Source: Candidatus Woesearchaeota archaeon (GTDB lineage: Archaea; Nanobdellota; Nanobdellia; Woesearchaeales; JACPIF01). Taken from it: a stretch of DNA of 64,000 bases. The translations under genes and the position numbers were made by a program. The DNA is taken from NCBI GenBank assembly GCA_016188215.1, contig JACPIF010000004.1:34236-98235 (forward strand). The letters run 5' to 3'. Shown piece by piece: positions 1 to 64,000 of this stretch; within the stretch, counting starts at the first letter, position 1; the number at the start of each line of letters is the position of its first letter. The notes under the pieces were generated by a model. That model did not search any database, had not been told where the DNA came from, and worked only from the letters and a program-made list of their open reading frames with translations.

Positions 1-1608
1 CAGGTCTATGAGGACACTTCAGGCATTACGCCCGGCGAGCCGGTTATTAATACCGGGCAGCCGCTGGTGGTTGAACTTGGCCCAGGCCTGCTTACTTCTA
101 TTTATGACGGCATCCAGAGGCCGCTGCCTATCCTAAAGGCTGCCATGGGAGATTTCATCACAAGGGGCGTGGATGCGCCAGGCTTATCAAGGGAGAAAAA
201 ATGGGAATTTACGCCAGTGGTTTCACGGGGAGATATGGTGAAGCAGGGCGATGCGCTGGGAGAAGTTGAGGAGACTCCGGGCATTATGCATAAAGTGCTT
301 GTGCCGCCCGGCATGTCAGGCAAGGTTGCCGAGATATCCAAAGGGAAATTCACTGTTGATAATATTATATGCAAGCTGGATGATGGCAGCAAGATTTCAT
401 TGATGCAGAAGTGGCCGGTAAGAATGCCAAGGCCTGTCAATAAGAAACTGAGCCCAGTGATGCCGCTGCTTACAGGACAGAGAATATTTGATGCATTGTT
501 TCCGCTTGCCAAAGGCGGGGTTGCTGCAATCCCAGGGCCGTTTGGAGCCGGAAAAACGGTGACCCAGCAGACTCTTGCAAAATGGTCTGATGCAGACATC
601 ATAGTTTATATCGGATGCGGCGAGCGGGGCAATGAGATGACTGAGGTGCTTACCGAGTTTCCTCACCTCACTGACCCAAAATCAGGCAACCCGCTCATGA
701 ACAGGACTGTATTGATTGCAAATACCTCAAATATGCCGGTGGCTGCGCGGGAAGCTTCTGTCTATACGGGAATCACAATTGCAGAATTCTACAGGGATAT
801 GGGATATTCAGTTGCATTGATGGCTGATTCAACAAGCAGGTGGGCAGAGGCAATGCGGGAGATCAGCAGCAGGCTTGAAGAGATGCCGGGAGAGGAAGGG
901 TATCCTGCATACTTATCAACACGGCTCGCTGAATTTTATGAGAGGGCAGGAAGAGCAGTGCCGCTCGGAACAGTTGCCTCAAACAAAAAAAGTGAGGGCT
1001 CTATCTCGGTTATAGGAGCAGTTTCCCCGCCTGGCGGCGACGTGTCTGAGCCGGTTTCCCAGGCAACGCTCAGGGTAGCGAAGGTTTACTGGAAGCTGGA
1101 TGCGCGTCTTGCCCAGAGAAGGCATTTCCCCTCAATAAACTGGCTTGACTCATACTCACTGTATCTGCGGGCGCTTGAGCCGTGGTATGCACAGAACGTG
1201 GCAGCTGACTGGAAGGAGTATGTTGAGCGGATGATGAGAGTCCTGCAGGAAGAGGAAAAGCTGCTTGAGATCGTGCAGCTTGTCGGCTCTGACGCGCTGC
1301 CTGACAGGGAGCAACTTACGCTGGAGATTGCAAAGATGATCCGGGAATTCTTCCTGCAGCAGAATGCATACCATGAGGTTGACACGTACAGTGAGCTGAA
1401 GAAAACTTACATGATGATGAAGATTATCCTGCTGTACGGGACGCTGGCGCAGGAAAGCCTGGCCAGGAAAGTTCCGGTGAGGGATATCATCAATATCAAG
1501 GCAAAGCAGAAGATTGCCAATGCGCGGTTTGAAAAAGGCTATGAAGAGCTGCTGGATTCAGTAGAGCAGGAGATGCGCAAAGAGTTTGAGCAGCTGAAGG
1601 GAGCATAG
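1..1608 (+). CDS. atpA: A-type ATP synthase subunit A (5' truncated by window edge)
   Basis: Frame is open from base 1 ([15 protein letters not shown]...); Walker [10 protein letters not shown]; strong A-subunit similarity. Confidence 0.97.
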
Positions 1609-1628
1609 CAAATTTAGGTGATTATCGC

Positions 1629-3002
1629 ATGAAAGAGTACAAAACTATCACACGGATTGCAGGGCCGCTGGTGTTCGTGAAGAACACAGATCCAGTTGCG
1701 TATGCAGACTTAGTAAGGATCATGCTGCCTGACGGCAGGGTCAAGAACGGGCAGGTGCTGGATACGAGCGATGATGTTGTCGTGGTGCAAGTCTTTGAAG
1801 GCACTTCCGGTATTGATAAGGAGACAAGGGTGAAGTTCCTGGGAGAAACCATCAAGCTGCCGGTTGCAGATGATATGCTTGGAAGGATATTGAACGGGGC
1901 AGGCAAGCCGATAGACGGCGGGCCGGAGATAATACCTGAGAAGAGGCTGGACATCATAGGAGCTGCTATCAACCCATATGCGCGGGAAAGCCCTTCTGAT
2001 TTCATACAGACTGGCATCTCAACGATTGATGCCACCAACACGCTTGTCAGGGGGCAGAAACTTCCCATATTCTCCGGAAGCGGGCTGCCTCATAACGATA
2101 TTGCGCTGCAGATTGCGCGGCAGGCTAAGGTGGTCGGGCAGCAGAGCAAATTCGTTGTCATCTTTGCGGCGATGGGGATTACCAATGAGGAGGCGCAGTA
2201 TTTCATCAGGGATTTTGAGCAGACCGGAGCGCTGGAAAGGAGCGTTGTGTTCCTGAACCTGGCGGATGATCCTGCGGTTGAGCGCCTCATCACGCCTCGG
2301 ATGGCACTGACTGCCGCTGAATACTTTGCCTATGAGAAGAATGCACATGTCCTCGTGATTTTGACTGATATGACCAGCTACTGCGAAAGCCTGCGGGAGA
2401 TAGGAGCTGCGCGGGAAGAAGTGCCTGGAAGGAGAGGATATCCCGGGTATATGTACACAGACCTTGCGACTATCTACGAGCGTGCCGGCATCATCAAGGG
2501 AAGGGAGGGAAGCATAACGCAGATTCCCATCCTTACCATGATTGGGGATGATATAACGCACCCTATTCCTGACCTGACCGGATATATCACAGAAGGCCAG
2601 ATCGTGCTGTCACGGGAACTGCACCGCAAGAACCTTTACCCGCCCATTGATATCCTGCCAAGCCTTTCACGGCTGATGAACCTTGGCATTGGCAAGGAGA
2701 AGACGAGGGAAGACCATAAGCAGGTGTCTGACCAATTGTATGCGTTCTATGCAGAAGGCAGGGACCTGCGCGGACTGGTGGCAATCGTAGGCGAAGAGGC
2801 ATTGTCCGAGCGTGACCGCAGGCTGCTCAAGTTTGCAGAAGAGTTTGAGAAGCGGTTTGTCCGGCAGGCAAGGAACGAGGACAGGAGCATCCAGCAGACG
2901 CTTGACCTGGCGTGGGATCTGCTTGGAACAATCCCTGAGCATGAGCTCACCAGGGTCAGCAATGAGCTGAAGCAGAGATACTATAAGCCTGGTAGGAAAT
3001 AA
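1629..3002 (+). CDS. atpB: A-type ATP synthase subunit B
   Basis: [31 protein letters not shown]..., typical B subunit; follows atpA. Confidence 0.97.
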
Positions 3003-3120
3003 ACTGCTAAAAAGCAGGAACCAGCTGAGATGAATCTCAGCTGGGCTGTGCGAGAAGTCCCCCGATTTTTTGCTGTGAATATGCAGTTCGGGGGACATGT
3101 TGTGGCGCGCATTACGCGCA
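3001..3120 (+). repeat. Structured three-hairpin intergenic element, copy 1 (central loop inverted)
   Basis: CCAGCTGAGA-tgaa-TCTCAGCTGG (3021-3044); GTCCCCCGA...TCGGGGGAC (3057-3096); GCGCG-catta-CGCGC (3105-3119). Confidence 0.85.
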
Positions 3121-3218
3121 GTATCCTAATCAAGTTTTGGTCGCTTCAAAAGGATAAAGAATTAGATTTAAACAAGAATTACACTCATCTATGATGAGTG
3201 GTTTTTGACAATTTGAAA

Positions 3219-3845
3219 ATGGCGATTGATGTAAAACCGACACGGAGCGAGCTTATCAAGCTAAAGCAGCGGATCAAATTAGCCAAATCAGGATATAACC
3301 TGCTGAAGAGGAAGCGTGATGGGCTGATCCTTGAATTCTTTGAGATACTGAAGCGGGCGAAGAGCGTGCGGCAGGAATTGATGGCTGCGTATAAAGAGGC
3401 GCTGCATAAGGTAAACGTGGCGCGGGCGGTTGAAGGGGATATCACGCTGCAGTCGCTTGGGCTGAGCATTGCAGATCATGGGGAGGTCAGCATAGAGACA
3501 AAGAATATCATGGGAGTAGTGGTGCCAAAGATACAGTCGCACAAGCTGAGGAGGGGCAGCCTGGAGCGGGGCTACGGCCTTATCGGTGTATCTGCCAGGG
3601 TGGATGAGGCGGCTGAGGCGTTTGAAGCGGTGGTGGAGCATGTTATCAAGGCTGCTGAAGTTGAGACGTCAATGAAGAAGCTGCTGAGCGAGATTGAAAA
3701 AACAAAGAGAAGGGTGAATGCGCTGGAGTTTGAGATAATCCCGCGGCTGGAGCGCACCAGGGTTTTTATTTCCCTGAGGCTTGAGGAGCTTGAGCGGGAA
3801 AATATCTTTAGGCTGAAGCGCATCAAGAAGAAAACTCCATCGTAG
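3219..3845 (+). CDS. atpD: A-type ATP synthase subunit D
   Basis: MAIDVKPTRSELIKLKQRIKLAKSGYNLLKRKRD; ATG at 3219 preferred over the upstream GTG in the ORF track. Confidence 0.95.
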   Translation: MAIDVKPTRSELIKLKQRIKLAKSGYNLLKRKRDGLILEFFEILKRAKSVRQELMAAYKEALHKVNVARAVEGDITLQSLGLSIADHGEVSIETKNIMGVVVPKIQSHKLRRGSLERGYGLIGVSARVDEAAEAFEAVVEHVIKAAEVETSMKKLLSEIEKTKRRVNALEFEIIPRLERTRVFISLRLEELERENIFRLKRIKKKTPS

Positions 3846-3911
3846 GGGCTATCGCAACATTTTTATATGCCCAAGTGCATCTTCTTTCCAGTCAGCAACG
3901 CGCCACAACAT

Positions 3912-5420
3912 ATGAATTCTACTAACATGCAGCAGCAGCAGTATGCACAGCCACGGCACAGGCAGGAAACAATAATCAAGGAGATAGGCAGCTTCCTAAG
4001 GGAGCTTGAAGAGACCAAGAAAAGCAGGGAGATCACATACTTCAGCCAGCTGCTCGGCACTAAAATATACGATGCTGACAACCATCACATCGGCAGGCTG
4101 CAGGACCTGGTGGTCACTTCAGGAGAGAAGTTTCCCGTGGTTGAGGCGCTCATCTGCCAGCACGGGAAGTTTACAATCAAGATCATGTGGCAGTTCATTG
4201 CCGCATTCAACACACATATCAACTTAACGCTTCCCTTCTACAAAATCCCAAAAGAAAAAATACAGGACAACGATATTCTCATCGGCGCGACCATCATTGA
4301 CAAGCAGCTTGTTGACATAAATGGGCTGAAGGTCATCAGGGTAAATGATATCGCGCTTGCCAAGATCAAGGGGAGGCTCAACCTGGTGAGCATTGACATA
4401 GGCATGCGGGGAATCCTGCGCAGGATTGGGCTGCAAAAGGTCAGCGGCTGGCTTGGCATCAAGGACCAGCTGGTGCCGTGGAGTAATATTGAGCCGCTGC
4501 ACGACAGCCTCAAGCGCATCCGCATCAATGTTTCCATGCCGCATATTGACGAGCTGCATCCTGCGGATGTTGCAGACCTGCTTGAAGAGCTCAGCATGAA
4601 GGAGCGGCAATCTGTGTTCAAGTCCATTAACAGCAGAACCGCGGCCCGCATCCTTGAAGAAGCAGAGGATTTCGTGAAGAAATCAGTGGCGAACAGCCTG
4701 GAGGAAAGGCGCGCAGCTTTAATCATTGAAAAGATGTCCAGGCACAAGGCAGCTGATATCCTGAGCCTGATTGATGATGAGAAGAAAGAGCGCCTGCTTG
4801 GCCTGATGAAGCTAGAGGTTGCAGCTGCCATCAGGGAGCTGCTCACTTACCCTGCGGAATCAGCAGGGAGGTTCATGTCGCTGCGCTATGTTGCCATACC
4901 AAAGCATTTCACCATCCGCAGGACCATTGAATACCTGAGGAGAATGGATCTGAAGCCAAGGATCCTCCATTATGTGTATGTTGTTGATGAGCTGAATGCG
5001 CTCGCAGGAGTGCTCTCATTGAGGGATATAGTGCTTGCGCATCCTGAGGCTTTGGCGCAGGATATCATGAAGAGGCGTGTGATCAGCATCAAGACAAAGG
5101 CTGGGGTCAAGGATGCGACTGCCATCATGGCAAAGTATGACCTGCTCGGGCTGCCTGTCATTGATTCCGAGAGGAAAATCAAGGGCATACTGAACATTGA
5201 AGAGGTGTTTACTGAGAGCGGAACCAGAGTTGCAGAAGAGCCAATTGCGCAGCCGCTTCCGAAATATAAAAACATCTTCCGGGAGATAGGCGCTGTGCTG
5301 CGGGACATTGACGAGTTCATACGCATAAAGCAGATTGAGCGGCTTAAGGGGCTCAAGGACCGCGGCATCAAATTAAGTTTTGACAAGCAAAAGATCATTG
5401 ATGATGAAACTAAACATTAG
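3912..5420 (+). CDS. PRC-barrel / MgtE N-domain / CBS-domain cytosolic protein
   Basis: PRC-like YFSQLLGTKIYDADNHHIGRLQDLVV; MgtE_N-like HPADVADLLEELSMKERQSVFKSI; two CBS-like segments; no TM channel. Confidence 0.8.
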   Translation: MNSTNMQQQQYAQPRHRQETIIKEIGSFLRELEETKKSREITYFSQLLGTKIYDADNHHIGRLQDLVVTSGEKFPVVEALICQHGKFTIKIMWQFIAAFNTHINLTLPFYKIPKEKIQDNDILIGATIIDKQLVDINGLKVIRVNDIALAKIKGRLNLVSIDIGMRGILRRIGLQKVSGWLGIKDQLVPWSNIEPLHDSLKRIRINVSMPHIDELHPADVADLLEELSMKERQSVFKSINSRTAARILEEAEDFVKKSVANSLEERRAALIIEKMSRHKAADILSLIDDEKKERLLGLMKLEVAAAIRELLTYPAESAGRFMSLRYVAIPKHFTIRRTIEYLRRMDLKPRILHYVYVVDELNALAGVLSLRDIVLAHPEALAQDIMKRRVISIKTKAGVKDATAIMAKYDLLGLPVIDSERKIKGILNIEEVFTESGTRVAEEPIAQPLPKYKNIFREIGAVLRDIDEFIRIKQIERLKGLKDRGIKLSFDKQKIIDDETKH

Positions 5421-6648
5421 ATCGGTGATGCTGTTTCTTGCCGTGATCGGCCCGGGCCTCATTACGGCAAATGTTGACAATGATGCAGGAGGCATCGCAA
5501 CCTTCTCGGTTGCAGGAGCGCGCTTCGGCTATGCCCTGCTCTGGACCCTGATTCCTATCACTATCCTCCTAGCTATGACGCAGGAGATGTGCGCACGGAT
5601 GGGGGCAGTAACCGGAAAGGGATTATCTGACCTGATACGTGAGAATTTCGGGATAAGGATGACGGTCTTTATCATGATAGGGCTTGTGCTGGCTAACTTT
5701 TCAGTTACTGTCGCCGAGTTTGCAGGAATCGCGGCAGCAGCCCATATATTCGGCGTGAGCAAATACCTTGTCATCCCTCTCGTGGTCTTCATCACCAGCT
5801 TCTTTATCATAAGGTCAAATTACAAGACACTTGAGAAAATATTCCTGATAATGATACTGTTCTATGGCACCTATGTGGTATCTGCTTTTATGGCAAAGCC
5901 GGACTGGGGTGAGGTATTGCAGGCAACAGTTGTCCCGAGCTTTACGCTGAGCGCCCCCTACCTCTTCCTTCTCGTCGGGCTTATCGGCACCAATATCACG
6001 CCGTGGATGCAATTCTTCCTGCAGTCCACCATCGTTGAAAAAGGCATCAAGGAAGAGGATTACAAGTACTCGCGGATTGAGGTATGGCTGGGATCAATAA
6101 TGACTAACGCAGTCTCTTTCTTCATTATCGTAACCTGTGCAGTCACTTTGTTTGCGGCGGGCGTGTATATTACAGATGCAGGGGATGCTGCTGCTGCGCT
6201 TGAGCCGGTGGCAGGGCGCTATGCCTCGCTGCTGTTCGCAATCGGCCTGTTCGGAGCGGCACTATTCGGGGCGATGATACTTCCACTATCAACAGCTTTC
6301 TCAGTGACCGAGGGCATGGGCTGGGAAAACGGGCTCAACAAGAACTTCAAGGGTGCGCCTGAATACTATACCATCTTTCTTGTCCTGCTGATAGGCTCTG
6401 CGCTCCTTGTTCTTGCGCCGGGCATCCCGCTTATAAAGGTCATGCTGGTATCCCAGGTGATCAATGGCCTGCTGCTTCCCTTCATCCTAATACCTATGCT
6501 CCTGTTGACTTCAAATAAAGCCCTCATGGGGAAGCATGCTAATTCAAAATTGTTTAATGCGGTTGCCTGGACAGGATGCATTTTAGTGGTAATCCTTGCA
6601 TTGCTGCTTACAGTGCTAACATTATTTCCCAACATAGGGTTTGCTTAA
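5401..6648 (+). CDS. Nramp-family divalent metal transporter
   Basis: VIGPGLITANVDNDAGGIATFSVAGARFGYALLW motif, multiple TM segments; overlaps upstream CDS. Confidence 0.9.
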   Translation: MMKLNIRSVMLFLAVIGPGLITANVDNDAGGIATFSVAGARFGYALLWTLIPITILLAMTQEMCARMGAVTGKGLSDLIRENFGIRMTVFIMIGLVLANFSVTVAEFAGIAAAAHIFGVSKYLVIPLVVFITSFFIIRSNYKTLEKIFLIMILFYGTYVVSAFMAKPDWGEVLQATVVPSFTLSAPYLFLLVGLIGTNITPWMQFFLQSTIVEKGIKEEDYKYSRIEVWLGSIMTNAVSFFIIVTCAVTLFAAGVYITDAGDAAAALEPVAGRYASLLFAIGLFGAALFGAMILPLSTAFSVTEGMGWENGLNKNFKGAPEYYTIFLVLLIGSALLVLAPGIPLIKVMLVSQVINGLLLPFILIPMLLLTSNKALMGKHANSKLFNAVAWTGCILVVILALLLTVLTLFPNIGFA

Positions 6649-6782
6649 ACTAAAGCATATCTTACATATCCTGTAAGGTTAAATCTTAAATAACATTATA
6701 TCTTATTCTGGAAAATATCTTAGGTATTGAATATTGAATATTGAATATACTGACTATCCTGATACAGGGTAGTGTGTTTTAC

Positions 6783-7622
6783 ATGGGGAGTGCAATCATG
6801 AAGCGAAATACGACTTTTGGGATAGTGCTGCTTGGATTGCTGCTTGTCCTTGCAGGATGCGATCAGGCAGCAGATGGCGATAATCTGACGGCTGATACAG
6901 GCGGTGCAACTACTGACACTGGCGCTATTGATACAGGGGTAACAGATACAGGTATAACTGACACAGGTGTTACGGATATTGGCGTGACAGATACAGCAAC
7001 AACTGATACAGGCACGACTGACACTGGAATGAATGATACAGGAACTACAAGCACTGTTGAAAGCCCTGAAACGCCGCTTGAAATACTGATTGTTGAGCAT
7101 GTAAGGCTTGAGGCAGAGGCCGGGGCTGCAGTTTTGAACGGAAATGACACTGAAACTGTCACTGATGAGCTTGAGCGGAATATTAACCAAATAGCTGACC
7201 TCATCGCAAACTACAGTGATATCTCTGAGTCAGAATTCGTTTCTGCCTGGCAGATGCACGAAAATGTGGTAGATGATTATGCTATAGAAGTTGACGCAGG
7301 CAGGGACCTGAGCACACTTGATGATGAGATTGAAGAGGCGGCTGATGCCATGGAGGATGTCTTTGGGGATATGAACCTATCCAATTCAACAGGGATGGGC
7401 ATGTATAGGGAGCACATGTTCCTAATGCTGAATGTGATAAATGCTACAGCTGAAGGAGACTCAACTGCAAGCCTGGCTGAAGCTGAGGAGCATGCGCGCG
7501 ACATGGCAAGAGCATGGGCTGAGACATTGGGTATAAGTGCTATGACAACTTCAGAAGTATCCAGCACATCCAGCACTGGAAGCACTGACACCGGCACAAC
7601 AGATACAGGAAGCACCTATTAG
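6783..7622 (+). CDS. Secreted lipoprotein with TDTG-type low-complexity repeats
   Basis: Lipobox LLLVLAGCD; repeated T/I/V-DTG units at both ends of the mature protein. Confidence 0.75.
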   Translation: MGSAIMKRNTTFGIVLLGLLLVLAGCDQAADGDNLTADTGGATTDTGAIDTGVTDTGITDTGVTDIGVTDTATTDTGTTDTGMNDTGTTSTVESPETPLEILIVEHVRLEAEAGAAVLNGNDTETVTDELERNINQIADLIANYSDISESEFVSAWQMHENVVDDYAIEVDAGRDLSTLDDEIEEAADAMEDVFGDMNLSNSTGMGMYREHMFLMLNVINATAEGDSTASLAEAEEHARDMARAWAETLGISAMTTSEVSSTSSTGSTDTGTTDTGSTY

Positions 7623-7705
7623 GCGCTTTTCTTTCTTTTTCTTTTTTACCTTCTCTTACTTTCTCTTACAGCAAGCTTTTAAATCTATTCTGATTGCTGT
7701 TTTCT

Positions 7706-8446
7706 ATGGCTGCTTACATTCAAATAAAACAGGGCTTTTTCCTAGATGATGTCGCGCTTTACATTGAGCCGTACAAGATTTTGGCATTCGGCGATGTGCA
7801 TATAGGCTATGAAGAGGCGCTGAACAAGCAAGGGGTTTTGGTGCCCAGGTTCCAGTTTGAAGAGACTATGAAGCGGATCAAAAGGATTATGGAAAATATT
7901 CCGGGAGAGATTGAGACAGTTGTTATTAACGGCGATCTGAAGCATGAATTTGGGACTATTTCAAACCAGGAATGGAAGGAGGCGCTTGAATTCCTGGATT
8001 ATATTGGTGGATTCTGCAAAGAAATAGTCCTGGTAAAGGGCAACCATGACACTATCCTTGGCCCTATTGCCAGGAAGCGGAACGTCAAGCTGATGGAGCA
8101 TTACCTTACTGAAGACAAGAAGCTCCTTTTTATACATGGCGACAAGATCCCTTCGGATTTCCCCTGGTGCGAGACTATTGTCATGAGCAATGAGCATCCG
8201 GCTGTTTCTCTGCGGGAAGGGGTACGGGTTGAGACCTATAAGTGCTTTCTTAAAGGAACATGGAAAGGTAAGGAGCTGATTGTATTGCCATCCTTCAACG
8301 TTGTGACTGAAGGGACTGATGTCATAAAGGAAAAGCTGTTGAGCCCATACCTGCACCAGAACCTTGATAATTTTGAGGTTTTTGTTGTGGATGATACTGT
8401 TTACAGGTTTGGGACACTGAAACAAATAAAGGAACTTGGAAAATAG
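7706..8446 (+). CDS. Metallophosphoesterase
   Basis: GDVHIGYEEAL, INGDLKHEF, VKGNHDTI motifs. Confidence 0.9.
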   Translation: MAAYIQIKQGFFLDDVALYIEPYKILAFGDVHIGYEEALNKQGVLVPRFQFEETMKRIKRIMENIPGEIETVVINGDLKHEFGTISNQEWKEALEFLDYIGGFCKEIVLVKGNHDTILGPIARKRNVKLMEHYLTEDKKLLFIHGDKIPSDFPWCETIVMSNEHPAVSLREGVRVETYKCFLKGTWKGKELIVLPSFNVVTEGTDVIKEKLLSPYLHQNLDNFEVFVVDDTVYRFGTLKQIKELGK

Positions 8447-8448
8447 AC

Positions 8449-8997
8449 CTAAACTGTCTTATACAACTTACTCAGCACATCTGATTTTGTGATGACGCCT
8501 TCTAGCCTTCCGCCATCTGCTACTAATACCATTGGATAGAATGTCAGGAGATTTGATACTATCCTGATAGATGCCTTCTTTGAGACGACTGGAGGGGATT
8601 CTGTCATGACGTCCCTTACCAGTCTTCCCTTGCCCTGCAATAGCGCGTCAAGGAGGATTGTCTCTGAGATTGTGCCTACCACCTTGTGATCATTCAGCAC
8701 AGGAAGCTGGGAGATGCCATAGTTCTTTATCTTCTTGATAGCTTCCTTTATGGTATCTTCCGGATGCAGCGCAATGACCTTGGGGTTCATCACTTCCTCA
8801 GCCTTAACCTCTTTATCATGCGTTATGTCATGGAGCACGTCAACAATCTTCTTGACCTTGCTGTACGTCGGGTCAATCCGGCCTGCCTCTATCTTCGCTA
8901 TGAGGCTCTGTGAGACGCCTGCCTGCTTTGCCAGCTGCGTCTGCGTCATGCCAAACTTCTTGCGCACATGCTTTATCTCGTTCAGCTCAATTGCCAT
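8449..8997 (-). CDS. HTH (XRE-like) + two CBS domains transcriptional regulator
   Basis: N-terminal HTH KKFGMTQTQLAKQAGVSQSLIAKIEAGR; CBS pair. Confidence 0.88.
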   Translation of the reverse strand: MAIELNEIKHVRKKFGMTQTQLAKQAGVSQSLIAKIEAGRIDPTYSKVKKIVDVLHDITHDKEVKAEEVMNPKVIALHPEDTIKEAIKKIKNYGISQLPVLNDHKVVGTISETILLDALLQGKGRLVRDVMTESPPVVSKKASIRIVSNLLTFYPMVLVADGGRLEGVITKSDVLSKLYKTV

Positions 8998-9037
8998 ATT
9001 CTTATATGAATAAATAGCTTATTTAAATATTTTTCTA

Positions 9038-9083
9038 AGAATATACTGGAGCGATAGGAAGCTTATTCCTATCGGAATATTCT
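9038..9083. promoter_or_regulatory. Nested palindrome in divergent HTH-CBS/metK promoter region (candidate operator)
   Basis: AGAATAT...ATATTCT enclosing CGATAGGAA...TTCCTATCG; TATA-like ctttataaa at about 9093 follows. Confidence 0.55.
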
Positions 9084-9146
9084 AAGTACAAAACTTTATA
9101 AAAGCAGGGAGCGCCATACTCGAAAGCATTATGGGGTGAATCAAAA

Positions 9147-10361
9147 ATGACAAAGGTTGAATTTTACACATCAGAAAGCGTTACTCGACGAAGATCACCC
9201 CGCCGTGATCGCGGCGGCGAAGTTAGTGACGCAATTCTTGATGAGTTATATAGGCAAGATCCCTATTCCCGCGTTGCGATTGAGACATTAACAACGACAG
9301 GCCTAGTTATATGCGCTGGAGAAGTCACTACAAAAGGCTTTGTTGACGTTCAAAAAATTGTTCGCCAGACTTTGAAAGACATAGGCTATACTGATCCCCA
9401 GTACGGCATTGACTGCGAGGATGCAGGCGTCTTAGTAAGCATACATGGGCAATCACCTGATATTGCACAGGGCGTAGACGAAGGGGAGAGCAAGGAGCAG
9501 GGTGCAGGAGACCAGGGCATGATGTACGGGTTTGCCACGAATGAGACTCCTGAGCTGATGCCTTTGCCAATCATGCTTGCGCATGCATTAACGCGAAAGC
9601 TTGCAGAAGTCCGGAAGAAAGGTGTAATTGACTATATCGGCCCTGACGGCAAGAGCCAGGTCTCTGTGGAGTACCATGACAATAAGCCTGTAAGGGTAGA
9701 TGCTGTAGTGATTGCACAGCAGCATAGGGAATATGTGAGCCAGCACCAGATACGGAAGGATATCATTGAGAAAGTAATCAAGCCGGCATTTGAGGAATGG
9801 AAGCATAAGACAGGCCAGATGCTGCTTGATGATGACACCAGGATCCATATCAATGCAACTGGAAAGTTTGTCATTGGCGGGCCTGAGGGCGACACCGGCG
9901 TCACCGGAAGGAAGATAATCGTTGACACTTACGGCGGGATAGGCAGGCACGGCGGCGGAGCATTCTCAGGAAAAGATCCGACTAAAGTGGACAGGTCAGG
10001 GGCTTATGCCGCGAGATTCGTTGCAAAGAATATCGTTGCTGCAGGATTGGCAGACAAGTGCGAAGTGCAGCTTTCCTATGCCATTGGCATTGCCGAGCCA
10101 ACTTCTGTCAATGTAGACACCTTTGGCACCAACAAGATCCCGGAAGAGAGGATTGTGGAACTGGTGAGAAAACACTTCAGGCTCACACCGCGGTGGATTA
10201 TTGACACGCTGAAGCTGCGAAGGCCAATCTACAAGAAAACAGCTTCCTACGGCCATTTCGGAAGAACTGATCCGGACTTCACATGGGAGCAGACTCCTTT
10301 TGCAGAAGTACTGCGGAAAGAGGCTGGAGTTGTAGAGACACATAAGCTGCGGGTCAAGTAA
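9147..10361 (+). CDS. metK: S-adenosylmethionine synthetase, bacterial/eukaryotic type, altered N-terminal catalytic motif
   Basis: [55 protein letters not shown]. Confidence 0.92.
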
Positions 10362-10447
10362 TCTTTTAATTTCTTATCTTTTCCATATTTTTTACCTTTA
10401 TTCTAATTTAGACCTATTTTATATACCCTGCAGTATTCCCGCATTTT

Positions 10448-11164
10448 ATGGCTGGCTATTGGAATATCGTGAACAAGGTCATTGCGCAGAGTGATGTAAT
10501 CCTGCTGATACTGGATGCGAGGATGCCTGAGGATACAAGGCATGCCGAGGTTGAGGATAAGGTGCGGAAAGCGGGCAAGAAGCTGATGTATGTCTATAAC
10601 AAGGCAGATCTGGCCCCTGAGAATCCTTTCATGAGATACAAGCCAGCGGTGCTTGTCTCGTCCACAAAACGGTGGGGCGGCACAAAACTCTACCGCAAAA
10701 TCCTTGAGTTGAGCAAGGGGAAGGCTTGCAAAGTTGGAGTTGTTGGCTATCCTAATGTCGGGAAAAGCTCTGTGATTAACCTGATCAAGGGGAAGGCAAG
10801 CGCAAAAGTCAGCAGCGTAGCTGGCATGACGCGCGGGGTGCAATGGTTCAAGACAGGCAAGGTATGGCTGCTTGATACGCCGGGAGTAATACCATATGAC
10901 GAGAAGAATGTAGCAAAGCACGTTATGATAGGCACCAAGAACCCGCACGAGCTGCGGGACCCTGATGTCTTTGCCATGGAATTCATTGAGCATAATCCTG
11001 ATCTTATTGAGCAGCATTACGGGATAACAGCTGACGGCGATTCTTATGAGATATTGGAGAGGCTGGCTGCGAAGCAGAAGCTCTTTATCAGGGGCGGGAA
11101 GCCGGACATTGAGCGGATGTCACGCAAACTGCTGCAGGATTGGCAACGAGGGAAGCTGGCTTAA
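10448..11164 (+). CDS. Circularly permuted YlqF/RbgA-like GTPase
   Basis: NKADL precedes GYPNVGKSSVINLIKG and DTPGVIPYD. Confidence 0.9.
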   Translation: MAGYWNIVNKVIAQSDVILLILDARMPEDTRHAEVEDKVRKAGKKLMYVYNKADLAPENPFMRYKPAVLVSSTKRWGGTKLYRKILELSKGKACKVGVVGYPNVGKSSVINLIKGKASAKVSSVAGMTRGVQWFKTGKVWLLDTPGVIPYDEKNVAKHVMIGTKNPHELRDPDVFAMEFIEHNPDLIEQHYGITADGDSYEILERLAAKQKLFIRGGKPDIERMSRKLLQDWQRGKLA

Positions 11165-11689
11165 TCATTCTTCTTTATCATATTTAATCAGCGATAATAT
11201 ATCATAACCCTTCAACTTGTCTCTTCCATGCAAAAAGCTTAGCTCAATCAGGAAGCACAGGCCGATGACTTTACCGCCTAATTTTTCCGCAAGATAGACG
11301 GCAGCCTTGCTTGTACCCCCGGTTGCAAGGAGGTCGTCAACAATAAGCACATTGTCTCCAGGCTGTATCGCATCCTCATGAATCTCAAAGGCGTCTGTGC
11401 TGTATTCTGTGTCAAATTCCATCTTTATTGTCTTTGCGGGCAATTTTCCAGGTTTCCTTAATGGGACAAAGCCTGCATGCAGCTCATAAGCCAGAATGCT
11501 GCCAAAAATGAAGCCGCGGGATTCAGCGCTCGCCACCTTGGTGATTTTCTTTCCGTCAAAATGATGGAGCATCTCCCTGACGACATGCCTGAATGCGTGA
11601 GCATCCTGCAATAAAGTTGTAATATCCTTGAACATAATCCCTTTCTTGGGAAAATCCGGGATTGTGCGGATCTTGCTCTTTATGTCCAT
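11165..11689 (-). CDS. apt: Adenine phosphoribosyltransferase
   Basis: DIKSKIRTIPDFPKKGIMFKDITTLL; PRPP motif VLIVDDLLATGGT. Confidence 0.92.
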   Translation of the reverse strand: MDIKSKIRTIPDFPKKGIMFKDITTLLQDAHAFRHVVREMLHHFDGKKITKVASAESRGFIFGSILAYELHAGFVPLRKPGKLPAKTIKMEFDTEYSTDAFEIHEDAIQPGDNVLIVDDLLATGGTSKAAVYLAEKLGGKVIGLCFLIELSFLHGRDKLKGYDILSLIKYDKEE

Positions 11690-11768
11690 GTTAGAATAGC
11701 GATTTAACAGTGTTATATATAGTTTTCTGGCACAATGCTTATAAATAGGCTTACTTAAAACCTTAAAA

Positions 11769-12398
11769 ATGGAATCATACGACGATCCTTTTGAAACAAT
11801 CCGCAATACTGTAGTTGCTATTTCAGATTCGACCCTTCCTTTTAGCCAAACAGTGGCCCAGAAATTAGCGGAGAGAAGGATTCAACTTGTTTTAGGTACT
11901 TCTGATAGCTATAACGGATTTGTTGCAGAAATGGAGAAAAATTTTAAACCATTTATTCTTCCAGTCTCATATCAGAGAGATTCAAGAGAGGAGGCTGGAA
12001 GATTCTTCGAAGAAAGCAAAAGGTATTTCACGAGATTTCCTGGAATTCTAATACATGAGTTTCATGTCCCCCCTGTTCCATTGACGGTGGATAAAGATTT
12101 GTATGCCTTTGAACAAGCAGTTCAACCATACAAAAAATTAGCCGAAGTTGCTGCTAATCACTCGAGTAAGGTTATTTTGGTTACTCCTGTTGCAGATCCT
12201 AGAGTTTTGAGGCTTGAGGAGGAGCTTGCCCTAACTACTACACAAAAAGTAAGAGAACTATTTCAGCGGCAATATGAACATTTAGGAATTCAATTTAGAA
12301 ATTTTTTAAAAGGCTATGAGCCTCTAGAAATTCAAGTTCAAAATCTGTTGACAAACCATGTATTGAGTCCTAACGCCCGCCAATCACCGCAGCCTTGA
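11769..12398 (+). CDS. Hypothetical protein, possible Rossmann/SDR-like fold
   Basis: Long AT-rich [35 protein letters not shown]. Confidence 0.6.
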
Positions 12399-13164
12399 TG
12401 TCTTCCCTGCACTGGCATTCTGTGAAATTTATTCTTGGAATTGCCTTGAGGATTAACCTTTTTACATTGTCTGCATTCTTCTTCATGACACTAAGCACTT
12501 CCTCAATGTTTACAGGTGGCCTATCCTCCATAAAGCAATCATAGTCTGTTGACATCGCAATAGACGCATAACAAATGCCAGCTTCACGCGCCAATACGAC
12601 TTCAGGAACTGTGCTCATGTTAATAACATCTGCACCCCACTGCCTGAACATGTGGGATTCTGCCTTTGTTGAGAATCTTGGGCCTTCCACAGTAATTATG
12701 GTGCCCTTGTCATGGTGCTTGAGGTCAAGCTCCCTGGCTGTATCTGATAAAATAAGCCTCAGCTTGTGGCAGAATGGCTCTGCCATGGGGATGTGGCAGA
12801 CTTTATCTTTTTCATAGAAGGTTGAGGCTCTCTTTGTCGTCCTGTCAATGAATTGGTCAATGAATACAAGATCTCCGGGGTTGAGGTGCTCCCGCAATGA
12901 GCCGCAGGCAGTTGTTGCTAGGATGTGCGTGCAGCCTTGCTCTTTCAAAGCCCAGATGTTTGCCCTGAAATTCACATTGGTAGGCATTATTGTATGCTTC
13001 TTTCCATGCCTGGCAAGAATCACGACATCATGGTTGCCCAATTTTCCAGTTGTCAAAGGAGAAGAAGGCTTGCCGAAGGGCGTGTCAACCTCAATCTCTT
13101 TATAATCCTTCAAAAGCTTAGGATCATCCAATCCAGAGCCGCCAATTATTCCGATTTTGACCAA
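12370..13164 (-). CDS. mtnP: S-methyl-5'-thioadenosine phosphorylase
   Basis: [70 protein letters not shown]. Confidence 0.95.
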
Positions 13165-13278
13165 TAAACCACCCCTGATAAGGATTTCGCTTTTGATTTA
13201 AATATTTTTTGCGCTTTATTTTCACCACCATTTGTGGACAAGGGAAAGTATAAATATCGGTTCTTGGCGTAGTATACT

Positions 13279-14151
13279 ATGCAAAGAAGTCATCTGCCCA
13301 TTAATGTTCGTGATATTCTATCCCAAGCTTTAGCAAAGAAGAGTCTTTCAATATACGATTTGCACACGCATGTGGAATCTGCAGACTTACGTGAACCCAT
13401 AAAACGCTCAAAATATCGTGCAATTATTCATGAGCGAGGCCTTACCGCTGTTGTGCAAACTGACCATAATTCACCCCCATTCAACTTTAAGTCCCGCCTT
13501 TTTATTCCAGGCATAGAAATAGGAAGCATTCAAGGCCACATAAACCTTATGGGCATAAATGAACGCTATAAGAAGCTCATTGAGGAGCATTATCCTCTTG
13601 AAGAACCATCCAGGCCGACATTGAAGAGAAAAGCTATTTCTGCTGACCAGATATTATTTGACCTTCATGAGTGGTATGGCAACAGCCCTGATTTGCCTAT
13701 TGATGTTTTACCACATCCATTTCAGAAAGGTGGAATCTTTTACAATAAAGACCCCATTGAAGTTATACAAGCATTCAAGCGCAAACGGGTGCCGCACGCA
13801 GAGGATAGGACTTATTTTATTGAATGGACTAATGGATATCATAAAAGCCCTTATTGTGCAAATGCTGAGCGGGTGCTTGAGATTGCACAGAAAAAACAGT
13901 TTGATTTTGTCCTCGTAGCTGGTTCAGACAGCCATAGGAGTGAAAGCCTAGGTTTAGCCGGCATTGTAGTGACGCCTGGAGGCAATTCATATTCATTTGA
14001 AAGAGCGAAACAGGCTCTCCGCAACAGGCAGCATCTAGTGTACCATCTCAGCATAGATCCAGATAATCCAGACTATATCACACTAACATTAACTACAGCT
14101 CGTGGTACTGATAGAAGAGATTTTCAATTTGTTGCAGAAAGGACAGCCTAA
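13279..14151 (+). CDS. PHP-domain metal-dependent phosphoesterase-like protein
   Basis: YDLHTHVES, QTDHNSPP, VAGSDSHRSESLG. Confidence 0.75.
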   Translation: MQRSHLPINVRDILSQALAKKSLSIYDLHTHVESADLREPIKRSKYRAIIHERGLTAVVQTDHNSPPFNFKSRLFIPGIEIGSIQGHINLMGINERYKKLIEEHYPLEEPSRPTLKRKAISADQILFDLHEWYGNSPDLPIDVLPHPFQKGGIFYNKDPIEVIQAFKRKRVPHAEDRTYFIEWTNGYHKSPYCANAERVLEIAQKKQFDFVLVAGSDSHRSESLGLAGIVVTPGGNSYSFERAKQALRNRQHLVYHLSIDPDNPDYITLTLTTARGTDRRDFQFVAERTA

Positions 14152-14153
14152 TA

Positions 14154-14729
14154 TCACAGCTTTGACTTCTGCGCCTTATCAGAAATAATTGCAGAATTCC
14201 CAGTGGGATCCTCAATGATGAGCTTCTGCTTCTCCTGGCCCCACTTTATCCTTATAAGCTTCTTGAGCAGGTTCTTTGCCTTTGTCTTGTCCTCATCGTC
14301 TTCTGCTGTGTCGCGCAGCGTCTCAATCTGCGCCTTTACCCTGTTGAGGATGCCTTCAATATTGGTGACGTAGCCCTGGGCTGCTGGACCGGGCGTTATA
14401 GTTGTGATGTGGGGTATCTTCACGGTTGCCTCGCTTGACTTCACTACACGCACTTTCATGTCATCCTCTGAAGAAATCTCAAAAGTGTATCTTGCGGGCT
14501 CGTGCTGCTCTGCTGCCTCGACATCTGCCTTGTGGTACTTGCATGCAGTGCATGTCATTGAGTAGAGGAAGACTTTGCCGAAAAAAGGGATTTCAGACTC
14601 AGATTCAGACAGCACTAATGTCTTTTGATGGCATAACGGGCATGGCTCGTGGTCTAATTCTTCAGGCGCTTCAGCAGCTATTTTACTTTTTTCTGCACTT
14701 GATTTCTCTTTACCAGAACTCCTTTTCAT
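14154..14729 (-). CDS. ZPR1-type zinc finger protein
   Basis: CPLCHQKTLV...CTACKYHKADVEAAE. Confidence 0.85.
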   Translation of the reverse strand: MKRSSGKEKSSAEKSKIAAEAPEELDHEPCPLCHQKTLVLSESESEIPFFGKVFLYSMTCTACKYHKADVEAAEQHEPARYTFEISSEDDMKVRVVKSSEATVKIPHITTITPGPAAQGYVTNIEGILNRVKAQIETLRDTAEDDEDKTKAKNLLKKLIRIKWGQEKQKLIIEDPTGNSAIISDKAQKSKL

Positions 14730-14794
14730 GCAGCTTTAGGAATCTGCAATGTTTATATAGTTTTTGATTGAAAAAGAAATTAGAAATAAAAAAC

Positions 14795-15208
14795 CTATTC
14801 CAATTCCATCTCATCCCTTGGCATTTTCTTGACCTCAGGGGCTGACTCCTTTGCCCTGTAAATCTGGGCAAAGCTTGGAGTGACAACGATGTAATCCTCG
14901 CCAAAGCCGGCAATCTCGCCTTCAATCGCATCAGTTGTCTTCTTTAGCTTGTTGATGGATCTCTTTAGCTCTACCAGGTCCTTGTCCTTCAATGGCTTGA
15001 TATTGACTAAAGCAATGGTGTAGCCTTCGCGCAGCGAGTCAAGTATCTCCTTGACGTCATCAAAATCCTTCAGCACAAATGGCCTGACTATGATTTTTGA
15101 CTTGAATTCCTGGCTTTCAGAATCGAGCTCAACGTACCCTTCCTCATGGTCGCCCGAGTGCTCAGGCGCCTTCACCTTCTTCATTATCTTTGAAAAAAAC
15201 TCCTTCAT
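14795..15208 (-). CDS. sepF: SepF-like cell division protein
   Basis: IIVRPFVLKDFDDVKEILDSLREGYTIALVNIKPL; FtsZ encoded in same window. Confidence 0.85.
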   Translation of the reverse strand: MKEFFSKIMKKVKAPEHSGDHEEGYVELDSESQEFKSKIIVRPFVLKDFDDVKEILDSLREGYTIALVNIKPLKDKDLVELKRSINKLKKTTDAIEGEIAGFGEDYIVVTPSFAQIYRAKESAPEVKKMPRDEMELE

Positions 15209-15371
15209 TTTCAATACCCTCCTTCCAAGACCCTTCAAAAAAACACTGCTATGCCTATTTTCTTGGGCTACGTATATTTAAATTTATCTAATTCGCACAC
15301 TGAAACCCTTAACTTTAGCCTTTATATCATTATTGACTTTCTTGTATTTTTATATCATGCATCATCTAAAA

Positions 15372-15550
15372 TAATGAGCAAAGTAGTCGTTCGGCTGAAG
15401 CCTCACTCCGTGGGTGCGAGTAGTCCGCCAACATTAATGCTACAGCTATAATGGCGGACAGGTATGCTGCGCCTTGCGAAAATCGTAGATTCCACAAAAT
15501 TCGCAAGAATTTTGAGAGCCGAAAATCAGAGATTTTCATGCAGCCGTATC
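15372..15550 (+). repeat. Structured three-hairpin intergenic element, copy 2
   Basis: AGCAAAGTAGTCG box; GTCCGCCA...TGGCGGAC (15423-15459); CTTGCGAA...TTCGCAAG (15473-15507); outer TTCGGCT...AGCCGAA (15390-15523). Confidence 0.8.
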
Positions 15551-15701
15551 CTATTACTGTTACTGTGGAAAGAATATTTAGAGGAAAAAGTTCCTTAACT
15601 TTAGGGTCTCATCTAATTTAAGAGAAACCTTTAAATAATAGAATATAGCTTCTAGAGGCAGTATTAAGCAATTTAAGTAGTTTACAGACTAGGGGGTTGG
15701 C

Positions 15702-15992
15702 ATGGTCAAAAGATTAGGGGGATACAGGAGAAAATCTCGGTACAAGATGAGTAAGCCGGTGCATGAGCGCGGCAAATTAAGCTTGCGGAGATATTTCCAG
15801 AGCTTCAAGCCCAATGATAAGGTGGGCCTAGATATGGAGCCCAGGGTGCACGCAGGGGTCTATAACCTTCGCTTTCATGGCAGGATAGGTGTCGTAACCG
15901 GGCATAAGGGCTCATGCTACGCAGTCAAGATACGGGATGGCAATAAGGAAAAGAGCCTGATTGTGCATCCTGTGCATCTGAGGAGGGTATAG
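15702..15992 (+). CDS. rpl21e: 50S ribosomal protein L21e
   Basis: MVKRLGGYRRKSRYKMSKPVHERGKLSLRRYFQ. Confidence 0.97.
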   Translation: MVKRLGGYRRKSRYKMSKPVHERGKLSLRRYFQSFKPNDKVGLDMEPRVHAGVYNLRFHGRIGVVTGHKGSCYAVKIRDGNKEKSLIVHPVHLRRV

Positions 15993-16324
15993 TGGCACAC
16001 ACAGCAGTCCTTGAAGAAAAGCCATTAACCATGGCTGACATGAAAGAAGAGCTTGCCAGAATCAGGAAACGGGATGGCGAGCTGAATTTCCGGGCCAATA
16101 AGACAGATGAGTACCTGACCCACTTTGTCAAGCAGGGCAATGCGCAGAAATTAGTTGCGGAAATCGCCAAGCTGGGCATACCCAGGCTGAAAGAGAGCCA
16201 TATCGTGAAGATAGTGGACCTGCATCCTGCGACTGTAGAGCAGCTGAAGGCGGTGCTGCAGGGTTATACACTGAGCGTAAGCGATGACAACCTCAAGAAG
16301 ATTATCAATGTACTCAAAACCTAA
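15992..16324 (+). CDS. rpoF: RNA polymerase subunit Rpb4/RpoF
   Basis: Follows L21e; HFVKQGNAQKLVAEIAKLGIPRLKESHIVKIVDLHPATVEQLKAVL. Confidence 0.88.
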   Translation: MAHTAVLEEKPLTMADMKEELARIRKRDGELNFRANKTDEYLTHFVKQGNAQKLVAEIAKLGIPRLKESHIVKIVDLHPATVEQLKAVLQGYTLSVSDDNLKKIINVLKT

Positions 16325-16335
16325 AATGGTGCAAC

Positions 16336-16902
16336 ATGATGGAGCGAAGAGCAAAGGAAGAAACTGCAATAGTTCTGGATTTCCTGCCGAACGGCTACCC
16401 GTTAGACCCACGGCCGAGCCATCGCAAGACGCCCATCGTGCAGGCCATGGGCAAAGAGCATTTTGTACTGCTTGAGCTAGTCCCAAAGAAAGAGGCTGCA
16501 GCCATGCAGCCGGGAGAAGAGGTTTACATCGGCGAGGGCAAGCGGGACAAGATACACCATATTCTCGGAAAGCTTCCCATGAACAAGCTGACTGCCACTG
16601 CAAAGGCAGAGCTGGAGTTCCTGATAAAGGATATTGTAGAGAAGAACCAAGCGAGGTTCATTGATTTCTTCAACAGGGCGCAGCCGCTGAGCACAAGGAT
16701 GCACCAGCTTGAATTATTGCCTGGGCTGGGCAAGAAGCATATGTGGGAGATCCTTGAGGCGCGCAACCAGAAGCCTTTTGAAAGCTTTAAGGACCTCAAG
16801 GAAAGGGTGAAGCTGATGCCTGACCCTGAAAAGGCAGTTCTCAGAAGGATAATGCAGGAGCTGCAGGGCGAGGAAAAGCACAGGATTTTTGTAGATATGT
16901 AA
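16336..16902 (+). CDS. DUF655 family protein
   Basis: AIVLDFLPNGYPLDPRPSHRKTPIVQAMG...LLPGLGKKHMWEILEAR. Confidence 0.9.
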   Translation: MMERRAKEETAIVLDFLPNGYPLDPRPSHRKTPIVQAMGKEHFVLLELVPKKEAAAMQPGEEVYIGEGKRDKIHHILGKLPMNKLTATAKAELEFLIKDIVEKNQARFIDFFNRAQPLSTRMHQLELLPGLGKKHMWEILEARNQKPFESFKDLKERVKLMPDPEKAVLRRIMQELQGEEKHRIFVDM

Positions 16903-16907
16903 CTTAC

Positions 16908-17555
16908 ATGGCTTCTATGCACAAGCAATACAGGATAGGGCACCTTACGACTTCCAAGAAGGAAATTGTTGATTTGGCAAAGGCATGGATAGTCATCTCA
17001 CTTGCATTTGCAGTATATATCACCAAATTTATACTCCACCAGCCTCTCTTAGGCTCCCTATTCTATTTCTCTATCATTGTATCAGCCCTCACGGTTGGAA
17101 CAGGTTTTTTGGTGCATGAATTTGCGCATAAGGTACTGGCGCAGCACTATGGGTGCGACGCGGAATTCAGGAGCTTTGATGTTATGCTCATTGTCGCACT
17201 GCTCGGCTCGTTCATCGGCTTTATCTTTGCTGCCCCAGGGGCTGTCTTCATAAATGGGCCTGTGGGAGTGAGGAGAAACGGGAAGATATCCATGGCAGGG
17301 CCCCTCACTAACCTTATTTTCGCCGCTATCTTTCTGGCAGGACTGCTTCTTTTCAGCTCAGGTTCGCTGCACTTCATATCTGTATATGGCTTCAGCATAA
17401 ATACCATGTTGGGCCTATTCAATATGATACCTTTCGGCATATTCGACGGCAGCAAAATATTTGCCTGGAACAAAACGGTGTATGGTGTGATGGTCGGGGC
17501 TGGTGTCCTCTTTTTAGTGCTGCAGATTGTTGCGCAGAATAAGGGCTGGTTTTAG
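16908..17555 (+). CDS. Site-2 protease-like M50 membrane peptidase
   Basis: HEFAHKVLA and NMIPFGIFDGSKIFAWN in a multi-TM protein. Confidence 0.88.
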   Translation: MASMHKQYRIGHLTTSKKEIVDLAKAWIVISLAFAVYITKFILHQPLLGSLFYFSIIVSALTVGTGFLVHEFAHKVLAQHYGCDAEFRSFDVMLIVALLGSFIGFIFAAPGAVFINGPVGVRRNGKISMAGPLTNLIFAAIFLAGLLLFSSGSLHFISVYGFSINTMLGLFNMIPFGIFDGSKIFAWNKTVYGVMVGAGVLFLVLQIVAQNKGWF

Positions 17556-17570
17556 TAAATTTGTACTAAA

Positions 17571-17700
17571 ATAAACAATTAGCACAGTAGTCGCTCACAA
17601 ATGTTCGCTCCGTAAGTCCATGGTCCGCGAATCGCGAGCCACAGCAAATAATCGCGGACCGCCCCATGGTGGGCGCGCAGTTCGCGCAGTGTGCTCATTT
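17571..17700 (+). repeat. Structured three-hairpin intergenic element, copy 3
   Basis: AGCACAGTAGTCG box; GGTCCGCGA...TCGCGGACC (17622-17660); GCGCG-cagtt-CGCGC (17673-17687); outer AGCACA...TGTGCT. Confidence 0.8.
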
Positions 17701-17784
17701 AGTGCTATTTCTTGTTCTTTGTTTGCAGCTCATATATATCATCTGGTAACCTTTAAATAGGCGTTATAGTTTGTTCTCTCTGCT

Positions 17785-18384
17785 ATGTTTGAAAAAATAA
17801 AGGGGATGGTGCAGAATAAGGAGGCTGTGGATGAGCTTTCTTCAAGGATAGGCGAGCAGGGCTTCCGCATGGATGTCATGGCCAAGGAGAATTCTGAGCT
17901 GAAGCGCGAGTTTTCTGAGATACGGGAAGAGTTGCGGTCTATTGCAAAGGCACAGCGTGACATCACTGAAGAAATGCAGGGCAATATTTCCCTGGTCACG
18001 GAGAGCAGGCAGCGGTTTGAGCGCGAGGTGGATGATTTCAAGATAATGAAGGGCAGGCTGCAGCAAAGCTTGTTTGAGCAGTTATCAGAAGAATACAGGA
18101 AAGAACTATTAGTTGCGATAGAGCGGCTCAAGGCTGATGTCGCCTCGTTCAACAGCCTCAAGCAGGAGATATTCAGCATAGCTGCGCGCACCACAAGGCT
18201 TGCGGGAGAGATTGACAAGCTTGCATCCATCTCAAGCAAGATACGGAAAGAGGATTTTGAGCTGCACCAGTACGCTACTGTACTCCAGCGGCAGGAGAAC
18301 GAGAAGATACGTCTGTTGCGGCAGATAGACGCGCTTGAGCGCCTGGTTTCACGGGAACGGAGAAAGAAATCAACTACGTTTTGA
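17785..18384 (+). CDS. Coiled-coil hypothetical protein
   Basis: Long charged heptad-like ORF with TATA-like element upstream. Confidence 0.7.
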   Translation: MFEKIKGMVQNKEAVDELSSRIGEQGFRMDVMAKENSELKREFSEIREELRSIAKAQRDITEEMQGNISLVTESRQRFEREVDDFKIMKGRLQQSLFEQLSEEYRKELLVAIERLKADVASFNSLKQEIFSIAARTTRLAGEIDKLASISSKIRKEDFELHQYATVLQRQENEKIRLLRQIDALERLVSRERRKKSTTF

Positions 18385-18463
18385 TAAGAATTCCTGCATA
18401 CTATCGCAGGAGAATCTTATTATTATCTGTATAGAAAATGACGACTGTTTTGCTTTTCATGCC

Positions 18464-18586
18464 CTAGCCGGAATACCACTTTCTTGCAATCTCTTTCGCT
18501 AGTTTCCTGTCTGTAGTGATGCCTGACTCGAGAATCCTATCTGCTATGTTATGGATGATCTCAATCTTCTTCATGGCGTTTTCCAT
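18464..18586 (-). CDS. Small hypothetical protein (40 aa)
   Basis: MENAMKKIEIIHNIADRILESGITTDRKLAKEIARKWYSG; upstream GGGGTGGAACT. Confidence 0.5.
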   Translation of the reverse strand: MENAMKKIEIIHNIADRILESGITTDRKLAKEIARKWYSG

Positions 18587-18788
18587 AGTTCCACCCCGTA
18601 TGCAGCGAAGCAGGCTGGTTATTTAAACCTTTTTGGCTTTGGCCTAGCAATCGTTGAACTTGTAAGGGCGTGTGGCGGGGGAGAGCGAAGGCTGGGTTGC
18701 AATTTTTACTTAACTGAAAAACTTGATTTGCAACTGATATTCTTGGGAATATTAGTCCTCACACGGCGGACGGCCTCTACTTCTTAAA

Positions 18789-21374
18789 CTATTTCTGTAT
18801 CTTAGCCAGAACTTTCTTGTGCAGCCGTTTGATGAACTCGTGCCTGTCTTCAATCTTAAGAATGTCGGTATAGCCCTGCGCAACAAGGTTGAAGGCGAAT
18901 GGGGAGGGTGTTGAGGTATGGATCTCCTTAACTTTTGCAATTCCCTTCTCAACCTGGCTTATCACTAATTCTGAATTCTTGATGTCCATCAAATCTTCAA
19001 GCACTTCCCTTCGTGCTTCCCGCAATATAGGGAAATCTTCAGAGATACGCTTGACTGCGCTCAATAATATCTGTGAGCTTACCTGCTGCCTGCCGACACG
19101 CTTCTGGTGCCCTTTATAGTTCCTTAAAATCATTAGGGAGCGGGCGGCACAATGCCTGAACCTGCGCTTCAGCACTTCTGTCCGCTCAATGGCCAGCTCT
19201 GCAACCTTCCTCAACTCATTTGACTTTAACATGTTGAAAGCTCGCAGCGCCTGCACTTCCCTTGAAGAAGCGACATAAAATCCGTTATCGCTGATGCCAA
19301 TTTCCACATCGCGGTGCTGGATCCGCGAGATTGCAAAGGCAACTGCCCTCGCCAACACATCATTTACCCTTCTTCCAAACAATGTATGGAAAATATGATA
19401 GGTCTGCTTTCCGTCATTAAAGACCTCAATTGTGATAGTCTTGTCAGACGGGACTTCTGAGAAATAGAACTGCTCATAGAAATATTCGTAGATTGAGTTT
19501 GCAGCGTTATCGTCCACGTACAGGTATTCATGGATAAATTTCAGGATATCGGTCCTGGATCGCTTCTTGGTGAACATGTCATTCAGGTTTTTCCTCAATC
19601 TGTTGATCTCAAGCGCCAGGTCAAATGACAGGGGAAGCATCTCTGAAAACCAGCTTGGGACTGTAGGCGGCCTGTTTACTGAAACAGCGACCTGCGCCAC
19701 CATGCCGCGCGCAAACTTAAACTCATAAGTTGCCCCGCCAAGCACGAAGACATCACCAGGTCTCAGCCGCTCCAGGAAGGCTTCATCAATCTTGCCGATG
19801 GACTGCTCGCCGACCTTTACAGTTACAAATGTCTCGTCAGGGATTGTGCCTACATTTGTCATGAAAATAACACGGCTCATCTTTCCCTTGCGGCCGATCA
19901 TGCCAGTTTCCTCATCATGCCATATCTTTGCGTAGATATGCCGCTCCTCCAGCGAGATGTGCTTCCCGGTGAGGTAGTCAATGACTTCCATGAATTCTGC
20001 GCGCTCAATGCCTTTGTAGCAGTGGCTCTGCCTTATCATGGTGAAGAGGTCATTTATGTGCATTTTCTCGGCGATCGACATTGAATATATCTGCTGCGCG
20101 AGCACGTCAAGGCAGTTTGTCGGGATATGGATGCGGTCAATCTTCTTTTCAATGGCTGATTTCAGCAGGACAGCGCATTCAACCAGATCATCGCGGTCAA
20201 GGACAAGAATCCTGCCCTTTGCCGTCTCATGCAGCTTGTGCCCCGAGCGACCGATGCGCTGCAGGCAGCGGGCAACACTTTTCGGGCTGCCCAGCAAAAT
20301 GACTAGGTCAACATACCCTATGTCTATGCCCAACTCCAGCGAGGTTGATGAAACCACTACTTTCAGCTTGCCCTGGCGCAGGCGCTCCTCAATGTCATGG
20401 CGGTGCTCTTTTGAAAGCGAGCCGTGGTGCGCGCCAATGTTCTCATCGTATTGCTTTGGGAACTTGTCCTTCAGGTAGTGCACAACACGCTCTGTTGCAG
20501 ATCGGGTGTTGGTGAAAATCAAGGTAGTGCGATGCTGCCTGATCAGGTCGTCCATTAACTCGTACATCTTTTGGTGCATATCCCCATGCGGCACGTCAAC
20601 AAGATTATCCACAGGAGACAATACCTTGAGGTCAAGCTTCTTCAGAAACTGCACATCTACTATCCTGCATTTCCTGTATTTTCCGTTTTCCAGGCCAACC
20701 AGGAACTGCGCAATCTCTTCAAGAGGGGAGATGGTTGCAGACAACCCGACGCGGGTCATGCCGGGAGCAAGGCGCTGCAATCGCTCAAGAGACAGGGAAA
20801 GATGGACACCGCGCTTGTTCTCTGCCAATGCATGGATCTCGTCTACAATGCACCAGTCAACTGCCTTCAAATGCTCTGAGAATTTCCTGGTTGTAAGAAG
20901 GATTGCCAAAGATTCTGGGGTTGTAATAAGGATGTGGGGCGGCTTTTTCAGCATCTTTGACTTTTCAGAAGCTGTAGTGTCTCCTGTTCTGACACCTACC
21001 CTGATACCGAGCTTGCTGCCATGCAGCTCTTCCATTTCCTTTAATGGATTGATGAGGTTTACAGAAATATCCTGGTTCAATGCCTTTAAAGGAGAAACAT
21101 ATACGCAGTATACTTTGTCCTGCAGGATGCCTTTCTGCGCTGAATCCACCAATTCATTGAGGATGGAGAGGAATGCGGTCAGAGTTTTTGTCGCTCCGGT
21201 CGGTGCACTTACTAGGATATTGCTCCTGCTGTGTATCTCCATGACTCCATAGAGCTGCGGCAGGGAGAAGCTCTTGAACCTTGAGAAGAACCATTTCTTC
21301 ACCAAGGGGTTCAGCATCCCCAACAATTCCTTTTCTGTGTTCTGCTGCTCCTTGTATTCCATGGTTTGTGACAA
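18789..21374 (-). CDS. lhr: Lhr-like DEAD/DEAH superfamily 2 helicase
   Basis: APTGATKT, DEIHALAENKRGVHLSLSLERL, SSTSLELGIDIGYVDLVILLGSPKSVARCLQRIGRSGH. Confidence 0.95.
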   Translation of the reverse strand: MSQTMEYKEQQNTEKELLGMLNPLVKKWFFSRFKSFSLPQLYGVMEIHSRSNILVSAPTGATKTLTAFLSILNELVDSAQKGILQDKVYCVYVSPLKALNQDISVNLINPLKEMEELHGSKLGIRVGVRTGDTTASEKSKMLKKPPHILITTPESLAILLTTRKFSEHLKAVDWCIVDEIHALAENKRGVHLSLSLERLQRLAPGMTRVGLSATISPLEEIAQFLVGLENGKYRKCRIVDVQFLKKLDLKVLSPVDNLVDVPHGDMHQKMYELMDDLIRQHRTTLIFTNTRSATERVVHYLKDKFPKQYDENIGAHHGSLSKEHRHDIEERLRQGKLKVVVSSTSLELGIDIGYVDLVILLGSPKSVARCLQRIGRSGHKLHETAKGRILVLDRDDLVECAVLLKSAIEKKIDRIHIPTNCLDVLAQQIYSMSIAEKMHINDLFTMIRQSHCYKGIERAEFMEVIDYLTGKHISLEERHIYAKIWHDEETGMIGRKGKMSRVIFMTNVGTIPDETFVTVKVGEQSIGKIDEAFLERLRPGDVFVLGGATYEFKFARGMVAQVAVSVNRPPTVPSWFSEMLPLSFDLALEINRLRKNLNDMFTKKRSRTDILKFIHEYLYVDDNAANSIYEYFYEQFYFSEVPSDKTITIEVFNDGKQTYHIFHTLFGRRVNDVLARAVAFAISRIQHRDVEIGISDNGFYVASSREVQALRAFNMLKSNELRKVAELAIERTEVLKRRFRHCAARSLMILRNYKGHQKRVGRQQVSSQILLSAVKRISEDFPILREARREVLEDLMDIKNSELVISQVEKGIAKVKEIHTSTPSPFAFNLVAQGYTDILKIEDRHEFIKRLHKKVLAKIQK

Positions 21375-21495
21375 AGCCTGCCCCTTTAAAAGGATTGCGA
21401 ACAGCTGGAAATATGCTTAGACTGGTATTTGAAGAAAGCTTTAAATAACATCGTCGATATAGGTTCTGGGGCTTTGATTAGTGCAGGTGTTTTTA

Positions 21496-21642
21496 ATGGT
21501 TGAGACCGATCCCCACAGAGACCATATCGGCATTATTGTAGACACGCCGCTGTACTGCTACCGGTGCCAGGTCAGGATGAAGCAGCTGTCTGCTGCACGG
21601 TGGAGATGCACAAGCTGCGGATCTGAGTACGAGGAGAAGTAG
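21496..21642 (+). CDS. Small zinc-ribbon protein (48 aa)
   Basis: MVETDPHRDHIGIIVDTPLYCYRCQVRMKQLSAARWRCTSCGSEYEEK: CxxC...CxxC. Confidence 0.7.
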   Translation: MVETDPHRDHIGIIVDTPLYCYRCQVRMKQLSAARWRCTSCGSEYEEK

Positions 21643-21726
21643 CGAAATTTACTTCTTTTCAGTTTTATTTATGTGTTTATCTACATCTTATGTAAGTTTA
21701 AAAGATTAATAATACGGCAAAGAGGC

Positions 21727-21873
21727 ACAATCTATTGTGGACAATAGATTGTAGGATATTCTTTGTAAATTATAGAAAATTATAGAAAATTTTGAAAAAC
21801 CATCAAATTGTCAAAATTCTCTAAGAGAACTTTGAATGAAAATGATAAATTAGGGGATTATTCAAAGTTCTCT
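21727..21873. repeat. Cluster of long AT-rich perfect palindromes
   Basis: ACAATCTATTGT-gg-ACAATAGATTGT (21727-21752); AGAGAACTTTGAAT...ATTCAAAGTTCTCT (21824-21873). Confidence 0.75.
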
Positions 21874-21971
21874 ATATGTTATTAACAGCCATATGTATTC
21901 TAGAAACATACATTATATCTAAACTTAGAATTTTTACGCAATCTTTATAAACATCATACTATCCCCAGTCG

Positions 21972-22037
21972 ATGGCTAGCAACAGCCGTTCTAGCGCCGC
22001 AAGGCGCGAACATGTCAAATTTCAAACTTTAGGGTAG
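21972..22037 (+). CDS. Putative leaderless micro-ORF (21 aa) ahead of S19e operon
   Basis: MASNSRSSAARREHVKFQTLG; ATG lies about 25 nt after TATA-like tctttataaa. Confidence 0.3.
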   Translation: MASNSRSSAARREHVKFQTLG

Positions 22038-22050
22038 ATAAACTTAAAGA

Positions 22051-22175
22051 TAAACTAACAATTTGCAAGGGAGCAACGAGATAAATCTCGTTGCACTGTG
22101 CGAGGTCCCCGAACCGCAATTTACAGCAAGCATCGGGGACATATTTGGGCGCGCATTTCGCGCTAGTTTCCAACT
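22051..22175 (+). repeat. Structured three-hairpin intergenic element, copy 4 (reference orientation)
   Basis: GCAACGAGA-taaa-TCTCGTTGC (22073-22094); ctgtgcgag; GTCCCCGA...TCGGGGAC (22105-22140); GCGCG-cattt-CGCGC (22149-22163). Confidence 0.88.
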
Positions 22176-22211
22176 AGTAAAAGTGAATAACAAAAACAAC
22201 TAAACTAAAAA

Positions 22212-22880
22212 ATGGCAACAATCTATGATGTACCGGCGCAGGAGCTCGTTGAGAAGGCAGCTGAAAAGCTGAAATCTGTGAATGAGATACAGCCGCCTGC
22301 GTGGGCGCCGTTCGTCAAGACAGGACATTCCAAAGAAAGGCCGCCTGCGCGGGATGACTGGTGGCATGTGCGGGCTGCGGCAGTGCTGCGGGTAGTCTAT
22401 CGGCTGGGCCCTGTCGGCGTGTCAAAGCTGCGCGTCAAGTACGGCGGCAGGAAAAACAGGGGAGCAGCTGGCGAGCACACTTACAGCGGCTCCGGCAATA
22501 TCCTCAGGAAAATCCTGCAGCAGCTTGAGAAAGCCGGGCTGGTGAAGCAGGTCACCAAGGATGTCCACAAGGGAAGAATCATAACTCCAAAAGGAAAATC
22601 ATTGCTTGACAAGACAGCTACTGAAATAATTGCAGGATCAGCCAAACCAGTGCAGAAGACTGAGGCAAGCGCAGCTGCAGAGCAAAAGCCGAAGCATGAA
22701 AAGAAGGCTGAGAAACTGGAAGAGAAAGCTGAGAACCTGGAAAAACAAAGTTTTTCTGGCGCCAGAAATGCGCGCATTTCTGAGCGAGCCGAAAAGACTG
22801 AAAAGGCAGAGAAAACCGCTGAAAAGACGGAGAAAAACGTTGGGAAGGCTGAGGTTGCGGCAGAACATGTCGGAGCTTGA
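22212..22880 (+). CDS. rps19e: 30S ribosomal protein S19e with K/E-rich C-terminal extension
   Basis: [21 protein letters not shown]...[35 protein letters not shown]. Confidence 0.95.
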
Positions 22881-23187
22881 TGAGATCAGGAAGCGAAAGC
22901 TGGAAGAATTGATGCGCGCACAGCAGCAACAGCACAATAATGATGAGCAGGAATTTGCGCAGCAGGTGCAGCAGCTTGAGGCTATTGTCAAGCAGCGGCT
23001 GACAAAGGAAGCGGTGCAGCGCTACGGCAATATAAAAGCGGCAAACCCGCAGAAAGCCGTGCAGCTGCTTGCGGTGCTCGGACAGCTGATACAGGGCGGC
23101 AGGATTGATACAATTGACGATGAATTGCTCAAGAAAATACTGATCCGCATGCAGGAGCCCAAGAAAGATTTCAATATCAGGAAATAA
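22867..23187 (+). CDS. PDCD5-like DNA-binding protein
   Basis: [22 protein letters not shown]...[32 protein letters not shown]. Confidence 0.93.
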
Positions 23188-23191
23188 AAAA

Positions 23192-23365
23192 ATGGCACGA
23201 TACAAGCATCCAAGCAGGAAACAAAGGCTGGTAAAGCTTAACAAGAGAACGAGATGGGCGCCGTTCTGGACTGTAATGAAGATATACGGCAAAGGAAGAA
23301 GGATACATCCCGGAAGGCATACAAAAGTTAAGCGAAGCTGGCGAAGGACCAAGACAAAGGCGTGA
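23192..23365 (+). CDS. rpl39e: 50S ribosomal protein L39e
   Basis: MARYKHPSRKQRLVKLNKRTRWAPFWTVMKIYGKGRRIHPGRHTKVKRSWRRTKTKA; absent from ORF track because short. Confidence 0.93.
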   Translation: MARYKHPSRKQRLVKLNKRTRWAPFWTVMKIYGKGRRIHPGRHTKVKRSWRRTKTKA

Positions 23366-23367
23366 AC

Positions 23368-23967
23368 ATGGCACTTGAACGAATCTATAATGTCCCTTTG
23401 AGGAAGGAATTCATGAAGGCCCCAAGGTACAGGAGGGCGAAGAAAGCAGTCATAGCATTGCGTGAGTTCCTTGCAAAGCACATGAAGGCTGATATTGATA
23501 AGGTTAAGATACAGCAGTATGCAAACTTATTGATATGGAAGCGAGGCATGCAGAGCCCTCCGCACCACATCAAGATCAAGGCAGTCAAGCAGGACGATGG
23601 AACTGTTATAGCGGAGCTTGTTGGCGCACCCGAGAAAAAGGTTGAGAAACTGGAAGAAAAGACAGAGAAGGCCGGAAAGGCTGAGGTAGGCGCGCAGCCA
23701 GCTGAAAAACAGGAACAGGAGAAACCAAAGCGATTAGGCAAGAAAGCCCTGCAGAAAGAGATGCAGCAGGTCCAAGGAAAGATTGAAGAGGCTGCAGCTG
23801 AGTTGAAAGAGAAGATTGAGGAGCACCAGAAAGAAGCTAAAAAAGTTGAGGGAGAAGAGATTAAAGAGCTCAAGCACGAGCAGGAAACCGTGAAGAAACA
23901 CAAGCCCAAAACTCCCAAGCAGCCCAAGACCCAGGAGACTCATCCGACCGGGCCGCAGCACCAGTGA
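23368..23967 (+). CDS. rpl31e: 50S ribosomal protein L31e with long charged C-terminal extension
   Basis: MALERIYNVPLRKEFMKAPRYRRAKKAVIALREFLAKHMKAD. Confidence 0.93.
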   Translation: MALERIYNVPLRKEFMKAPRYRRAKKAVIALREFLAKHMKADIDKVKIQQYANLLIWKRGMQSPPHHIKIKAVKQDDGTVIAELVGAPEKKVEKLEEKTEKAGKAEVGAQPAEKQEQEKPKRLGKKALQKEMQQVQGKIEEAAAELKEKIEEHQKEAKKVEGEEIKELKHEQETVKKHKPKTPKQPKTQETHPTGPQHQ

Positions 23968-23993
23968 ATCCCATTACTATATTCTTATTTAGG

Positions 23994-24707
23994 TTATTTG
24001 CTGGACCTTTTCATTGTCTTATAACCATAGTACGAAAGAAGGGCCAATATAATTAAAACAAGCACATATACTACCAACTTCTTTACATTAATTCCACCAG
24101 AGCAGTCATAATCATTTCCGCCGCTGCAATCAGGATCACATAACCCGTCTGCTGCTTTATCACACACTCCATCTGCCTGCCCGGACCTGCAATCTGAAGA
24201 GCATGCTATATAATTCTCGCCTTTGTCGCATACCCTGTTGCCACAGGTGCAATCGCTTGGACAGGTGTCTATAGATTCAATGCCTTCGCATACCTTGTTC
24301 TCGTTGCACACTGAGAATGAGCTTACGTCCACTTCAAACATTATCTCCCTACCCTTCAGGATTAATACGCTTTTTGCGTTTGGGTAGTAAGGGAGAACCA
24401 GGTCTACCACAGTTGAGCTTGGCTGACTAGCCGCTGCTCCGCCTGGAGCGCGAAAAATCGCGACTTCTACGTTAAAAGTTGTCTCGTAAAGAACCTCGCC
24501 ATTAAATGAAGTGATTCTGGCAGTATACAGCTTGCCATCTGTTTTACTCATTGGCTCTGCTGGAACAAGCTCTATATTCTTGAGCGTGAATTTTCCTGAG
24601 TCAAAGTCAAGGGCAATCGAATACGACACTGTTTCGGCTTTGACCAATGATATCAATGCGAAAATTGCTAGCATCACTAAGAAAATTTTCATTTGAGTTT
24701 TCCCCAT
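23994..24707 (-). CDS. Secreted Cys-rich protein with C-terminal TM anchor
   Basis: Signal peptide; CNENKVCEGIESIDTCPSDCTCGNRVCDKGENYIACSSDC...; C-terminal TM followed by KRSSK. Confidence 0.75.
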   Translation of the reverse strand: MGKTQMKIFLVMLAIFALISLVKAETVSYSIALDFDSGKFTLKNIELVPAEPMSKTDGKLYTARITSFNGEVLYETTFNVEVAIFRAPGGAAASQPSSTVVDLVLPYYPNAKSVLILKGREIMFEVDVSSFSVCNENKVCEGIESIDTCPSDCTCGNRVCDKGENYIACSSDCRSGQADGVCDKAADGLCDPDCSGGNDYDCSGGINVKKLVVYVLVLIILALLSYYGYKTMKRSSK

Positions 24708-24725
24708 TTTATTTTCATCTCCTTT

Positions 24726-27635
24726 TTATCCCGCGTCTCCACAAAATCTGCGGCCCCTGGTTCCCTGTGGTTCAATCCCGCTGGGAGATTCGTTAGTGCA
24801 ACTCGTTGAAGAGAGTCTGGCTGTAATATTTATATCCTCTGATTTCATAATAAAAGAGCAGGTTTGATTCATTGGATTCTCACACGGGCTTGCCATCCAG
24901 CGGAAAAACCTTGAGCCGTCAAAAGCTTCGGCCTTTATCGAGAACCTTGATGATTCTGGCCAATTTGTTTTTCCCATCTTGCAGTTATAGCCGCAGATTT
25001 CCTTCTCCAGAGTAGAGTTGTATAATATGAACTTGCCGTCGCCAGTACCCTCTTTTGTTACGGTTACTGTAAATGTCCTGGGCTTATTTAGCTCAACTTT
25101 CAGCCCTGGGCCTGGCGCGTGGGTTGCAGTGAAAGCATCAATCTTCTTCTGGATCTCGCGCTCGTTCACCGGCCCGAAATCAATCCCAAGGTCTACGCTG
25201 ACCATCAAAGATAGTTTTGCAGGCCGTATGTTCTTATGCACAAATGCGCAGCCGCCATCACTCCAGTCGCTTCCGTCAGGGAACAGGCCGAGCGCAGGAT
25301 AGCTTGCCACGGGATGCTTGTAATATGTTGTTCCAGGCATATCTTTAATGCCGGTGAAGTAATGCACTCCGCGGACACCTTCAAGGTCGCCCCATTTCCT
25401 TTTGGCTTCTTCCACGTTAGTGGCGCAGTTCGGCAAGTCATAGTATTGCATATAATCATTCCCACCATATTCCACGTATTCGTCCCCAAGGCTGCCTATT
25501 GCATGGCCGAGCTCATGAACCAGTGTCCTTCCTACAAATTCCTGCCCTCTTATAGGATCCTGCAATGAAAGAAATACTTTTCCCCCAGAAGCGTCTGAAG
25601 TTGGGAAGTTGGCAAAAGACCTGAATAGCTCCACTGATGAGACTATGACAGTGTCCCTGCTGCATGTCCTGACAAACCTCTCGTAATCGTCATAATCGGG
25701 GACAGTAAGATTGCCCACGCCTTCAAACCCTGAAGGCTCCTCGTGATGCTTATAGTCCGGAGCCAAGACCATCCAAACATTAAATTTCTGCTTGTTTTCC
25801 TTGAACGGAGAAAGGCTGAACACGCCAAGCTTATTTTGCGATATGCTTTCAAAATCCATGAGCAGGTTTATTCCCTCCTTCAGCACATTGTAATCCTTAA
25901 AACCATCGCCTACAAAGACTATGTCCAGCTTGTCTTTCGGATCGCCATTGACCCAGACTGGCTTGCAGGCTGGCTCGCCTATGCATTTGCGCACCTGTGA
26001 ATTGCATGTCCTTCCTTCTCCGCAGTCACTGTCGGAACAGCAGTCAAATTTCTGGCATTTGTGATTGTTGACAGTGCCGCATGCGCATTGCACTGGAACG
26101 CAGCCCTGTTCAGAGCATGCCTTGTCATTCGGGCATTCTGAATCGCCACTGCAGCCTGCAGTGAATTTTGCAATCACTGAATGAGCATTCTGAATCTTAA
26201 TAGTGCATTCATTCTGAGTGCCGGCGCACGAGCCGCTCCAGCTTTCAAATAACCATCCCTTTGCAGGCTCAGCTATTAGCCTGACTGTATCTCCAGGAGC
26301 ATACATCGCAGAGCAATTGTTTCCGCAATCAATCCTGCCGTCTGCAGTCTCCACCCTGCCATTCCCGACTGTCCCTGCTGAAAGCCTTGGCTCATGGCCC
26401 CCCAGCTTGCCGAAAGATATGCGCATCATCCCCCTTTCAGTATTGTATACCACCCAGAGAACAATGTCGCCATAAGCTTCGTCAATCGGGCCGGATGCGC
26501 CAACTTTATTCCAGTTTTCCAGCACCAACTTCCTCGTCCTTCCATCGGGAAACATGCCCCAGATGTTCCAGTCAATCGGTACAATCGGAAGGACTTTCCA
26601 TGTGCCGGAAGAGCTGCTGTACTGCCATGTGGCATTTGGATACAGGATAAGTTTTGTAGGAGGAACTTTCAATCTTACAGCTTCATCCCATGCATTCACT
26701 GAAGAGCCGCCCTTGGCAGAAGACAGCTCCATCGTGTATATGCGCCAGATGCCGAAAAGGTTGGCATCAAGGAGATTCTCTTTCTGGGGCTCGTCAGAAG
26801 TGTCATTGAGCACTTTCAGGATTTCATCCTTTACCTTGTCTATGGTTTCATTCTCGGTAAGGTTGCTGGCGGCTGTTTGATTTATTGGAGCGATTGGAGT
26901 GAGGTTTATGCTGGTGGCATTATCCGCCCCTATCTTTGGCTCGCCGGTTATGTTGCTCACATTAAGGATTGTTATTGGGATATCCTCAGGAGCGCTCTCA
27001 TTCGGGGGGCTTATGATGATTAACTTTGTTATGTTTTCAATGTCAGTCTCATTGCTGCCATTCAGGATCATCTTGATAAACCCGGGACCAATCATTGTCC
27101 CGTTGAAGCCAGGGCCAATCTCAACTTTTATGTATCCCGGGCCAATAGTTACATTCAAGCCAGGGCCGAGCTCAGGCGCCACAAATCCCGGGCCAATGGT
27201 TGCCTTCTTGTACCCTTCGCCAATCTCAGGCCTTGTGTAATTATCTGTAGTTGGTGCCACAAATCCCGGGCCAACCGTAGCTTTCTCATAGCCGGGGCCA
27301 ATGGTTGCATTAACGTACCCCGCGCCGATAGTAGGCGATGTGTAATTGCCATCAGATTTTGGGGCTATGTAGCCTTCGCCTGCAGTAGGAGACTTATAGC
27401 TGTTGTCTGAAGTGGGTGATGTGTAACTATTGTCTGAAGTTGGGGATTTATAGCTGCTGTCTGAGGTCGGTGAAATATAACTGCCGTCTGAAGCAGGCGA
27501 GCTGTAGGATGAGGTCTCGTTGGCAGTTGCGTAGCCAGTCAATGACGGCGGGGCAAGCAGAACGATGAGGACCAGCAGGAAAGCAGGTATACAAATATTC
27601 CACGCGTCTGAAGTTATGATTTTATGGATATTCAT
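24726..27635 (-). CDS. Large secreted surface protein: N-terminal tandem repeats, GTW-domain, M64-like IgA-peptidase domain
   Basis: VHELGHAIGSLGDEY zinc motif; repeats SPTSDNSY / IGPGYxxA; signal peptide. Confidence 0.85.
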   Translation of the reverse strand: MNIHKIITSDAWNICIPAFLLVLIVLLAPPSLTGYATANETSSYSSPASDGSYISPTSDSSYKSPTSDNSYTSPTSDNSYKSPTAGEGYIAPKSDGNYTSPTIGAGYVNATIGPGYEKATVGPGFVAPTTDNYTRPEIGEGYKKATIGPGFVAPELGPGLNVTIGPGYIKVEIGPGFNGTMIGPGFIKMILNGSNETDIENITKLIIISPPNESAPEDIPITILNVSNITGEPKIGADNATSINLTPIAPINQTAASNLTENETIDKVKDEILKVLNDTSDEPQKENLLDANLFGIWRIYTMELSSAKGGSSVNAWDEAVRLKVPPTKLILYPNATWQYSSSSGTWKVLPIVPIDWNIWGMFPDGRTRKLVLENWNKVGASGPIDEAYGDIVLWVVYNTERGMMRISFGKLGGHEPRLSAGTVGNGRVETADGRIDCGNNCSAMYAPGDTVRLIAEPAKGWLFESWSGSCAGTQNECTIKIQNAHSVIAKFTAGCSGDSECPNDKACSEQGCVPVQCACGTVNNHKCQKFDCCSDSDCGEGRTCNSQVRKCIGEPACKPVWVNGDPKDKLDIVFVGDGFKDYNVLKEGINLLMDFESISQNKLGVFSLSPFKENKQKFNVWMVLAPDYKHHEEPSGFEGVGNLTVPDYDDYERFVRTCSRDTVIVSSVELFRSFANFPTSDASGGKVFLSLQDPIRGQEFVGRTLVHELGHAIGSLGDEYVEYGGNDYMQYYDLPNCATNVEEAKRKWGDLEGVRGVHYFTGIKDMPGTTYYKHPVASYPALGLFPDGSDWSDGGCAFVHKNIRPAKLSLMVSVDLGIDFGPVNEREIQKKIDAFTATHAPGPGLKVELNKPRTFTVTVTKEGTGDGKFILYNSTLEKEICGYNCKMGKTNWPESSRFSIKAEAFDGSRFFRWMASPCENPMNQTCSFIMKSEDINITARLSSTSCTNESPSGIEPQGTRGRRFCGDAG

Positions 27636-28633
27636 TGCAGATCGTCATTTGTATGGCCAAACTTCATTTGGATGATGCCGGGGTTTGCAACAGTAGGAGG
27701 CTCTACGCGGTAGATGACCCAGAAAAAGTCTATTCCGCCAAATGGCGAATACTCTATCGGGCCGTCAGCCTCTGCCTTGTTCCAGTTATGCAGTACTACT
27801 TTCTTGGCAGGGCCATATGATTCAGAGCCCCACTTTTTCCAATCATCTTCTTCAATGTCCTTAACTTCCCACGTGCCTTTTGAGTCTCCAAATTTCCAGG
27901 TTGCGTCCTTGTTTAGCTCAAGAAGCCTGAAGGATATATCACTTGCGCCCCGACCGCCTATATCGTAAAAAATAGTCTGGGAATAGATGCGCCAGTCATT
28001 GACTAAATCAGGATCTATATTGCCTTTCCCGGAAACCTGCTCCAGTGGTTTTTCAGCTGGCTGCTCAACTATCTCAAATGAGTCAACCATGCGCTGCACT
28101 TCCTTCTGAAAGTTCTGGAACTCCTCCTCATCAGCTGCAAATGAAAGGATGTATGCATTGCCGTTCCTTACAGTCCATACCTGTAAGACCCGGAGCTTGT
28201 TTCCCTGAGGGCCTGTTGAGCTGTACACCACTTTGCGGCCAGGGCTGCTGCTCAGCTGCACTTCTGCAGGATTAGATACTTCAATATCTGGCAATGCTTC
28301 TTTCAATAGGGCGAGCGCACTTGCAGTATATGCATCAAGGGATATTAACGGATCTGAAAGCTCATCCACCACTATGTTGAAACTTTCAGCAAAAGTGTCA
28401 TTAGACTTTAAAGGAGGTACAAAAACTGCAGCAATGCCTGCCTCATCTGCCTTTACAAGCCAATCTTTCGGATATTGCATCTGTATCTTATAGTACGAAT
28501 TCTGGTATACGGTGAATTCTGTTTCTGCAGGTTTCGCTTCATTTGAGTTCTGGCTAGAAGATGGAGCCTGAGGCGTGCAGCCTAATAGTATGATAAGAAG
28601 CAATAGGATTACTGGTGGTCTATTACCTTTCAA
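27632..28633 (-). CDS. Secreted lipoprotein sharing a C-terminal domain with the adjacent surface protein
   Basis: Lipobox IILLGC; WRIYSQT...ATWKFGDSKGTWEVKDI...NWNKAEADGPI. Confidence 0.8.
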   Translation of the reverse strand: MKGNRPPVILLLLIILLGCTPQAPSSSQNSNEAKPAETEFTVYQNSYYKIQMQYPKDWLVKADEAGIAAVFVPPLKSNDTFAESFNIVVDELSDPLISLDAYTASALALLKEALPDIEVSNPAEVQLSSSPGRKVVYSSTGPQGNKLRVLQVWTVRNGNAYILSFAADEEEFQNFQKEVQRMVDSFEIVEQPAEKPLEQVSGKGNIDPDLVNDWRIYSQTIFYDIGGRGASDISFRLLELNKDATWKFGDSKGTWEVKDIEEDDWKKWGSESYGPAKKVVLHNWNKAEADGPIEYSPFGGIDFFWVIYRVEPPTVANPGIIQMKFGHTNDDLQ

Positions 28634-28757
28634 TAAAATCCCTCTTTTTAGTACTATTTTCCTTGATTACTCCTATATATAGATTTCGTCCACTAGTCCT
28701 CCACTTAGTCCACTAGTAGAAACTTTTATTATTGCCTGCCTGTTTGGGCACTGGAAA

Positions 28758-29744
28758 ATGGGAAATCTGCCCTTTGAAAAGGTAAAACGTGATGTTTTGG
28801 TAAAGCGGGAAGCAAACACTTCTCCAGAGTATGGCAAAAAGCCGGAAGAAAGGGCTGCTGAGGAGCGCATACAGTACTCTGTTGTCAACATTGACAAGCC
28901 GCGCGGGCCGACATCACACCAGGTGAGCGAGTACGTGCAGAAGATATTCGGCATTGACAAGGCTGGGCATTCCGGCACGCTTGATCCACATGTAACTGGT
29001 GTGCTGCCCATAGCGCTCGGCAGAGGAACAAGGATTACACAATTTCTGCTGACAGCAGGTAAAGAATATGTTGGCATCATGCATCTGCATAAAGAGGTGC
29101 CTGAGAAGGAAATAAGGGAAGCAGTTGCTAAATTCACAGGAAAACTTATGCAAAAAGTCCCCCTGAGGAGCGCGGTGAAGCGGCAGGTGCGGGAGCGTGA
29201 AGTGTACTATTTTGACATTCTTGAGATTGACGGGAAGGATGTGCTGTTTAAAGTCGGGACGCAGGCTGGGACTTACATCAGGATGATCTGCCATGATGTT
29301 GGAAAATACTTGAAAGTCGGGGCGCACATGTCTGAACTGCGGAGGACAAAGGCAGGGATGTTTGATGAGAGCACTCTAATTACATTGCAGGATCTGCAGG
29401 ATTATTTTGTATATTCAAAAGAAGGGAATGATGCGAAGCTTAGACAGGCACTGCAGCCGGTTGAGCTTGGAGTAACGCATCTTCCTAAAGTGTGGGTAAT
29501 TGACAACACGGTTGACGCGCTCTGCCACGGTACGCAACTAGCGGTGCCGGGAATTTGTAAATATAATACGGGAATCAAAGAAAAGGACACGGTTGCCCTA
29601 ATGACGCTGAAAGATGAATTAGTTGCAGTAGGGAATGCTGCCATGAGCTCTGAGCAGATTGGAAAGGAGAGCAAGGGGATTGCAGTGAGGCCAAGTGCTG
29701 TGTTTATGCAGCCGGGTGTTTATCCGAGGTATAAGAAAATATAA
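28758..29744 (+). CDS. truB: tRNA/rRNA pseudouridine synthase Cbf5
   Basis: NIDKPRGPTSHQVSEYVQKIFGIDKAGHSGTLDPHVTGVLPIALGRGTR; C-terminal PUA-like. Confidence 0.95.
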   Translation: MGNLPFEKVKRDVLVKREANTSPEYGKKPEERAAEERIQYSVVNIDKPRGPTSHQVSEYVQKIFGIDKAGHSGTLDPHVTGVLPIALGRGTRITQFLLTAGKEYVGIMHLHKEVPEKEIREAVAKFTGKLMQKVPLRSAVKRQVREREVYYFDILEIDGKDVLFKVGTQAGTYIRMICHDVGKYLKVGAHMSELRRTKAGMFDESTLITLQDLQDYFVYSKEGNDAKLRQALQPVELGVTHLPKVWVIDNTVDALCHGTQLAVPGICKYNTGIKEKDTVALMTLKDELVAVGNAAMSSEQIGKESKGIAVRPSAVFMQPGVYPRYKKI

Positions 29745-29949
29745 TCTGAAGTACATTATGTCATATTTACATTGAATATGAAAATAAAGAAATTCACCGT
29801 TATCTAGTATACCAAAAACCTATACCAGTATATACAAAACGTAACATTTAAATATAAGCGGCATCATAAAAATTACTCCCGCGGTGGTGCGGAATCATGC
29901 TCAGGTTAATCAGTGACGACAAACAGCGATAAAAAAAGAGGTGAATATC

Positions 29950-31032
29950 ATGGCTATGGATTTTTTGGTGGACAACGCTCTCCAGAGTGATGCAGGCAGG
30001 AAACAGGACTTTGTTGTTGGCCAGGCTAACATCAAGGTGATTGGTGTAGGAGGAGCTGGCTGCAACATGGTCAGCTGGCTGTACAAAAAAGGAGTCAGGG
30101 GAGCAGAGATCATAGCATGCAATACTGACAAGCAGCATCTTGACATTACTGAATCTGACCGCAAGTTCCTAATCGGTAGGAATGTCACCAGAGGCTTAGG
30201 AGCAGGCGGTTTCCCGGAGAAGGGAGCACAGGCTGCACAAGAAACAATTAACGAGATCCGTGATTCTCTCAAAGCGACAGACATGGTATTTGTATGCGCA
30301 GGCATGGGCGGCGGCACCGGTACAGGAGCAGCTGCAGTAGTTGCCTCAGTTGCAAAGAGCGCAGGCTCTATTGTCATTGGAACAGTAACCATGCCTTTCA
30401 AGATTGAAAGGGCAAGGATTGACAAGGCAGAATTTGGACTGCAGCAGCTCAGGAGCGTTTCTGATACCGTAATCGTGATTGACAACAACAGGCTAGTCCA
30501 AATTGCAGGCAACCTGCCAATACAGCAGGCATTCGCAGTAGCTAATGAGCTCATATCAACAATGATTAGGGGCATTGTGGAGACTATAGCGGTTCCTTCG
30601 CTAGTCAACCTGGACTATGCTGATGTCAAGGCTATAATGACCAATGGAGGAGTGGCTGCTATCGGCGTAGGTGTGTCTGACACCAACAACAGAGTTGAAG
30701 AGGCTGTAAAAGGCGCTCTAAGCAACCCACTGCTTGAGATAAGCTATAAAGGCGCGACCGGAGCACTTATCCATGTGGAAGGCGGGCCTGACATGACACT
30801 TGATGAAGTCTCCAAGATTGGAGAGCTTGTAACTGAAAGCCTGGATGAGGATGCAAATGTCATCTGGGGTGCCAGAGTCTCGGATAGCATGAAGAAGAAG
30901 ATTGCAGTCATGACCATCATTACAGGAGTCAAAAGCCCCTGGATCATGGGAAAATCACAAGTCAAGGCAGGAGCTCACCACAGCGAAGAGTCAAGAAGGA
31001 TGAGCGAAGAGCTGGGCATCAAGTTTGTCTAG
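29950..31032 (+). CDS. ftsZ: Cell division protein FtsZ
   Basis: GVGGAGCNMV, ACNTDKQHL, GMGGGTGTGAAAVVA. Confidence 0.97.
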   Translation: MAMDFLVDNALQSDAGRKQDFVVGQANIKVIGVGGAGCNMVSWLYKKGVRGAEIIACNTDKQHLDITESDRKFLIGRNVTRGLGAGGFPEKGAQAAQETINEIRDSLKATDMVFVCAGMGGGTGTGAAAVVASVAKSAGSIVIGTVTMPFKIERARIDKAEFGLQQLRSVSDTVIVIDNNRLVQIAGNLPIQQAFAVANELISTMIRGIVETIAVPSLVNLDYADVKAIMTNGGVAAIGVGVSDTNNRVEEAVKGALSNPLLEISYKGATGALIHVEGGPDMTLDEVSKIGELVTESLDEDANVIWGARVSDSMKKKIAVMTIITGVKSPWIMGKSQVKAGAHHSEESRRMSEELGIKFV

Positions 31033-31134
31033 CCATCTTTTAGATTTTAATAGCAACAACAGAGATTAAGCAGGAAGAAACAACAGAGGAGCAACAAATA
31101 AAGGCAGTATCCCTTAGATGCATTCATATTCATA

Positions 31135-31257
31135 TCCATAGCCAATTACAAAAGTATGCTGCACAAAACTCTGCGAAGCAGAAGCAGCAGAACCTGTGAT
31201 TAAAAAACTATGGAGATGAAACAATCCTTGCAAGAACCACACCCTTAAAAAGTGTGG
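31135..31257 (+). ncRNA. Putative structured RNA module after ftsZ (module 1)
   Basis: TCCATAG...CTATGGA (31135/31208) enclosing GCTGC...GCAGC and TCTGC-gaa-GCAGA; then CCACAC...GTGTGG (31237-31257). Confidence 0.5.
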
Positions 31258-31292
31258 CAACTGCGGGATTTTTCATGATAAAAGAAAAATAG

Positions 31293-31420
31293 AAAACTAA
31301 CTAAATAAAGAGCAACTAACCAGATGAGGTAAACCTCATCTGGACTGTGAACAGTCCCCGAACAGCAAGCTAACAGCTAGAATCGGGGACATATTGAAAA
31401 GTAAAAGCCGCGAAGCGGAC
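31293..31420 (+). repeat. Structured three-hairpin intergenic element, copy 5
   Basis: CCAGATGAGG-taaa-CCTCATCTGG (31320-31343); GTCCCCGA...TCGGGGAC (31354-31390); CCGC-gaa-GCGG (31408-31418). Confidence 0.88.
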
Positions 31421-31466
31421 CAAATAAAAGCAAGATAAATTCGAAAAGCATCACCCATCACGTTCA

Positions 31467-31628
31467 TATTGGAAATAAGCTACATTCCTCACAAAAGTGA
31501 GTGCGTAGCCAAATCCAATACTGAAAGACCTACGAAAGTAGATCTACCGCGCCAGGTTGAATTCCTGGACTAAAAGTGGCATTTACATCCATACCCTAAA
31601 AACGTATGGAATAGATGCTACTTTTTTT
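31467..31628 (+). ncRNA. Putative multi-hairpin RNA ending in a T-tract (module 3)
   Basis: Nested TATTGGA/TCCAATA, GCTAC/GTAGC, CTCAC-aaaa-GTGAG; CTAC-gaaa-GTAG; CCAGG...CCTGG; AGTGGCAT/ATGCTACT with inner CCATAC/GTATGG; then TTTTTTT. Confidence 0.6.
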
Positions 31629-31704
31629 CTTAATAATAGATTCTAGTTATAAAATATAAAGATTAGCAATCTTTTTATAGAGATGCACTTTTGGATTTTA
31701 TCTC

Positions 31705-32961
31705 ATGACGGATAAACGACATACAGGGCAGGCTGTAAAGCAAAGCAAACTGAAAGAGATGTTCTCTTCCCTCAAATACCGCAACTTCAGGCTGCTCTGG
31801 TCAGGAGTGGTCATCTCAACAACAGGGGATTTCATTGAATTAGTTGCGCTGAACTGGCTGGTATATGAATTAACTGGATCTGCCTTTTATCTTGGCATGT
31901 TTAATCTGGCTAGAGCATTGCCAGTCCTGTTTTTTACGCTAATAGCAGGAACTTTAGCTGACAGGTATGAAAGAAGAAAACTGATGCTCTATTCACAGGG
32001 GACAGCAATGATTCTTTCTGGTATACTGGCATTCCTTGCATTTACAGGCAGGATTAATGTTTATAGCTTGATTTCAATCGGCATTCTTCAGGGCGTGGCA
32101 AATTCATTTAACCTGCCCATCAGGCAATCTTTGATTCCAGAGCTTGTGCCCAGAGATCAGATAGCTAATGCAATTGCTTTGAACGGCGCATTCTTCAATC
32201 TGACTTTAGTATTAGGGCCTGCATTGGGCGGCATTATTATAGCCAGCCTTGGTGTTCCCTTGGCGCTTTTGATTAATGCCCTTAGTTTTATAGCTGTTCT
32301 TTGGGCTTTGTTTAGCATGAAGATACCCAGGATAGAAAGGAAGCATGACAAAACTTTGTTTGAAAGCTTGAAAGAGGGCATCAGATATATACTGAACCAT
32401 AGAACTATACTAACCATTCTAAGCTTCTATTTCCTAATGATAGCTATAGGAATGCCATATAACACCCTCTTGCCTGTGTTTGCCAAAGACTACTTTCATT
32501 TAGAAGCATCAGGATATGGCTTCCTGTTTGCCATAGGAAGCTTAGGAGGTTTGCTGGGAGCATTAGCAGCGGGCATGAGGAACAAGGAGCATGTAAAGAA
32601 AGCTACAACTTATGCCTTTACAGGTTTTGGATCTTTATTAATAATATTCGGCATTGCTGCCCTTTTTACGAACTATATCTTCCTATTTGTCTTATTGCTT
32701 GTATTGATGGGCTTTTCATTGACAACCTTCTATATATCCAATAATACCAGCATCCAGCTCCTGGTTGAAGATGCTTATAGGGGGAGAGTTGTGAGCACCA
32801 TATTCCTAGGCTTGGGATTAACCTCAATAGGAAACTTCTTTATCGGGACACTTGCTGAACTGTTCAGTGCACCTGTCGCCTATATTATCATAGGAGGGAT
32901 ATTGATGGTTGCAAGCTTATTCTTCATGTATTTAACAAGAGAAAGCGTATTCCATGACTAA
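31705..32961 (+). CDS. MFS transporter
   Basis: About 12 TM segments; GTLADRYERRKLMLYSQG motif. Confidence 0.9.
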   Translation: MTDKRHTGQAVKQSKLKEMFSSLKYRNFRLLWSGVVISTTGDFIELVALNWLVYELTGSAFYLGMFNLARALPVLFFTLIAGTLADRYERRKLMLYSQGTAMILSGILAFLAFTGRINVYSLISIGILQGVANSFNLPIRQSLIPELVPRDQIANAIALNGAFFNLTLVLGPALGGIIIASLGVPLALLINALSFIAVLWALFSMKIPRIERKHDKTLFESLKEGIRYILNHRTILTILSFYFLMIAIGMPYNTLLPVFAKDYFHLEASGYGFLFAIGSLGGLLGALAAGMRNKEHVKKATTYAFTGFGSLLIIFGIAALFTNYIFLFVLLLVLMGFSLTTFYISNNTSIQLLVEDAYRGRVVSTIFLGLGLTSIGNFFIGTLAELFSAPVAYIIIGGILMVASLFFMYLTRESVFHD

Positions 32962-32962
32962 G

Positions 32963-33295
32963 CTATTGCAGTATCTGCGGCAGCTTTATTGTAAATGCCG
33001 AGCGTGGCATAATCTCATCAATACCAACTTCTTTCGCTTTCTTTATTAAGTCAGTCTGCACATGAGAAACGTAAGCTACTATCCTAGCCTTTGAATTCTC
33101 TTTGATAAGCTTGGCAGTTTCCACAAGATTAAATCCTGCATTCAAGTCCCATATTATTAAAGTAGGATTTTCTTTTAGAGCAGGTGCTAATGTTTCTTTG
33201 TCAGGAACAATCTTGATAGGCTTGCCGAGCAGGGCTGCGGTTGTCTCTATCTTAGTCTGGAAGAAGAGGTCGTTGCAGATTACTAGAGTAGCCAT
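32963..33295 (-). CDS. Receiver-like (CheY-fold) protein
   Basis: LIIWDLNAGFNLVETAKLIKENSKARIVAYVSHVQTDLIKKAKEVGIDEIMPRSAF. Confidence 0.65.
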   Translation of the reverse strand: MATLVICNDLFFQTKIETTAALLGKPIKIVPDKETLAPALKENPTLIIWDLNAGFNLVETAKLIKENSKARIVAYVSHVQTDLIKKAKEVGIDEIMPRSAFTIKLPQILQ

Positions 33296-33326
33296 TAAAA
33301 CATGAATAGAAATATACTATTTAGAA

Positions 33327-33704
33327 TTATCGCTTCTCAACAATGAAAGCAGTGCCGCCGAAATCCACAAAAGTGATTTCGTCGCCCTCATTTAAGTTGC
33401 CCACCAAGTCTTCATGGTATTCTGCATCCAATGTCTCGTAAGAATACAAATCCATTATTTGCATTTTGTCTTCTGCCTTAGAGATGACCTGGCCGTGCTT
33501 CCGGATAATCTCAAGGTCCTGCACGAAATCATGCGGAGGGGCGGTAAAGCTTTCATTAACGCCAGAGAACAAGCCATGCACAGAAACCTTTACCTTAGTA
33601 TGGGTATGAGTGCCGGTAACGACACTAACTACCTCTTTCACCATGTACGGCTCTCCTTTATGCAGGATGTATGAGCCTTTCTTGAGCTTTTTGACTTCTA
33701 GCAC
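33327..33704 (-). CDS. Translation factor aIF5A homolog lacking the hypusine lysine
   Basis: VKKLKKGSYILHKGEPYMVKEVVSVVTGTHTHTKVKVSVHGLFSG...QIMDLYSYETLD. Confidence 0.88.
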   Translation of the reverse strand: MLEVKKLKKGSYILHKGEPYMVKEVVSVVTGTHTHTKVKVSVHGLFSGVNESFTAPPHDFVQDLEIIRKHGQVISKAEDKMQIMDLYSYETLDAEYHEDLVGNLNEGDEITFVDFGGTAFIVEKR

Positions 33705-33718
33705 TATGAGTTTAGCGA

Positions 33719-33847
33719 TTAAACTATGAGTGCACGCTTCTTGAGCCGCATGAATATCATGCCATCACGCTGCTCAACCTGCTTGTAGATCATTGATTTT
33801 CCCTTAACCCTTATAACATCAACTTTTGAACTGCTGATATGTACCAC
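33719..33847 (-). CDS. Small hypothetical protein (42 aa) upstream of aIF5A
   Basis: GTG-start ORF (V/M)VHISSSKVDVIRVKGKSMIYKQVEQRDGMIFMRLKKRALIV; upstream GAGGGGTG. Confidence 0.45.
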   Translation of the reverse strand: MVHISSSKVDVIRVKGKSMIYKQVEQRDGMIFMRLKKRALIV

Positions 33848-34019
33848 CCCTCAATCTTTCTTCCTAAAAAGTAAACGATGAATATACCTACCTATCCCCT
33901 GAAATAGCTATTGAATACAGAATATAAAAAGGTTGCGAATTTGAGGAGATTAGGCGAACTGACTTTAATACGGCTTATATCACTGCCAGGCAGCCAGTAT
34001 AGCCAGTGCCATCCTGCCC

Positions 34020-34877
34020 CTATCTTTGTTTCAAATAATATTTGAGCGGCTTTTGCTTCCTCTCAATGCTGCTCTTAATGGTGTCTGCACTGAACGATCG
34101 CGGCAATGTCCTGCCTATCTTCTCCTGACTCAGAAGGGTTATTAGGAACTTCTTGGTTGCGTTCTTGCCGAGAACCTCTGAAGCTACCTTAGCCAGTTTC
34201 TCAGGCTGGCGCAGCGAGGATTGCTTGAGCATGGCAATGAGCTCTTTATCAGAAGTGGAGCGGGCAAAGCTCTTCCTGATAGTTTCCTTGGTGATCAGCG
34301 TCTTTAATACCTTGGCAGTATCGTACGCTGTCAATACATCGCGGTTGCTGCCTATCAGCTCAACAACCGCTTCTGCGTCTGACAATACCAGGTATTTCAT
34401 CAGTTGCAGGCTTCTTACAACATCGTTCTTGTAATACTGAGTATCAAGCTGCTCCATGACTTCAATGAGGACATCCTTGAACTCAATGACCCGGATGCCT
34501 TCTCCGCTGAAGCCTGCCACCATCTCTGTTTTTTTTGACCTTGGCATTGAGCCCAGGACAAGAATCTTGCGGTACGTGTATTCTGAGCCCATGTGGCTCT
34601 TGGTGTATCGCCGGATAGCGTTGGTAACCGCAGGATTATTGAAATTGTTGGCCGTGAAATTCTCTACAAGCTTTTTTGTATCTCCTGAATCAGAGACGCT
34701 TGAGGTAATTGAGCAGTTGATCTCAATGTGCCATATCTCCTGCACAGACCCTTCAGAGAATTTTAGGGCAAGAATACCTACGTCTCGGTTTGCAGCCTTC
34801 AGGTTGGTTACAGTAAAGAAACCCTTGGCATTCAGCCAGTAATCAACAACCTGCTTCTCAGCACTCATCAGAGGCAC
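34020..34877 (-). CDS. Hypothetical protein; N-terminal segment resembles a PD-(D/E)XK-like fold
   Basis: EKQVVDYWLNAKGFFTVTNLKAANRDVGILALKF...EIWHIEIN. Confidence 0.6.
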   Translation of the reverse strand: MPLMSAEKQVVDYWLNAKGFFTVTNLKAANRDVGILALKFSEGSVQEIWHIEINCSITSSVSDSGDTKKLVENFTANNFNNPAVTNAIRRYTKSHMGSEYTYRKILVLGSMPRSKKTEMVAGFSGEGIRVIEFKDVLIEVMEQLDTQYYKNDVVRSLQLMKYLVLSDAEAVVELIGSNRDVLTAYDTAKVLKTLITKETIRKSFARSTSDKELIAMLKQSSLRQPEKLAKVASEVLGKNATKKFLITLLSQEKIGRTLPRSFSADTIKSSIERKQKPLKYYLKQR

Positions 34878-35121
34878 CCCTTACTTATAGGGGCAATTGA
34901 AGAGTATATTTAAAGGTTGCTATACAAACCAAGCACTGGAATCAGGGATAATTCCTTAGCTGAAACTGGTAATCCAATCAGAGGAATCAGCGTAATATTT
35001 AAATATCAAATATTATAATCTACTCATTATGATAAAAACTAGCACAGGAATCATTATCTTGGATATTTTGCTAGTGATTATTATCTTATAAGGGCTTGCT
35101 ATATTTCTGGCAAGCTTTGAA

Positions 35122-35691
35122 ATGCTTCTTCTTAAATCTCTAAAAGAGAGGAGAGAAGAAGATAAAAGCGGGGACGTAACCATGGGAAGTCAGGCAGATG
35201 TGGTATCTGAGAAATATTTGGGAGAGATAGAAGCATTGCCTAGGGCAAAATTAGTTCATTTTAGGGATGAGTCTGGTAATCCCCGTGGCTTTATAATCAA
35301 GCGAGGAGTTTATTACGCACCTGTTAATCCTGTACAATTTAACAATGGAAGCATGTCTGAACTAGGATTAAGCACTTTAGATTGGTTTTTAATTATTGGC
35401 AATGAGAATTTAGGGCATGATTTGATGGCTGCGTGGGCAAGAGCTTTATCTGATGGTAATGGTGGCTACTACCATAATGACAAAAAATTATTGCTTAACC
35501 CCTCTCCTTTGCGAGCATATCTAGCTGAAGAAATGCTTGCAATATTTCCAAATTCTGACGGGAGAAAATTGTCATTTTTCAAACCGCCATTAAGAAGATT
35601 CTTTTTCAAAGTGCCATTGCTTGATAATGGAAAGCTGCCAAGCACTTACGAGGGGCATTTAAGGAAAGACATATCTTATCTTGTTTTATGA
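35122..35691 (+). CDS. Hypothetical protein (ORFan-like)
   Basis: 189-aa AT-rich ORF, no recognised motif. Confidence 0.55.
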   Translation: MLLLKSLKERREEDKSGDVTMGSQADVVSEKYLGEIEALPRAKLVHFRDESGNPRGFIIKRGVYYAPVNPVQFNNGSMSELGLSTLDWFLIIGNENLGHDLMAAWARALSDGNGGYYHNDKKLLLNPSPLRAYLAEEMLAIFPNSDGRKLSFFKPPLRRFFFKVPLLDNGKLPSTYEGHLRKDISYLVL

Positions 35692-35693
35692 GA

Positions 35694-35879
35694 TTATAGC
35701 TTCTTCTCAATCCGCTTCTCAATCTTCCGCAATGTTTCCTTAAGAAGCTTCCTCTGCTCATTCATGTATTCCTTAACAATAGGATCATTGGCCATATTCT
35801 TCAGCACTTGCCGTGCTTTTTTGGCTAGATTGACTTTTTGAGCCCTTTGCCTTTTCTGTTTCCGTGCCAAGCTACTCAC
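35694..35879 (-). CDS. Small basic coiled-coil hypothetical protein
   Basis: MSSLARKQKRQRAQKVNLAKKARQVLKNMANDP...; start overlaps upstream CDS. Confidence 0.6.
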   Translation of the reverse strand: MSSLARKQKRQRAQKVNLAKKARQVLKNMANDPIVKEYMNEQRKLLKETLRKIEKRIEKKL

Positions 35880-36156
35880 CTTTCATGTAGAGATATGCTG
35901 CGAATGCTATAGTAAGGCCAAGAACAATGTAGAGAATGCCTGATTGGATCCCGGGAAAGAATGTGTTGAGCACCTGCACTACGCCATACATGATAAGAGC
36001 TAATGCCGCAATCATGATCATCAATGAAATGATATACCGCTTTACAATCTTTTCAGTGTATTTCCTGGATATGCGCACTACACTTTCCTCAAGCATGGAG
36101 AGGATTGTTGAGAATGCTCTCCATCCGCCATTCCGTTTAGTAACAGCCTTTACCAT
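35872..36156 (-). CDS. Small two-TM membrane protein
   Basis: Two hydrophobic segments IISLMIMIAALALIMYGVV and ILYIVLGLTIAFAAYLYM. Confidence 0.6.
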   Translation of the reverse strand: MVKAVTKRNGGWRAFSTILSMLEESVVRISRKYTEKIVKRYIISLMIMIAALALIMYGVVQVLNTFFPGIQSGILYIVLGLTIAFAAYLYMKGE

Positions 36157-36189
36157 AGCAAAACCTCAGAACACGCCCTTTTTGCTTCT

Positions 36190-37536
36190 TTACAAGGCAT
36201 GAGTGCTTATAAAGTCTTTGGTTGAACGCATATCTTCCATAAACTTTCCTGAGTAATGCAAGGCAATCTCTGTTGCAAGCTTGTTGCTCAATGCATCTTT
36301 TTTCCTGTAACCCCTCTTTTGCGCGAACTTAAGCATGTCATCTGAAACTGTCCTTCTTCTGGAAAGCATTTCATGCAGCGGTTTCGTACAGGCAAGCTCT
36401 TCCTTCGGAATAACTGACTCAGCAAACTTCAAAAAACGTTTGCAATAATTGTATACTGCTTCGTTCTCAAACCCTTTATAGGCGGCATTTTTTTGCAGAT
36501 CATTCTTGACATAACTGTAAGGTGGAATGTAGATTACGTCGCCCTCAACCTTGAACGGCTCTCTAATCCCTATATCTGCCGGCACAACAGCGTAAAATTC
36601 TTCCTGAAGCATCTTCTGCACATGGCGAATGATAGTGCCTATCCCGAGGATATTGCTCAGAAAATTCATGTCCATCCCTCGCACCTCAAGCGTACCATTG
36701 TCATTTATCTTCAAGGCTCCCCAGTATGTATCAAGGATAGAGCCATACAGTGAAAGCGTCCTTAAATTAATCCCCAATTTCTTGATGTAGGCTTTCCATG
36801 TCTCGTAATTGGCATTGAGGATTTCCATTATGTCAAAGCCTGTTAGTTTGTAAGGAGGCAGACCACCAAACTCCTCCAAGTTGGCATACAGGCTCTGCGG
36901 ATTATTGAAAGGCGCCCCGCCCCGGTACATTATCACCCTGGAATCCTTTGCTATATACGCGCCTTGGTAAAAGGGTGAAGATTGCATGAAAGTAGTAAGC
37001 GCCGGGTCAGCAGCAACCATCAGGTTGTAGCTGTTTACCAGGCTGTCCTTGATTTTCGAATTGGTAAACATTTTCAATATGCGCAGCTGGCTATCAAACA
37101 TGCCGCGAGGCAACGTGTAGTGGCAGTGAAATCCGACCACCCTGCCAGCTATATTAAAGCGCTTTTTCCCAAAAATAGATTCCTGTATCCTGTATCGAGG
37201 ATCAGGGCGCATCACAGGGTTGAATTTGCCGGGGTATGTCCCAAAGGGATAAAACAGTACCCCTTGGGGCTCCGCAATATCGTACGCATATTCAAGTTCC
37301 CTTACCAGATGATTCATAGTCTGGGCGGAGCTACTATAGGGAGCTGTTGCAATCTCCAAGTAATGCGTAGTGCATTCTTTCTTGATGTGGAACGTATGCT
37401 GCTCGCGCTTGGAGTCCCGTATCTTTTTCAGAATATTATCGGCGGCAGGCATAATTTGGCCTTTCTTATTGATTGTAAAGAACTCTATCTCAAACCCGAC
37501 GAAAGCCTTTTTTAGTAATTTTTTCTGCATTTTCAA
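36190..37536 (-). CDS. GCS2-like glutamate-cysteine/carboxylate-amine ligase family protein
   Basis: VGFEIEFFTIN...HYLEIATAP...GRVVGFHCHYTLPRG...GTLEVRGMDMN. Confidence 0.75.
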   Translation of the reverse strand: MKMQKKLLKKAFVGFEIEFFTINKKGQIMPAADNILKKIRDSKREQHTFHIKKECTTHYLEIATAPYSSSAQTMNHLVRELEYAYDIAEPQGVLFYPFGTYPGKFNPVMRPDPRYRIQESIFGKKRFNIAGRVVGFHCHYTLPRGMFDSQLRILKMFTNSKIKDSLVNSYNLMVAADPALTTFMQSSPFYQGAYIAKDSRVIMYRGGAPFNNPQSLYANLEEFGGLPPYKLTGFDIMEILNANYETWKAYIKKLGINLRTLSLYGSILDTYWGALKINDNGTLEVRGMDMNFLSNILGIGTIIRHVQKMLQEEFYAVVPADIGIREPFKVEGDVIYIPPYSYVKNDLQKNAAYKGFENEAVYNYCKRFLKFAESVIPKEELACTKPLHEMLSRRRTVSDDMLKFAQKRGYRKKDALSNKLATEIALHYSGKFMEDMRSTKDFISTHAL

Positions 37537-37566
37537 TCTTTAAGAGAATTCATAAATTCCACAGCA

Positions 37567-38595
37567 TCATTTATCCCCATGATATATTTTTCTGACCGGC
37601 CATGATATCTCTATGCCCCTTAAGTCATATGCCTTCTTTAAAGCTTTTATAAATTCATGGGTAATCAGATATTTGTCTACAAAAGTTGCGACACGAAGGA
37701 TAACTGAAAAATTTATGTTGGAATCGCTGAAAGTATGGTAGCGTATGAATGGCTCAAAATCCTTTACAGCTCCAGGAATAGTTCTTTGGATCTTGCGGGC
37801 GACATCTGCTGTAACCCTCTCAACTTTCTCAAGGTCAGAACCGTATGCTACGCCGCACTGTATCACAACTGCCATATCCTTAGAAGGCAGCGAGTCATTG
37901 GTGATGATGGTTGAGGCAATCTTTGAATTGGGTACTATAACTAAATTGTTTGGCAATGTCCTTATGCGTGTTGAGCGCCAGCCAATGTCTTCCACATAGC
38001 CTGAAATGTTACCTTCCAATTCAATGTAATCACCTACATTAATGGGCCTATCTGATATAATGTGCAGCCCGGCAAAGAAATTTGAAAGGGTGTCCTGCAG
38101 CGCAAAACCGACTGCAATGCCCCCAATCCCGAGCGTTGCCACCAGCGGAGTTATTTCAATATTAAAGTGCTTAAGCACGATGATTAGGCCTATGAAATAG
38201 ATGAAGATATTTACAACTTTCATGAAAATTTTTGGCATACTTTGGTATCCGGGATTCATTAAAATCCATTTTTGGAGGACAACTTGAGTTACCCGATGAA
38301 GCACAAAGATAGCCCAGAGAACAGCCAGAATAAAGAAGAAATCATCAATATACGATTTAATCTGCTCAAAATAACTTACCTGCATAATAGAAACGTAAAT
38401 GCCAATCAGGACTATGCCAAGAACAAACGGGCCTTCGAGCGCTTCAAGAAGCCTGTCATCTATGTCTGTTCTTGTCTTTTTCGCCGCATGCTTTACATAC
38501 TTGTTTATTACATAATAAGCCGCCTTGGCCAGGATAAAAGAGGCCAGTATGCCAATTAGAGAAACCAATATCTCAACATTTATTGTATAAACCAT
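37567..38595 (-). CDS. Small-conductance mechanosensitive channel (MscS family)
   Basis: VATLGIGGIAVGFALQDTLSNFFAGLHIISDRPINVGDYIEL; start at MVYTINVE preferred. Confidence 0.93.
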   Translation of the reverse strand: MVYTINVEILVSLIGILASFILAKAAYYVINKYVKHAAKKTRTDIDDRLLEALEGPFVLGIVLIGIYVSIMQVSYFEQIKSYIDDFFFILAVLWAIFVLHRVTQVVLQKWILMNPGYQSMPKIFMKVVNIFIYFIGLIIVLKHFNIEITPLVATLGIGGIAVGFALQDTLSNFFAGLHIISDRPINVGDYIELEGNISGYVEDIGWRSTRIRTLPNNLVIVPNSKIASTIITNDSLPSKDMAVVIQCGVAYGSDLEKVERVTADVARKIQRTIPGAVKDFEPFIRYHTFSDSNINFSVILRVATFVDKYLITHEFIKALKKAYDLRGIEISWPVRKIYHGDK

Positions 38596-38700
38596 GACCC
38601 ATCTTTTCCTATAATACCGCTTCAAAAGCGAAATTATTATATAATACGAAATCTTAATGTAATATGGTGATTTATAAGGATTAGTATAACGCCGTATACC

Positions 38701-38991
38701 ATGCTTCACAACTACATGCTTTTGTTCGACTTTATGGAGATCCTCGGCAAGAAATGGGTAGTCCCGCTGCTGCTGCTTCTCCTGCTTGCCGAGCAGACAA
38801 ATTTCTCGCACATGAAGCGGCAGCTCAGGATAACATCCAGGGCGCTGTCAAAAAAGCTGCAGCTGCTAGAGGCAGTAGGGCTAGTGCAAAAGATAGTCCT
38901 TGATAATCCAAAGAAAATCTATTACACGCTTAGCATCAAAGGAAAGGAAGTTTCTCAAGCGGTTACGCAATTATCCACTTACCTTGCATAG
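38701..38991 (+). CDS. HxlR-type winged-helix regulator
   Basis: LGKKWVVPLLLLLLLAEQTNFSHMKRQLR-ITSRALSKKLQLLEAVGLVQK. Confidence 0.85.
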   Translation: MLHNYMLLFDFMEILGKKWVVPLLLLLLLAEQTNFSHMKRQLRITSRALSKKLQLLEAVGLVQKIVLDNPKKIYYTLSIKGKEVSQAVTQLSTYLA

Positions 38992-39818
38992 TGAGGCATT
39001 GTTCTTGCAAGTGATGCATATTGCTTGACAATATCCCAGTGCAGTTCCAATGCGCGCATCCCTGCTGCCATTCTCGTTTTTACGAAATTGAATGCCACGT
39101 CATGCAGGTTATTTTCCGCGGGCTGTATATCGCCCGTGATTGAATCTGCCAGATTGCCTATATTATTCTCCTTGATGGCCTCAACCCAGGCGAGGCAGAA
39201 AGCAAATGCCTTGGCTTCCTCATCTTTGCTGTTTTCCAGGGTCTTTGTAAATACATGGCCTAGCTCATGCCCTATGGTGACCATGACGCTGTCTAATGGC
39301 CCTTTTCTCACAAAAATATGGCTTGTGCCATTGCCATTTGCGTTCAAGGAGAATCCCATGATGCCAGGATGCCAGGAGCCGAATGGGCTATGCATTTCAA
39401 TCATCTCCTCTATTGTGCAAAGCTGGATGGAAATGTTTTCCGGCAGTCCCTGTTGCGCAGCTGCCTTGAATGCCTCTGTAATCATATCTTTTATTTGTTC
39501 AGCTTCCCCTACGAACTGCGCAGGCTTCCTGCCAGGGCGCAGGAATGTTTCTGGAGTGAAATAATAGTGCTGGTGGAGCGTTGCGGTGTTTGGTGTGTAA
39601 TGCTTGGCCGCATCTTGCTCATATGGAGAATCTGCAATTTCGTAGATTATTGGTTTCAGTCCAATCGGAACATTCATCCCAAATTTTTTGTTATAAGGGC
39701 CCAGCTCTTGAAACATCACCGGATTGCCAACAAGATATTCAATGGAGCGCCTGCTGCCTGCGTGCGCGTAGTTTATTTTGCTCAGGATGCCTTCTATGGA
39801 TTGATAGCTTTGATACAT
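38979..39818 (-). CDS. Putative zinc metallopeptidase
   Basis: VMVTIGHELGHVFTKTLENSKDEEAKAFAFCLAWVEAI. Confidence 0.6.
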   Translation of the reverse strand: MYQSYQSIEGILSKINYAHAGSRRSIEYLVGNPVMFQELGPYNKKFGMNVPIGLKPIIYEIADSPYEQDAAKHYTPNTATLHQHYYFTPETFLRPGRKPAQFVGEAEQIKDMITEAFKAAAQQGLPENISIQLCTIEEMIEMHSPFGSWHPGIMGFSLNANGNGTSHIFVRKGPLDSVMVTIGHELGHVFTKTLENSKDEEAKAFAFCLAWVEAIKENNIGNLADSITGDIQPAENNLHDVAFNFVKTRMAAGMRALELHWDIVKQYASLARTMPHYAR

Positions 39819-39848
39819 GGCATCAAGAAAGATTTCTTTATTTAAAAA

Positions 39849-40355
39849 TCATTGCTTCTCAAAGAGGGATGGAATTTCCCGGGCAGATTGCATTATCTTA
39901 TGTTCATCTATCTTTGCAGCGCCATTTGTAGCCCCATTAATCGGAACATAGAGCAATCCTTCCGGTGCATAATTATGATATACTGATGGGATCTTGTTTG
40001 ACGGTATATTATTTTGGGCAGCCATCCATCGCTTCACACTTTCAGCCTGCGCGTGTAACAGTGACTCATACGCTACTTGATTGATTGACGGATGCATGAC
40101 AAGGTCATGGTACACAAATTGAGGGATACTATCTGTCCACACATAAAATCCCATAACAGCGCCACGTACGCCGCGCTCCTCATCGTTCACATCCCTTGCA
40201 AGAATAAGGTACTTCATGGCCCCATAACGCGGATAAGTCCGCAATTTCTCCGGCCGCATCCTGAGCCCCATATCAGCAACACAATCTCCGATGTACTCCG
40301 CCAGGCCCTTCTGCAATTCCTTTGCCGGGATTGCCTCAAATGCAAGAACTGCCAT
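39849..40355 (-). CDS. GNAT-like hypothetical protein
   Basis: VMGFYVWTDSIPQFVYHDLVMHPSINQVAYESLLHAQAESVKRW (weak GNAT-like). Confidence 0.5.
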   Translation of the reverse strand: MAVLAFEAIPAKELQKGLAEYIGDCVADMGLRMRPEKLRTYPRYGAMKYLILARDVNDEERGVRGAVMGFYVWTDSIPQFVYHDLVMHPSINQVAYESLLHAQAESVKRWMAAQNNIPSNKIPSVYHNYAPEGLLYVPINGATNGAAKIDEHKIMQSAREIPSLFEKQ

Positions 40356-40570
40356 CGCTGCGTCATCCTATAAAACAAATTTTTAAGTCTTTTGCCCGAA
40401 ACGAAACAAAAGGAACAGAAATGTCTGAAATGGGACTTATTTGCGGTGAGTGTCTTGCCTGCCTAAGCCTTAAAGTGGCTTTTTCACATATTCTGCATAG
40501 AAATGTTTATATATAAGAACTATTCTAGTATACGATTCCGTATACTAATAGGCTAAAGAGGTGAATACCA

Positions 40571-40879
40571 TTGACAACCGACATTAACGCTGTAGAAGGG
40601 AAGGCAGAGAACCAGTTTGACCACATGAGTGAGCTGATGAACCTAAAGGACAATATGGATTCCTGGGTAAAGCACATCAATGCAGAGATGGGCTGCGTCC
40701 GGACCGTCTCTAAGGCCCTCAGGGAGACCATTGATAATACAGAGCATAACTACGAGCTTGCCCAGGAGATGCGACAGGAGATTGAGGAGTTGAAGCAGGA
40801 GATAAAGCTGCTCAAGATTATCCAATTGACCATGCTTAAGTCCAAGCCGGGCATTGCAAAGCAAAAGATGCAGAAATAA
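40571..40879 (+). CDS. Coiled-coil hypothetical protein
   Basis: TTG-start ORF after GAGGTGAA ribosome-binding-like sequence. Confidence 0.6.
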   Translation: MTTDINAVEGKAENQFDHMSELMNLKDNMDSWVKHINAEMGCVRTVSKALRETIDNTEHNYELAQEMRQEIEELKQEIKLLKIIQLTMLKSKPGIAKQKMQK

Positions 40880-40880
40880 T

Positions 40881-41189
40881 CTATTCTATTTCACTTTCTA
40901 ATTTTTTCATCACTTTATCCAGGCAATAGAACAAGTTCCTATCAACCATCTCTGCTGAGAATGAACTTCCATTCACCATAAGCCTGCCATGAATCTCATA
41001 TATCTCGCCTTTCTCGCGCTCATGCAGCGGCTTCATGGTGACATGCAGCTTCTGGAAATCCTCATTCTGGTCAGAAAACTTCTTGGCGAAATTGCCCACA
41101 ATCTTCTTGAGAATCACCATGCTCCCGGGGTCTATATCCCTGAAGCCGGAAAGCTCAATGTTGCCGCCAAGACTTACGCTATCTTCCAT
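40881..41189 (-). CDS. Conserved-type hypothetical protein
   Basis: MEDSVSLGGNIELSGFRDIDPGSMVILKKIVGNFAKKF... Confidence 0.65.
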   Translation of the reverse strand: MEDSVSLGGNIELSGFRDIDPGSMVILKKIVGNFAKKFSDQNEDFQKLHVTMKPLHEREKGEIYEIHGRLMVNGSSFSAEMVDRNLFYCLDKVMKKLESEIE

Positions 41190-41340
41190 CGCAATCGCTG
41201 GTAAAATCCTGATTTAACTAATATATAAAACCAACGGTTTTAAACACGGAATTCGTCGAATTCCGTTGTATAAAGGTATCTAATGGCTGTTTTTTCTATT
41301 TTACTTAAATTACTAACTGTACATTGCTAGGCAACTTAAC

Positions 41341-41480
41341 TGGAACTTGGACGCTCGCTACGCTCGCGCAAAAACTTCAACATGTCCGCGAACCGCGGTA
41401 CACTGCGGATATTCGCGGACCACATCGCACTCCCAGAGGTGAGGTTCACCTCACCGACTACTTTGCTAAGTTTTTTAAAG
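41341..41480 (-). repeat. Structured three-hairpin intergenic element, copy 6 (central loop inverted)
   Basis: Minus strand: AGCAAAGTAGTCG, GGTGAGG-tgaa-CCTCACC (41438-41455), GTCCGCGA...TCGCGGAC (41384-41420); GC-rich segment 41351-41370. Confidence 0.83.
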
Positions 41481-41501
41481 ATTCTTTGATTTTCTTAAAG
41501 T

Positions 41502-42785
41502 ATGGCCCGAATCTATATGCAGACGCATGGCTGCTCTGCGAACCTGGCAGAATCAGAGATGATGGCGAGATTATTGGAGGAAGAGGGGCATGATATTACT
41601 GGTGATGAGGGAGAAATAGAAGGTGTAGATGTATCCATTGTCAATATCTGTACGGTAAAAGGGGACACGCATGCGCTCAGGGAGATAAGAAAGCTAAGGG
41701 AAAAATCAGGGAAGCTCATTGTAACAGGATGCATACCTGACGCAAGCGTGGATAAGATAAAGAGGTTCAAGCCTGCAGGATTGGTGAGTACCCATAATAT
41801 AAGGCAGATACCTATTGCGGTGAACCATTCTCTTGCAGGAGAATATTCTGAGTTACTGCAGAAGCAGAAAGAGCACAAGATCAATATCGGGAAGCGCAGG
41901 ACCAATCCTGTTGTCAATATTGTGCCCATATCCTCAGGCTGCCAGTCTGCCTGTGCATTCTGCTCTGTGAAGCTGATCAAAGGGAATACTGTTTCATATC
42001 CTGCTGAGAAGATTGCTGCTGAGATAGAGGCTGGGATTCATGATGGATGCAAGGAAGTATGGCTGACATCCCAGGATAATTCTGCCTATGGGATGGATAC
42101 TGATAAAGTAACTGCGCTTCCACAGCTGATTAAGCGGGTTGCGGAAATTCCCGGCGACTTCAAGGTGAGGATTGGCATGATGAGCCCGCAGCACTTGTTT
42201 AAAGTTCAGGATTCATTTATTGATGCAATTAAATCTGATAAAACCTTCCAATTCCTGCACTTGCCTATACAGTCAGGAAGCGAAGCTGTGCTCAAAAGAA
42301 TGTTCAGGATGTGTTCTATAATGGATTTCAAGGGGTTTATTGCTGCTGTCCGGAAGAAATACCCTATGGCAACACTAGCCACTGACATGATAGTTGGCTT
42401 TCCTGGAGAGACAGAAGAAGATTACCGGAAGTCTCTTGAATTGCTGAGAGAAATCAAGTTTGACATCGTCAACATATCAAGGTATGCTCCGAGAGAGGGA
42501 ACTGTTGCATACAAATGGAAGCCAATTATGGGAGATATAGCTAAGAAACGCTCTACTGAGATGACAAGGGTAGTTGATGAAATCTCTCTTGAGCTAAATC
42601 AACGGTGGTTGGATTGGGAAGGAAAAATACTAATTGATGAGGAGGGCAAAGATGGCAGCTGGGTCGGAAGGAACTATGCCTATAAACAGGTTGTCGTCAA
42701 GACAATGAAACCTTTATTAGGCAGGACTGTCAAGGTTAAGGTAGAACAGGTTACAAGTCATTATCTGATTGGGGAGATGGTATAG
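41502..42785 (+). CDS. MiaB-like tRNA methylthiotransferase (archaeal MtaB/CDKAL1 type)
   Basis: YMQTHGCSANLAESEMM; radical SAM CQSACAFCSVKLIKG; C-terminal TRAM-like. Confidence 0.95.
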   Translation: MARIYMQTHGCSANLAESEMMARLLEEEGHDITGDEGEIEGVDVSIVNICTVKGDTHALREIRKLREKSGKLIVTGCIPDASVDKIKRFKPAGLVSTHNIRQIPIAVNHSLAGEYSELLQKQKEHKINIGKRRTNPVVNIVPISSGCQSACAFCSVKLIKGNTVSYPAEKIAAEIEAGIHDGCKEVWLTSQDNSAYGMDTDKVTALPQLIKRVAEIPGDFKVRIGMMSPQHLFKVQDSFIDAIKSDKTFQFLHLPIQSGSEAVLKRMFRMCSIMDFKGFIAAVRKKYPMATLATDMIVGFPGETEEDYRKSLELLREIKFDIVNISRYAPREGTVAYKWKPIMGDIAKKRSTEMTRVVDEISLELNQRWLDWEGKILIDEEGKDGSWVGRNYAYKQVVVKTMKPLLGRTVKVKVEQVTSHYLIGEMV

Positions 42786-42805
42786 ATCTCTTTTATTTTA
42801 GCCAT

Positions 42806-43405
42806 TTACCACCAATGTTTTTCAATAGAGATTATTTCTTGATTATCCAAATCAACAATAATCCTTACTCGTTCAGATTCTATAACCTTTGGTGCACTAT
42901 AAGCTACTATTACCAAAGAAGAATTCCCTGGCACTTTTCTAGCAAAAGAATAAGAAGTCCTTTGAAGTATCTCTGGATCTTCTTTTTCAATAAGAGTTTC
43001 TATTAAGCTTTTTTGTGCATCGGTGAGTTCAATTATATCTGATTCTATAGGACTTCTGTTATTTCCAAGTCCTGATTCATTATATGGCATTGATATTGCG
43101 GCTCCCCCACTTCCCTCACCAGCTCCCTCGTCTAATACTATATTAGATTGGTTAGTAAGGGCTATGGTTTCTTCTTCATAGTCTGGGTTCCTCAGTTTAA
43201 TCTTGGATTGATCCGCATCAGGAACCGGTAAAGCCTCCTCACTCAAAATTTCTTGAGTACTGCCTATAGATGCTTTATTTATGTAGCCTGCATTCTCTTT
43301 AGAAATCTTGCCTTCACTAAGGGAATTGTTATCGTTTGAATCAGGTGAAGCAGTGCAGCTTATGAAAAGTAGAGCAATAATCACTAAATACCATTTTTTA
43401 GACAT
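42806..43405 (-). CDS. Secreted lipoprotein, hypothetical
   Basis: Lipobox ALLFISCTAS. Confidence 0.65.
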   Translation of the reverse strand: MSKKWYLVIIALLFISCTASPDSNDNNSLSEGKISKENAGYINKASIGSTQEILSEEALPVPDADQSKIKLRNPDYEEETIALTNQSNIVLDEGAGEGSGGAAISMPYNESGLGNNRSPIESDIIELTDAQKSLIETLIEKEDPEILQRTSYSFARKVPGNSSLVIVAYSAPKVIESERVRIIVDLDNQEIISIEKHWW

Positions 43406-43445
43406 ATAAGAAATATTGTCAGACTATTATAAGAATTTATCTTAA

Positions 43446-43775
43446 CTAAGCCATTATTTTCTTTGGTTTCTTTGAAGCTCTTTTCTTCAAATCCTCTATC
43501 ATCAAAGCGTCATCTATCTCTATTAACTTCTTTACCTTAAGGCTTTCTTTATTTAATTTAAACAATTTAGCTTTTCCTATAGTTCTTGTGGGAATAATGA
43601 TTGCATTCTTTAGTAAATCGTCCCAAATCCTGTAGAGGGTAGCTCTTCCTATCTTTGCGTTTCTAGCCATATCTGATATGGAAAAGTCTAAGCCTCGTTC
43701 AGTTAGCAAATAGTCTAAAACTCTAATAGTAGGGGAGTCTCCCATGAATTCTATGAATAATGATTTTTCTGCCAT
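43446..43775 (-). CDS. Winged-helix transcriptional regulator
   Basis: DYLLTERGLDFSISDMARNAKIGRATLYRIWDDLLKN. Confidence 0.75.
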   Translation of the reverse strand: MAEKSLFIEFMGDSPTIRVLDYLLTERGLDFSISDMARNAKIGRATLYRIWDDLLKNAIIIPTRTIGKAKLFKLNKESLKVKKLIEIDDALMIEDLKKRASKKPKKIMA

Positions 43776-43922
43776 TTTTTATTATCTAATAGATTTTCTG
43801 TTGTTTACCTCCTTGATGCATAGTATAGAATGACTATATAATGACTATATAAACCTTTCCATCTTGATACAACATTGTCTCAGAACAATACCTTTAAATA
43901 TATGCTCATTCTTATAATCTTT

Positions 43923-44195
43923 ATGGATTATACTGTTGACGAAATAAAGAAACGTGTCATAATCAAATTGGTGCGCTGGAAGAAATGGGGCGGCGCACAT
44001 ACCGAAAATGTCCGCAAGGGACTCCCTAGCCACATGAAAGGGGCAAAAATTACAGACCAAGCTTTTAAAGAGTTGGAGCGCGCTGGTTGGCTTCTCTCCG
44101 CTAAGAAGACTGGTGAAATTCACTATTCCCTTAATCCAAAGAAAACAAATGAAATCTTGCAGTTTTATGAGAAATATTGCAAGGATTCAGATTGA
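43923..44195 (+). CDS. Small winged-helix-like protein
   Basis: MDYTVDEIKKRVIIKLVRWKKWGGAHTENVRKGLPSHMKG... Confidence 0.65.
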   Translation: MDYTVDEIKKRVIIKLVRWKKWGGAHTENVRKGLPSHMKGAKITDQAFKELERAGWLLSAKKTGEIHYSLNPKKTNEILQFYEKYCKDSD

Positions 44196-44231
44196 AAAGA
44201 TTTTTATAAAGCAATTTAAGAGTATCTAACA

Positions 44232-45566
44232 ATGAGCAATGTCTTCAAAGCATACGATATCCGAGGCATCTATCCTTCTGAATTGGATGAAGACTTTGCA
44301 TATAAGCTTGGCAGGGCATTTGTTGCCTATACTAAGGCGAAGCAGGTTGCAGTGGGAAGGGATGCAAGGCTGAGTTCCCCTTCATTGTTCGAGGCGCTTG
44401 TAAAAGGGATTACTGAACAGGGAGGAGATGTTGTTGATATCGGCTTGTGCAGCACGCCCATGTTTTATTTTGCACTCGGCAATTATAAGTTTGAATCGGG
44501 CATCATGGTATCTGCATCGCATAATCCCCCTCAATATAATGGCTTTAAGCTATACAAGAAGAATGTTGAGCCTATAGGGCAGGGATTCGGGATGGAAGAA
44601 TTGCAGAAGATTGTTGAGCAGGGCAAATTTACCAATGCGAAAAGAAAAGGCAAAGTAACTAGCAAGAAAATAATGGATGATTATGTTAAGAAAGTGTGCA
44701 GTTTTGCAAAGAAAATTGGCAATCTGACGATAGTGGCGGATGCAGGCAACGGAATGGCAGCTTATTCCACGCCGCCTGTATTCAAGAAGCTGGGGCTTGC
44801 CCCTAAAAAGCTGTGCTACACGCTTGACTTCACTTTCCCGAATCATGAGCCTAATCCTATGAAATATGAGAACTTGCAGGATCTGAAGGAGGCTGTACTG
44901 AAAGAAAATGCAGATTTGGGCGTTGCTTTTGACGGAGATGTGGATAGGGTTGGATTTGTTGATGAAAAAGGAGATGTTGTCAGGAATGACATTGTCACGG
45001 GGATAATTGGAGAGCATCTGCTAAAAAAGAATAAAGGCGCAAAAGTATTGTACGAAATAAGGTCAACCTGGGCTGTTAGGGATGCTATCCTTGCAAATAA
45101 AGGCAAGCCTGTGCTGTGGAAGGCAGGGCACTCATTGATCAAGAAGAAAATGCGGGATGAGAGGATACTGTTCGGCGGCGAGAAGTCCGGTCATTTCTTC
45201 TTTAGGGATTTCTGGTATGCAGAAGACGGGGCTATTGCGCTCATCATCATGCTCAATATCATGGCTGAGACAGGCAAGAGGCTATCTGAGCTTGCTGAGC
45301 CTTTCATGGCGTACCACGGCGGAGAGGAGATCAACTTTGAGGTTGAGGATAAGGATGGTGTGCTGAAGGCTGTTGAAAAGAAGTATAAGCCGCTTGCAAA
45401 GAGAATCCTGCATATTGACGGCATCACGGTTGAGTTTGCAGACTGGTGGTTCAACCTGAGGAAAAGCAATACCGAGCCTGTGTTGCGGCTTAACCTTGAG
45501 GCTAAGAGCAGGGATTTATACGAGCATAAGAAAGGCGAGCTAGAGGCTCTGATAAAAAGCCTATAA
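44232..45566 (+). CDS. Phosphomannomutase/phosphoglucomutase
   Basis: VSASHNPPQYNGFKLY, AFDGDVDRVGFVDE, FGGEKSGHFFF. Confidence 0.95.
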   Translation: MSNVFKAYDIRGIYPSELDEDFAYKLGRAFVAYTKAKQVAVGRDARLSSPSLFEALVKGITEQGGDVVDIGLCSTPMFYFALGNYKFESGIMVSASHNPPQYNGFKLYKKNVEPIGQGFGMEELQKIVEQGKFTNAKRKGKVTSKKIMDDYVKKVCSFAKKIGNLTIVADAGNGMAAYSTPPVFKKLGLAPKKLCYTLDFTFPNHEPNPMKYENLQDLKEAVLKENADLGVAFDGDVDRVGFVDEKGDVVRNDIVTGIIGEHLLKKNKGAKVLYEIRSTWAVRDAILANKGKPVLWKAGHSLIKKKMRDERILFGGEKSGHFFFRDFWYAEDGAIALIIMLNIMAETGKRLSELAEPFMAYHGGEEINFEVEDKDGVLKAVEKKYKPLAKRILHIDGITVEFADWWFNLRKSNTEPVLRLNLEAKSRDLYEHKKGELEALIKSL

Positions 45567-45682
45567 CACTATATTTGCACGATACCTTTATATATAAAAG
45601 CGCTATTTCTATTAATTGGAGAGAGAAAAAGCATAGCGTGTCGAAAGAGCAAATTTTGGCCTGTTTTTTTCTCTATAACTTT

Positions 45683-46006
45683 ATGGTAGCAGAAACGATG
45701 ATGATGGCTGCTCCAAGGAAATTCCCCAAGGCAAGGAAGCGATACATTGCATTCCGGATTGAAGGGGAGGCATCCAGGAAAGAGCTGGAATTGCTGCTTA
45801 GGCAGATAACACAATCTGGAGTGTCTGTAAAACTTGTTGCTGAGCGCTATGACGAGCATCGGAAGATGGGATTGCTCAAGACAGGGCATAAGGATGCCAT
45901 CAAAATCAGGGAGATGCTTGCAAACCAGGCGCAGATAACTATAAAAACAATGGGGACTTCAGGAACTATTAAAACAGCTGTTAGAAAATACTTTAAAAAT
46001 ATATAA
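45683..46006 (+). CDS. rnp2: RNase P protein component 2 (Pop5-like)
   Basis: KARKRYIAFRIEGEASRKELELLL...LVAERYDEHRKMGLLKTGHKDAIKIREML; upstream of proteasome alpha. Confidence 0.82.
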   Translation: MVAETMMMAAPRKFPKARKRYIAFRIEGEASRKELELLLRQITQSGVSVKLVAERYDEHRKMGLLKTGHKDAIKIREMLANQAQITIKTMGTSGTIKTAVRKYFKNI

Positions 46007-46029
46007 TCAGACAAAGGAGGACTAATACA

Positions 46030-46761
46030 ATGCAACCAATGCCGCACCAACTGATGGGATATGACAGGGCCATCACGATGTTCAGCCCTGACGGAAGATT
46101 ATTGCAGGTAGAATACGCTAAAAAGACCGTCAAGCAGGGAAGCACCGCCATAGGTGTCGTCTGCAAGGATGGCGTTCTGTTAGTCGCGGACAAGCGGATA
46201 GTTGATAGCCTTGTAGTGCCGGAAGCTGTGGAGAAGATATGGCAGATTGACGAGCACATAGGCGCTTCTGCATCAGGGATCCTTTCAGATGCGCGCGTCT
46301 TGATTGAGAGGGCGCAGATAACAGCGCAGCAGCATAGGGTAACTTTTGATTCTGAGATTGATACCTCTGCAATCGTGAAGGACATCTGCGACCTGAAGCA
46401 GATCTGCACGCAGTCAGGCGGCTTGCGGCCGTTCGGCGTTTCCATACTGGTTGCAGGCATTGACCATGACGGGCCGAAACTGTTTGAGACTGATCCAACA
46501 GGGATATATTTCCAGTACAAGGCGACAGTCATAGGCGAAGGCGAGACAGAGATTGAGGAGATACTGCACAAGGAATATTCAGAGGGCATAACAATAGAAG
46601 AAGCCCTCAAGCTGTGCGTGAATGCTCTTGCAAAGATACTTGACAAGAGCTTCAATGTGCAGCGGATAGATGCAGCTTACATCAGGACTGATGAGAAGAA
46701 GTTCACTAAAGTTGACAGGGCAAAACTTGAAAAAGTGCTGAAGGACGGGAAGAAAAAATAA
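46030..46761 (+). CDS. psmA: Proteasome subunit alpha
   Basis: GYDRAITMFSPDGRLLQVEYAKKTVKQGSTAIGV. Confidence 0.97.
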   Translation: MQPMPHQLMGYDRAITMFSPDGRLLQVEYAKKTVKQGSTAIGVVCKDGVLLVADKRIVDSLVVPEAVEKIWQIDEHIGASASGILSDARVLIERAQITAQQHRVTFDSEIDTSAIVKDICDLKQICTQSGGLRPFGVSILVAGIDHDGPKLFETDPTGIYFQYKATVIGEGETEIEEILHKEYSEGITIEEALKLCVNALAKILDKSFNVQRIDAAYIRTDEKKFTKVDRAKLEKVLKDGKKK

Positions 46762-46763
46762 CC

Positions 46764-47465
46764 ATGGTCGCGGTAGATAAGGCAATTGTTGCCAGGCTTA
46801 AGACGCATGGCTTGGTTTTTGAGATCATGGTAGACTGCGAGAAGGCCCTGCAATTCAAGGCAGGAAGGCTGCAGGACATAAATGAGGCACTTGCCGTCAG
46901 GCACATTTATTCTGATGCTGACAAGGGCCTGGAAGCTTCTGAAATATCACTTAAATCTGTATTCAAGACAGCTGATCCCCTTGAGGTAGCCAAGCAGATT
47001 ATACAAAAAGGAGAGATACAATTAACGACTGAATACCGGCAGAAACTCAGGGAGCAGAAGCGGAGACAGGTCATTGACATTTTGCATAAGAACGGAGTCG
47101 ATCCCCGGACGCATCTTCCGCATCCTATTACCAGGCTTGAGAATGCGCTTGAGGAGGCTAAAGTGCATGTTGATGAGTTCAGTGATGTGCATGACCAGGT
47201 GCAGGATATCCTCAAGAAGCTAAAGCCAATACTTCCTATAAAGTTTGAGATGAAAGAGATTGCGCTAAAAATACCAGCGCAGCATGCGCCAAAGGTGTAC
47301 GGCCCGTTAAAATCGTTCGGCGCCATCCTCAATGATGAATGGCAGAAGGACGGGAGTTGGGTTGTTGTGATAGAAGTTCCAGGTGGTTTAGAGCAGGACC
47401 TATACGACAGGCTTAACGGGATAACACATGGCGATATGGAAGCAAAAGTGATGAAAGTAAAGTAG
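46764..47465 (+). CDS. Ribosome maturation protein SBDS/Sdo1
   Basis: Order psmA-SBDS-rrp4; ALQFKAGRLQDINEALAVRHIYSDADKG. Confidence 0.95.
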   Translation: MVAVDKAIVARLKTHGLVFEIMVDCEKALQFKAGRLQDINEALAVRHIYSDADKGLEASEISLKSVFKTADPLEVAKQIIQKGEIQLTTEYRQKLREQKRRQVIDILHKNGVDPRTHLPHPITRLENALEEAKVHVDEFSDVHDQVQDILKKLKPILPIKFEMKEIALKIPAQHAPKVYGPLKSFGAILNDEWQKDGSWVVVIEVPGGLEQDLYDRLNGITHGDMEAKVMKVK

Positions 47466-47491
47466 TGAAGTACATGAAACTGTTTAAAAAA

Positions 47492-47697
47492 CTAATAAAA
47501 CTAATTTGGATTGTGGTCGGTGAGATAAACATAGGAAATGCAAGCATTTCCTTGGCTTTAGAATTGCCTAGCAATTCTAAAATCTCACCTCCGTGGTTAC
47601 GTGGGTCCGCGAACCGCAGGCTTTACAGCTGGAATCGCGGACTTTTGGCACAGTGCGCGAGCAGAGGCGAGCGCTTCCGCGCGCAGCGCGGTGCAAA
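47492..47697 (+). repeat. Structured three-hairpin intergenic element, copy 7 (hairpin 1 expanded)
   Basis: GGTGAGAT...ATCTCACC (47519-47589) enclosing GGAAATGC-aa-GCATTTCC and TTAGAATTGC-cta-GCAATTCTAA; GTCCGCGA...TCGCGGAC (47605-47642); CCGCGC-gca-GCGCGG (47677-47691). Confidence 0.85.
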
Positions 47698-47738
47698 ATA
47701 GTAAATTAACACACTAACTAACAAAGGTGAAAACAAAG

Positions 47739-48590
47739 ATGGAAAGCAAATTATTAATTCAAGATAAGGAAATAGCGGTTCCGGGAGAGATACTTGCGGA
47801 AGGCATGGATTTCGTGCCCGGGCCGGGGACATATAGGATTGGAGAGACTATAGTGGCATCACGCCTGGGATTAGTGCAGGTGGATGGCAGGGCGCTTAAG
47901 CTCATCCCTATGTCAGGGAAATACATGCCGAAGCGTGATGATACCATCATCGGGCAGGTTGTTGACATCCTGTTCTCAGGCTGGCGGGTTGACATCAATT
48001 CAGCCTATCCTGGCATGCTGAACATAAAGGATGCTACCTCTGACTTCGTGAGCAAAGGGGCAGACCTGACGCAATACTATACATTCGGCGACTATATCGT
48101 CACCAAGATAACGAATGTGACGAGCCAGAAATTGGTTGACCTGAGCATGCGCGGGCCTGGCCTGAAGAAATTGAAAGGCGGCAGGATAATTTCTGTGAAC
48201 CCGAGCAAAGTGCCCAGGATCATCGGAAAGCAGGGCAGTATGGTGAGCCTGATCAAGGAAGCGACCTACTCAAGGATTACAGTCGGGCAGAACGGCCTGA
48301 TATGGATAGATGGCGAGCCTGAGAACGAGCTGGTAGCGATTGAGGCTATCAGGAAGATAGAGAACGAGGCGCACCTAGCCGGATTGACTGAGAAGGTAAA
48401 GGAGTTCCTTGATGCAAATAAAAGCCGCATCAAAGAGGTGGAGATGAAGCCAGAGGAGCCTGAAGAGCAGCCGGAAAGGTTTGAGCGGTTTGACAGGGAG
48501 AGGCCGCGATACGGTGACAGGCCGCGATATAACGATAGGCCGCCGCGGCGTGAAGGCGACAGGCCATTTAACAGGAGGAGATTCTCATGA
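47739..48590 (+). CDS. rrp4: Exosome subunit Rrp4 with Arg/Asp-rich tail
   Basis: S1 + KH: GGRIISVNPSKVPRIIGKQGSMV; tail RFDRERPRYGDRPRYNDRPPRR. Confidence 0.95.
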   Translation: MESKLLIQDKEIAVPGEILAEGMDFVPGPGTYRIGETIVASRLGLVQVDGRALKLIPMSGKYMPKRDDTIIGQVVDILFSGWRVDINSAYPGMLNIKDATSDFVSKGADLTQYYTFGDYIVTKITNVTSQKLVDLSMRGPGLKKLKGGRIISVNPSKVPRIIGKQGSMVSLIKEATYSRITVGQNGLIWIDGEPENELVAIEAIRKIENEAHLAGLTEKVKEFLDANKSRIKEVEMKPEEPEEQPERFERFDRERPRYGDRPRYNDRPPRREGDRPFNRRRFS

Positions 48591-49291
48591 GATCAGACGG
48601 AAGGAAAGATGATGAGTTGCGGCCGGTTACAGCAAAGGCCGGAATAATAAAGCGGGCAGACGGCTCAGGATATTTCAAGGTTGGAAATACTGAAGCATAT
48701 GCTGCAGTGTACGGGCCCAGGAACCTGTATCCAAAGTTCATGCAGAACCCTGAGCGGGGCATCCTGAGATGCAGCTATAATATGATGCCGTTTTCAGGGG
48801 CTGGGGAAAGGGTAAGACCTGGCGGCTCAAGGAGATCAAAAGAAATATCTCTTGTAACAGAAAAGGCTCTGCTGCCAGTTCTCGAGTTAAGCGAATATCC
48901 AAATTCTGTTGTGGACATCTTCATAGAATTCCCGCAGACAGATGCAGGCACTAGATGCGCAGGAATATGCGCGGCATCAATCGCGCTTGCAGATGCAGGA
49001 TTGGTCATGAAAGACCTAGTGAGCGCGGTTGCAGTTGGTTATAACAAAGGGAGGATTCTAGTGGACGTGTCCAAGGAAGAGGAAGACATTGAAGGCATGA
49101 CTGATATACCTGTTGCGGTATTGCCGAGAACCGGCAAGATATCATTGCTGCAGATGGATGGGCAGATACCTCCTGCTGAGCTGCAAAAGGCAGTAGCCAT
49201 GGCTAAGGAGGCCTCAAGAAAGCTGTACGAGATACAGAAGCAGGCCCTCAAGGATAAGTATCATAGCTTTGAAGTGGGTGAGTTGCGATGA
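48587..49291 (+). CDS. rrp41: Exosome subunit Rrp41
   Basis: RSDGRKDDELRPVTAKAGIIKRADGSGYFKVGNTEAYAAVYGPR. Confidence 0.97.
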   Translation: MRSDGRKDDELRPVTAKAGIIKRADGSGYFKVGNTEAYAAVYGPRNLYPKFMQNPERGILRCSYNMMPFSGAGERVRPGGSRRSKEISLVTEKALLPVLELSEYPNSVVDIFIEFPQTDAGTRCAGICAASIALADAGLVMKDLVSAVAVGYNKGRILVDVSKEEEDIEGMTDIPVAVLPRTGKISLLQMDGQIPPAELQKAVAMAKEASRKLYEIQKQALKDKYHSFEVGELR

Positions 49292-50067
49292 TGTACGACC
49301 TGAAAGAGCACGTTATCAAATTCCTGCAGCGCGGGCTGCGGGTAGACGGAAGGAAACCGCTTGAGTACCGGGATATCTCTATTGAGACCGGGATAACCAA
49401 GAATGCCGAAGGCTCTGCCCGTGTCAAGATAGGAGAAACTGAACTCATTGTGGGAGTGAAGATGGAAGTCGGCTCACCATACCCGGATACCCCTGCAGAA
49501 GGGACTATCATTGTGGGCGCTGAGCTGCTGCCATTGTCTTCGCCTGAATTTGAGGCAGGGCCGCCTGATATCCAGGCAATTGAGCTTGCAAGGGTTGTTG
49601 ACCGCGGTATCAGGGAAAGCCGTGCAGTCAGCTTCAAGAAGCTCTGCATTGAGCCCGGGAAGAAGATATGGATGTGCGTCATTGATGTCGTTACAGTCAA
49701 CGATGCAGGCAACCTTTTTGATGCGGCTGCTCTTGGAGCAATGGCTGCGCTTAAGACTGCAAGGTTTCCTGAATACGATGGCGAGAAGGTCAACTACAAG
49801 AAGCTAACTGATAAAGGCCTGCCAATTGAGGAAGAGCCGATATCAGTTACTGTGCTTAAGATAGGCGAACACTTCATCGTAGATCCCAGCACTGAAGAGG
49901 AGAAGGTCTACGATGCAAGGCTTACAGTTGCCATCATGAGCAACGGCGACCTATGCGCTTTGCAGAAAGGCGGCGATGCTGCGGTTACTGAGGAAGAGAT
50001 TAGCCAGATGATTGGGATTGCAGTTGACAAGAGCAAAGAGCTGAGGAAGCATCTCAGCGCAATTTAA
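49288..50067 (+). CDS. rrp42: Exosome subunit Rrp42
   Basis: RGLRVDGRKPLEYRDISIETGITKNAEGSARVKIGETELIVGVK. Confidence 0.97.
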   Translation: MMYDLKEHVIKFLQRGLRVDGRKPLEYRDISIETGITKNAEGSARVKIGETELIVGVKMEVGSPYPDTPAEGTIIVGAELLPLSSPEFEAGPPDIQAIELARVVDRGIRESRAVSFKKLCIEPGKKIWMCVIDVVTVNDAGNLFDAAALGAMAALKTARFPEYDGEKVNYKKLTDKGLPIEEEPISVTVLKIGEHFIVDPSTEEEKVYDARLTVAIMSNGDLCALQKGGDAAVTEEEISQMIGIAVDKSKELRKHLSAI

Positions 50068-50086
50068 TTTTCTTTCTTTTATTCTT

Positions 50087-50518
50087 CTATATCTTAACTT
50101 TTGTTCCTATGCTTATGCTATTCTTTATTGTATAATTAGCATTGACTTCAAGGACATACTTGGCTGGCTTAGTTGAGTTGTAGAGAGTGCATGGGTCAGC
50201 AGTGCATGGGGCTGCATGCTGTATGTCAACTACCTCCAGGTCTTTGCTTATGAAAATCATGTCTAGGGGGATTAGTGTGTTCTTCATCCAGAATACTCTA
50301 TCGGCTTCATCATCAAAGATGAATAGCATACCCTGGTTTTCCGGCAATGATTCGCGGAACATGAGCCCTTGGGCGCGCTCTTTATCTGTGTCTGCTATCT
50401 CTGCTGTTATGAGTACCAATCCATTCTCTGTGTTTATTGAAACTTCTTTTCGGTCATTAGGCTCTTTTGCGCATCCTATCAAGAGAACTACCAGGAGTAT
50501 CCATACAATGCGCTTCAT
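50087..50518 (-). CDS. DUF192-family lipoprotein
   Basis: TDKERAQGLMFRESLPENQGMLFIFDDEADRVFWMKNTLIPLDMIFIS. Confidence 0.9.
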   Translation of the reverse strand: MKRIVWILLVVLLIGCAKEPNDRKEVSINTENGLVLITAEIADTDKERAQGLMFRESLPENQGMLFIFDDEADRVFWMKNTLIPLDMIFISKDLEVVDIQHAAPCTADPCTLYNSTKPAKYVLEVNANYTIKNSISIGTKVKI

Positions 50519-50605
50519 ACGAATCTGGAGTTTTGCAGAAAATATAAGCTTTGCCTCTGCCTCTTGCCATAAGCTTTTAATAGGCTCTATTTCCCTTACT
50601 TTACT

Positions 50606-50899
50606 ATGAAGGAGATTAACAAGGAAAAGCTGGATAAATACTTTGATGTCACAAGGCGGGCATTAGCTAAGGTAAAGATTGCAGCAGAATGCCCCATAAA
50701 CTGGCAGAAGTCTGCAGAGGATTTCCTGGACATGGCGCAGCGGTATTATGATGATGCGCAGCACTTCATGGAGAAAGGCGATTATGTGACTGCGTTTGCC
50801 GCAATCAACTATGCTCATGGCTGGCTGGATGCAGGCGCCAGATTGGGATTGTTTGATGTCGGGAAGGATAACAAATTGTTTACGGTAGATGATAAATAG
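50606..50899 (+). CDS. DUF357-like protein
   Basis: DFLDMAQRYYDDAQHFMEKGDYVTAFAAINYAHGWLDAGARLGLFDV. Confidence 0.85.
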   Translation: MKEINKEKLDKYFDVTRRALAKVKIAAECPINWQKSAEDFLDMAQRYYDDAQHFMEKGDYVTAFAAINYAHGWLDAGARLGLFDVGKDNKLFTVDDK

Positions 50900-50958
50900 A
50901 GGAATTGTTGTCCCTTTTGTCATAAAATTTATAACTATTCAGTTGAAAACTTGACTTT

Positions 50959-51606
50959 ATGAAAGTTTATGCAGCCATCCTAGCTGGTTTATTGAGTGCC
51001 GGGTGTTCTGGAATCCCTACGGATATACCAGGAGCGAGTCTCCGTGCCGCCTCGAAAGGCTCAATACTCCACTCAATCAGAGATGAGGTAAACCAATATT
51101 TCTCCCAATCAGCACAGGAGTGCCTTAACGAAGTGGTCGATATGGAGCTTCATTTTTCTTGGTTCTTTGAAAAACCTCCTCACGGAGCCATATATGCCCT
51201 TCATCCAAATGGGCTTAAAATTGTTGGTATAAGCGAAGATAATTTGAAACCTGATAGAGCAATTGAACTAGCGTTTCATGAGCGATTGCACCATCTCGTT
51301 AGGTGCAAGAATATATTAAACCGCCAAGCATTTATGGAGATGTACGAAGGAATGGATCCACGATATTCTATCAAGAATAAAGTAGAAGACTTTTTACAAA
51401 AGCCGCCATATTCTGAGACAACAGACAAAAAAGAAGAAAGGTTCGTACTTTTAGTACAGCTGTGGGCTTGGCAGAGTTATGCGCTTCCACCTGGGATGGA
51501 AGATTATTTAGCAAAGTTCATAAACATGGAGATGGTTAGAGAAAGACAGGAGAGATTAGCAGCAAGGCAAATTCAACTCATTAATAATTCAATGAGACTT
51601 CCTTAA
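50959..51606 (+). CDS. Lipoprotein with HExxH-like motif
   Basis: Lipobox AGLLSAGCSG; ELAFHERLHHLVRCKN. Confidence 0.6.
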   Translation: MKVYAAILAGLLSAGCSGIPTDIPGASLRAASKGSILHSIRDEVNQYFSQSAQECLNEVVDMELHFSWFFEKPPHGAIYALHPNGLKIVGISEDNLKPDRAIELAFHERLHHLVRCKNILNRQAFMEMYEGMDPRYSIKNKVEDFLQKPPYSETTDKKEERFVLLVQLWAWQSYALPPGMEDYLAKFINMEMVRERQERLAARQIQLINNSMRLP

Positions 51607-52032
51607 TGCCTCAAAAGCCTTCAATGCCAAATGCTTAACATCAATCGTAACGTGCGGCTTATCCAAGTCTTCTTTTGAGAACCAGGCTGCGCCTTTCAGC
51701 TCCTCGTTGATTTTCAACTGCTCAGGATTTTTTGGCTTGCAGAGGTAGAACAGGCAGCAGTGGTCATGGTCGCCGACATTGTGGACGTTTACGGCAAAGG
51801 GGACTGCAAGGCTGCGCCTGATGTTGCCTTCCATAGGAAGGCTGCTCTGGTTGAGAATTTCTACATCCAGGCCGGTTTCTTCCTTTATCTCCCTGATTAC
51901 AGCATCGTCAGGGATCTCATTCGGCTCGATATGGCCGCCGGGAGGCAGCCAGAGGTCAAGCTTGCGGTGGTGTATGAGCAGCACCTTGCCGTCATGGATG
52001 ACGTAACCTGCTACAACTATCTGTGTTTCCAT
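51589..52032 (-). CDS. NUDIX hydrolase
   Basis: GGHIEPNEIPDDAVIREIKEETGLDVE. Confidence 0.9.
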   Translation of the reverse strand: METQIVVAGYVIHDGKVLLIHHRKLDLWLPPGGHIEPNEIPDDAVIREIKEETGLDVEILNQSSLPMEGNIRRSLAVPFAVNVHNVGDHDHCCLFYLCKPKNPEQLKINEELKGAAWFSKEDLDKPHVTIDVKHLALKAFEALRKSH

Positions 52033-52033
52033 G

Positions 52034-52606
52034 TTATTTCTGAGCCTCCGCTATCTTCTTAGAGCTGTCCATATCCACTTCCTCCCTGAATTTCTTAAGA
52101 AACGGATGGAAGTCAGTGAATTTTTTGCCATATGTGAATTGAAACTCAAACTCTTCGGGAGCCCATGTTGAGATATCCGCTTCATTGTGCTGTATAATAA
52201 CCTCAAGCTTGTCCAGCGCCTTGACTAATTTTGCTTCTAGGGTCTCAGCATTCTCATATTCCTTCCAGAGCTCAATAATCTTCTTTTGAAGGTTAGGGGG
52301 CAAAGGCTGCACAATCCTTTTGACTGCTATCTCTTCACGGATCTTTTCATCAGGACGCTTCCTGAACGCTGGGATATCGCCATCGTACACCTCTCCAAGG
52401 TCATGTATCAGACACATCTCAATCACTTTCCTCATGTCAAGCTTAGGAAATTCATCTTCAAGGACAATTGCCATCATGGACATGCGCCACGAGTGCTCAG
52501 GCACGCTTTCCTGCCTTCCTGATGAAAGCCAGGAATGCCTTGTAACAGACTTGAGAAGCTCTAAATCATGGAGAAATGCAAGGGTATCCTGTATCTTTTT
52601 GTCCAT
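52034..52606 (-). CDS. HD-domain phosphohydrolase (YfbR/HDDC2-like)
   Basis: VPEHSWRMSMMAIVL...EMCLIHDLGEVYDGDIPA. Confidence 0.9.
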   Translation of the reverse strand: MDKKIQDTLAFLHDLELLKSVTRHSWLSSGRQESVPEHSWRMSMMAIVLEDEFPKLDMRKVIEMCLIHDLGEVYDGDIPAFRKRPDEKIREEIAVKRIVQPLPPNLQKKIIELWKEYENAETLEAKLVKALDKLEVIIQHNEADISTWAPEEFEFQFTYGKKFTDFHPFLKKFREEVDMDSSKKIAEAQK

Positions 52607-52640
52607 TAAAATGAAAAGAAAAAGTAAGAATATAATAACC

Positions 52641-52790
52641 TTACTTCTTGCCGAGAATCCTGAATACCTTGGTGCCGCACTTCGGGCAGACGCCTTTCAA
52701 CGCTTTCATGCCATTCTTCATGACAACATTACTGGGATCCTTGATATCAACCTGCTTCTTGCATTTCATGCACCTTGCTTGTTCTGCCAT
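52641..52790 (-). CDS. Small zinc-ribbon (DUF5679-like) protein
   Basis: MAEQARCMKCKKQVDIKDPSNVVMKNGMKALKGVCPKCGTKVFRILGKK; absent from ORF track because short. Confidence 0.85.
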   Translation of the reverse strand: MAEQARCMKCKKQVDIKDPSNVVMKNGMKALKGVCPKCGTKVFRILGKK

Positions 52791-52921
52791 CCAATTCACC
52801 TCATAGGTTTTCTCATTAAAAAGCCTGTATCAGCTTTATAGCTCACTTTCTGAAGCATTCACTATATAAAGCTTACGAAAAACCCTATTGGAATCATCAC
52901 GGAAAGTATGCTTTTTGTATA

Positions 52922-53260
52922 CTACCTGCTGTAGCGCTTGTTGAGAGCGTCAAACAGAATGATTAACTGCGCTACTACAAACGCCACTATAAGGAAGAGC
53001 GTAGGGCTCCACAGAATATAGTGGGTTGTGAAACTCAGGAAAAGGGAGCGCTGCGCCAGGAAGAAGAGCAGCGCGGCAAGCAGGCCTATCAGATAAGGCA
53101 CATACTTCCTCTCTTCAAATAACTCCACGTAGCTGCGCAGCAGGATCGCATAGAGAATAGGCAGGTTGAGCAGCAGCTCAACAATAGTAGGGACAAATAA
53201 TGCAATTCCATACAGGAAAAAGAACAAAACAAGGAGCAGGAACAGGATGTGGATAATCAT
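52922..53260 (-). CDS. Multi-TM hypothetical membrane protein
   Basis: Four hydrophobic segments. Confidence 0.65.
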   Translation of the reverse strand: MIIHILFLLLVLFFFLYGIALFVPTIVELLLNLPILYAILLRSYVELFEERKYVPYLIGLLAALLFFLAQRSLFLSFTTHYILWSPTLFLIVAFVVAQLIILFDALNKRYSR

Positions 53261-53317
53261 GACTCATATAATCAGATGCTGCCTATAAAAATCTTATTCA
53301 TTTTTTACGACTTTACT

Positions 53318-53456
53318 TGGACTTGCAGCTGCGCTGCACTCCACTACGGGAGAGTCCGCGAATATCTATCATTAAGCTGCGGTTCGCGGACCACTCGCAC
53401 AGTCCAGCTCAAGTTCACTTGAGCTGGTTCTCCTGCGCTTTGCCAGTTTATTTCTT
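53318..53456 (-). repeat. Structured three-hairpin intergenic element, copy 8
   Basis: Minus strand: CCAGCTCAAG-tgaa-CTTGAGCTGG (53404-53427), actgtgcgag, GTCCGCGAA...TTCGCGGAC (53354-53391), TGCAGC-gca-GCTGCA (53324-53338). Confidence 0.85.
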
Positions 53457-53458
53457 TT

Positions 53459-54082
53459 CTATCTCTGCACTGCCTGTAATGCCTTGGCAACGTCATCCTG
53501 GTCTATGAGGAATATGGTGTCTGTGTAACAGCTCATCGTCTCCACGATGTTGATGCCATGCTCTGCAAACAGGCCATAGAGGTAGGACATGACCCCAGGG
53601 GTATCTTCCAGCTTGGCTGAGCTGGTCAAAGTAATCTCTGCCAAATGCTGGTTTATCTTTATGATCTTGTTCCTGAAGTATTCCTTTATCATGGGGAGCA
53701 TATCATCTGCCGTAATTATCGTGATGCTGTTGCTGCCCTGCACCACGTGCAGGCCATTCCCGCGCTTCCTGATAGCTTTCTGCAGCTCAATCAGGCTGTC
53801 AAAATATATGTCCGGCTCAAGGACTGCTGCAACGACGCTGCTCTTGACCTCAAACTTGCTCTTTTTGAGCAGGTCCATGATATCCTTCTCAAATGCTTTC
53901 TGGGCCTTGAGCTTTGCTGCATGGCGCCTGCAGGCAATCAGCACTGCATCAAACTTCCGGATGCCCATCTCCTTCCCAATCTTCCGAGAGAGTGCAGAAT
54001 AGTTGATGAGCCCCTTCTTCAGGCTGTCCATGATGCTGGGGTGCTCCTGGATGTACTGGGCAACTGCCTTTGTGATGTTCAT
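53459..54082 (-). CDS. ACT-domain protein
   Basis: LEDTPGVMSYLYGLFAEHGINIVETMSCYTDTIFLIDQDDVAKALQAV. Confidence 0.75.
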   Translation of the reverse strand: MNITKAVAQYIQEHPSIMDSLKKGLINYSALSRKIGKEMGIRKFDAVLIACRRHAAKLKAQKAFEKDIMDLLKKSKFEVKSSVVAAVLEPDIYFDSLIELQKAIRKRGNGLHVVQGSNSITIITADDMLPMIKEYFRNKIIKINQHLAEITLTSSAKLEDTPGVMSYLYGLFAEHGINIVETMSCYTDTIFLIDQDDVAKALQAVQR

Positions 54083-54226
54083 AGCGCCTAGTTTTGCGCC
54101 TGACTATTTATTCTTTTCTATTTGTCTTATTTAGGACAGAAAAGTTCTTTTTGTTTTATTTTGGGCAATAGATTTAAAAATGAAAACTATAAAATTAAAT
54201 CTGAAAAATATTTAGGGGGAACATCA

Positions 54227-54805
54227 ATGAAATCACCGCGATTGATTCCTGAAAGGGGATATGAAATTATTGAAAATCCAAAAACTGGAATTTTCATGGT
54301 AAAAGAACTTATGCCATTCATGAATTGGAGATTTAGTGAGGATAGGGGAGATGTAGTCGTTCCAGACTTTCCGGAAAGATTTTATCCTGAGCATCCTAAT
54401 AATCTTAACTATGGTTTTCTTATAATAGGCAGTTATAGAGGAAAAACAAGCGGTGTAACGGTTGCCACAAAGGAGCAGCTACGGATAAATGGCGTACATG
54501 GCGAAACTGTTCCATGGTATTGCCTGGACAAGGTCGTCTCATATCCTTCTAATAATGGCATTATGAGTGACATGATTGCTTTAAGCAGAGCAAGAAAAAT
54601 AGCAATGGCCTTAAGGACAAGTCGGTTGCAGGCGCATGAGGCATACAGTAAAGTTAGTGACATAAATAATGAGAAATGGAGAACTCCAGAACAATATTTC
54701 TGCCACGGCTTTTTTCCGGGCCCTATCACCGACAGAGAAGGAGATATATTCTCAGTAATGTGCATGTATCTCCAGGAGCGCCCTAAAACAACAATGCCTA
54801 AATAA
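54227..54805 (+). CDS. Hypothetical protein (ORFan-like, AT-rich)
   Basis: ATG after GGGGGA; no recognised motif. Confidence 0.55.
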   Translation: MKSPRLIPERGYEIIENPKTGIFMVKELMPFMNWRFSEDRGDVVVPDFPERFYPEHPNNLNYGFLIIGSYRGKTSGVTVATKEQLRINGVHGETVPWYCLDKVVSYPSNNGIMSDMIALSRARKIAMALRTSRLQAHEAYSKVSDINNEKWRTPEQYFCHGFFPGPITDREGDIFSVMCMYLQERPKTTMPK

Positions 54806-54843
54806 AGAAAGCCTTATAAACTTCTTTCTTTAGGATTCATTGC

Positions 54844-55578
54844 ATGAAGTTCATTGTGCAGAAAGAAGTGTTTGATAGAGTCCCGGGACTTGTCATAGGG
54901 GTTGTGGCAGTTAAAGGATGCAATAACCACGGCAAGGTCCTTGAGATAATGGATCTTCTCGGAGAGGTGGAGATGTTCATCAGCTCCAACTTCACCAAGG
55001 ACACGGTAAGCCAGCACCAGCACATAGAATCCTGGAGGAAGGCATTCGCAGCCTTCAGAAAGGAGGCGCATACATACCATACGCCTGTTGAGCGGCTTAT
55101 CAGGACTATTCTTGAGAAAGGCAGCGTAGAGCAGCAGAATAAGCTGGTTGACATTGCCGCCTATATCTCCCTTAAATATATCATCCCGATTGCATGCTAT
55201 GACCTTGACACCATTTTTGGCGATATTGAGCTTGGCCTTGCTTCTGGAACTGAGAAATTTATAGGAGCAGAGCCAGGGCCTGCTGTCAAGGTTGCAAAGC
55301 AGGAGATCATCTATAAGGATGCGGTCCAGGTATTGAGCAGGGCATGGAACTGGAAGCAGAATTATACCAGCATGATAAGCAAAGATACAAAGAATGCACT
55401 GCTGGTTATTGAAGGTCTGCCGCCTGTACAGCAGGATGAGGTTGAATCCATCATAAAGGAGCTGATTGAGCTCATTGACATGCACTGCCAGGGCGATATA
55501 GGCTACCAGCTCCTTAATGGCGAGCTGCGGCAGCTTGATATAGGCGAGCTTGAGCCGGCGATAAAGCTCAGGTATTAG
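54844..55578 (+). CDS. B3/B4 (PheRS beta-like) tRNA-binding domain protein
   Basis: SWRKAFAAFRKEAHTYHTPVERLIRTILEKGSV...NKLVDIAAYISLKYIIPIACYDLD. Confidence 0.85.
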   Translation: MKFIVQKEVFDRVPGLVIGVVAVKGCNNHGKVLEIMDLLGEVEMFISSNFTKDTVSQHQHIESWRKAFAAFRKEAHTYHTPVERLIRTILEKGSVEQQNKLVDIAAYISLKYIIPIACYDLDTIFGDIELGLASGTEKFIGAEPGPAVKVAKQEIIYKDAVQVLSRAWNWKQNYTSMISKDTKNALLVIEGLPPVQQDEVESIIKELIELIDMHCQGDIGYQLLNGELRQLDIGELEPAIKLRY

Positions 55579-55613
55579 AAAGCTTTTTATTCTTAGCATA
55601 GGTTCTTTTAGCT

Positions 55614-57290
55614 ATGGATTTTTTCAAGCAAAAGATAACAGATATTTTAAAAAAAGAGACAGGCTTAGATAATATTCCACTGGAGATACCTCCAGATCCC
55701 AAGCTAGGTAATTTTGCGTTCCCCTGCTTTGAGCTGGCACGGAAAGAGCAGAAGAATCCTGCTGTCATTGCTGAGGAACTTGCCCGCAAAATCAGCGCAT
55801 CAGCGATCATTGAGCGTGCTGAGGCAAAGGGTCCATACCTCAACCTATTCATCAATAAGGCGTATTTGACTAAGACTGTACTTGAGCAGCTCCTGCACAA
55901 GGAGAAAACTCCTAAAAAGAAGCAGAAAATCCTGGTTGAATCGCCAGGGCCGAATACCAACAAGCCGCTGCACCTCGGGCATCTGCGGAACATGGCGCTT
56001 GGCATTTCATTGTCTAACCTGCTCAGGAAAACAGGAGCAAAGGTCGTCAATGTTGATATCATCAATGACCGGGGCATCCATATCTGCAAATCAATGCTCG
56101 CCTACCAGAAATTCGGAAAAAGCAGGAAGCCGAACAGGAAACCTGACCATTTTGTGGGGGATTTCTATGTTCTTTATGCCAAACACGAGAAAGAGCTTGA
56201 GCAGGAAGTGCAGGAGATGCTGCAGAAGTGGGAAGCAGGCGATAAAAAAATCAGGGCACTCTGGAAAAAGATGAATGCATGGGCGCTGAAAGGTATCAGG
56301 GAAACCTATAAGCGGTTTGGAGTAAAGATAGACAAGCCGTATTATGAGTCACAGACCTATGACAAGGGCAAGCAGATTGTATTGAAAGGCCTTGAGCAGG
56401 GAATATTTGAAAAAGATGAAAAAGGAGCCATTGTTGTTGACCTTAGCGATATTGGCATGGATAAAAAAGTGCTTTTAAGAAGCGATGGAACAACTGTTTA
56501 TATCACCCAGGACATTTATTTAGCAATAAAACGGTATGAAGATTACAAATTTGACAGGCTTATCCATGTGGTAGGTTCAGAGCAGGAGCACCACTTTAAG
56601 GCATTGATTGGAACGTTCTTGAGGCTTTCCTACCCTTTTGCACATTCAGTTTACCACTTCTCTTATGGCATGATCTCTCTTCCTGAAGGAAAGATGAAGT
56701 CGAGGGAAGGCACTGTTGTGGATGCAGACAATCTTATTGATGAGGTCGTTTCACTTGCTCATGCAGAAGTGAAGAAGCGGAACCCAAAGATGAAAGAGAA
56801 GGATGCTGCAAAAACAGCTGAGATAATAGGCATCGGTGCCATCAAGTTCTTTATCCTCAAGTACGACCCTAAAACTGATTTTGTGTACCATCCTGAGGAA
56901 TCCATGTCGTTTGAAGGAGAGACCGGGCCGTATGTGCAATATGCGCACTCCAGAATAAAATCCATCCTAAAGAAGTATGGCAGGAAAGTGTCATTGAAGA
57001 AGGCAAATGTTTCATTGCTGAAGAATGATAAAGAGCTTGAATTGGTCACTCTTCTGGGAAGGTATAGAGAGACAGTACAGGAGGCAGCTGAGCAGTATAA
57101 GCCGCATCTGGTCGCTAGGCTGCTGCTTGACATATCCCAGGCTTTCAACAGCTTTTACCATGCCTGCCCTATTTTGCAGGCTGAGGAAGAAGAGCTTAAA
57201 CTGGCAAGGATTGCCCTTATTCAGGCTGTTCAATGGGTACTGGCAGATGGGTTAGGACTTCTTGGGATAGAGACGCCTGAGAGGATGTAG
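55614..57290 (+). CDS. argS: Arginyl-tRNA synthetase
   Basis: VESPGPNTNKPLHLGHLRNMALG; KMKSREGTVVDADNLIDE. Confidence 0.97.
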   Translation: MDFFKQKITDILKKETGLDNIPLEIPPDPKLGNFAFPCFELARKEQKNPAVIAEELARKISASAIIERAEAKGPYLNLFINKAYLTKTVLEQLLHKEKTPKKKQKILVESPGPNTNKPLHLGHLRNMALGISLSNLLRKTGAKVVNVDIINDRGIHICKSMLAYQKFGKSRKPNRKPDHFVGDFYVLYAKHEKELEQEVQEMLQKWEAGDKKIRALWKKMNAWALKGIRETYKRFGVKIDKPYYESQTYDKGKQIVLKGLEQGIFEKDEKGAIVVDLSDIGMDKKVLLRSDGTTVYITQDIYLAIKRYEDYKFDRLIHVVGSEQEHHFKALIGTFLRLSYPFAHSVYHFSYGMISLPEGKMKSREGTVVDADNLIDEVVSLAHAEVKKRNPKMKEKDAAKTAEIIGIGAIKFFILKYDPKTDFVYHPEESMSFEGETGPYVQYAHSRIKSILKKYGRKVSLKKANVSLLKNDKELELVTLLGRYRETVQEAAEQYKPHLVARLLLDISQAFNSFYHACPILQAEEEELKLARIALIQAVQWVLADGLGLLGIETPERM

Positions 57291-57342
57291 CTCCTTCAAG
57301 ACGCAATCTTTATATATAATGCGGGAATTATAGCGCTTTCAT

Positions 57343-57540
57343 ATGGGCAGAATAAAGACACAGATGATAAAAAGGCTGACGCTGCAGCTCATCAAGGAAT
57401 ACGGCAGGGATACTTTCAGGCCTGATTTCAATGAGAACAAGAAATTAGTTGCGGACAGATTGTCAACAGAGAGCAGCAAGAAAATAAGGAATTCCATCGC
57501 AGGGTATGTCACGAGACTGGTGAAGAAAGGCGTAGAATAA
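57343..57540 (+). CDS. rps17e: 30S ribosomal protein S17e
   Basis: MGRIKTQMIKRLTLQLIKEYGRDTFRPDFNENKKLV...KKIRNSIAGYVTRLVK. Confidence 0.95.
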   Translation: MGRIKTQMIKRLTLQLIKEYGRDTFRPDFNENKKLVADRLSTESSKKIRNSIAGYVTRLVKKGVE

Positions 57541-57568
57541 GGCAGTGAATACTTAGGGGGATTGCAGA

Positions 57569-57850
57569 GTGACTGAGGATAACAGCATATTCATCGGCAA
57601 CAAGCCCTTCATGAACTATGTCACGGGAGTAGTGATGCAGTTCACCACCAAGAATGCGGATGAGGTCATTGTCAAGGCAAGGGGCAAGTTCATTTCCAGG
57701 GCAGTAGATGTTTCAGAAGTTGCCATGAAGCGGTTTCTTGAAGGCCAGATAAAGGTCAAGGATATTGTGATAGATTCTGAAGAGTTCCAGAACAGCGAGG
57801 GGAAGCAGGTAAGGGTCTCCACGATTGAGATTACTCTCGTAAGAGTTTAG
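57569..57850 (+). CDS. albA: DNA/RNA-binding protein Alba
   Basis: IFIGNKPFMNYVTGVVMQFTTKNADEVIVKARGKFISRAVDVSEVAMKRFL. Confidence 0.95.
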   Translation: MTEDNSIFIGNKPFMNYVTGVVMQFTTKNADEVIVKARGKFISRAVDVSEVAMKRFLEGQIKVKDIVIDSEEFQNSEGKQVRVSTIEITLVRV

Positions 57851-57891
57851 GGATTACCTTTAAATAGCTTTGATTTATTTCCCTATCACAT

Positions 57892-58012
57892 GGGCCTGTA
57901 GTATAATGGACAGAACGGACGGCTTCGGTCAGCAATATCGCTATGATGCATACGCAGAGCTGAACTGTTGGTAGGCAACCGTCAAATCCGGGTTCGAATC
58001 CTGGCAGGCTCA
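57892..58012 (+). tRNA. tRNA-Arg(TCG) with about 49-nt intron at position 37/38
   Basis: Acceptor GGGCCTG/CAGGCTC; anticodon stem GACGG/CCGTC with spliced loop C-T-TCG-G-A; T arm CCGGG-TTCGAAT-CCTGG; intron about 57929-57977. Confidence 0.88.
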
Positions 58013-58015
58013 CTA

Positions 58016-58429
58016 TTAAATCTTCAGCAGAATCAGATTTGTATTTCCCATTGTCTTCTTCTCAACAACGTCGCGCTCAACCAGCTTCTGGACAATCCGG
58101 GATATCTGCACCTTGGTGAAGCCGGAAAGGACAACAAGCTTGTTCTGCTCAATGGAATTATTGTTGTCAAGCAGCACCTTTACAACTGTGCGCTCTTCCC
58201 TTGGCAATATCTTAAGGACACGCTCTACCTGCAGCCTGCTGATCCTCCACTGGAATAATACGACGACTGCCGCGCCAACCAGGATAGAAAGGAAGGAGAT
58301 AGCATATACAATCAGGGGAAGCTGCTCGTTTGTAGAGCTTGTATAGATGCCGTTTACAACGGCAAACAGAACGCCCAGGATGAATATCATGACAAATGCT
58401 ATGACCAGGCGCTTGGTGTCTATCTCCAT
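58016..58429 (-). CDS. Membrane protein with C-terminal winged-helix domain
   Basis: Two TM segments then VERVLKILPREERTVVKVLLDNNNSIEQNKLVVLSGFTKVQISRIVQKLVERD. Confidence 0.75.
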   Translation of the reverse strand: MEIDTKRLVIAFVMIFILGVLFAVVNGIYTSSTNEQLPLIVYAISFLSILVGAAVVVLFQWRISRLQVERVLKILPREERTVVKVLLDNNNSIEQNKLVVLSGFTKVQISRIVQKLVERDVVEKKTMGNTNLILLKI

Positions 58430-58441
58430 TGTCCTGTTATT

Positions 58442-58684
58442 TTATTTCTCTATCTCTTTCTTCAGCCTTTCATACTCTTTGATATCTATCTCGCCGCTAG
58501 CAAGCCGCTTCTTGAGTATCTCTGCTGCAGCCTCTCCTGTACGAAAGCCAAATGAGCTGCTGTTCCTGATAATCCACCATATTATCACAAAGAATAATAT
58601 GAAAATTGCTATCTGAAACAGCCAGCCAAAACCGAACCAGCCCATACCGTAACCCATTCCTGAACCAAAGCCGTCATGCATCAT
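58442..58684 (-). CDS. SHOCT-domain small membrane protein
   Basis: TM then AEILKKRLASGEIDIKEYERLKKEIE. Confidence 0.82.
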   Translation of the reverse strand: MMHDGFGSGMGYGMGWFGFGWLFQIAIFILFFVIIWWIIRNSSSFGFRTGEAAAEILKKRLASGEIDIKEYERLKKEIEK

Positions 58685-58733
58685 GTTACTTAACCTCCAT
58701 TACCTGTTTGTTTATATATTTTGCTTAAAAAAG

Positions 58734-59078
58734 CTACCGCATCATCGGGCAGCCATATCCTGGTGTCTGGTTATTTTTCTCGTACCATGCTTCCATTGCC
58801 TTGTGGCGCTCCTGCATCGCCTTGAACTCTTCTTCTGTATCCACCCAGGGCATTATGTTAGCTCCAAGCTCCTGCCGCAGGGCAACCAGATCTTGGTAGC
58901 TCCCTTCTTCCAGCACTTCCTCAACTTCTTCATGGAAATAACCCATTCCCATGCCCATTCCATCCATTCCTGAGCCTATCCCAAAGCCAGGGCTTCTGCC
59001 ATACATTCCATGCGCAGCCACAATACCAACAAGGAGCACAAGACTGAGCGCCAGCACACTTACTGTTTTGTATCCCAT
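58734..59078 (-). CDS. Secreted Gly/Met-rich small protein
   Basis: Signal peptide; GFGIGSGMDGMGMGMGYFHEE. Confidence 0.65.
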   Translation of the reverse strand: MGYKTVSVLALSLVLLVGIVAAHGMYGRSPGFGIGSGMDGMGMGMGYFHEEVEEVLEEGSYQDLVALRQELGANIMPWVDTEEEFKAMQERHKAMEAWYEKNNQTPGYGCPMMR

Positions 59079-59193
59079 TTCTATTCGCCTCCAGTTTACC
59101 TATGGTATCATAAGTTGAAACAGGATAACAAATTTGCTGATACAAGATTGCAGAATCTGAAACGAGCCGCGGCTTTTGTGAAACCAAATATTT

Positions 59194-59325
59194 ATTGAAA
59201 ATTCATGCTAAAGCAAGGGGTTTTAAACCCATGAATTTTCAATCCCGCAAACTTGCCTATCAATCACGAGGCGCAATCAAAACCCCAGCTTTTAAGCTGG
59301 GGATTGCGCCGAGTGGCAAGTTTGC
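59194..59325. mobile_element. Nested palindromic element, possible IS200/IS605-derived MITE-like remnant
   Basis: ATTGAAAATTCATG...CATGAATTTTCAAT; GCAAACTTGCC...GGCAAGTTTGC enclosing GGCGCAATC...GATTGCGCC and CCCCAGCTT-tt-AAGCTGGGG. Confidence 0.5.
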
Positions 59326-59710
59326 GTTATATCTTGTATTTGTGTCTGTTTTGCTACCTGCTTTACTATCTGCATGCGTCCCTGCACCGTATCAGGACAG
59401 TACAAAACCAAAAGAGCCTATTGAAACAGATACAGCAGGAATTGACACAAGCAACATTGAAGGAGCTACTGTTGACATACTTGAGGAAGGTGCTACGGAG
59501 ACCTATACGATGTCAGGCATTGAATATGACATTACGCTTGATTTTGTGGGATCTTCATCCGCGAAGTTTACCGTAAATGGTCAAGTAACACCTGCACTGG
59601 GTAAGGGTGATAGCTTTACCTTACTAAATGGCGTGGAAATTGTGCTTCGCGACACTTTTGCTGGAGAAGGGCCGCGCATGGCAGAGTTTATGCTTGTCAA
59701 GTACAAATAG
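59195..59710 (+). CDS. Secreted lipoprotein whose 5' end overlaps the palindromic element
   Basis: Lipobox LLPALLSACVP preceded by residues encoded inside the palindromes; true start uncertain. Confidence 0.6.
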   Translation: MKIHAKARGFKPMNFQSRKLAYQSRGAIKTPAFKLGIAPSGKFALYLVFVSVLLPALLSACVPAPYQDSTKPKEPIETDTAGIDTSNIEGATVDILEEGATETYTMSGIEYDITLDFVGSSSAKFTVNGQVTPALGKGDSFTLLNGVEIVLRDTFAGEGPRMAEFMLVKYK

Positions 59711-59757
59711 GACTGATTTCATAAAAACATATAAAATAATGCTATTTTCTTGCGGCT

Positions 59758-61869
59758 GTGGTTAAGGCACTAATGTTTGCTGGCTTGCTTGTATTGTGCA
59801 GCTTCGCCTTTCCTGCATGGGCTCTTACGCCTGACTCATTCCTTGCGGGATTGAACTATAGCGTGCGCCAGGCTTCCTTTAATGTTAGCAATTATACTGA
59901 TGCAATGAGCGATACCGACAGCAATGGAGTTAATGATACATTATCCTTGAGCATCACCTTCAACAGCACGCCTGGCAATTATTCTATCTTTACTGATTTG
60001 CATGTTAATGGGTCTATGCTCACTGCGAGCGCAAACAGGACTGCAGGAAATCCAAATACTCTGGTGCTGAATTACAGTACTTCTGCGTTGCAAGGCCAGC
60101 GCTTCAACTATACTATTAGGGCGTATGATGCTAACCTCAGCCTTAAATACAGGGAGAAAGGGATACTGACAAACAGCTATAACAACTATCAGCTAGCATA
60201 TACTATTGTGAATTTAACTGATATCAACCAGGGCAATACAACGCTGCTCATAATAGCTACGCTGAATGTTACCAATACATTCCAAGCAGATGCAACTGCT
60301 TACCTAAAGCATAACAGCACAACACTCACTGCAAGGAGCGCCCCAAACCTCTCTGCAGGGCTGCAACTCCTTTCGTTTGCGTTTAATAATGAAACTATAA
60401 AAAATACCCATTATATAGGGAATTTTACCCTTACCAGGCTCAGGATAAATGGCAGGCAATACAACCTTAACTATGCTACCAGCAAATATGACTACCGGGA
60501 TTTTGCCAGGAGCTCATACATCTACAATGCAACAGAACGAACTATAGATGCGGATAACGATAATTTATTTGATGCACTGCGGCTTAATACAAGCGTATAT
60601 ACCAATGCAAGCGGGAATTACAAACTGCAGGTAAATGTGTATGACTTATACTTCAACTACATCAAGCAAATCACTAAAAGCCAGAGCCTTGACAATGGAC
60701 TGCAATATATTACTGTTGATATAAATGGCACTGATTTCTATAAAAGAAAACTAACAGGGCCATACCTTGTATACCTAAAGCTCAAGCAGGGCAGCACTGT
60801 CATTGATGAGCTGCCGCGGCATACGACTGCTGCCTATAATTTCACGCAGTTTGAGCCGAGCGAGAGCCCTGAGCTGTTCGTGACCATCAACGTCACCGGG
60901 GATCACCTGTATGGCAGGAGAAATGCAAGCGTGAATGTAACTATTACCAATAATGGCACTATTCGCGCTTACAACATTTTCCTTGATGTGTTTGACAACT
61001 ATTCCTTTTCCCAAACGCTGTTCATCTCCACAATCCTTGTCAATGGAAGCAAGACCTTTGCCTTTAATTTCAGCAACATCAATGATACATTATTTACAGC
61101 GATTGCTGACCTGCAGAATGTCGTTGAGGAGCAGAACGAGTCTGATAACAGCCTTGAGCAGCCCCTGAAGATAAACCGTGCGCCCTCCATTGGAAAGGCT
61201 CCTTCTTCCAACCCCAACATAACAACCGGGGAACAGCAGCTATTCTCCATTAATTACAGCGATGATGATAACGTGACAATTAGCTGGATACTTAACGGCA
61301 GCTTGGCTGCGACAAATAGGAGCAACTATACATTTATCGGCAATTTAACGAATGCAGGCAGCTATACTATCCTCGTGAATGTTTCTGACGGCTACCTTTC
61401 AAACCATTCCAGCTGGAACCTTACCGTAGCTGAAGCTTCGCAGGAAAGCAGTCCAAGTACAGGAGGAGGCAGCGCAGGCACAGCGGGAAGCTCCGGCTCA
61501 AGCGGGGACGGCGGGTGCATTCCAAATTATTTGTGCAGTGAATGGAGTGCATGCATTAATGGAAAACAGTCCAGAAAATGCGCTATCATACAGGGCTGCA
61601 GCCAACAGATTGCTGCTGAAAGAAACTGTACTGCTGAAGGGAATCATGCGCCTGTCTTTATACTTTCCGGCAATACTATTGAGAATGAAGCTGCATCAAT
61701 TGCAGAATCTGCAGCTGCGCCTGCAGCAAACCAGGCAAGCCGGGCGCCTGCTATTTCTGGAGCTGTTGTATCTGAGTATGATGGGGGCGCATCTTTGTAT
61801 ATAGGTGCTGCTGCCATTGCTATCTTTATGATTGCATCTTTCGCTTACTTCAGGTTCTTCAGAAGCTAA
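59758..61869 (+). CDS. Large surface protein with CARDB-like domain, Cys-rich segment and C-terminal TM
   Basis: NVTITNNGTIRAYNIFLDVFDN...VVEEQNESDNSLEQ; CIPNYLCSEWSACINGKQSRKC; C-terminal TM. Confidence 0.8.
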   Translation: MVKALMFAGLLVLCSFAFPAWALTPDSFLAGLNYSVRQASFNVSNYTDAMSDTDSNGVNDTLSLSITFNSTPGNYSIFTDLHVNGSMLTASANRTAGNPNTLVLNYSTSALQGQRFNYTIRAYDANLSLKYREKGILTNSYNNYQLAYTIVNLTDINQGNTTLLIIATLNVTNTFQADATAYLKHNSTTLTARSAPNLSAGLQLLSFAFNNETIKNTHYIGNFTLTRLRINGRQYNLNYATSKYDYRDFARSSYIYNATERTIDADNDNLFDALRLNTSVYTNASGNYKLQVNVYDLYFNYIKQITKSQSLDNGLQYITVDINGTDFYKRKLTGPYLVYLKLKQGSTVIDELPRHTTAAYNFTQFEPSESPELFVTINVTGDHLYGRRNASVNVTITNNGTIRAYNIFLDVFDNYSFSQTLFISTILVNGSKTFAFNFSNINDTLFTAIADLQNVVEEQNESDNSLEQPLKINRAPSIGKAPSSNPNITTGEQQLFSINYSDDDNVTISWILNGSLAATNRSNYTFIGNLTNAGSYTILVNVSDGYLSNHSSWNLTVAEASQESSPSTGGGSAGTAGSSGSSGDGGCIPNYLCSEWSACINGKQSRKCAIIQGCSQQIAAERNCTAEGNHAPVFILSGNTIENEAASIAESAAAPAANQASRAPAISGAVVSEYDGGASLYIGAAAIAIFMIASFAYFRFFRS

Positions 61870-63089
61870 TAGCGGCTATGGAACCGCCTGCCGCCACGCG
61901 GAGGGCCATGCCTGCTGTGTCCGCCATACCCATGCTGCCTATGTACGGCCATGGGCCTGTGGAACGGCTGCTGTACCCTCACCATGGGAAACTCAGGAGT
62001 CCTGAGGCTCTCTATATTGATTGCATGGTCGCTCAATACGCTCCGCATATTGTCATGATCCCGCTCATCAAGCAGGTTGATTGCAAGCCCTTTGTCACCC
62101 ATACGCGCAGTCCTTCCTATCCTGTGGATGTACTCCTTGGATGTTTTTGGGATGCTGTAATTATAGATATGCGTGAGATCCTTGATGTCAATGCCACGTG
62201 CAGCAACGTCAGTCGCGACAAGTATATGCACATTATGGCCGTGCACCTCTTCCATAATCTCATTCCTGCGGTGCTGTGACAAGCCGCCGTGCAATGCCAT
62301 TGCATTGATGCCCTGATTTGCCAAATTCTTGGTCACGAAGTCAACTTCCCTTCTGGTGCCGCAGAAAACAATTGCCAACTTCGGATTCTCCTGGCGTATC
62401 AGGTGCACGAGGAATGAGAACTTCTCCTGCTTCCTCACCTGGTACATCACCTGCTTCAGCAGCTGCTGGGAGACATACTCTTTGGTCTTTATCTTATGGG
62501 GATCCCTCATGTAGCGCTGCGCGATGAAATGAACCTCAGTGCTAATGGTAGCTGAGAACATCAGCGTTTGCCTGTCCTGGTTTGTATAGCTCAGGATCTG
62601 CTTCACATCGTCTATGAATCCCATGTCAAACATCTTGTCAGCCTCATCAAGCACGAAAAATGAGATGCGGCTCAAATTCAATGTGCGGCGGCCCAAGTGA
62701 TCCAGAACACGGCCGGGAGTCCCCACTATTATATTGGCTCTCCTGATGTTGTCTATCTGCGGGTTCATGCTGACGCCGCCATAGATAGAAGTGATAAAAA
62801 CACGCTTGTAGCGCGAGAATGCCACCAGGTTTTTCTTGATCTGCTCTGCCAATTCTCTGGTAGGCGCAAGTATTATGGCCTGCAGCCCTTTTGCAGGGTC
62901 TATCTTTTCCAGGATAGGCAAGCCGAAGGCAGCGGTCTTTCCAGAGCCTGTCTCTGACTGGCCAATCACGTCATACCCTTTCTGGATAAGCGGTATTGCC
63001 TTTTCCTGGATTTCCGTAGGCTCTTCAAAGCCCAGTTCCTGCACAGCCTTCAATAGTTGAGGCTGAATCCCTAATTCATTGTATTTCAT
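61866..63089 (-). CDS. DEAD-box RNA helicase
   Basis: QSETGSGKTAAFGLPIL, DEADKMFDMGF, HRIGRTARMG. Confidence 0.96.
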   Translation of the reverse strand: MKYNELGIQPQLLKAVQELGFEEPTEIQEKAIPLIQKGYDVIGQSETGSGKTAAFGLPILEKIDPAKGLQAIILAPTRELAEQIKKNLVAFSRYKRVFITSIYGGVSMNPQIDNIRRANIIVGTPGRVLDHLGRRTLNLSRISFFVLDEADKMFDMGFIDDVKQILSYTNQDRQTLMFSATISTEVHFIAQRYMRDPHKIKTKEYVSQQLLKQVMYQVRKQEKFSFLVHLIRQENPKLAIVFCGTRREVDFVTKNLANQGINAMALHGGLSQHRRNEIMEEVHGHNVHILVATDVAARGIDIKDLTHIYNYSIPKTSKEYIHRIGRTARMGDKGLAINLLDERDHDNMRSVLSDHAINIESLRTPEFPMVRVQQPFHRPMAVHRQHGYGGHSRHGPPRGGRRFHSRY

Positions 63090-63366
63090 ATTACTCTCTC
63101 TTTGCAGAAATATCGCTAAACGATGAACCTTAATCTTGTTTTGAGGTCAATTAAGCCTCCAATGAAGGTAAAGCCAGGCATTCTGGCACTAGAAATCTGA
63201 TTTCTTGTACGTGAATTCCGACTTTGATTTCTGCTGTTTTTTTTCTTTTAGACGAGTAAAGTGTAATGTCCTTTATAAGCTTTGCGTATTTGTGGGCTTT
63301 GTAATAAAAAGAAATTAATTTTATAATGGGATATATTTAAATAATGGCCTTAATAATCATAAGTAT

Positions 63367-64000
63367 ATGTCTAATCAATTAAAGAGTGCTATAATAGATA
63401 CTGAAATTGTTTTTGATCTATGCTTAACTAATTTATCTTCTGCAACTGCATCTGATTATAAATGTTCAATTACAAATTTAGGATTAGTTGAAGTCCAAAG
63501 TGGTGCATATCATGATGCATTCACCTCTCAAGATACTCCGATTTCAATATCAGAAATGATTGACATTTTAAAGCCAGAGATTATTATGATTGGTTATAAC
63601 AATCAATATGATTTTATTAAGGAGATAGATAATTTAAACAGACAAATAGACTTTAAGATTGTAATTAAAAAATGTGGCAGTATTGAGAATTCTTTACATA
63701 AGATAAGCAAGATTCTACCCATTTTAATAAGAGAAGGTTCTCATTTTGTTATTAATCATGCCGGGAAAGGAAATATCGAGATGAGTGGAGCTGATTTTGA
63801 TTTTTGTAATGGTTGCATACTTGAAAAAGATAAAAAAGATTATTTTATATTGCTTGATTATATGATTTACTATTTTTTCAATAAATATTATCCAGAGTTA
63901 GTTGAACCTAAGATTAGATCAACATATTTTTTGCTTTTTGACATGATTCATAAAACAAGAAATTATGAACTATTAACCAATATAAAACTTATTTTTAATA
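63367..64000 (+). CDS. Hypothetical protein, very AT-rich, 3' truncated by window edge
   Basis: MSNQLKSAIIDTEIVFDLCLTNLSSATASDYKCSITNLGLVEV... open to the last base; absent from ORF track. Confidence 0.7.
   Translation, partial: MSNQLKSAIIDTEIVFDLCLTNLSSATASDYKCSITNLGLVEVQSGAYHDAFTSQDTPISISEMIDILKPEIIMIGYNNQYDFIKEIDNLNRQIDFKIVIKKCGSIENSLHKISKILPILIREGSHFVINHAGKGNIEMSGADFDFCNGCILEKDKKDYFILLDYMIYYFFNKYYPELVEPKIRSTYFLLFDMIHKTRNYELLTNIKLIFN

Follow-up and report, generated by a model that had tools for sequence, protein, structure and literature searches.

A gene in the window (the whole 64,000-nucleotide stretch that was analysed, G000:C7:34236-98235) encodes an archaeal IF5A in which the lysine that normally carries hypusine is replaced by threonine. 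The protein is one of a set of archaeal IF5A paralogs with a Thr-type loop that form a conserved subfamily of their own, for which we propose the name IF5A-T. Nearly all archaea and eukaryotes possess IF5A, and the lysine that becomes hypusinated in it is considered both necessary and strictly conserved. Our preferred reading, to which we give a probability of about 0.45, is that IF5A-T binds the ribosomal E site and acts independently of hypusine as a specialised partner of canonical IF5A. The subfamily is previously undescribed in the literature we found: no published description was identified, and a search on IF5A in Woesearchaeota and DPANN returned nothing relevant (preprints and most subscription journals lay outside its coverage).

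The features of the gene are as follows:

33327..33704, minus strand: IF5A paralog with a threonine loop; GTG-initiated ORF of 125 aa whose product has KOW-like domain I and OB-like domain II
33594..33614, minus strand: domain I loop GTHTHTK, equivalent to GKHGHSK of the canonical copy in the same genome, from sequence and a gap-free alignment to IF5A entries of the PDB
33609..33611, minus strand: codon (act) of Thr32 at the hypusine lysine position, which is Thr in 47/47 paralogs and Lys in 88/88 canonical sequences

The translated ORF contains SVVTGTHTHTKVKV, and the loop codons on the minus strand are ggc act cat acc cat act aag, as the original prediction had read them. That prediction also recognized an IF5A homolog with threonine in place of the hypusine lysine, and here too it was right. 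The NCBIfam model NF003076 matches the ORF over nearly its full length (residues 3-123; 91.8 bits, E 2.6e-26), and its closest relatives in the PDB, archaeal IF5As, align without gaps through GKHGSAK and place Thr32 on the hypusine lysine. The Lys-to-Thr change is genuine and in register. The position given earlier took in only part of the loop; the relevant feature is the entire gene. All scores are below the curated cut-offs (138 for NF003076; 64.9 bits against 75.45 for TIGR00037; 25.6 bits against 27.1 for PF21485). An AF2 model (pLDDT 88.1, pTM 0.67) predicts a two-domain KOW and OB fold, the best Foldseek matches of which in the PDB are archaeal IF5A (TMq 0.69-0.77). On the same strand, 31 bp downstream, is a 110-aa ORF (32963-33295) that appears receiver-like (CheY-type) by eye, for which no Pfam match was found.

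Profile searches of 61 genomes identified a second, low-scoring IF5A in eight, that of the window included, and only this kind in one, G009. The eight low-scoring copies outside the window's genome all translate to GTHSH(S/T)K. A nine-row profile (A1), searched against 359 genomes of the order (E <= 5e-31), recovered the Thr-type paralog in ~51, about one in seven, with two copies truncated at contig ends. Every ortholog with a readable loop from unselected profile searches of other genomes has threonine. The genomes compared are draft bins, not cultures; where the GTDB records that carry IF5A-T are named, they are Woesearchaeota and Nanoarchaeota, apart from one Altiarchaeales single-cell record, and the remainder are archaeon bins. 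No IF5A-T was found outside the order in a phylum-wide sample, the single match (G515, from a sister order) being of the Lys type and grouping with its own order once more sequences of that order were added. Matches in Diapherotrites, Altiarchaeales IMC4 and Micrarchaeum were rejected as IF5A-T because they are canonical and of the Lys type. We also rejected a viral or mobile origin, as no relative of IF5A-T was present among the viral contigs (viral_contigs).

The nearest sequences to the window protein, L072, L073 and L074, are all of the Thr type. The closest by path, L072 (MCBE01000217.1), is labelled Altiarchaeales WOR_SM1_SCG. Its single-cell assembly of 2.5 Mb contains six IF5A matches, mostly partial; thus, the assembly is probably mixed, and its label or purity is doubtful.

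The Thr-type proteins form one clade (support 100/100), which persists (100/99) when nine columns of the loop are taken out along with the longest branches and 24 canonical sequences of the sister order are brought in. The window protein has both the G-T-H-x-H-x-K loop and this placement. The clade lies outside the canonical IF5A clade of its own order and is not nested in it, so the duplication behind the Thr type is old or has evolved fast; the Thr branch is long and the alignment has only ~122 columns, which puts the depth of the duplication beyond the resolution of the tree.

The genome that contains the window (1.11 Mb, 13 contigs, 91% complete) also encodes the following:

G000:C3:14967-15350: canonical aIF5A with loop PGKHGHSK; 161.8 bits, above the NF003076 cut-off
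G000:C2:13051-13971, plus strand: DHS-family gene (L001), PF01916 above the Pfam cut-off and the only PF01916 gene in the genome

The original prediction had suggested that this lineage may lack the deoxyhypusine pathway, and had pointed to a second, canonical aIF5A as evidence to the contrary. Both that gene and a deoxyhypusine synthase (DHS)-family gene with the catalytic lysine of the SWGK motif (SEGVSWGKF) are present; loss of the pathway is thus not supported for this genome, and replacement of canonical IF5A by IF5A-T is refuted for it. The DHS-family protein (377 aa) is divergent and scores below the cut-offs of its best model, NF002006 (243 bits against 434), and of TIGR00321 (167 against 304). 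It belongs to a long DHS-like subfamily (L001, L213, L218; ~355-377 aa, GGLSGCxYSE..SWGK), the only DHS-family type in this genome. In at least two relatives the long type occurs beside another DHS-family gene, PRK02301-like in G148 and higher-scoring in G051. Consequently its exact substrate is uncertain, and the canonical copy is probably, but not provably, hypusinated.

Across the order, 43/51 genomes with the Thr paralog have canonical IF5A and 50/51 have a DHS-family gene. Thus, IF5A-T is an addition to canonical IF5A, not a substitute for it. The canonical copy was not seen in the other 8/51 carriers, including G009, which has 95% completeness; together with the divergence of the only DHS-family protein of the window's genome, this is what could be said for a lineage that dropped hypusination and relies on IF5A-T instead. 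As canonical IF5A is also missing from 27/308 non-carriers, a background of incomplete bins, the excess is not significant (Fisher p 0.13), and we regard replacement as very improbable.

The hypusine position is occupied by threonine in every full-length paralog, never by serine or any other residue. G31, H33, H35 and K37 are likewise invariant among these 47, and G34 of the canonical loop is replaced by S, M, T or C. The loop is the most conserved seven-residue stretch of the subfamily, a ranking for which the genome_contigs set was partly picked with a loop-containing pattern and with which the unselected profile-search sets concur. M84, D85, E90 and T91 of domain II are as in IF5A. Values of dN/dS for the seven computable close pairs are 0.035-0.133 (rough where dS exceeds 1 and is saturated); they point to purifying selection and rule out decay of a dispensable gene. 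An assembly error or a decaying pseudogene would have to account for the same loop in ~50 independent genomes, with open frames and dN/dS far below 1. We found nothing in favour of this explanation, which has a negligible probability, and reject it.

The paralogs differ at several positions where canonical IF5A shows little or no variation: S28 to V/I, P64 to V/I/L, K50 mostly to E, and W113 to V/I. Because of these changes the ribosome contacts of IF5A-T cannot be assumed, and contacts may have been altered or lost. The substitutions, among them the charge reversal at K50, would suit a protein that acts off the ribosome as an RNA- or protein-binding regulator and uses the loop for a different ligand (THxH might bind metal or phosphate), as would the patchy distribution and the existence of derived relatives that lack the loop or the N domain. 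Retention of the loop G, H, H and K and of the four domain II residues as in IF5A argues against such a regulator, and we consider it unlikely. The derived relatives are members of family f87. L168 (G354:C59:17833-18198, minus strand) has lost the loop motif and reads TASSDANAK, and the ORFs of L173 (G355:C110) and L174 (G352:C38), of 84 and 74 aa, apparently comprise the C-terminal domain only. Support for the placement of the f87 proteins in the Thr clade is weak.

Gene order around IF5A-T is fixed in one family only, f10, and no operon kept across families was found. Members of f10 have an S4/RsuA-RluB-type pseudouridine synthase 3' of IF5A-T on the same strand, in most cases 5-31 bp away, and genes for RNase HII and SMC are also nearby; the other families, that of the window protein included, lack this context. 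The S4-domain RsuA/RluB-like synthase was seen downstream of the paralog at L079, L080, L082, L083, L085, L087, L092 and L102-L104. To our knowledge, enzymes of this type are unusual in archaea.

The invariant threonine at the modified-lysine position means that deoxyhypusine synthase cannot modify it. A different IF5A chemistry, the second possibility raised by the original prediction, may still apply to this paralog. A different modification of Thr32 by another enzyme, so that the chemistry was replaced and not lost, would be consistent with the strict choice of threonine over serine. There is a parallel in bacterial EF-P, where a change of the tip residue can go together with a change of its modification (PMC6544042, PMC11611912). 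No neighbouring candidate modifier gene is conserved across families, however, and the bacterial paralog EfpL works unmodified; we therefore think such a modification quite unlikely.

The reading we prefer is that IF5A-T is a partner of canonical, hypusinated IF5A. Like IF5A and EF-P, it would still bind in the ribosomal E site beside the P-site tRNA, and its loop tip would presumably be unmodified and reach less far. Its task may be to tune or relieve certain pauses only, in the manner of EfpL in E. coli; general polyproline rescue would not be part of it. The IF5A fold, the kept loop residues, monophyly, low dN/dS, co-occurrence with the canonical factor, the translation-related neighbour in f10 (the pseudouridine synthase) and the precedent of EfpL all speak for it. 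The kept loop frame with its His and Lys residues would in particular favour a role for the loop. We tentatively suggest, at less than even odds, that IF5A-T is a second archaeal IF5A whose work on the ribosome needs no hypusine and whose invariant threonine tip lies at the end of the P-site tRNA, possibly with a modification of its own. Points against the partnership are the altered canonical residues and the patchy distribution. Threonine is short and uncharged relative to the arginine of EfpL, which weighs against an EfpL-like role, and the f87 relatives that lack the loop or their entire N domain weigh against a strict role at the peptidyl transferase centre.

IF5A-T could instead sit in the E site without stimulating catalysis, either as a competitor of canonical IF5A or as a dormancy or preservation factor on idle ribosomes. 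The residue responsible for catalytic reach has been lost while the rest of the fold is kept. Foldseek matches of the model in the PDB include idle ribosomes from eggs and from S. pombe, and eIF5A is reported on dormant ribosomes (PMC11063288). Conservation is highest in the loop, which suggests more than space-filling, and the neighbourhood comparison revealed no stress-linked genes around IF5A-T. A non-catalytic occupant of the E site thus appears doubtful.

According to Prunetti et al. (PMC5178350), the hypusine lysine is strictly conserved and required in eukaryotes, and the 2024 study of EfpL considered the loop-tip residue of eukaryotes and archaea to be limited to lysine (PMC11611912). 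Judged from its sequences, IF5A-T is an exception to the lysine-only rule. A conserved IF5A subfamily that lacks the lysine and is kept beside the canonical factor is a natural experiment on a hypusine-free loop, and it offers one more functional lead on how translation is controlled in uncultured DPANN archaea, for which such leads are few. If IF5A-T proves to be active on the ribosome without hypusine, the rule that this lysine is always hypusinated in archaea and eukaryotes would be broken.

A shortened IF5A was seen in a sister order, where 26/125 genomes (E <= 2e-20) encode a mini-IF5A of ~64 aa that consists of the KOW domain only (L207, G532:C34:4580-4771, plus strand; also L205, L206, L208, L211 and L212); almost all of them have a complete canonical IF5A as well. 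Most copies keep the lysine in a loop of the form SDIGK(H/Q)GxxK, and the mini-IF5A, which has no domain II, may serve as a DHS substrate.

Among known systems, IF5A-T is closest to archaeal and eukaryotic IF5A (NF003076, TIGR00037; PDB 8put, 1eif, 1bkb). It has the same length and two-domain fold, the same loop frame and loop length with the loop Gly, His and distal Lys, and the MD..(S/T)(Y/F)ET motif of domain II. It differs in that it has no lysine to hypusinate, the Gly after the His is replaced, and it falls below the cut-offs of both models and in a separate clade. IF5A-T also resembles bacterial EF-P with tips other than lysine (Arg, Asn, Gln, Met, Ser, Gly), although EF-P models match it at ~32 bits only. 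A loose analogue is EfpL (YeiP; PDB 8s8u), found in E. coli and its relatives, likewise a paralog beside the main factor and with a tip that lacks the canonical modification; its function overlaps that of EF-P (PMC11611912). EfpL is bacterial and has a loop two residues longer with an unmodified Arg tip, and both EF-P and EfpL have a third domain and a length of ~185 aa, whereas IF5A-T is a two-domain protein of 125 aa with a loop of normal length and a Thr tip. IF5A-T thus parallels the diversification of EF-P and EfpL, so far known only in bacteria.
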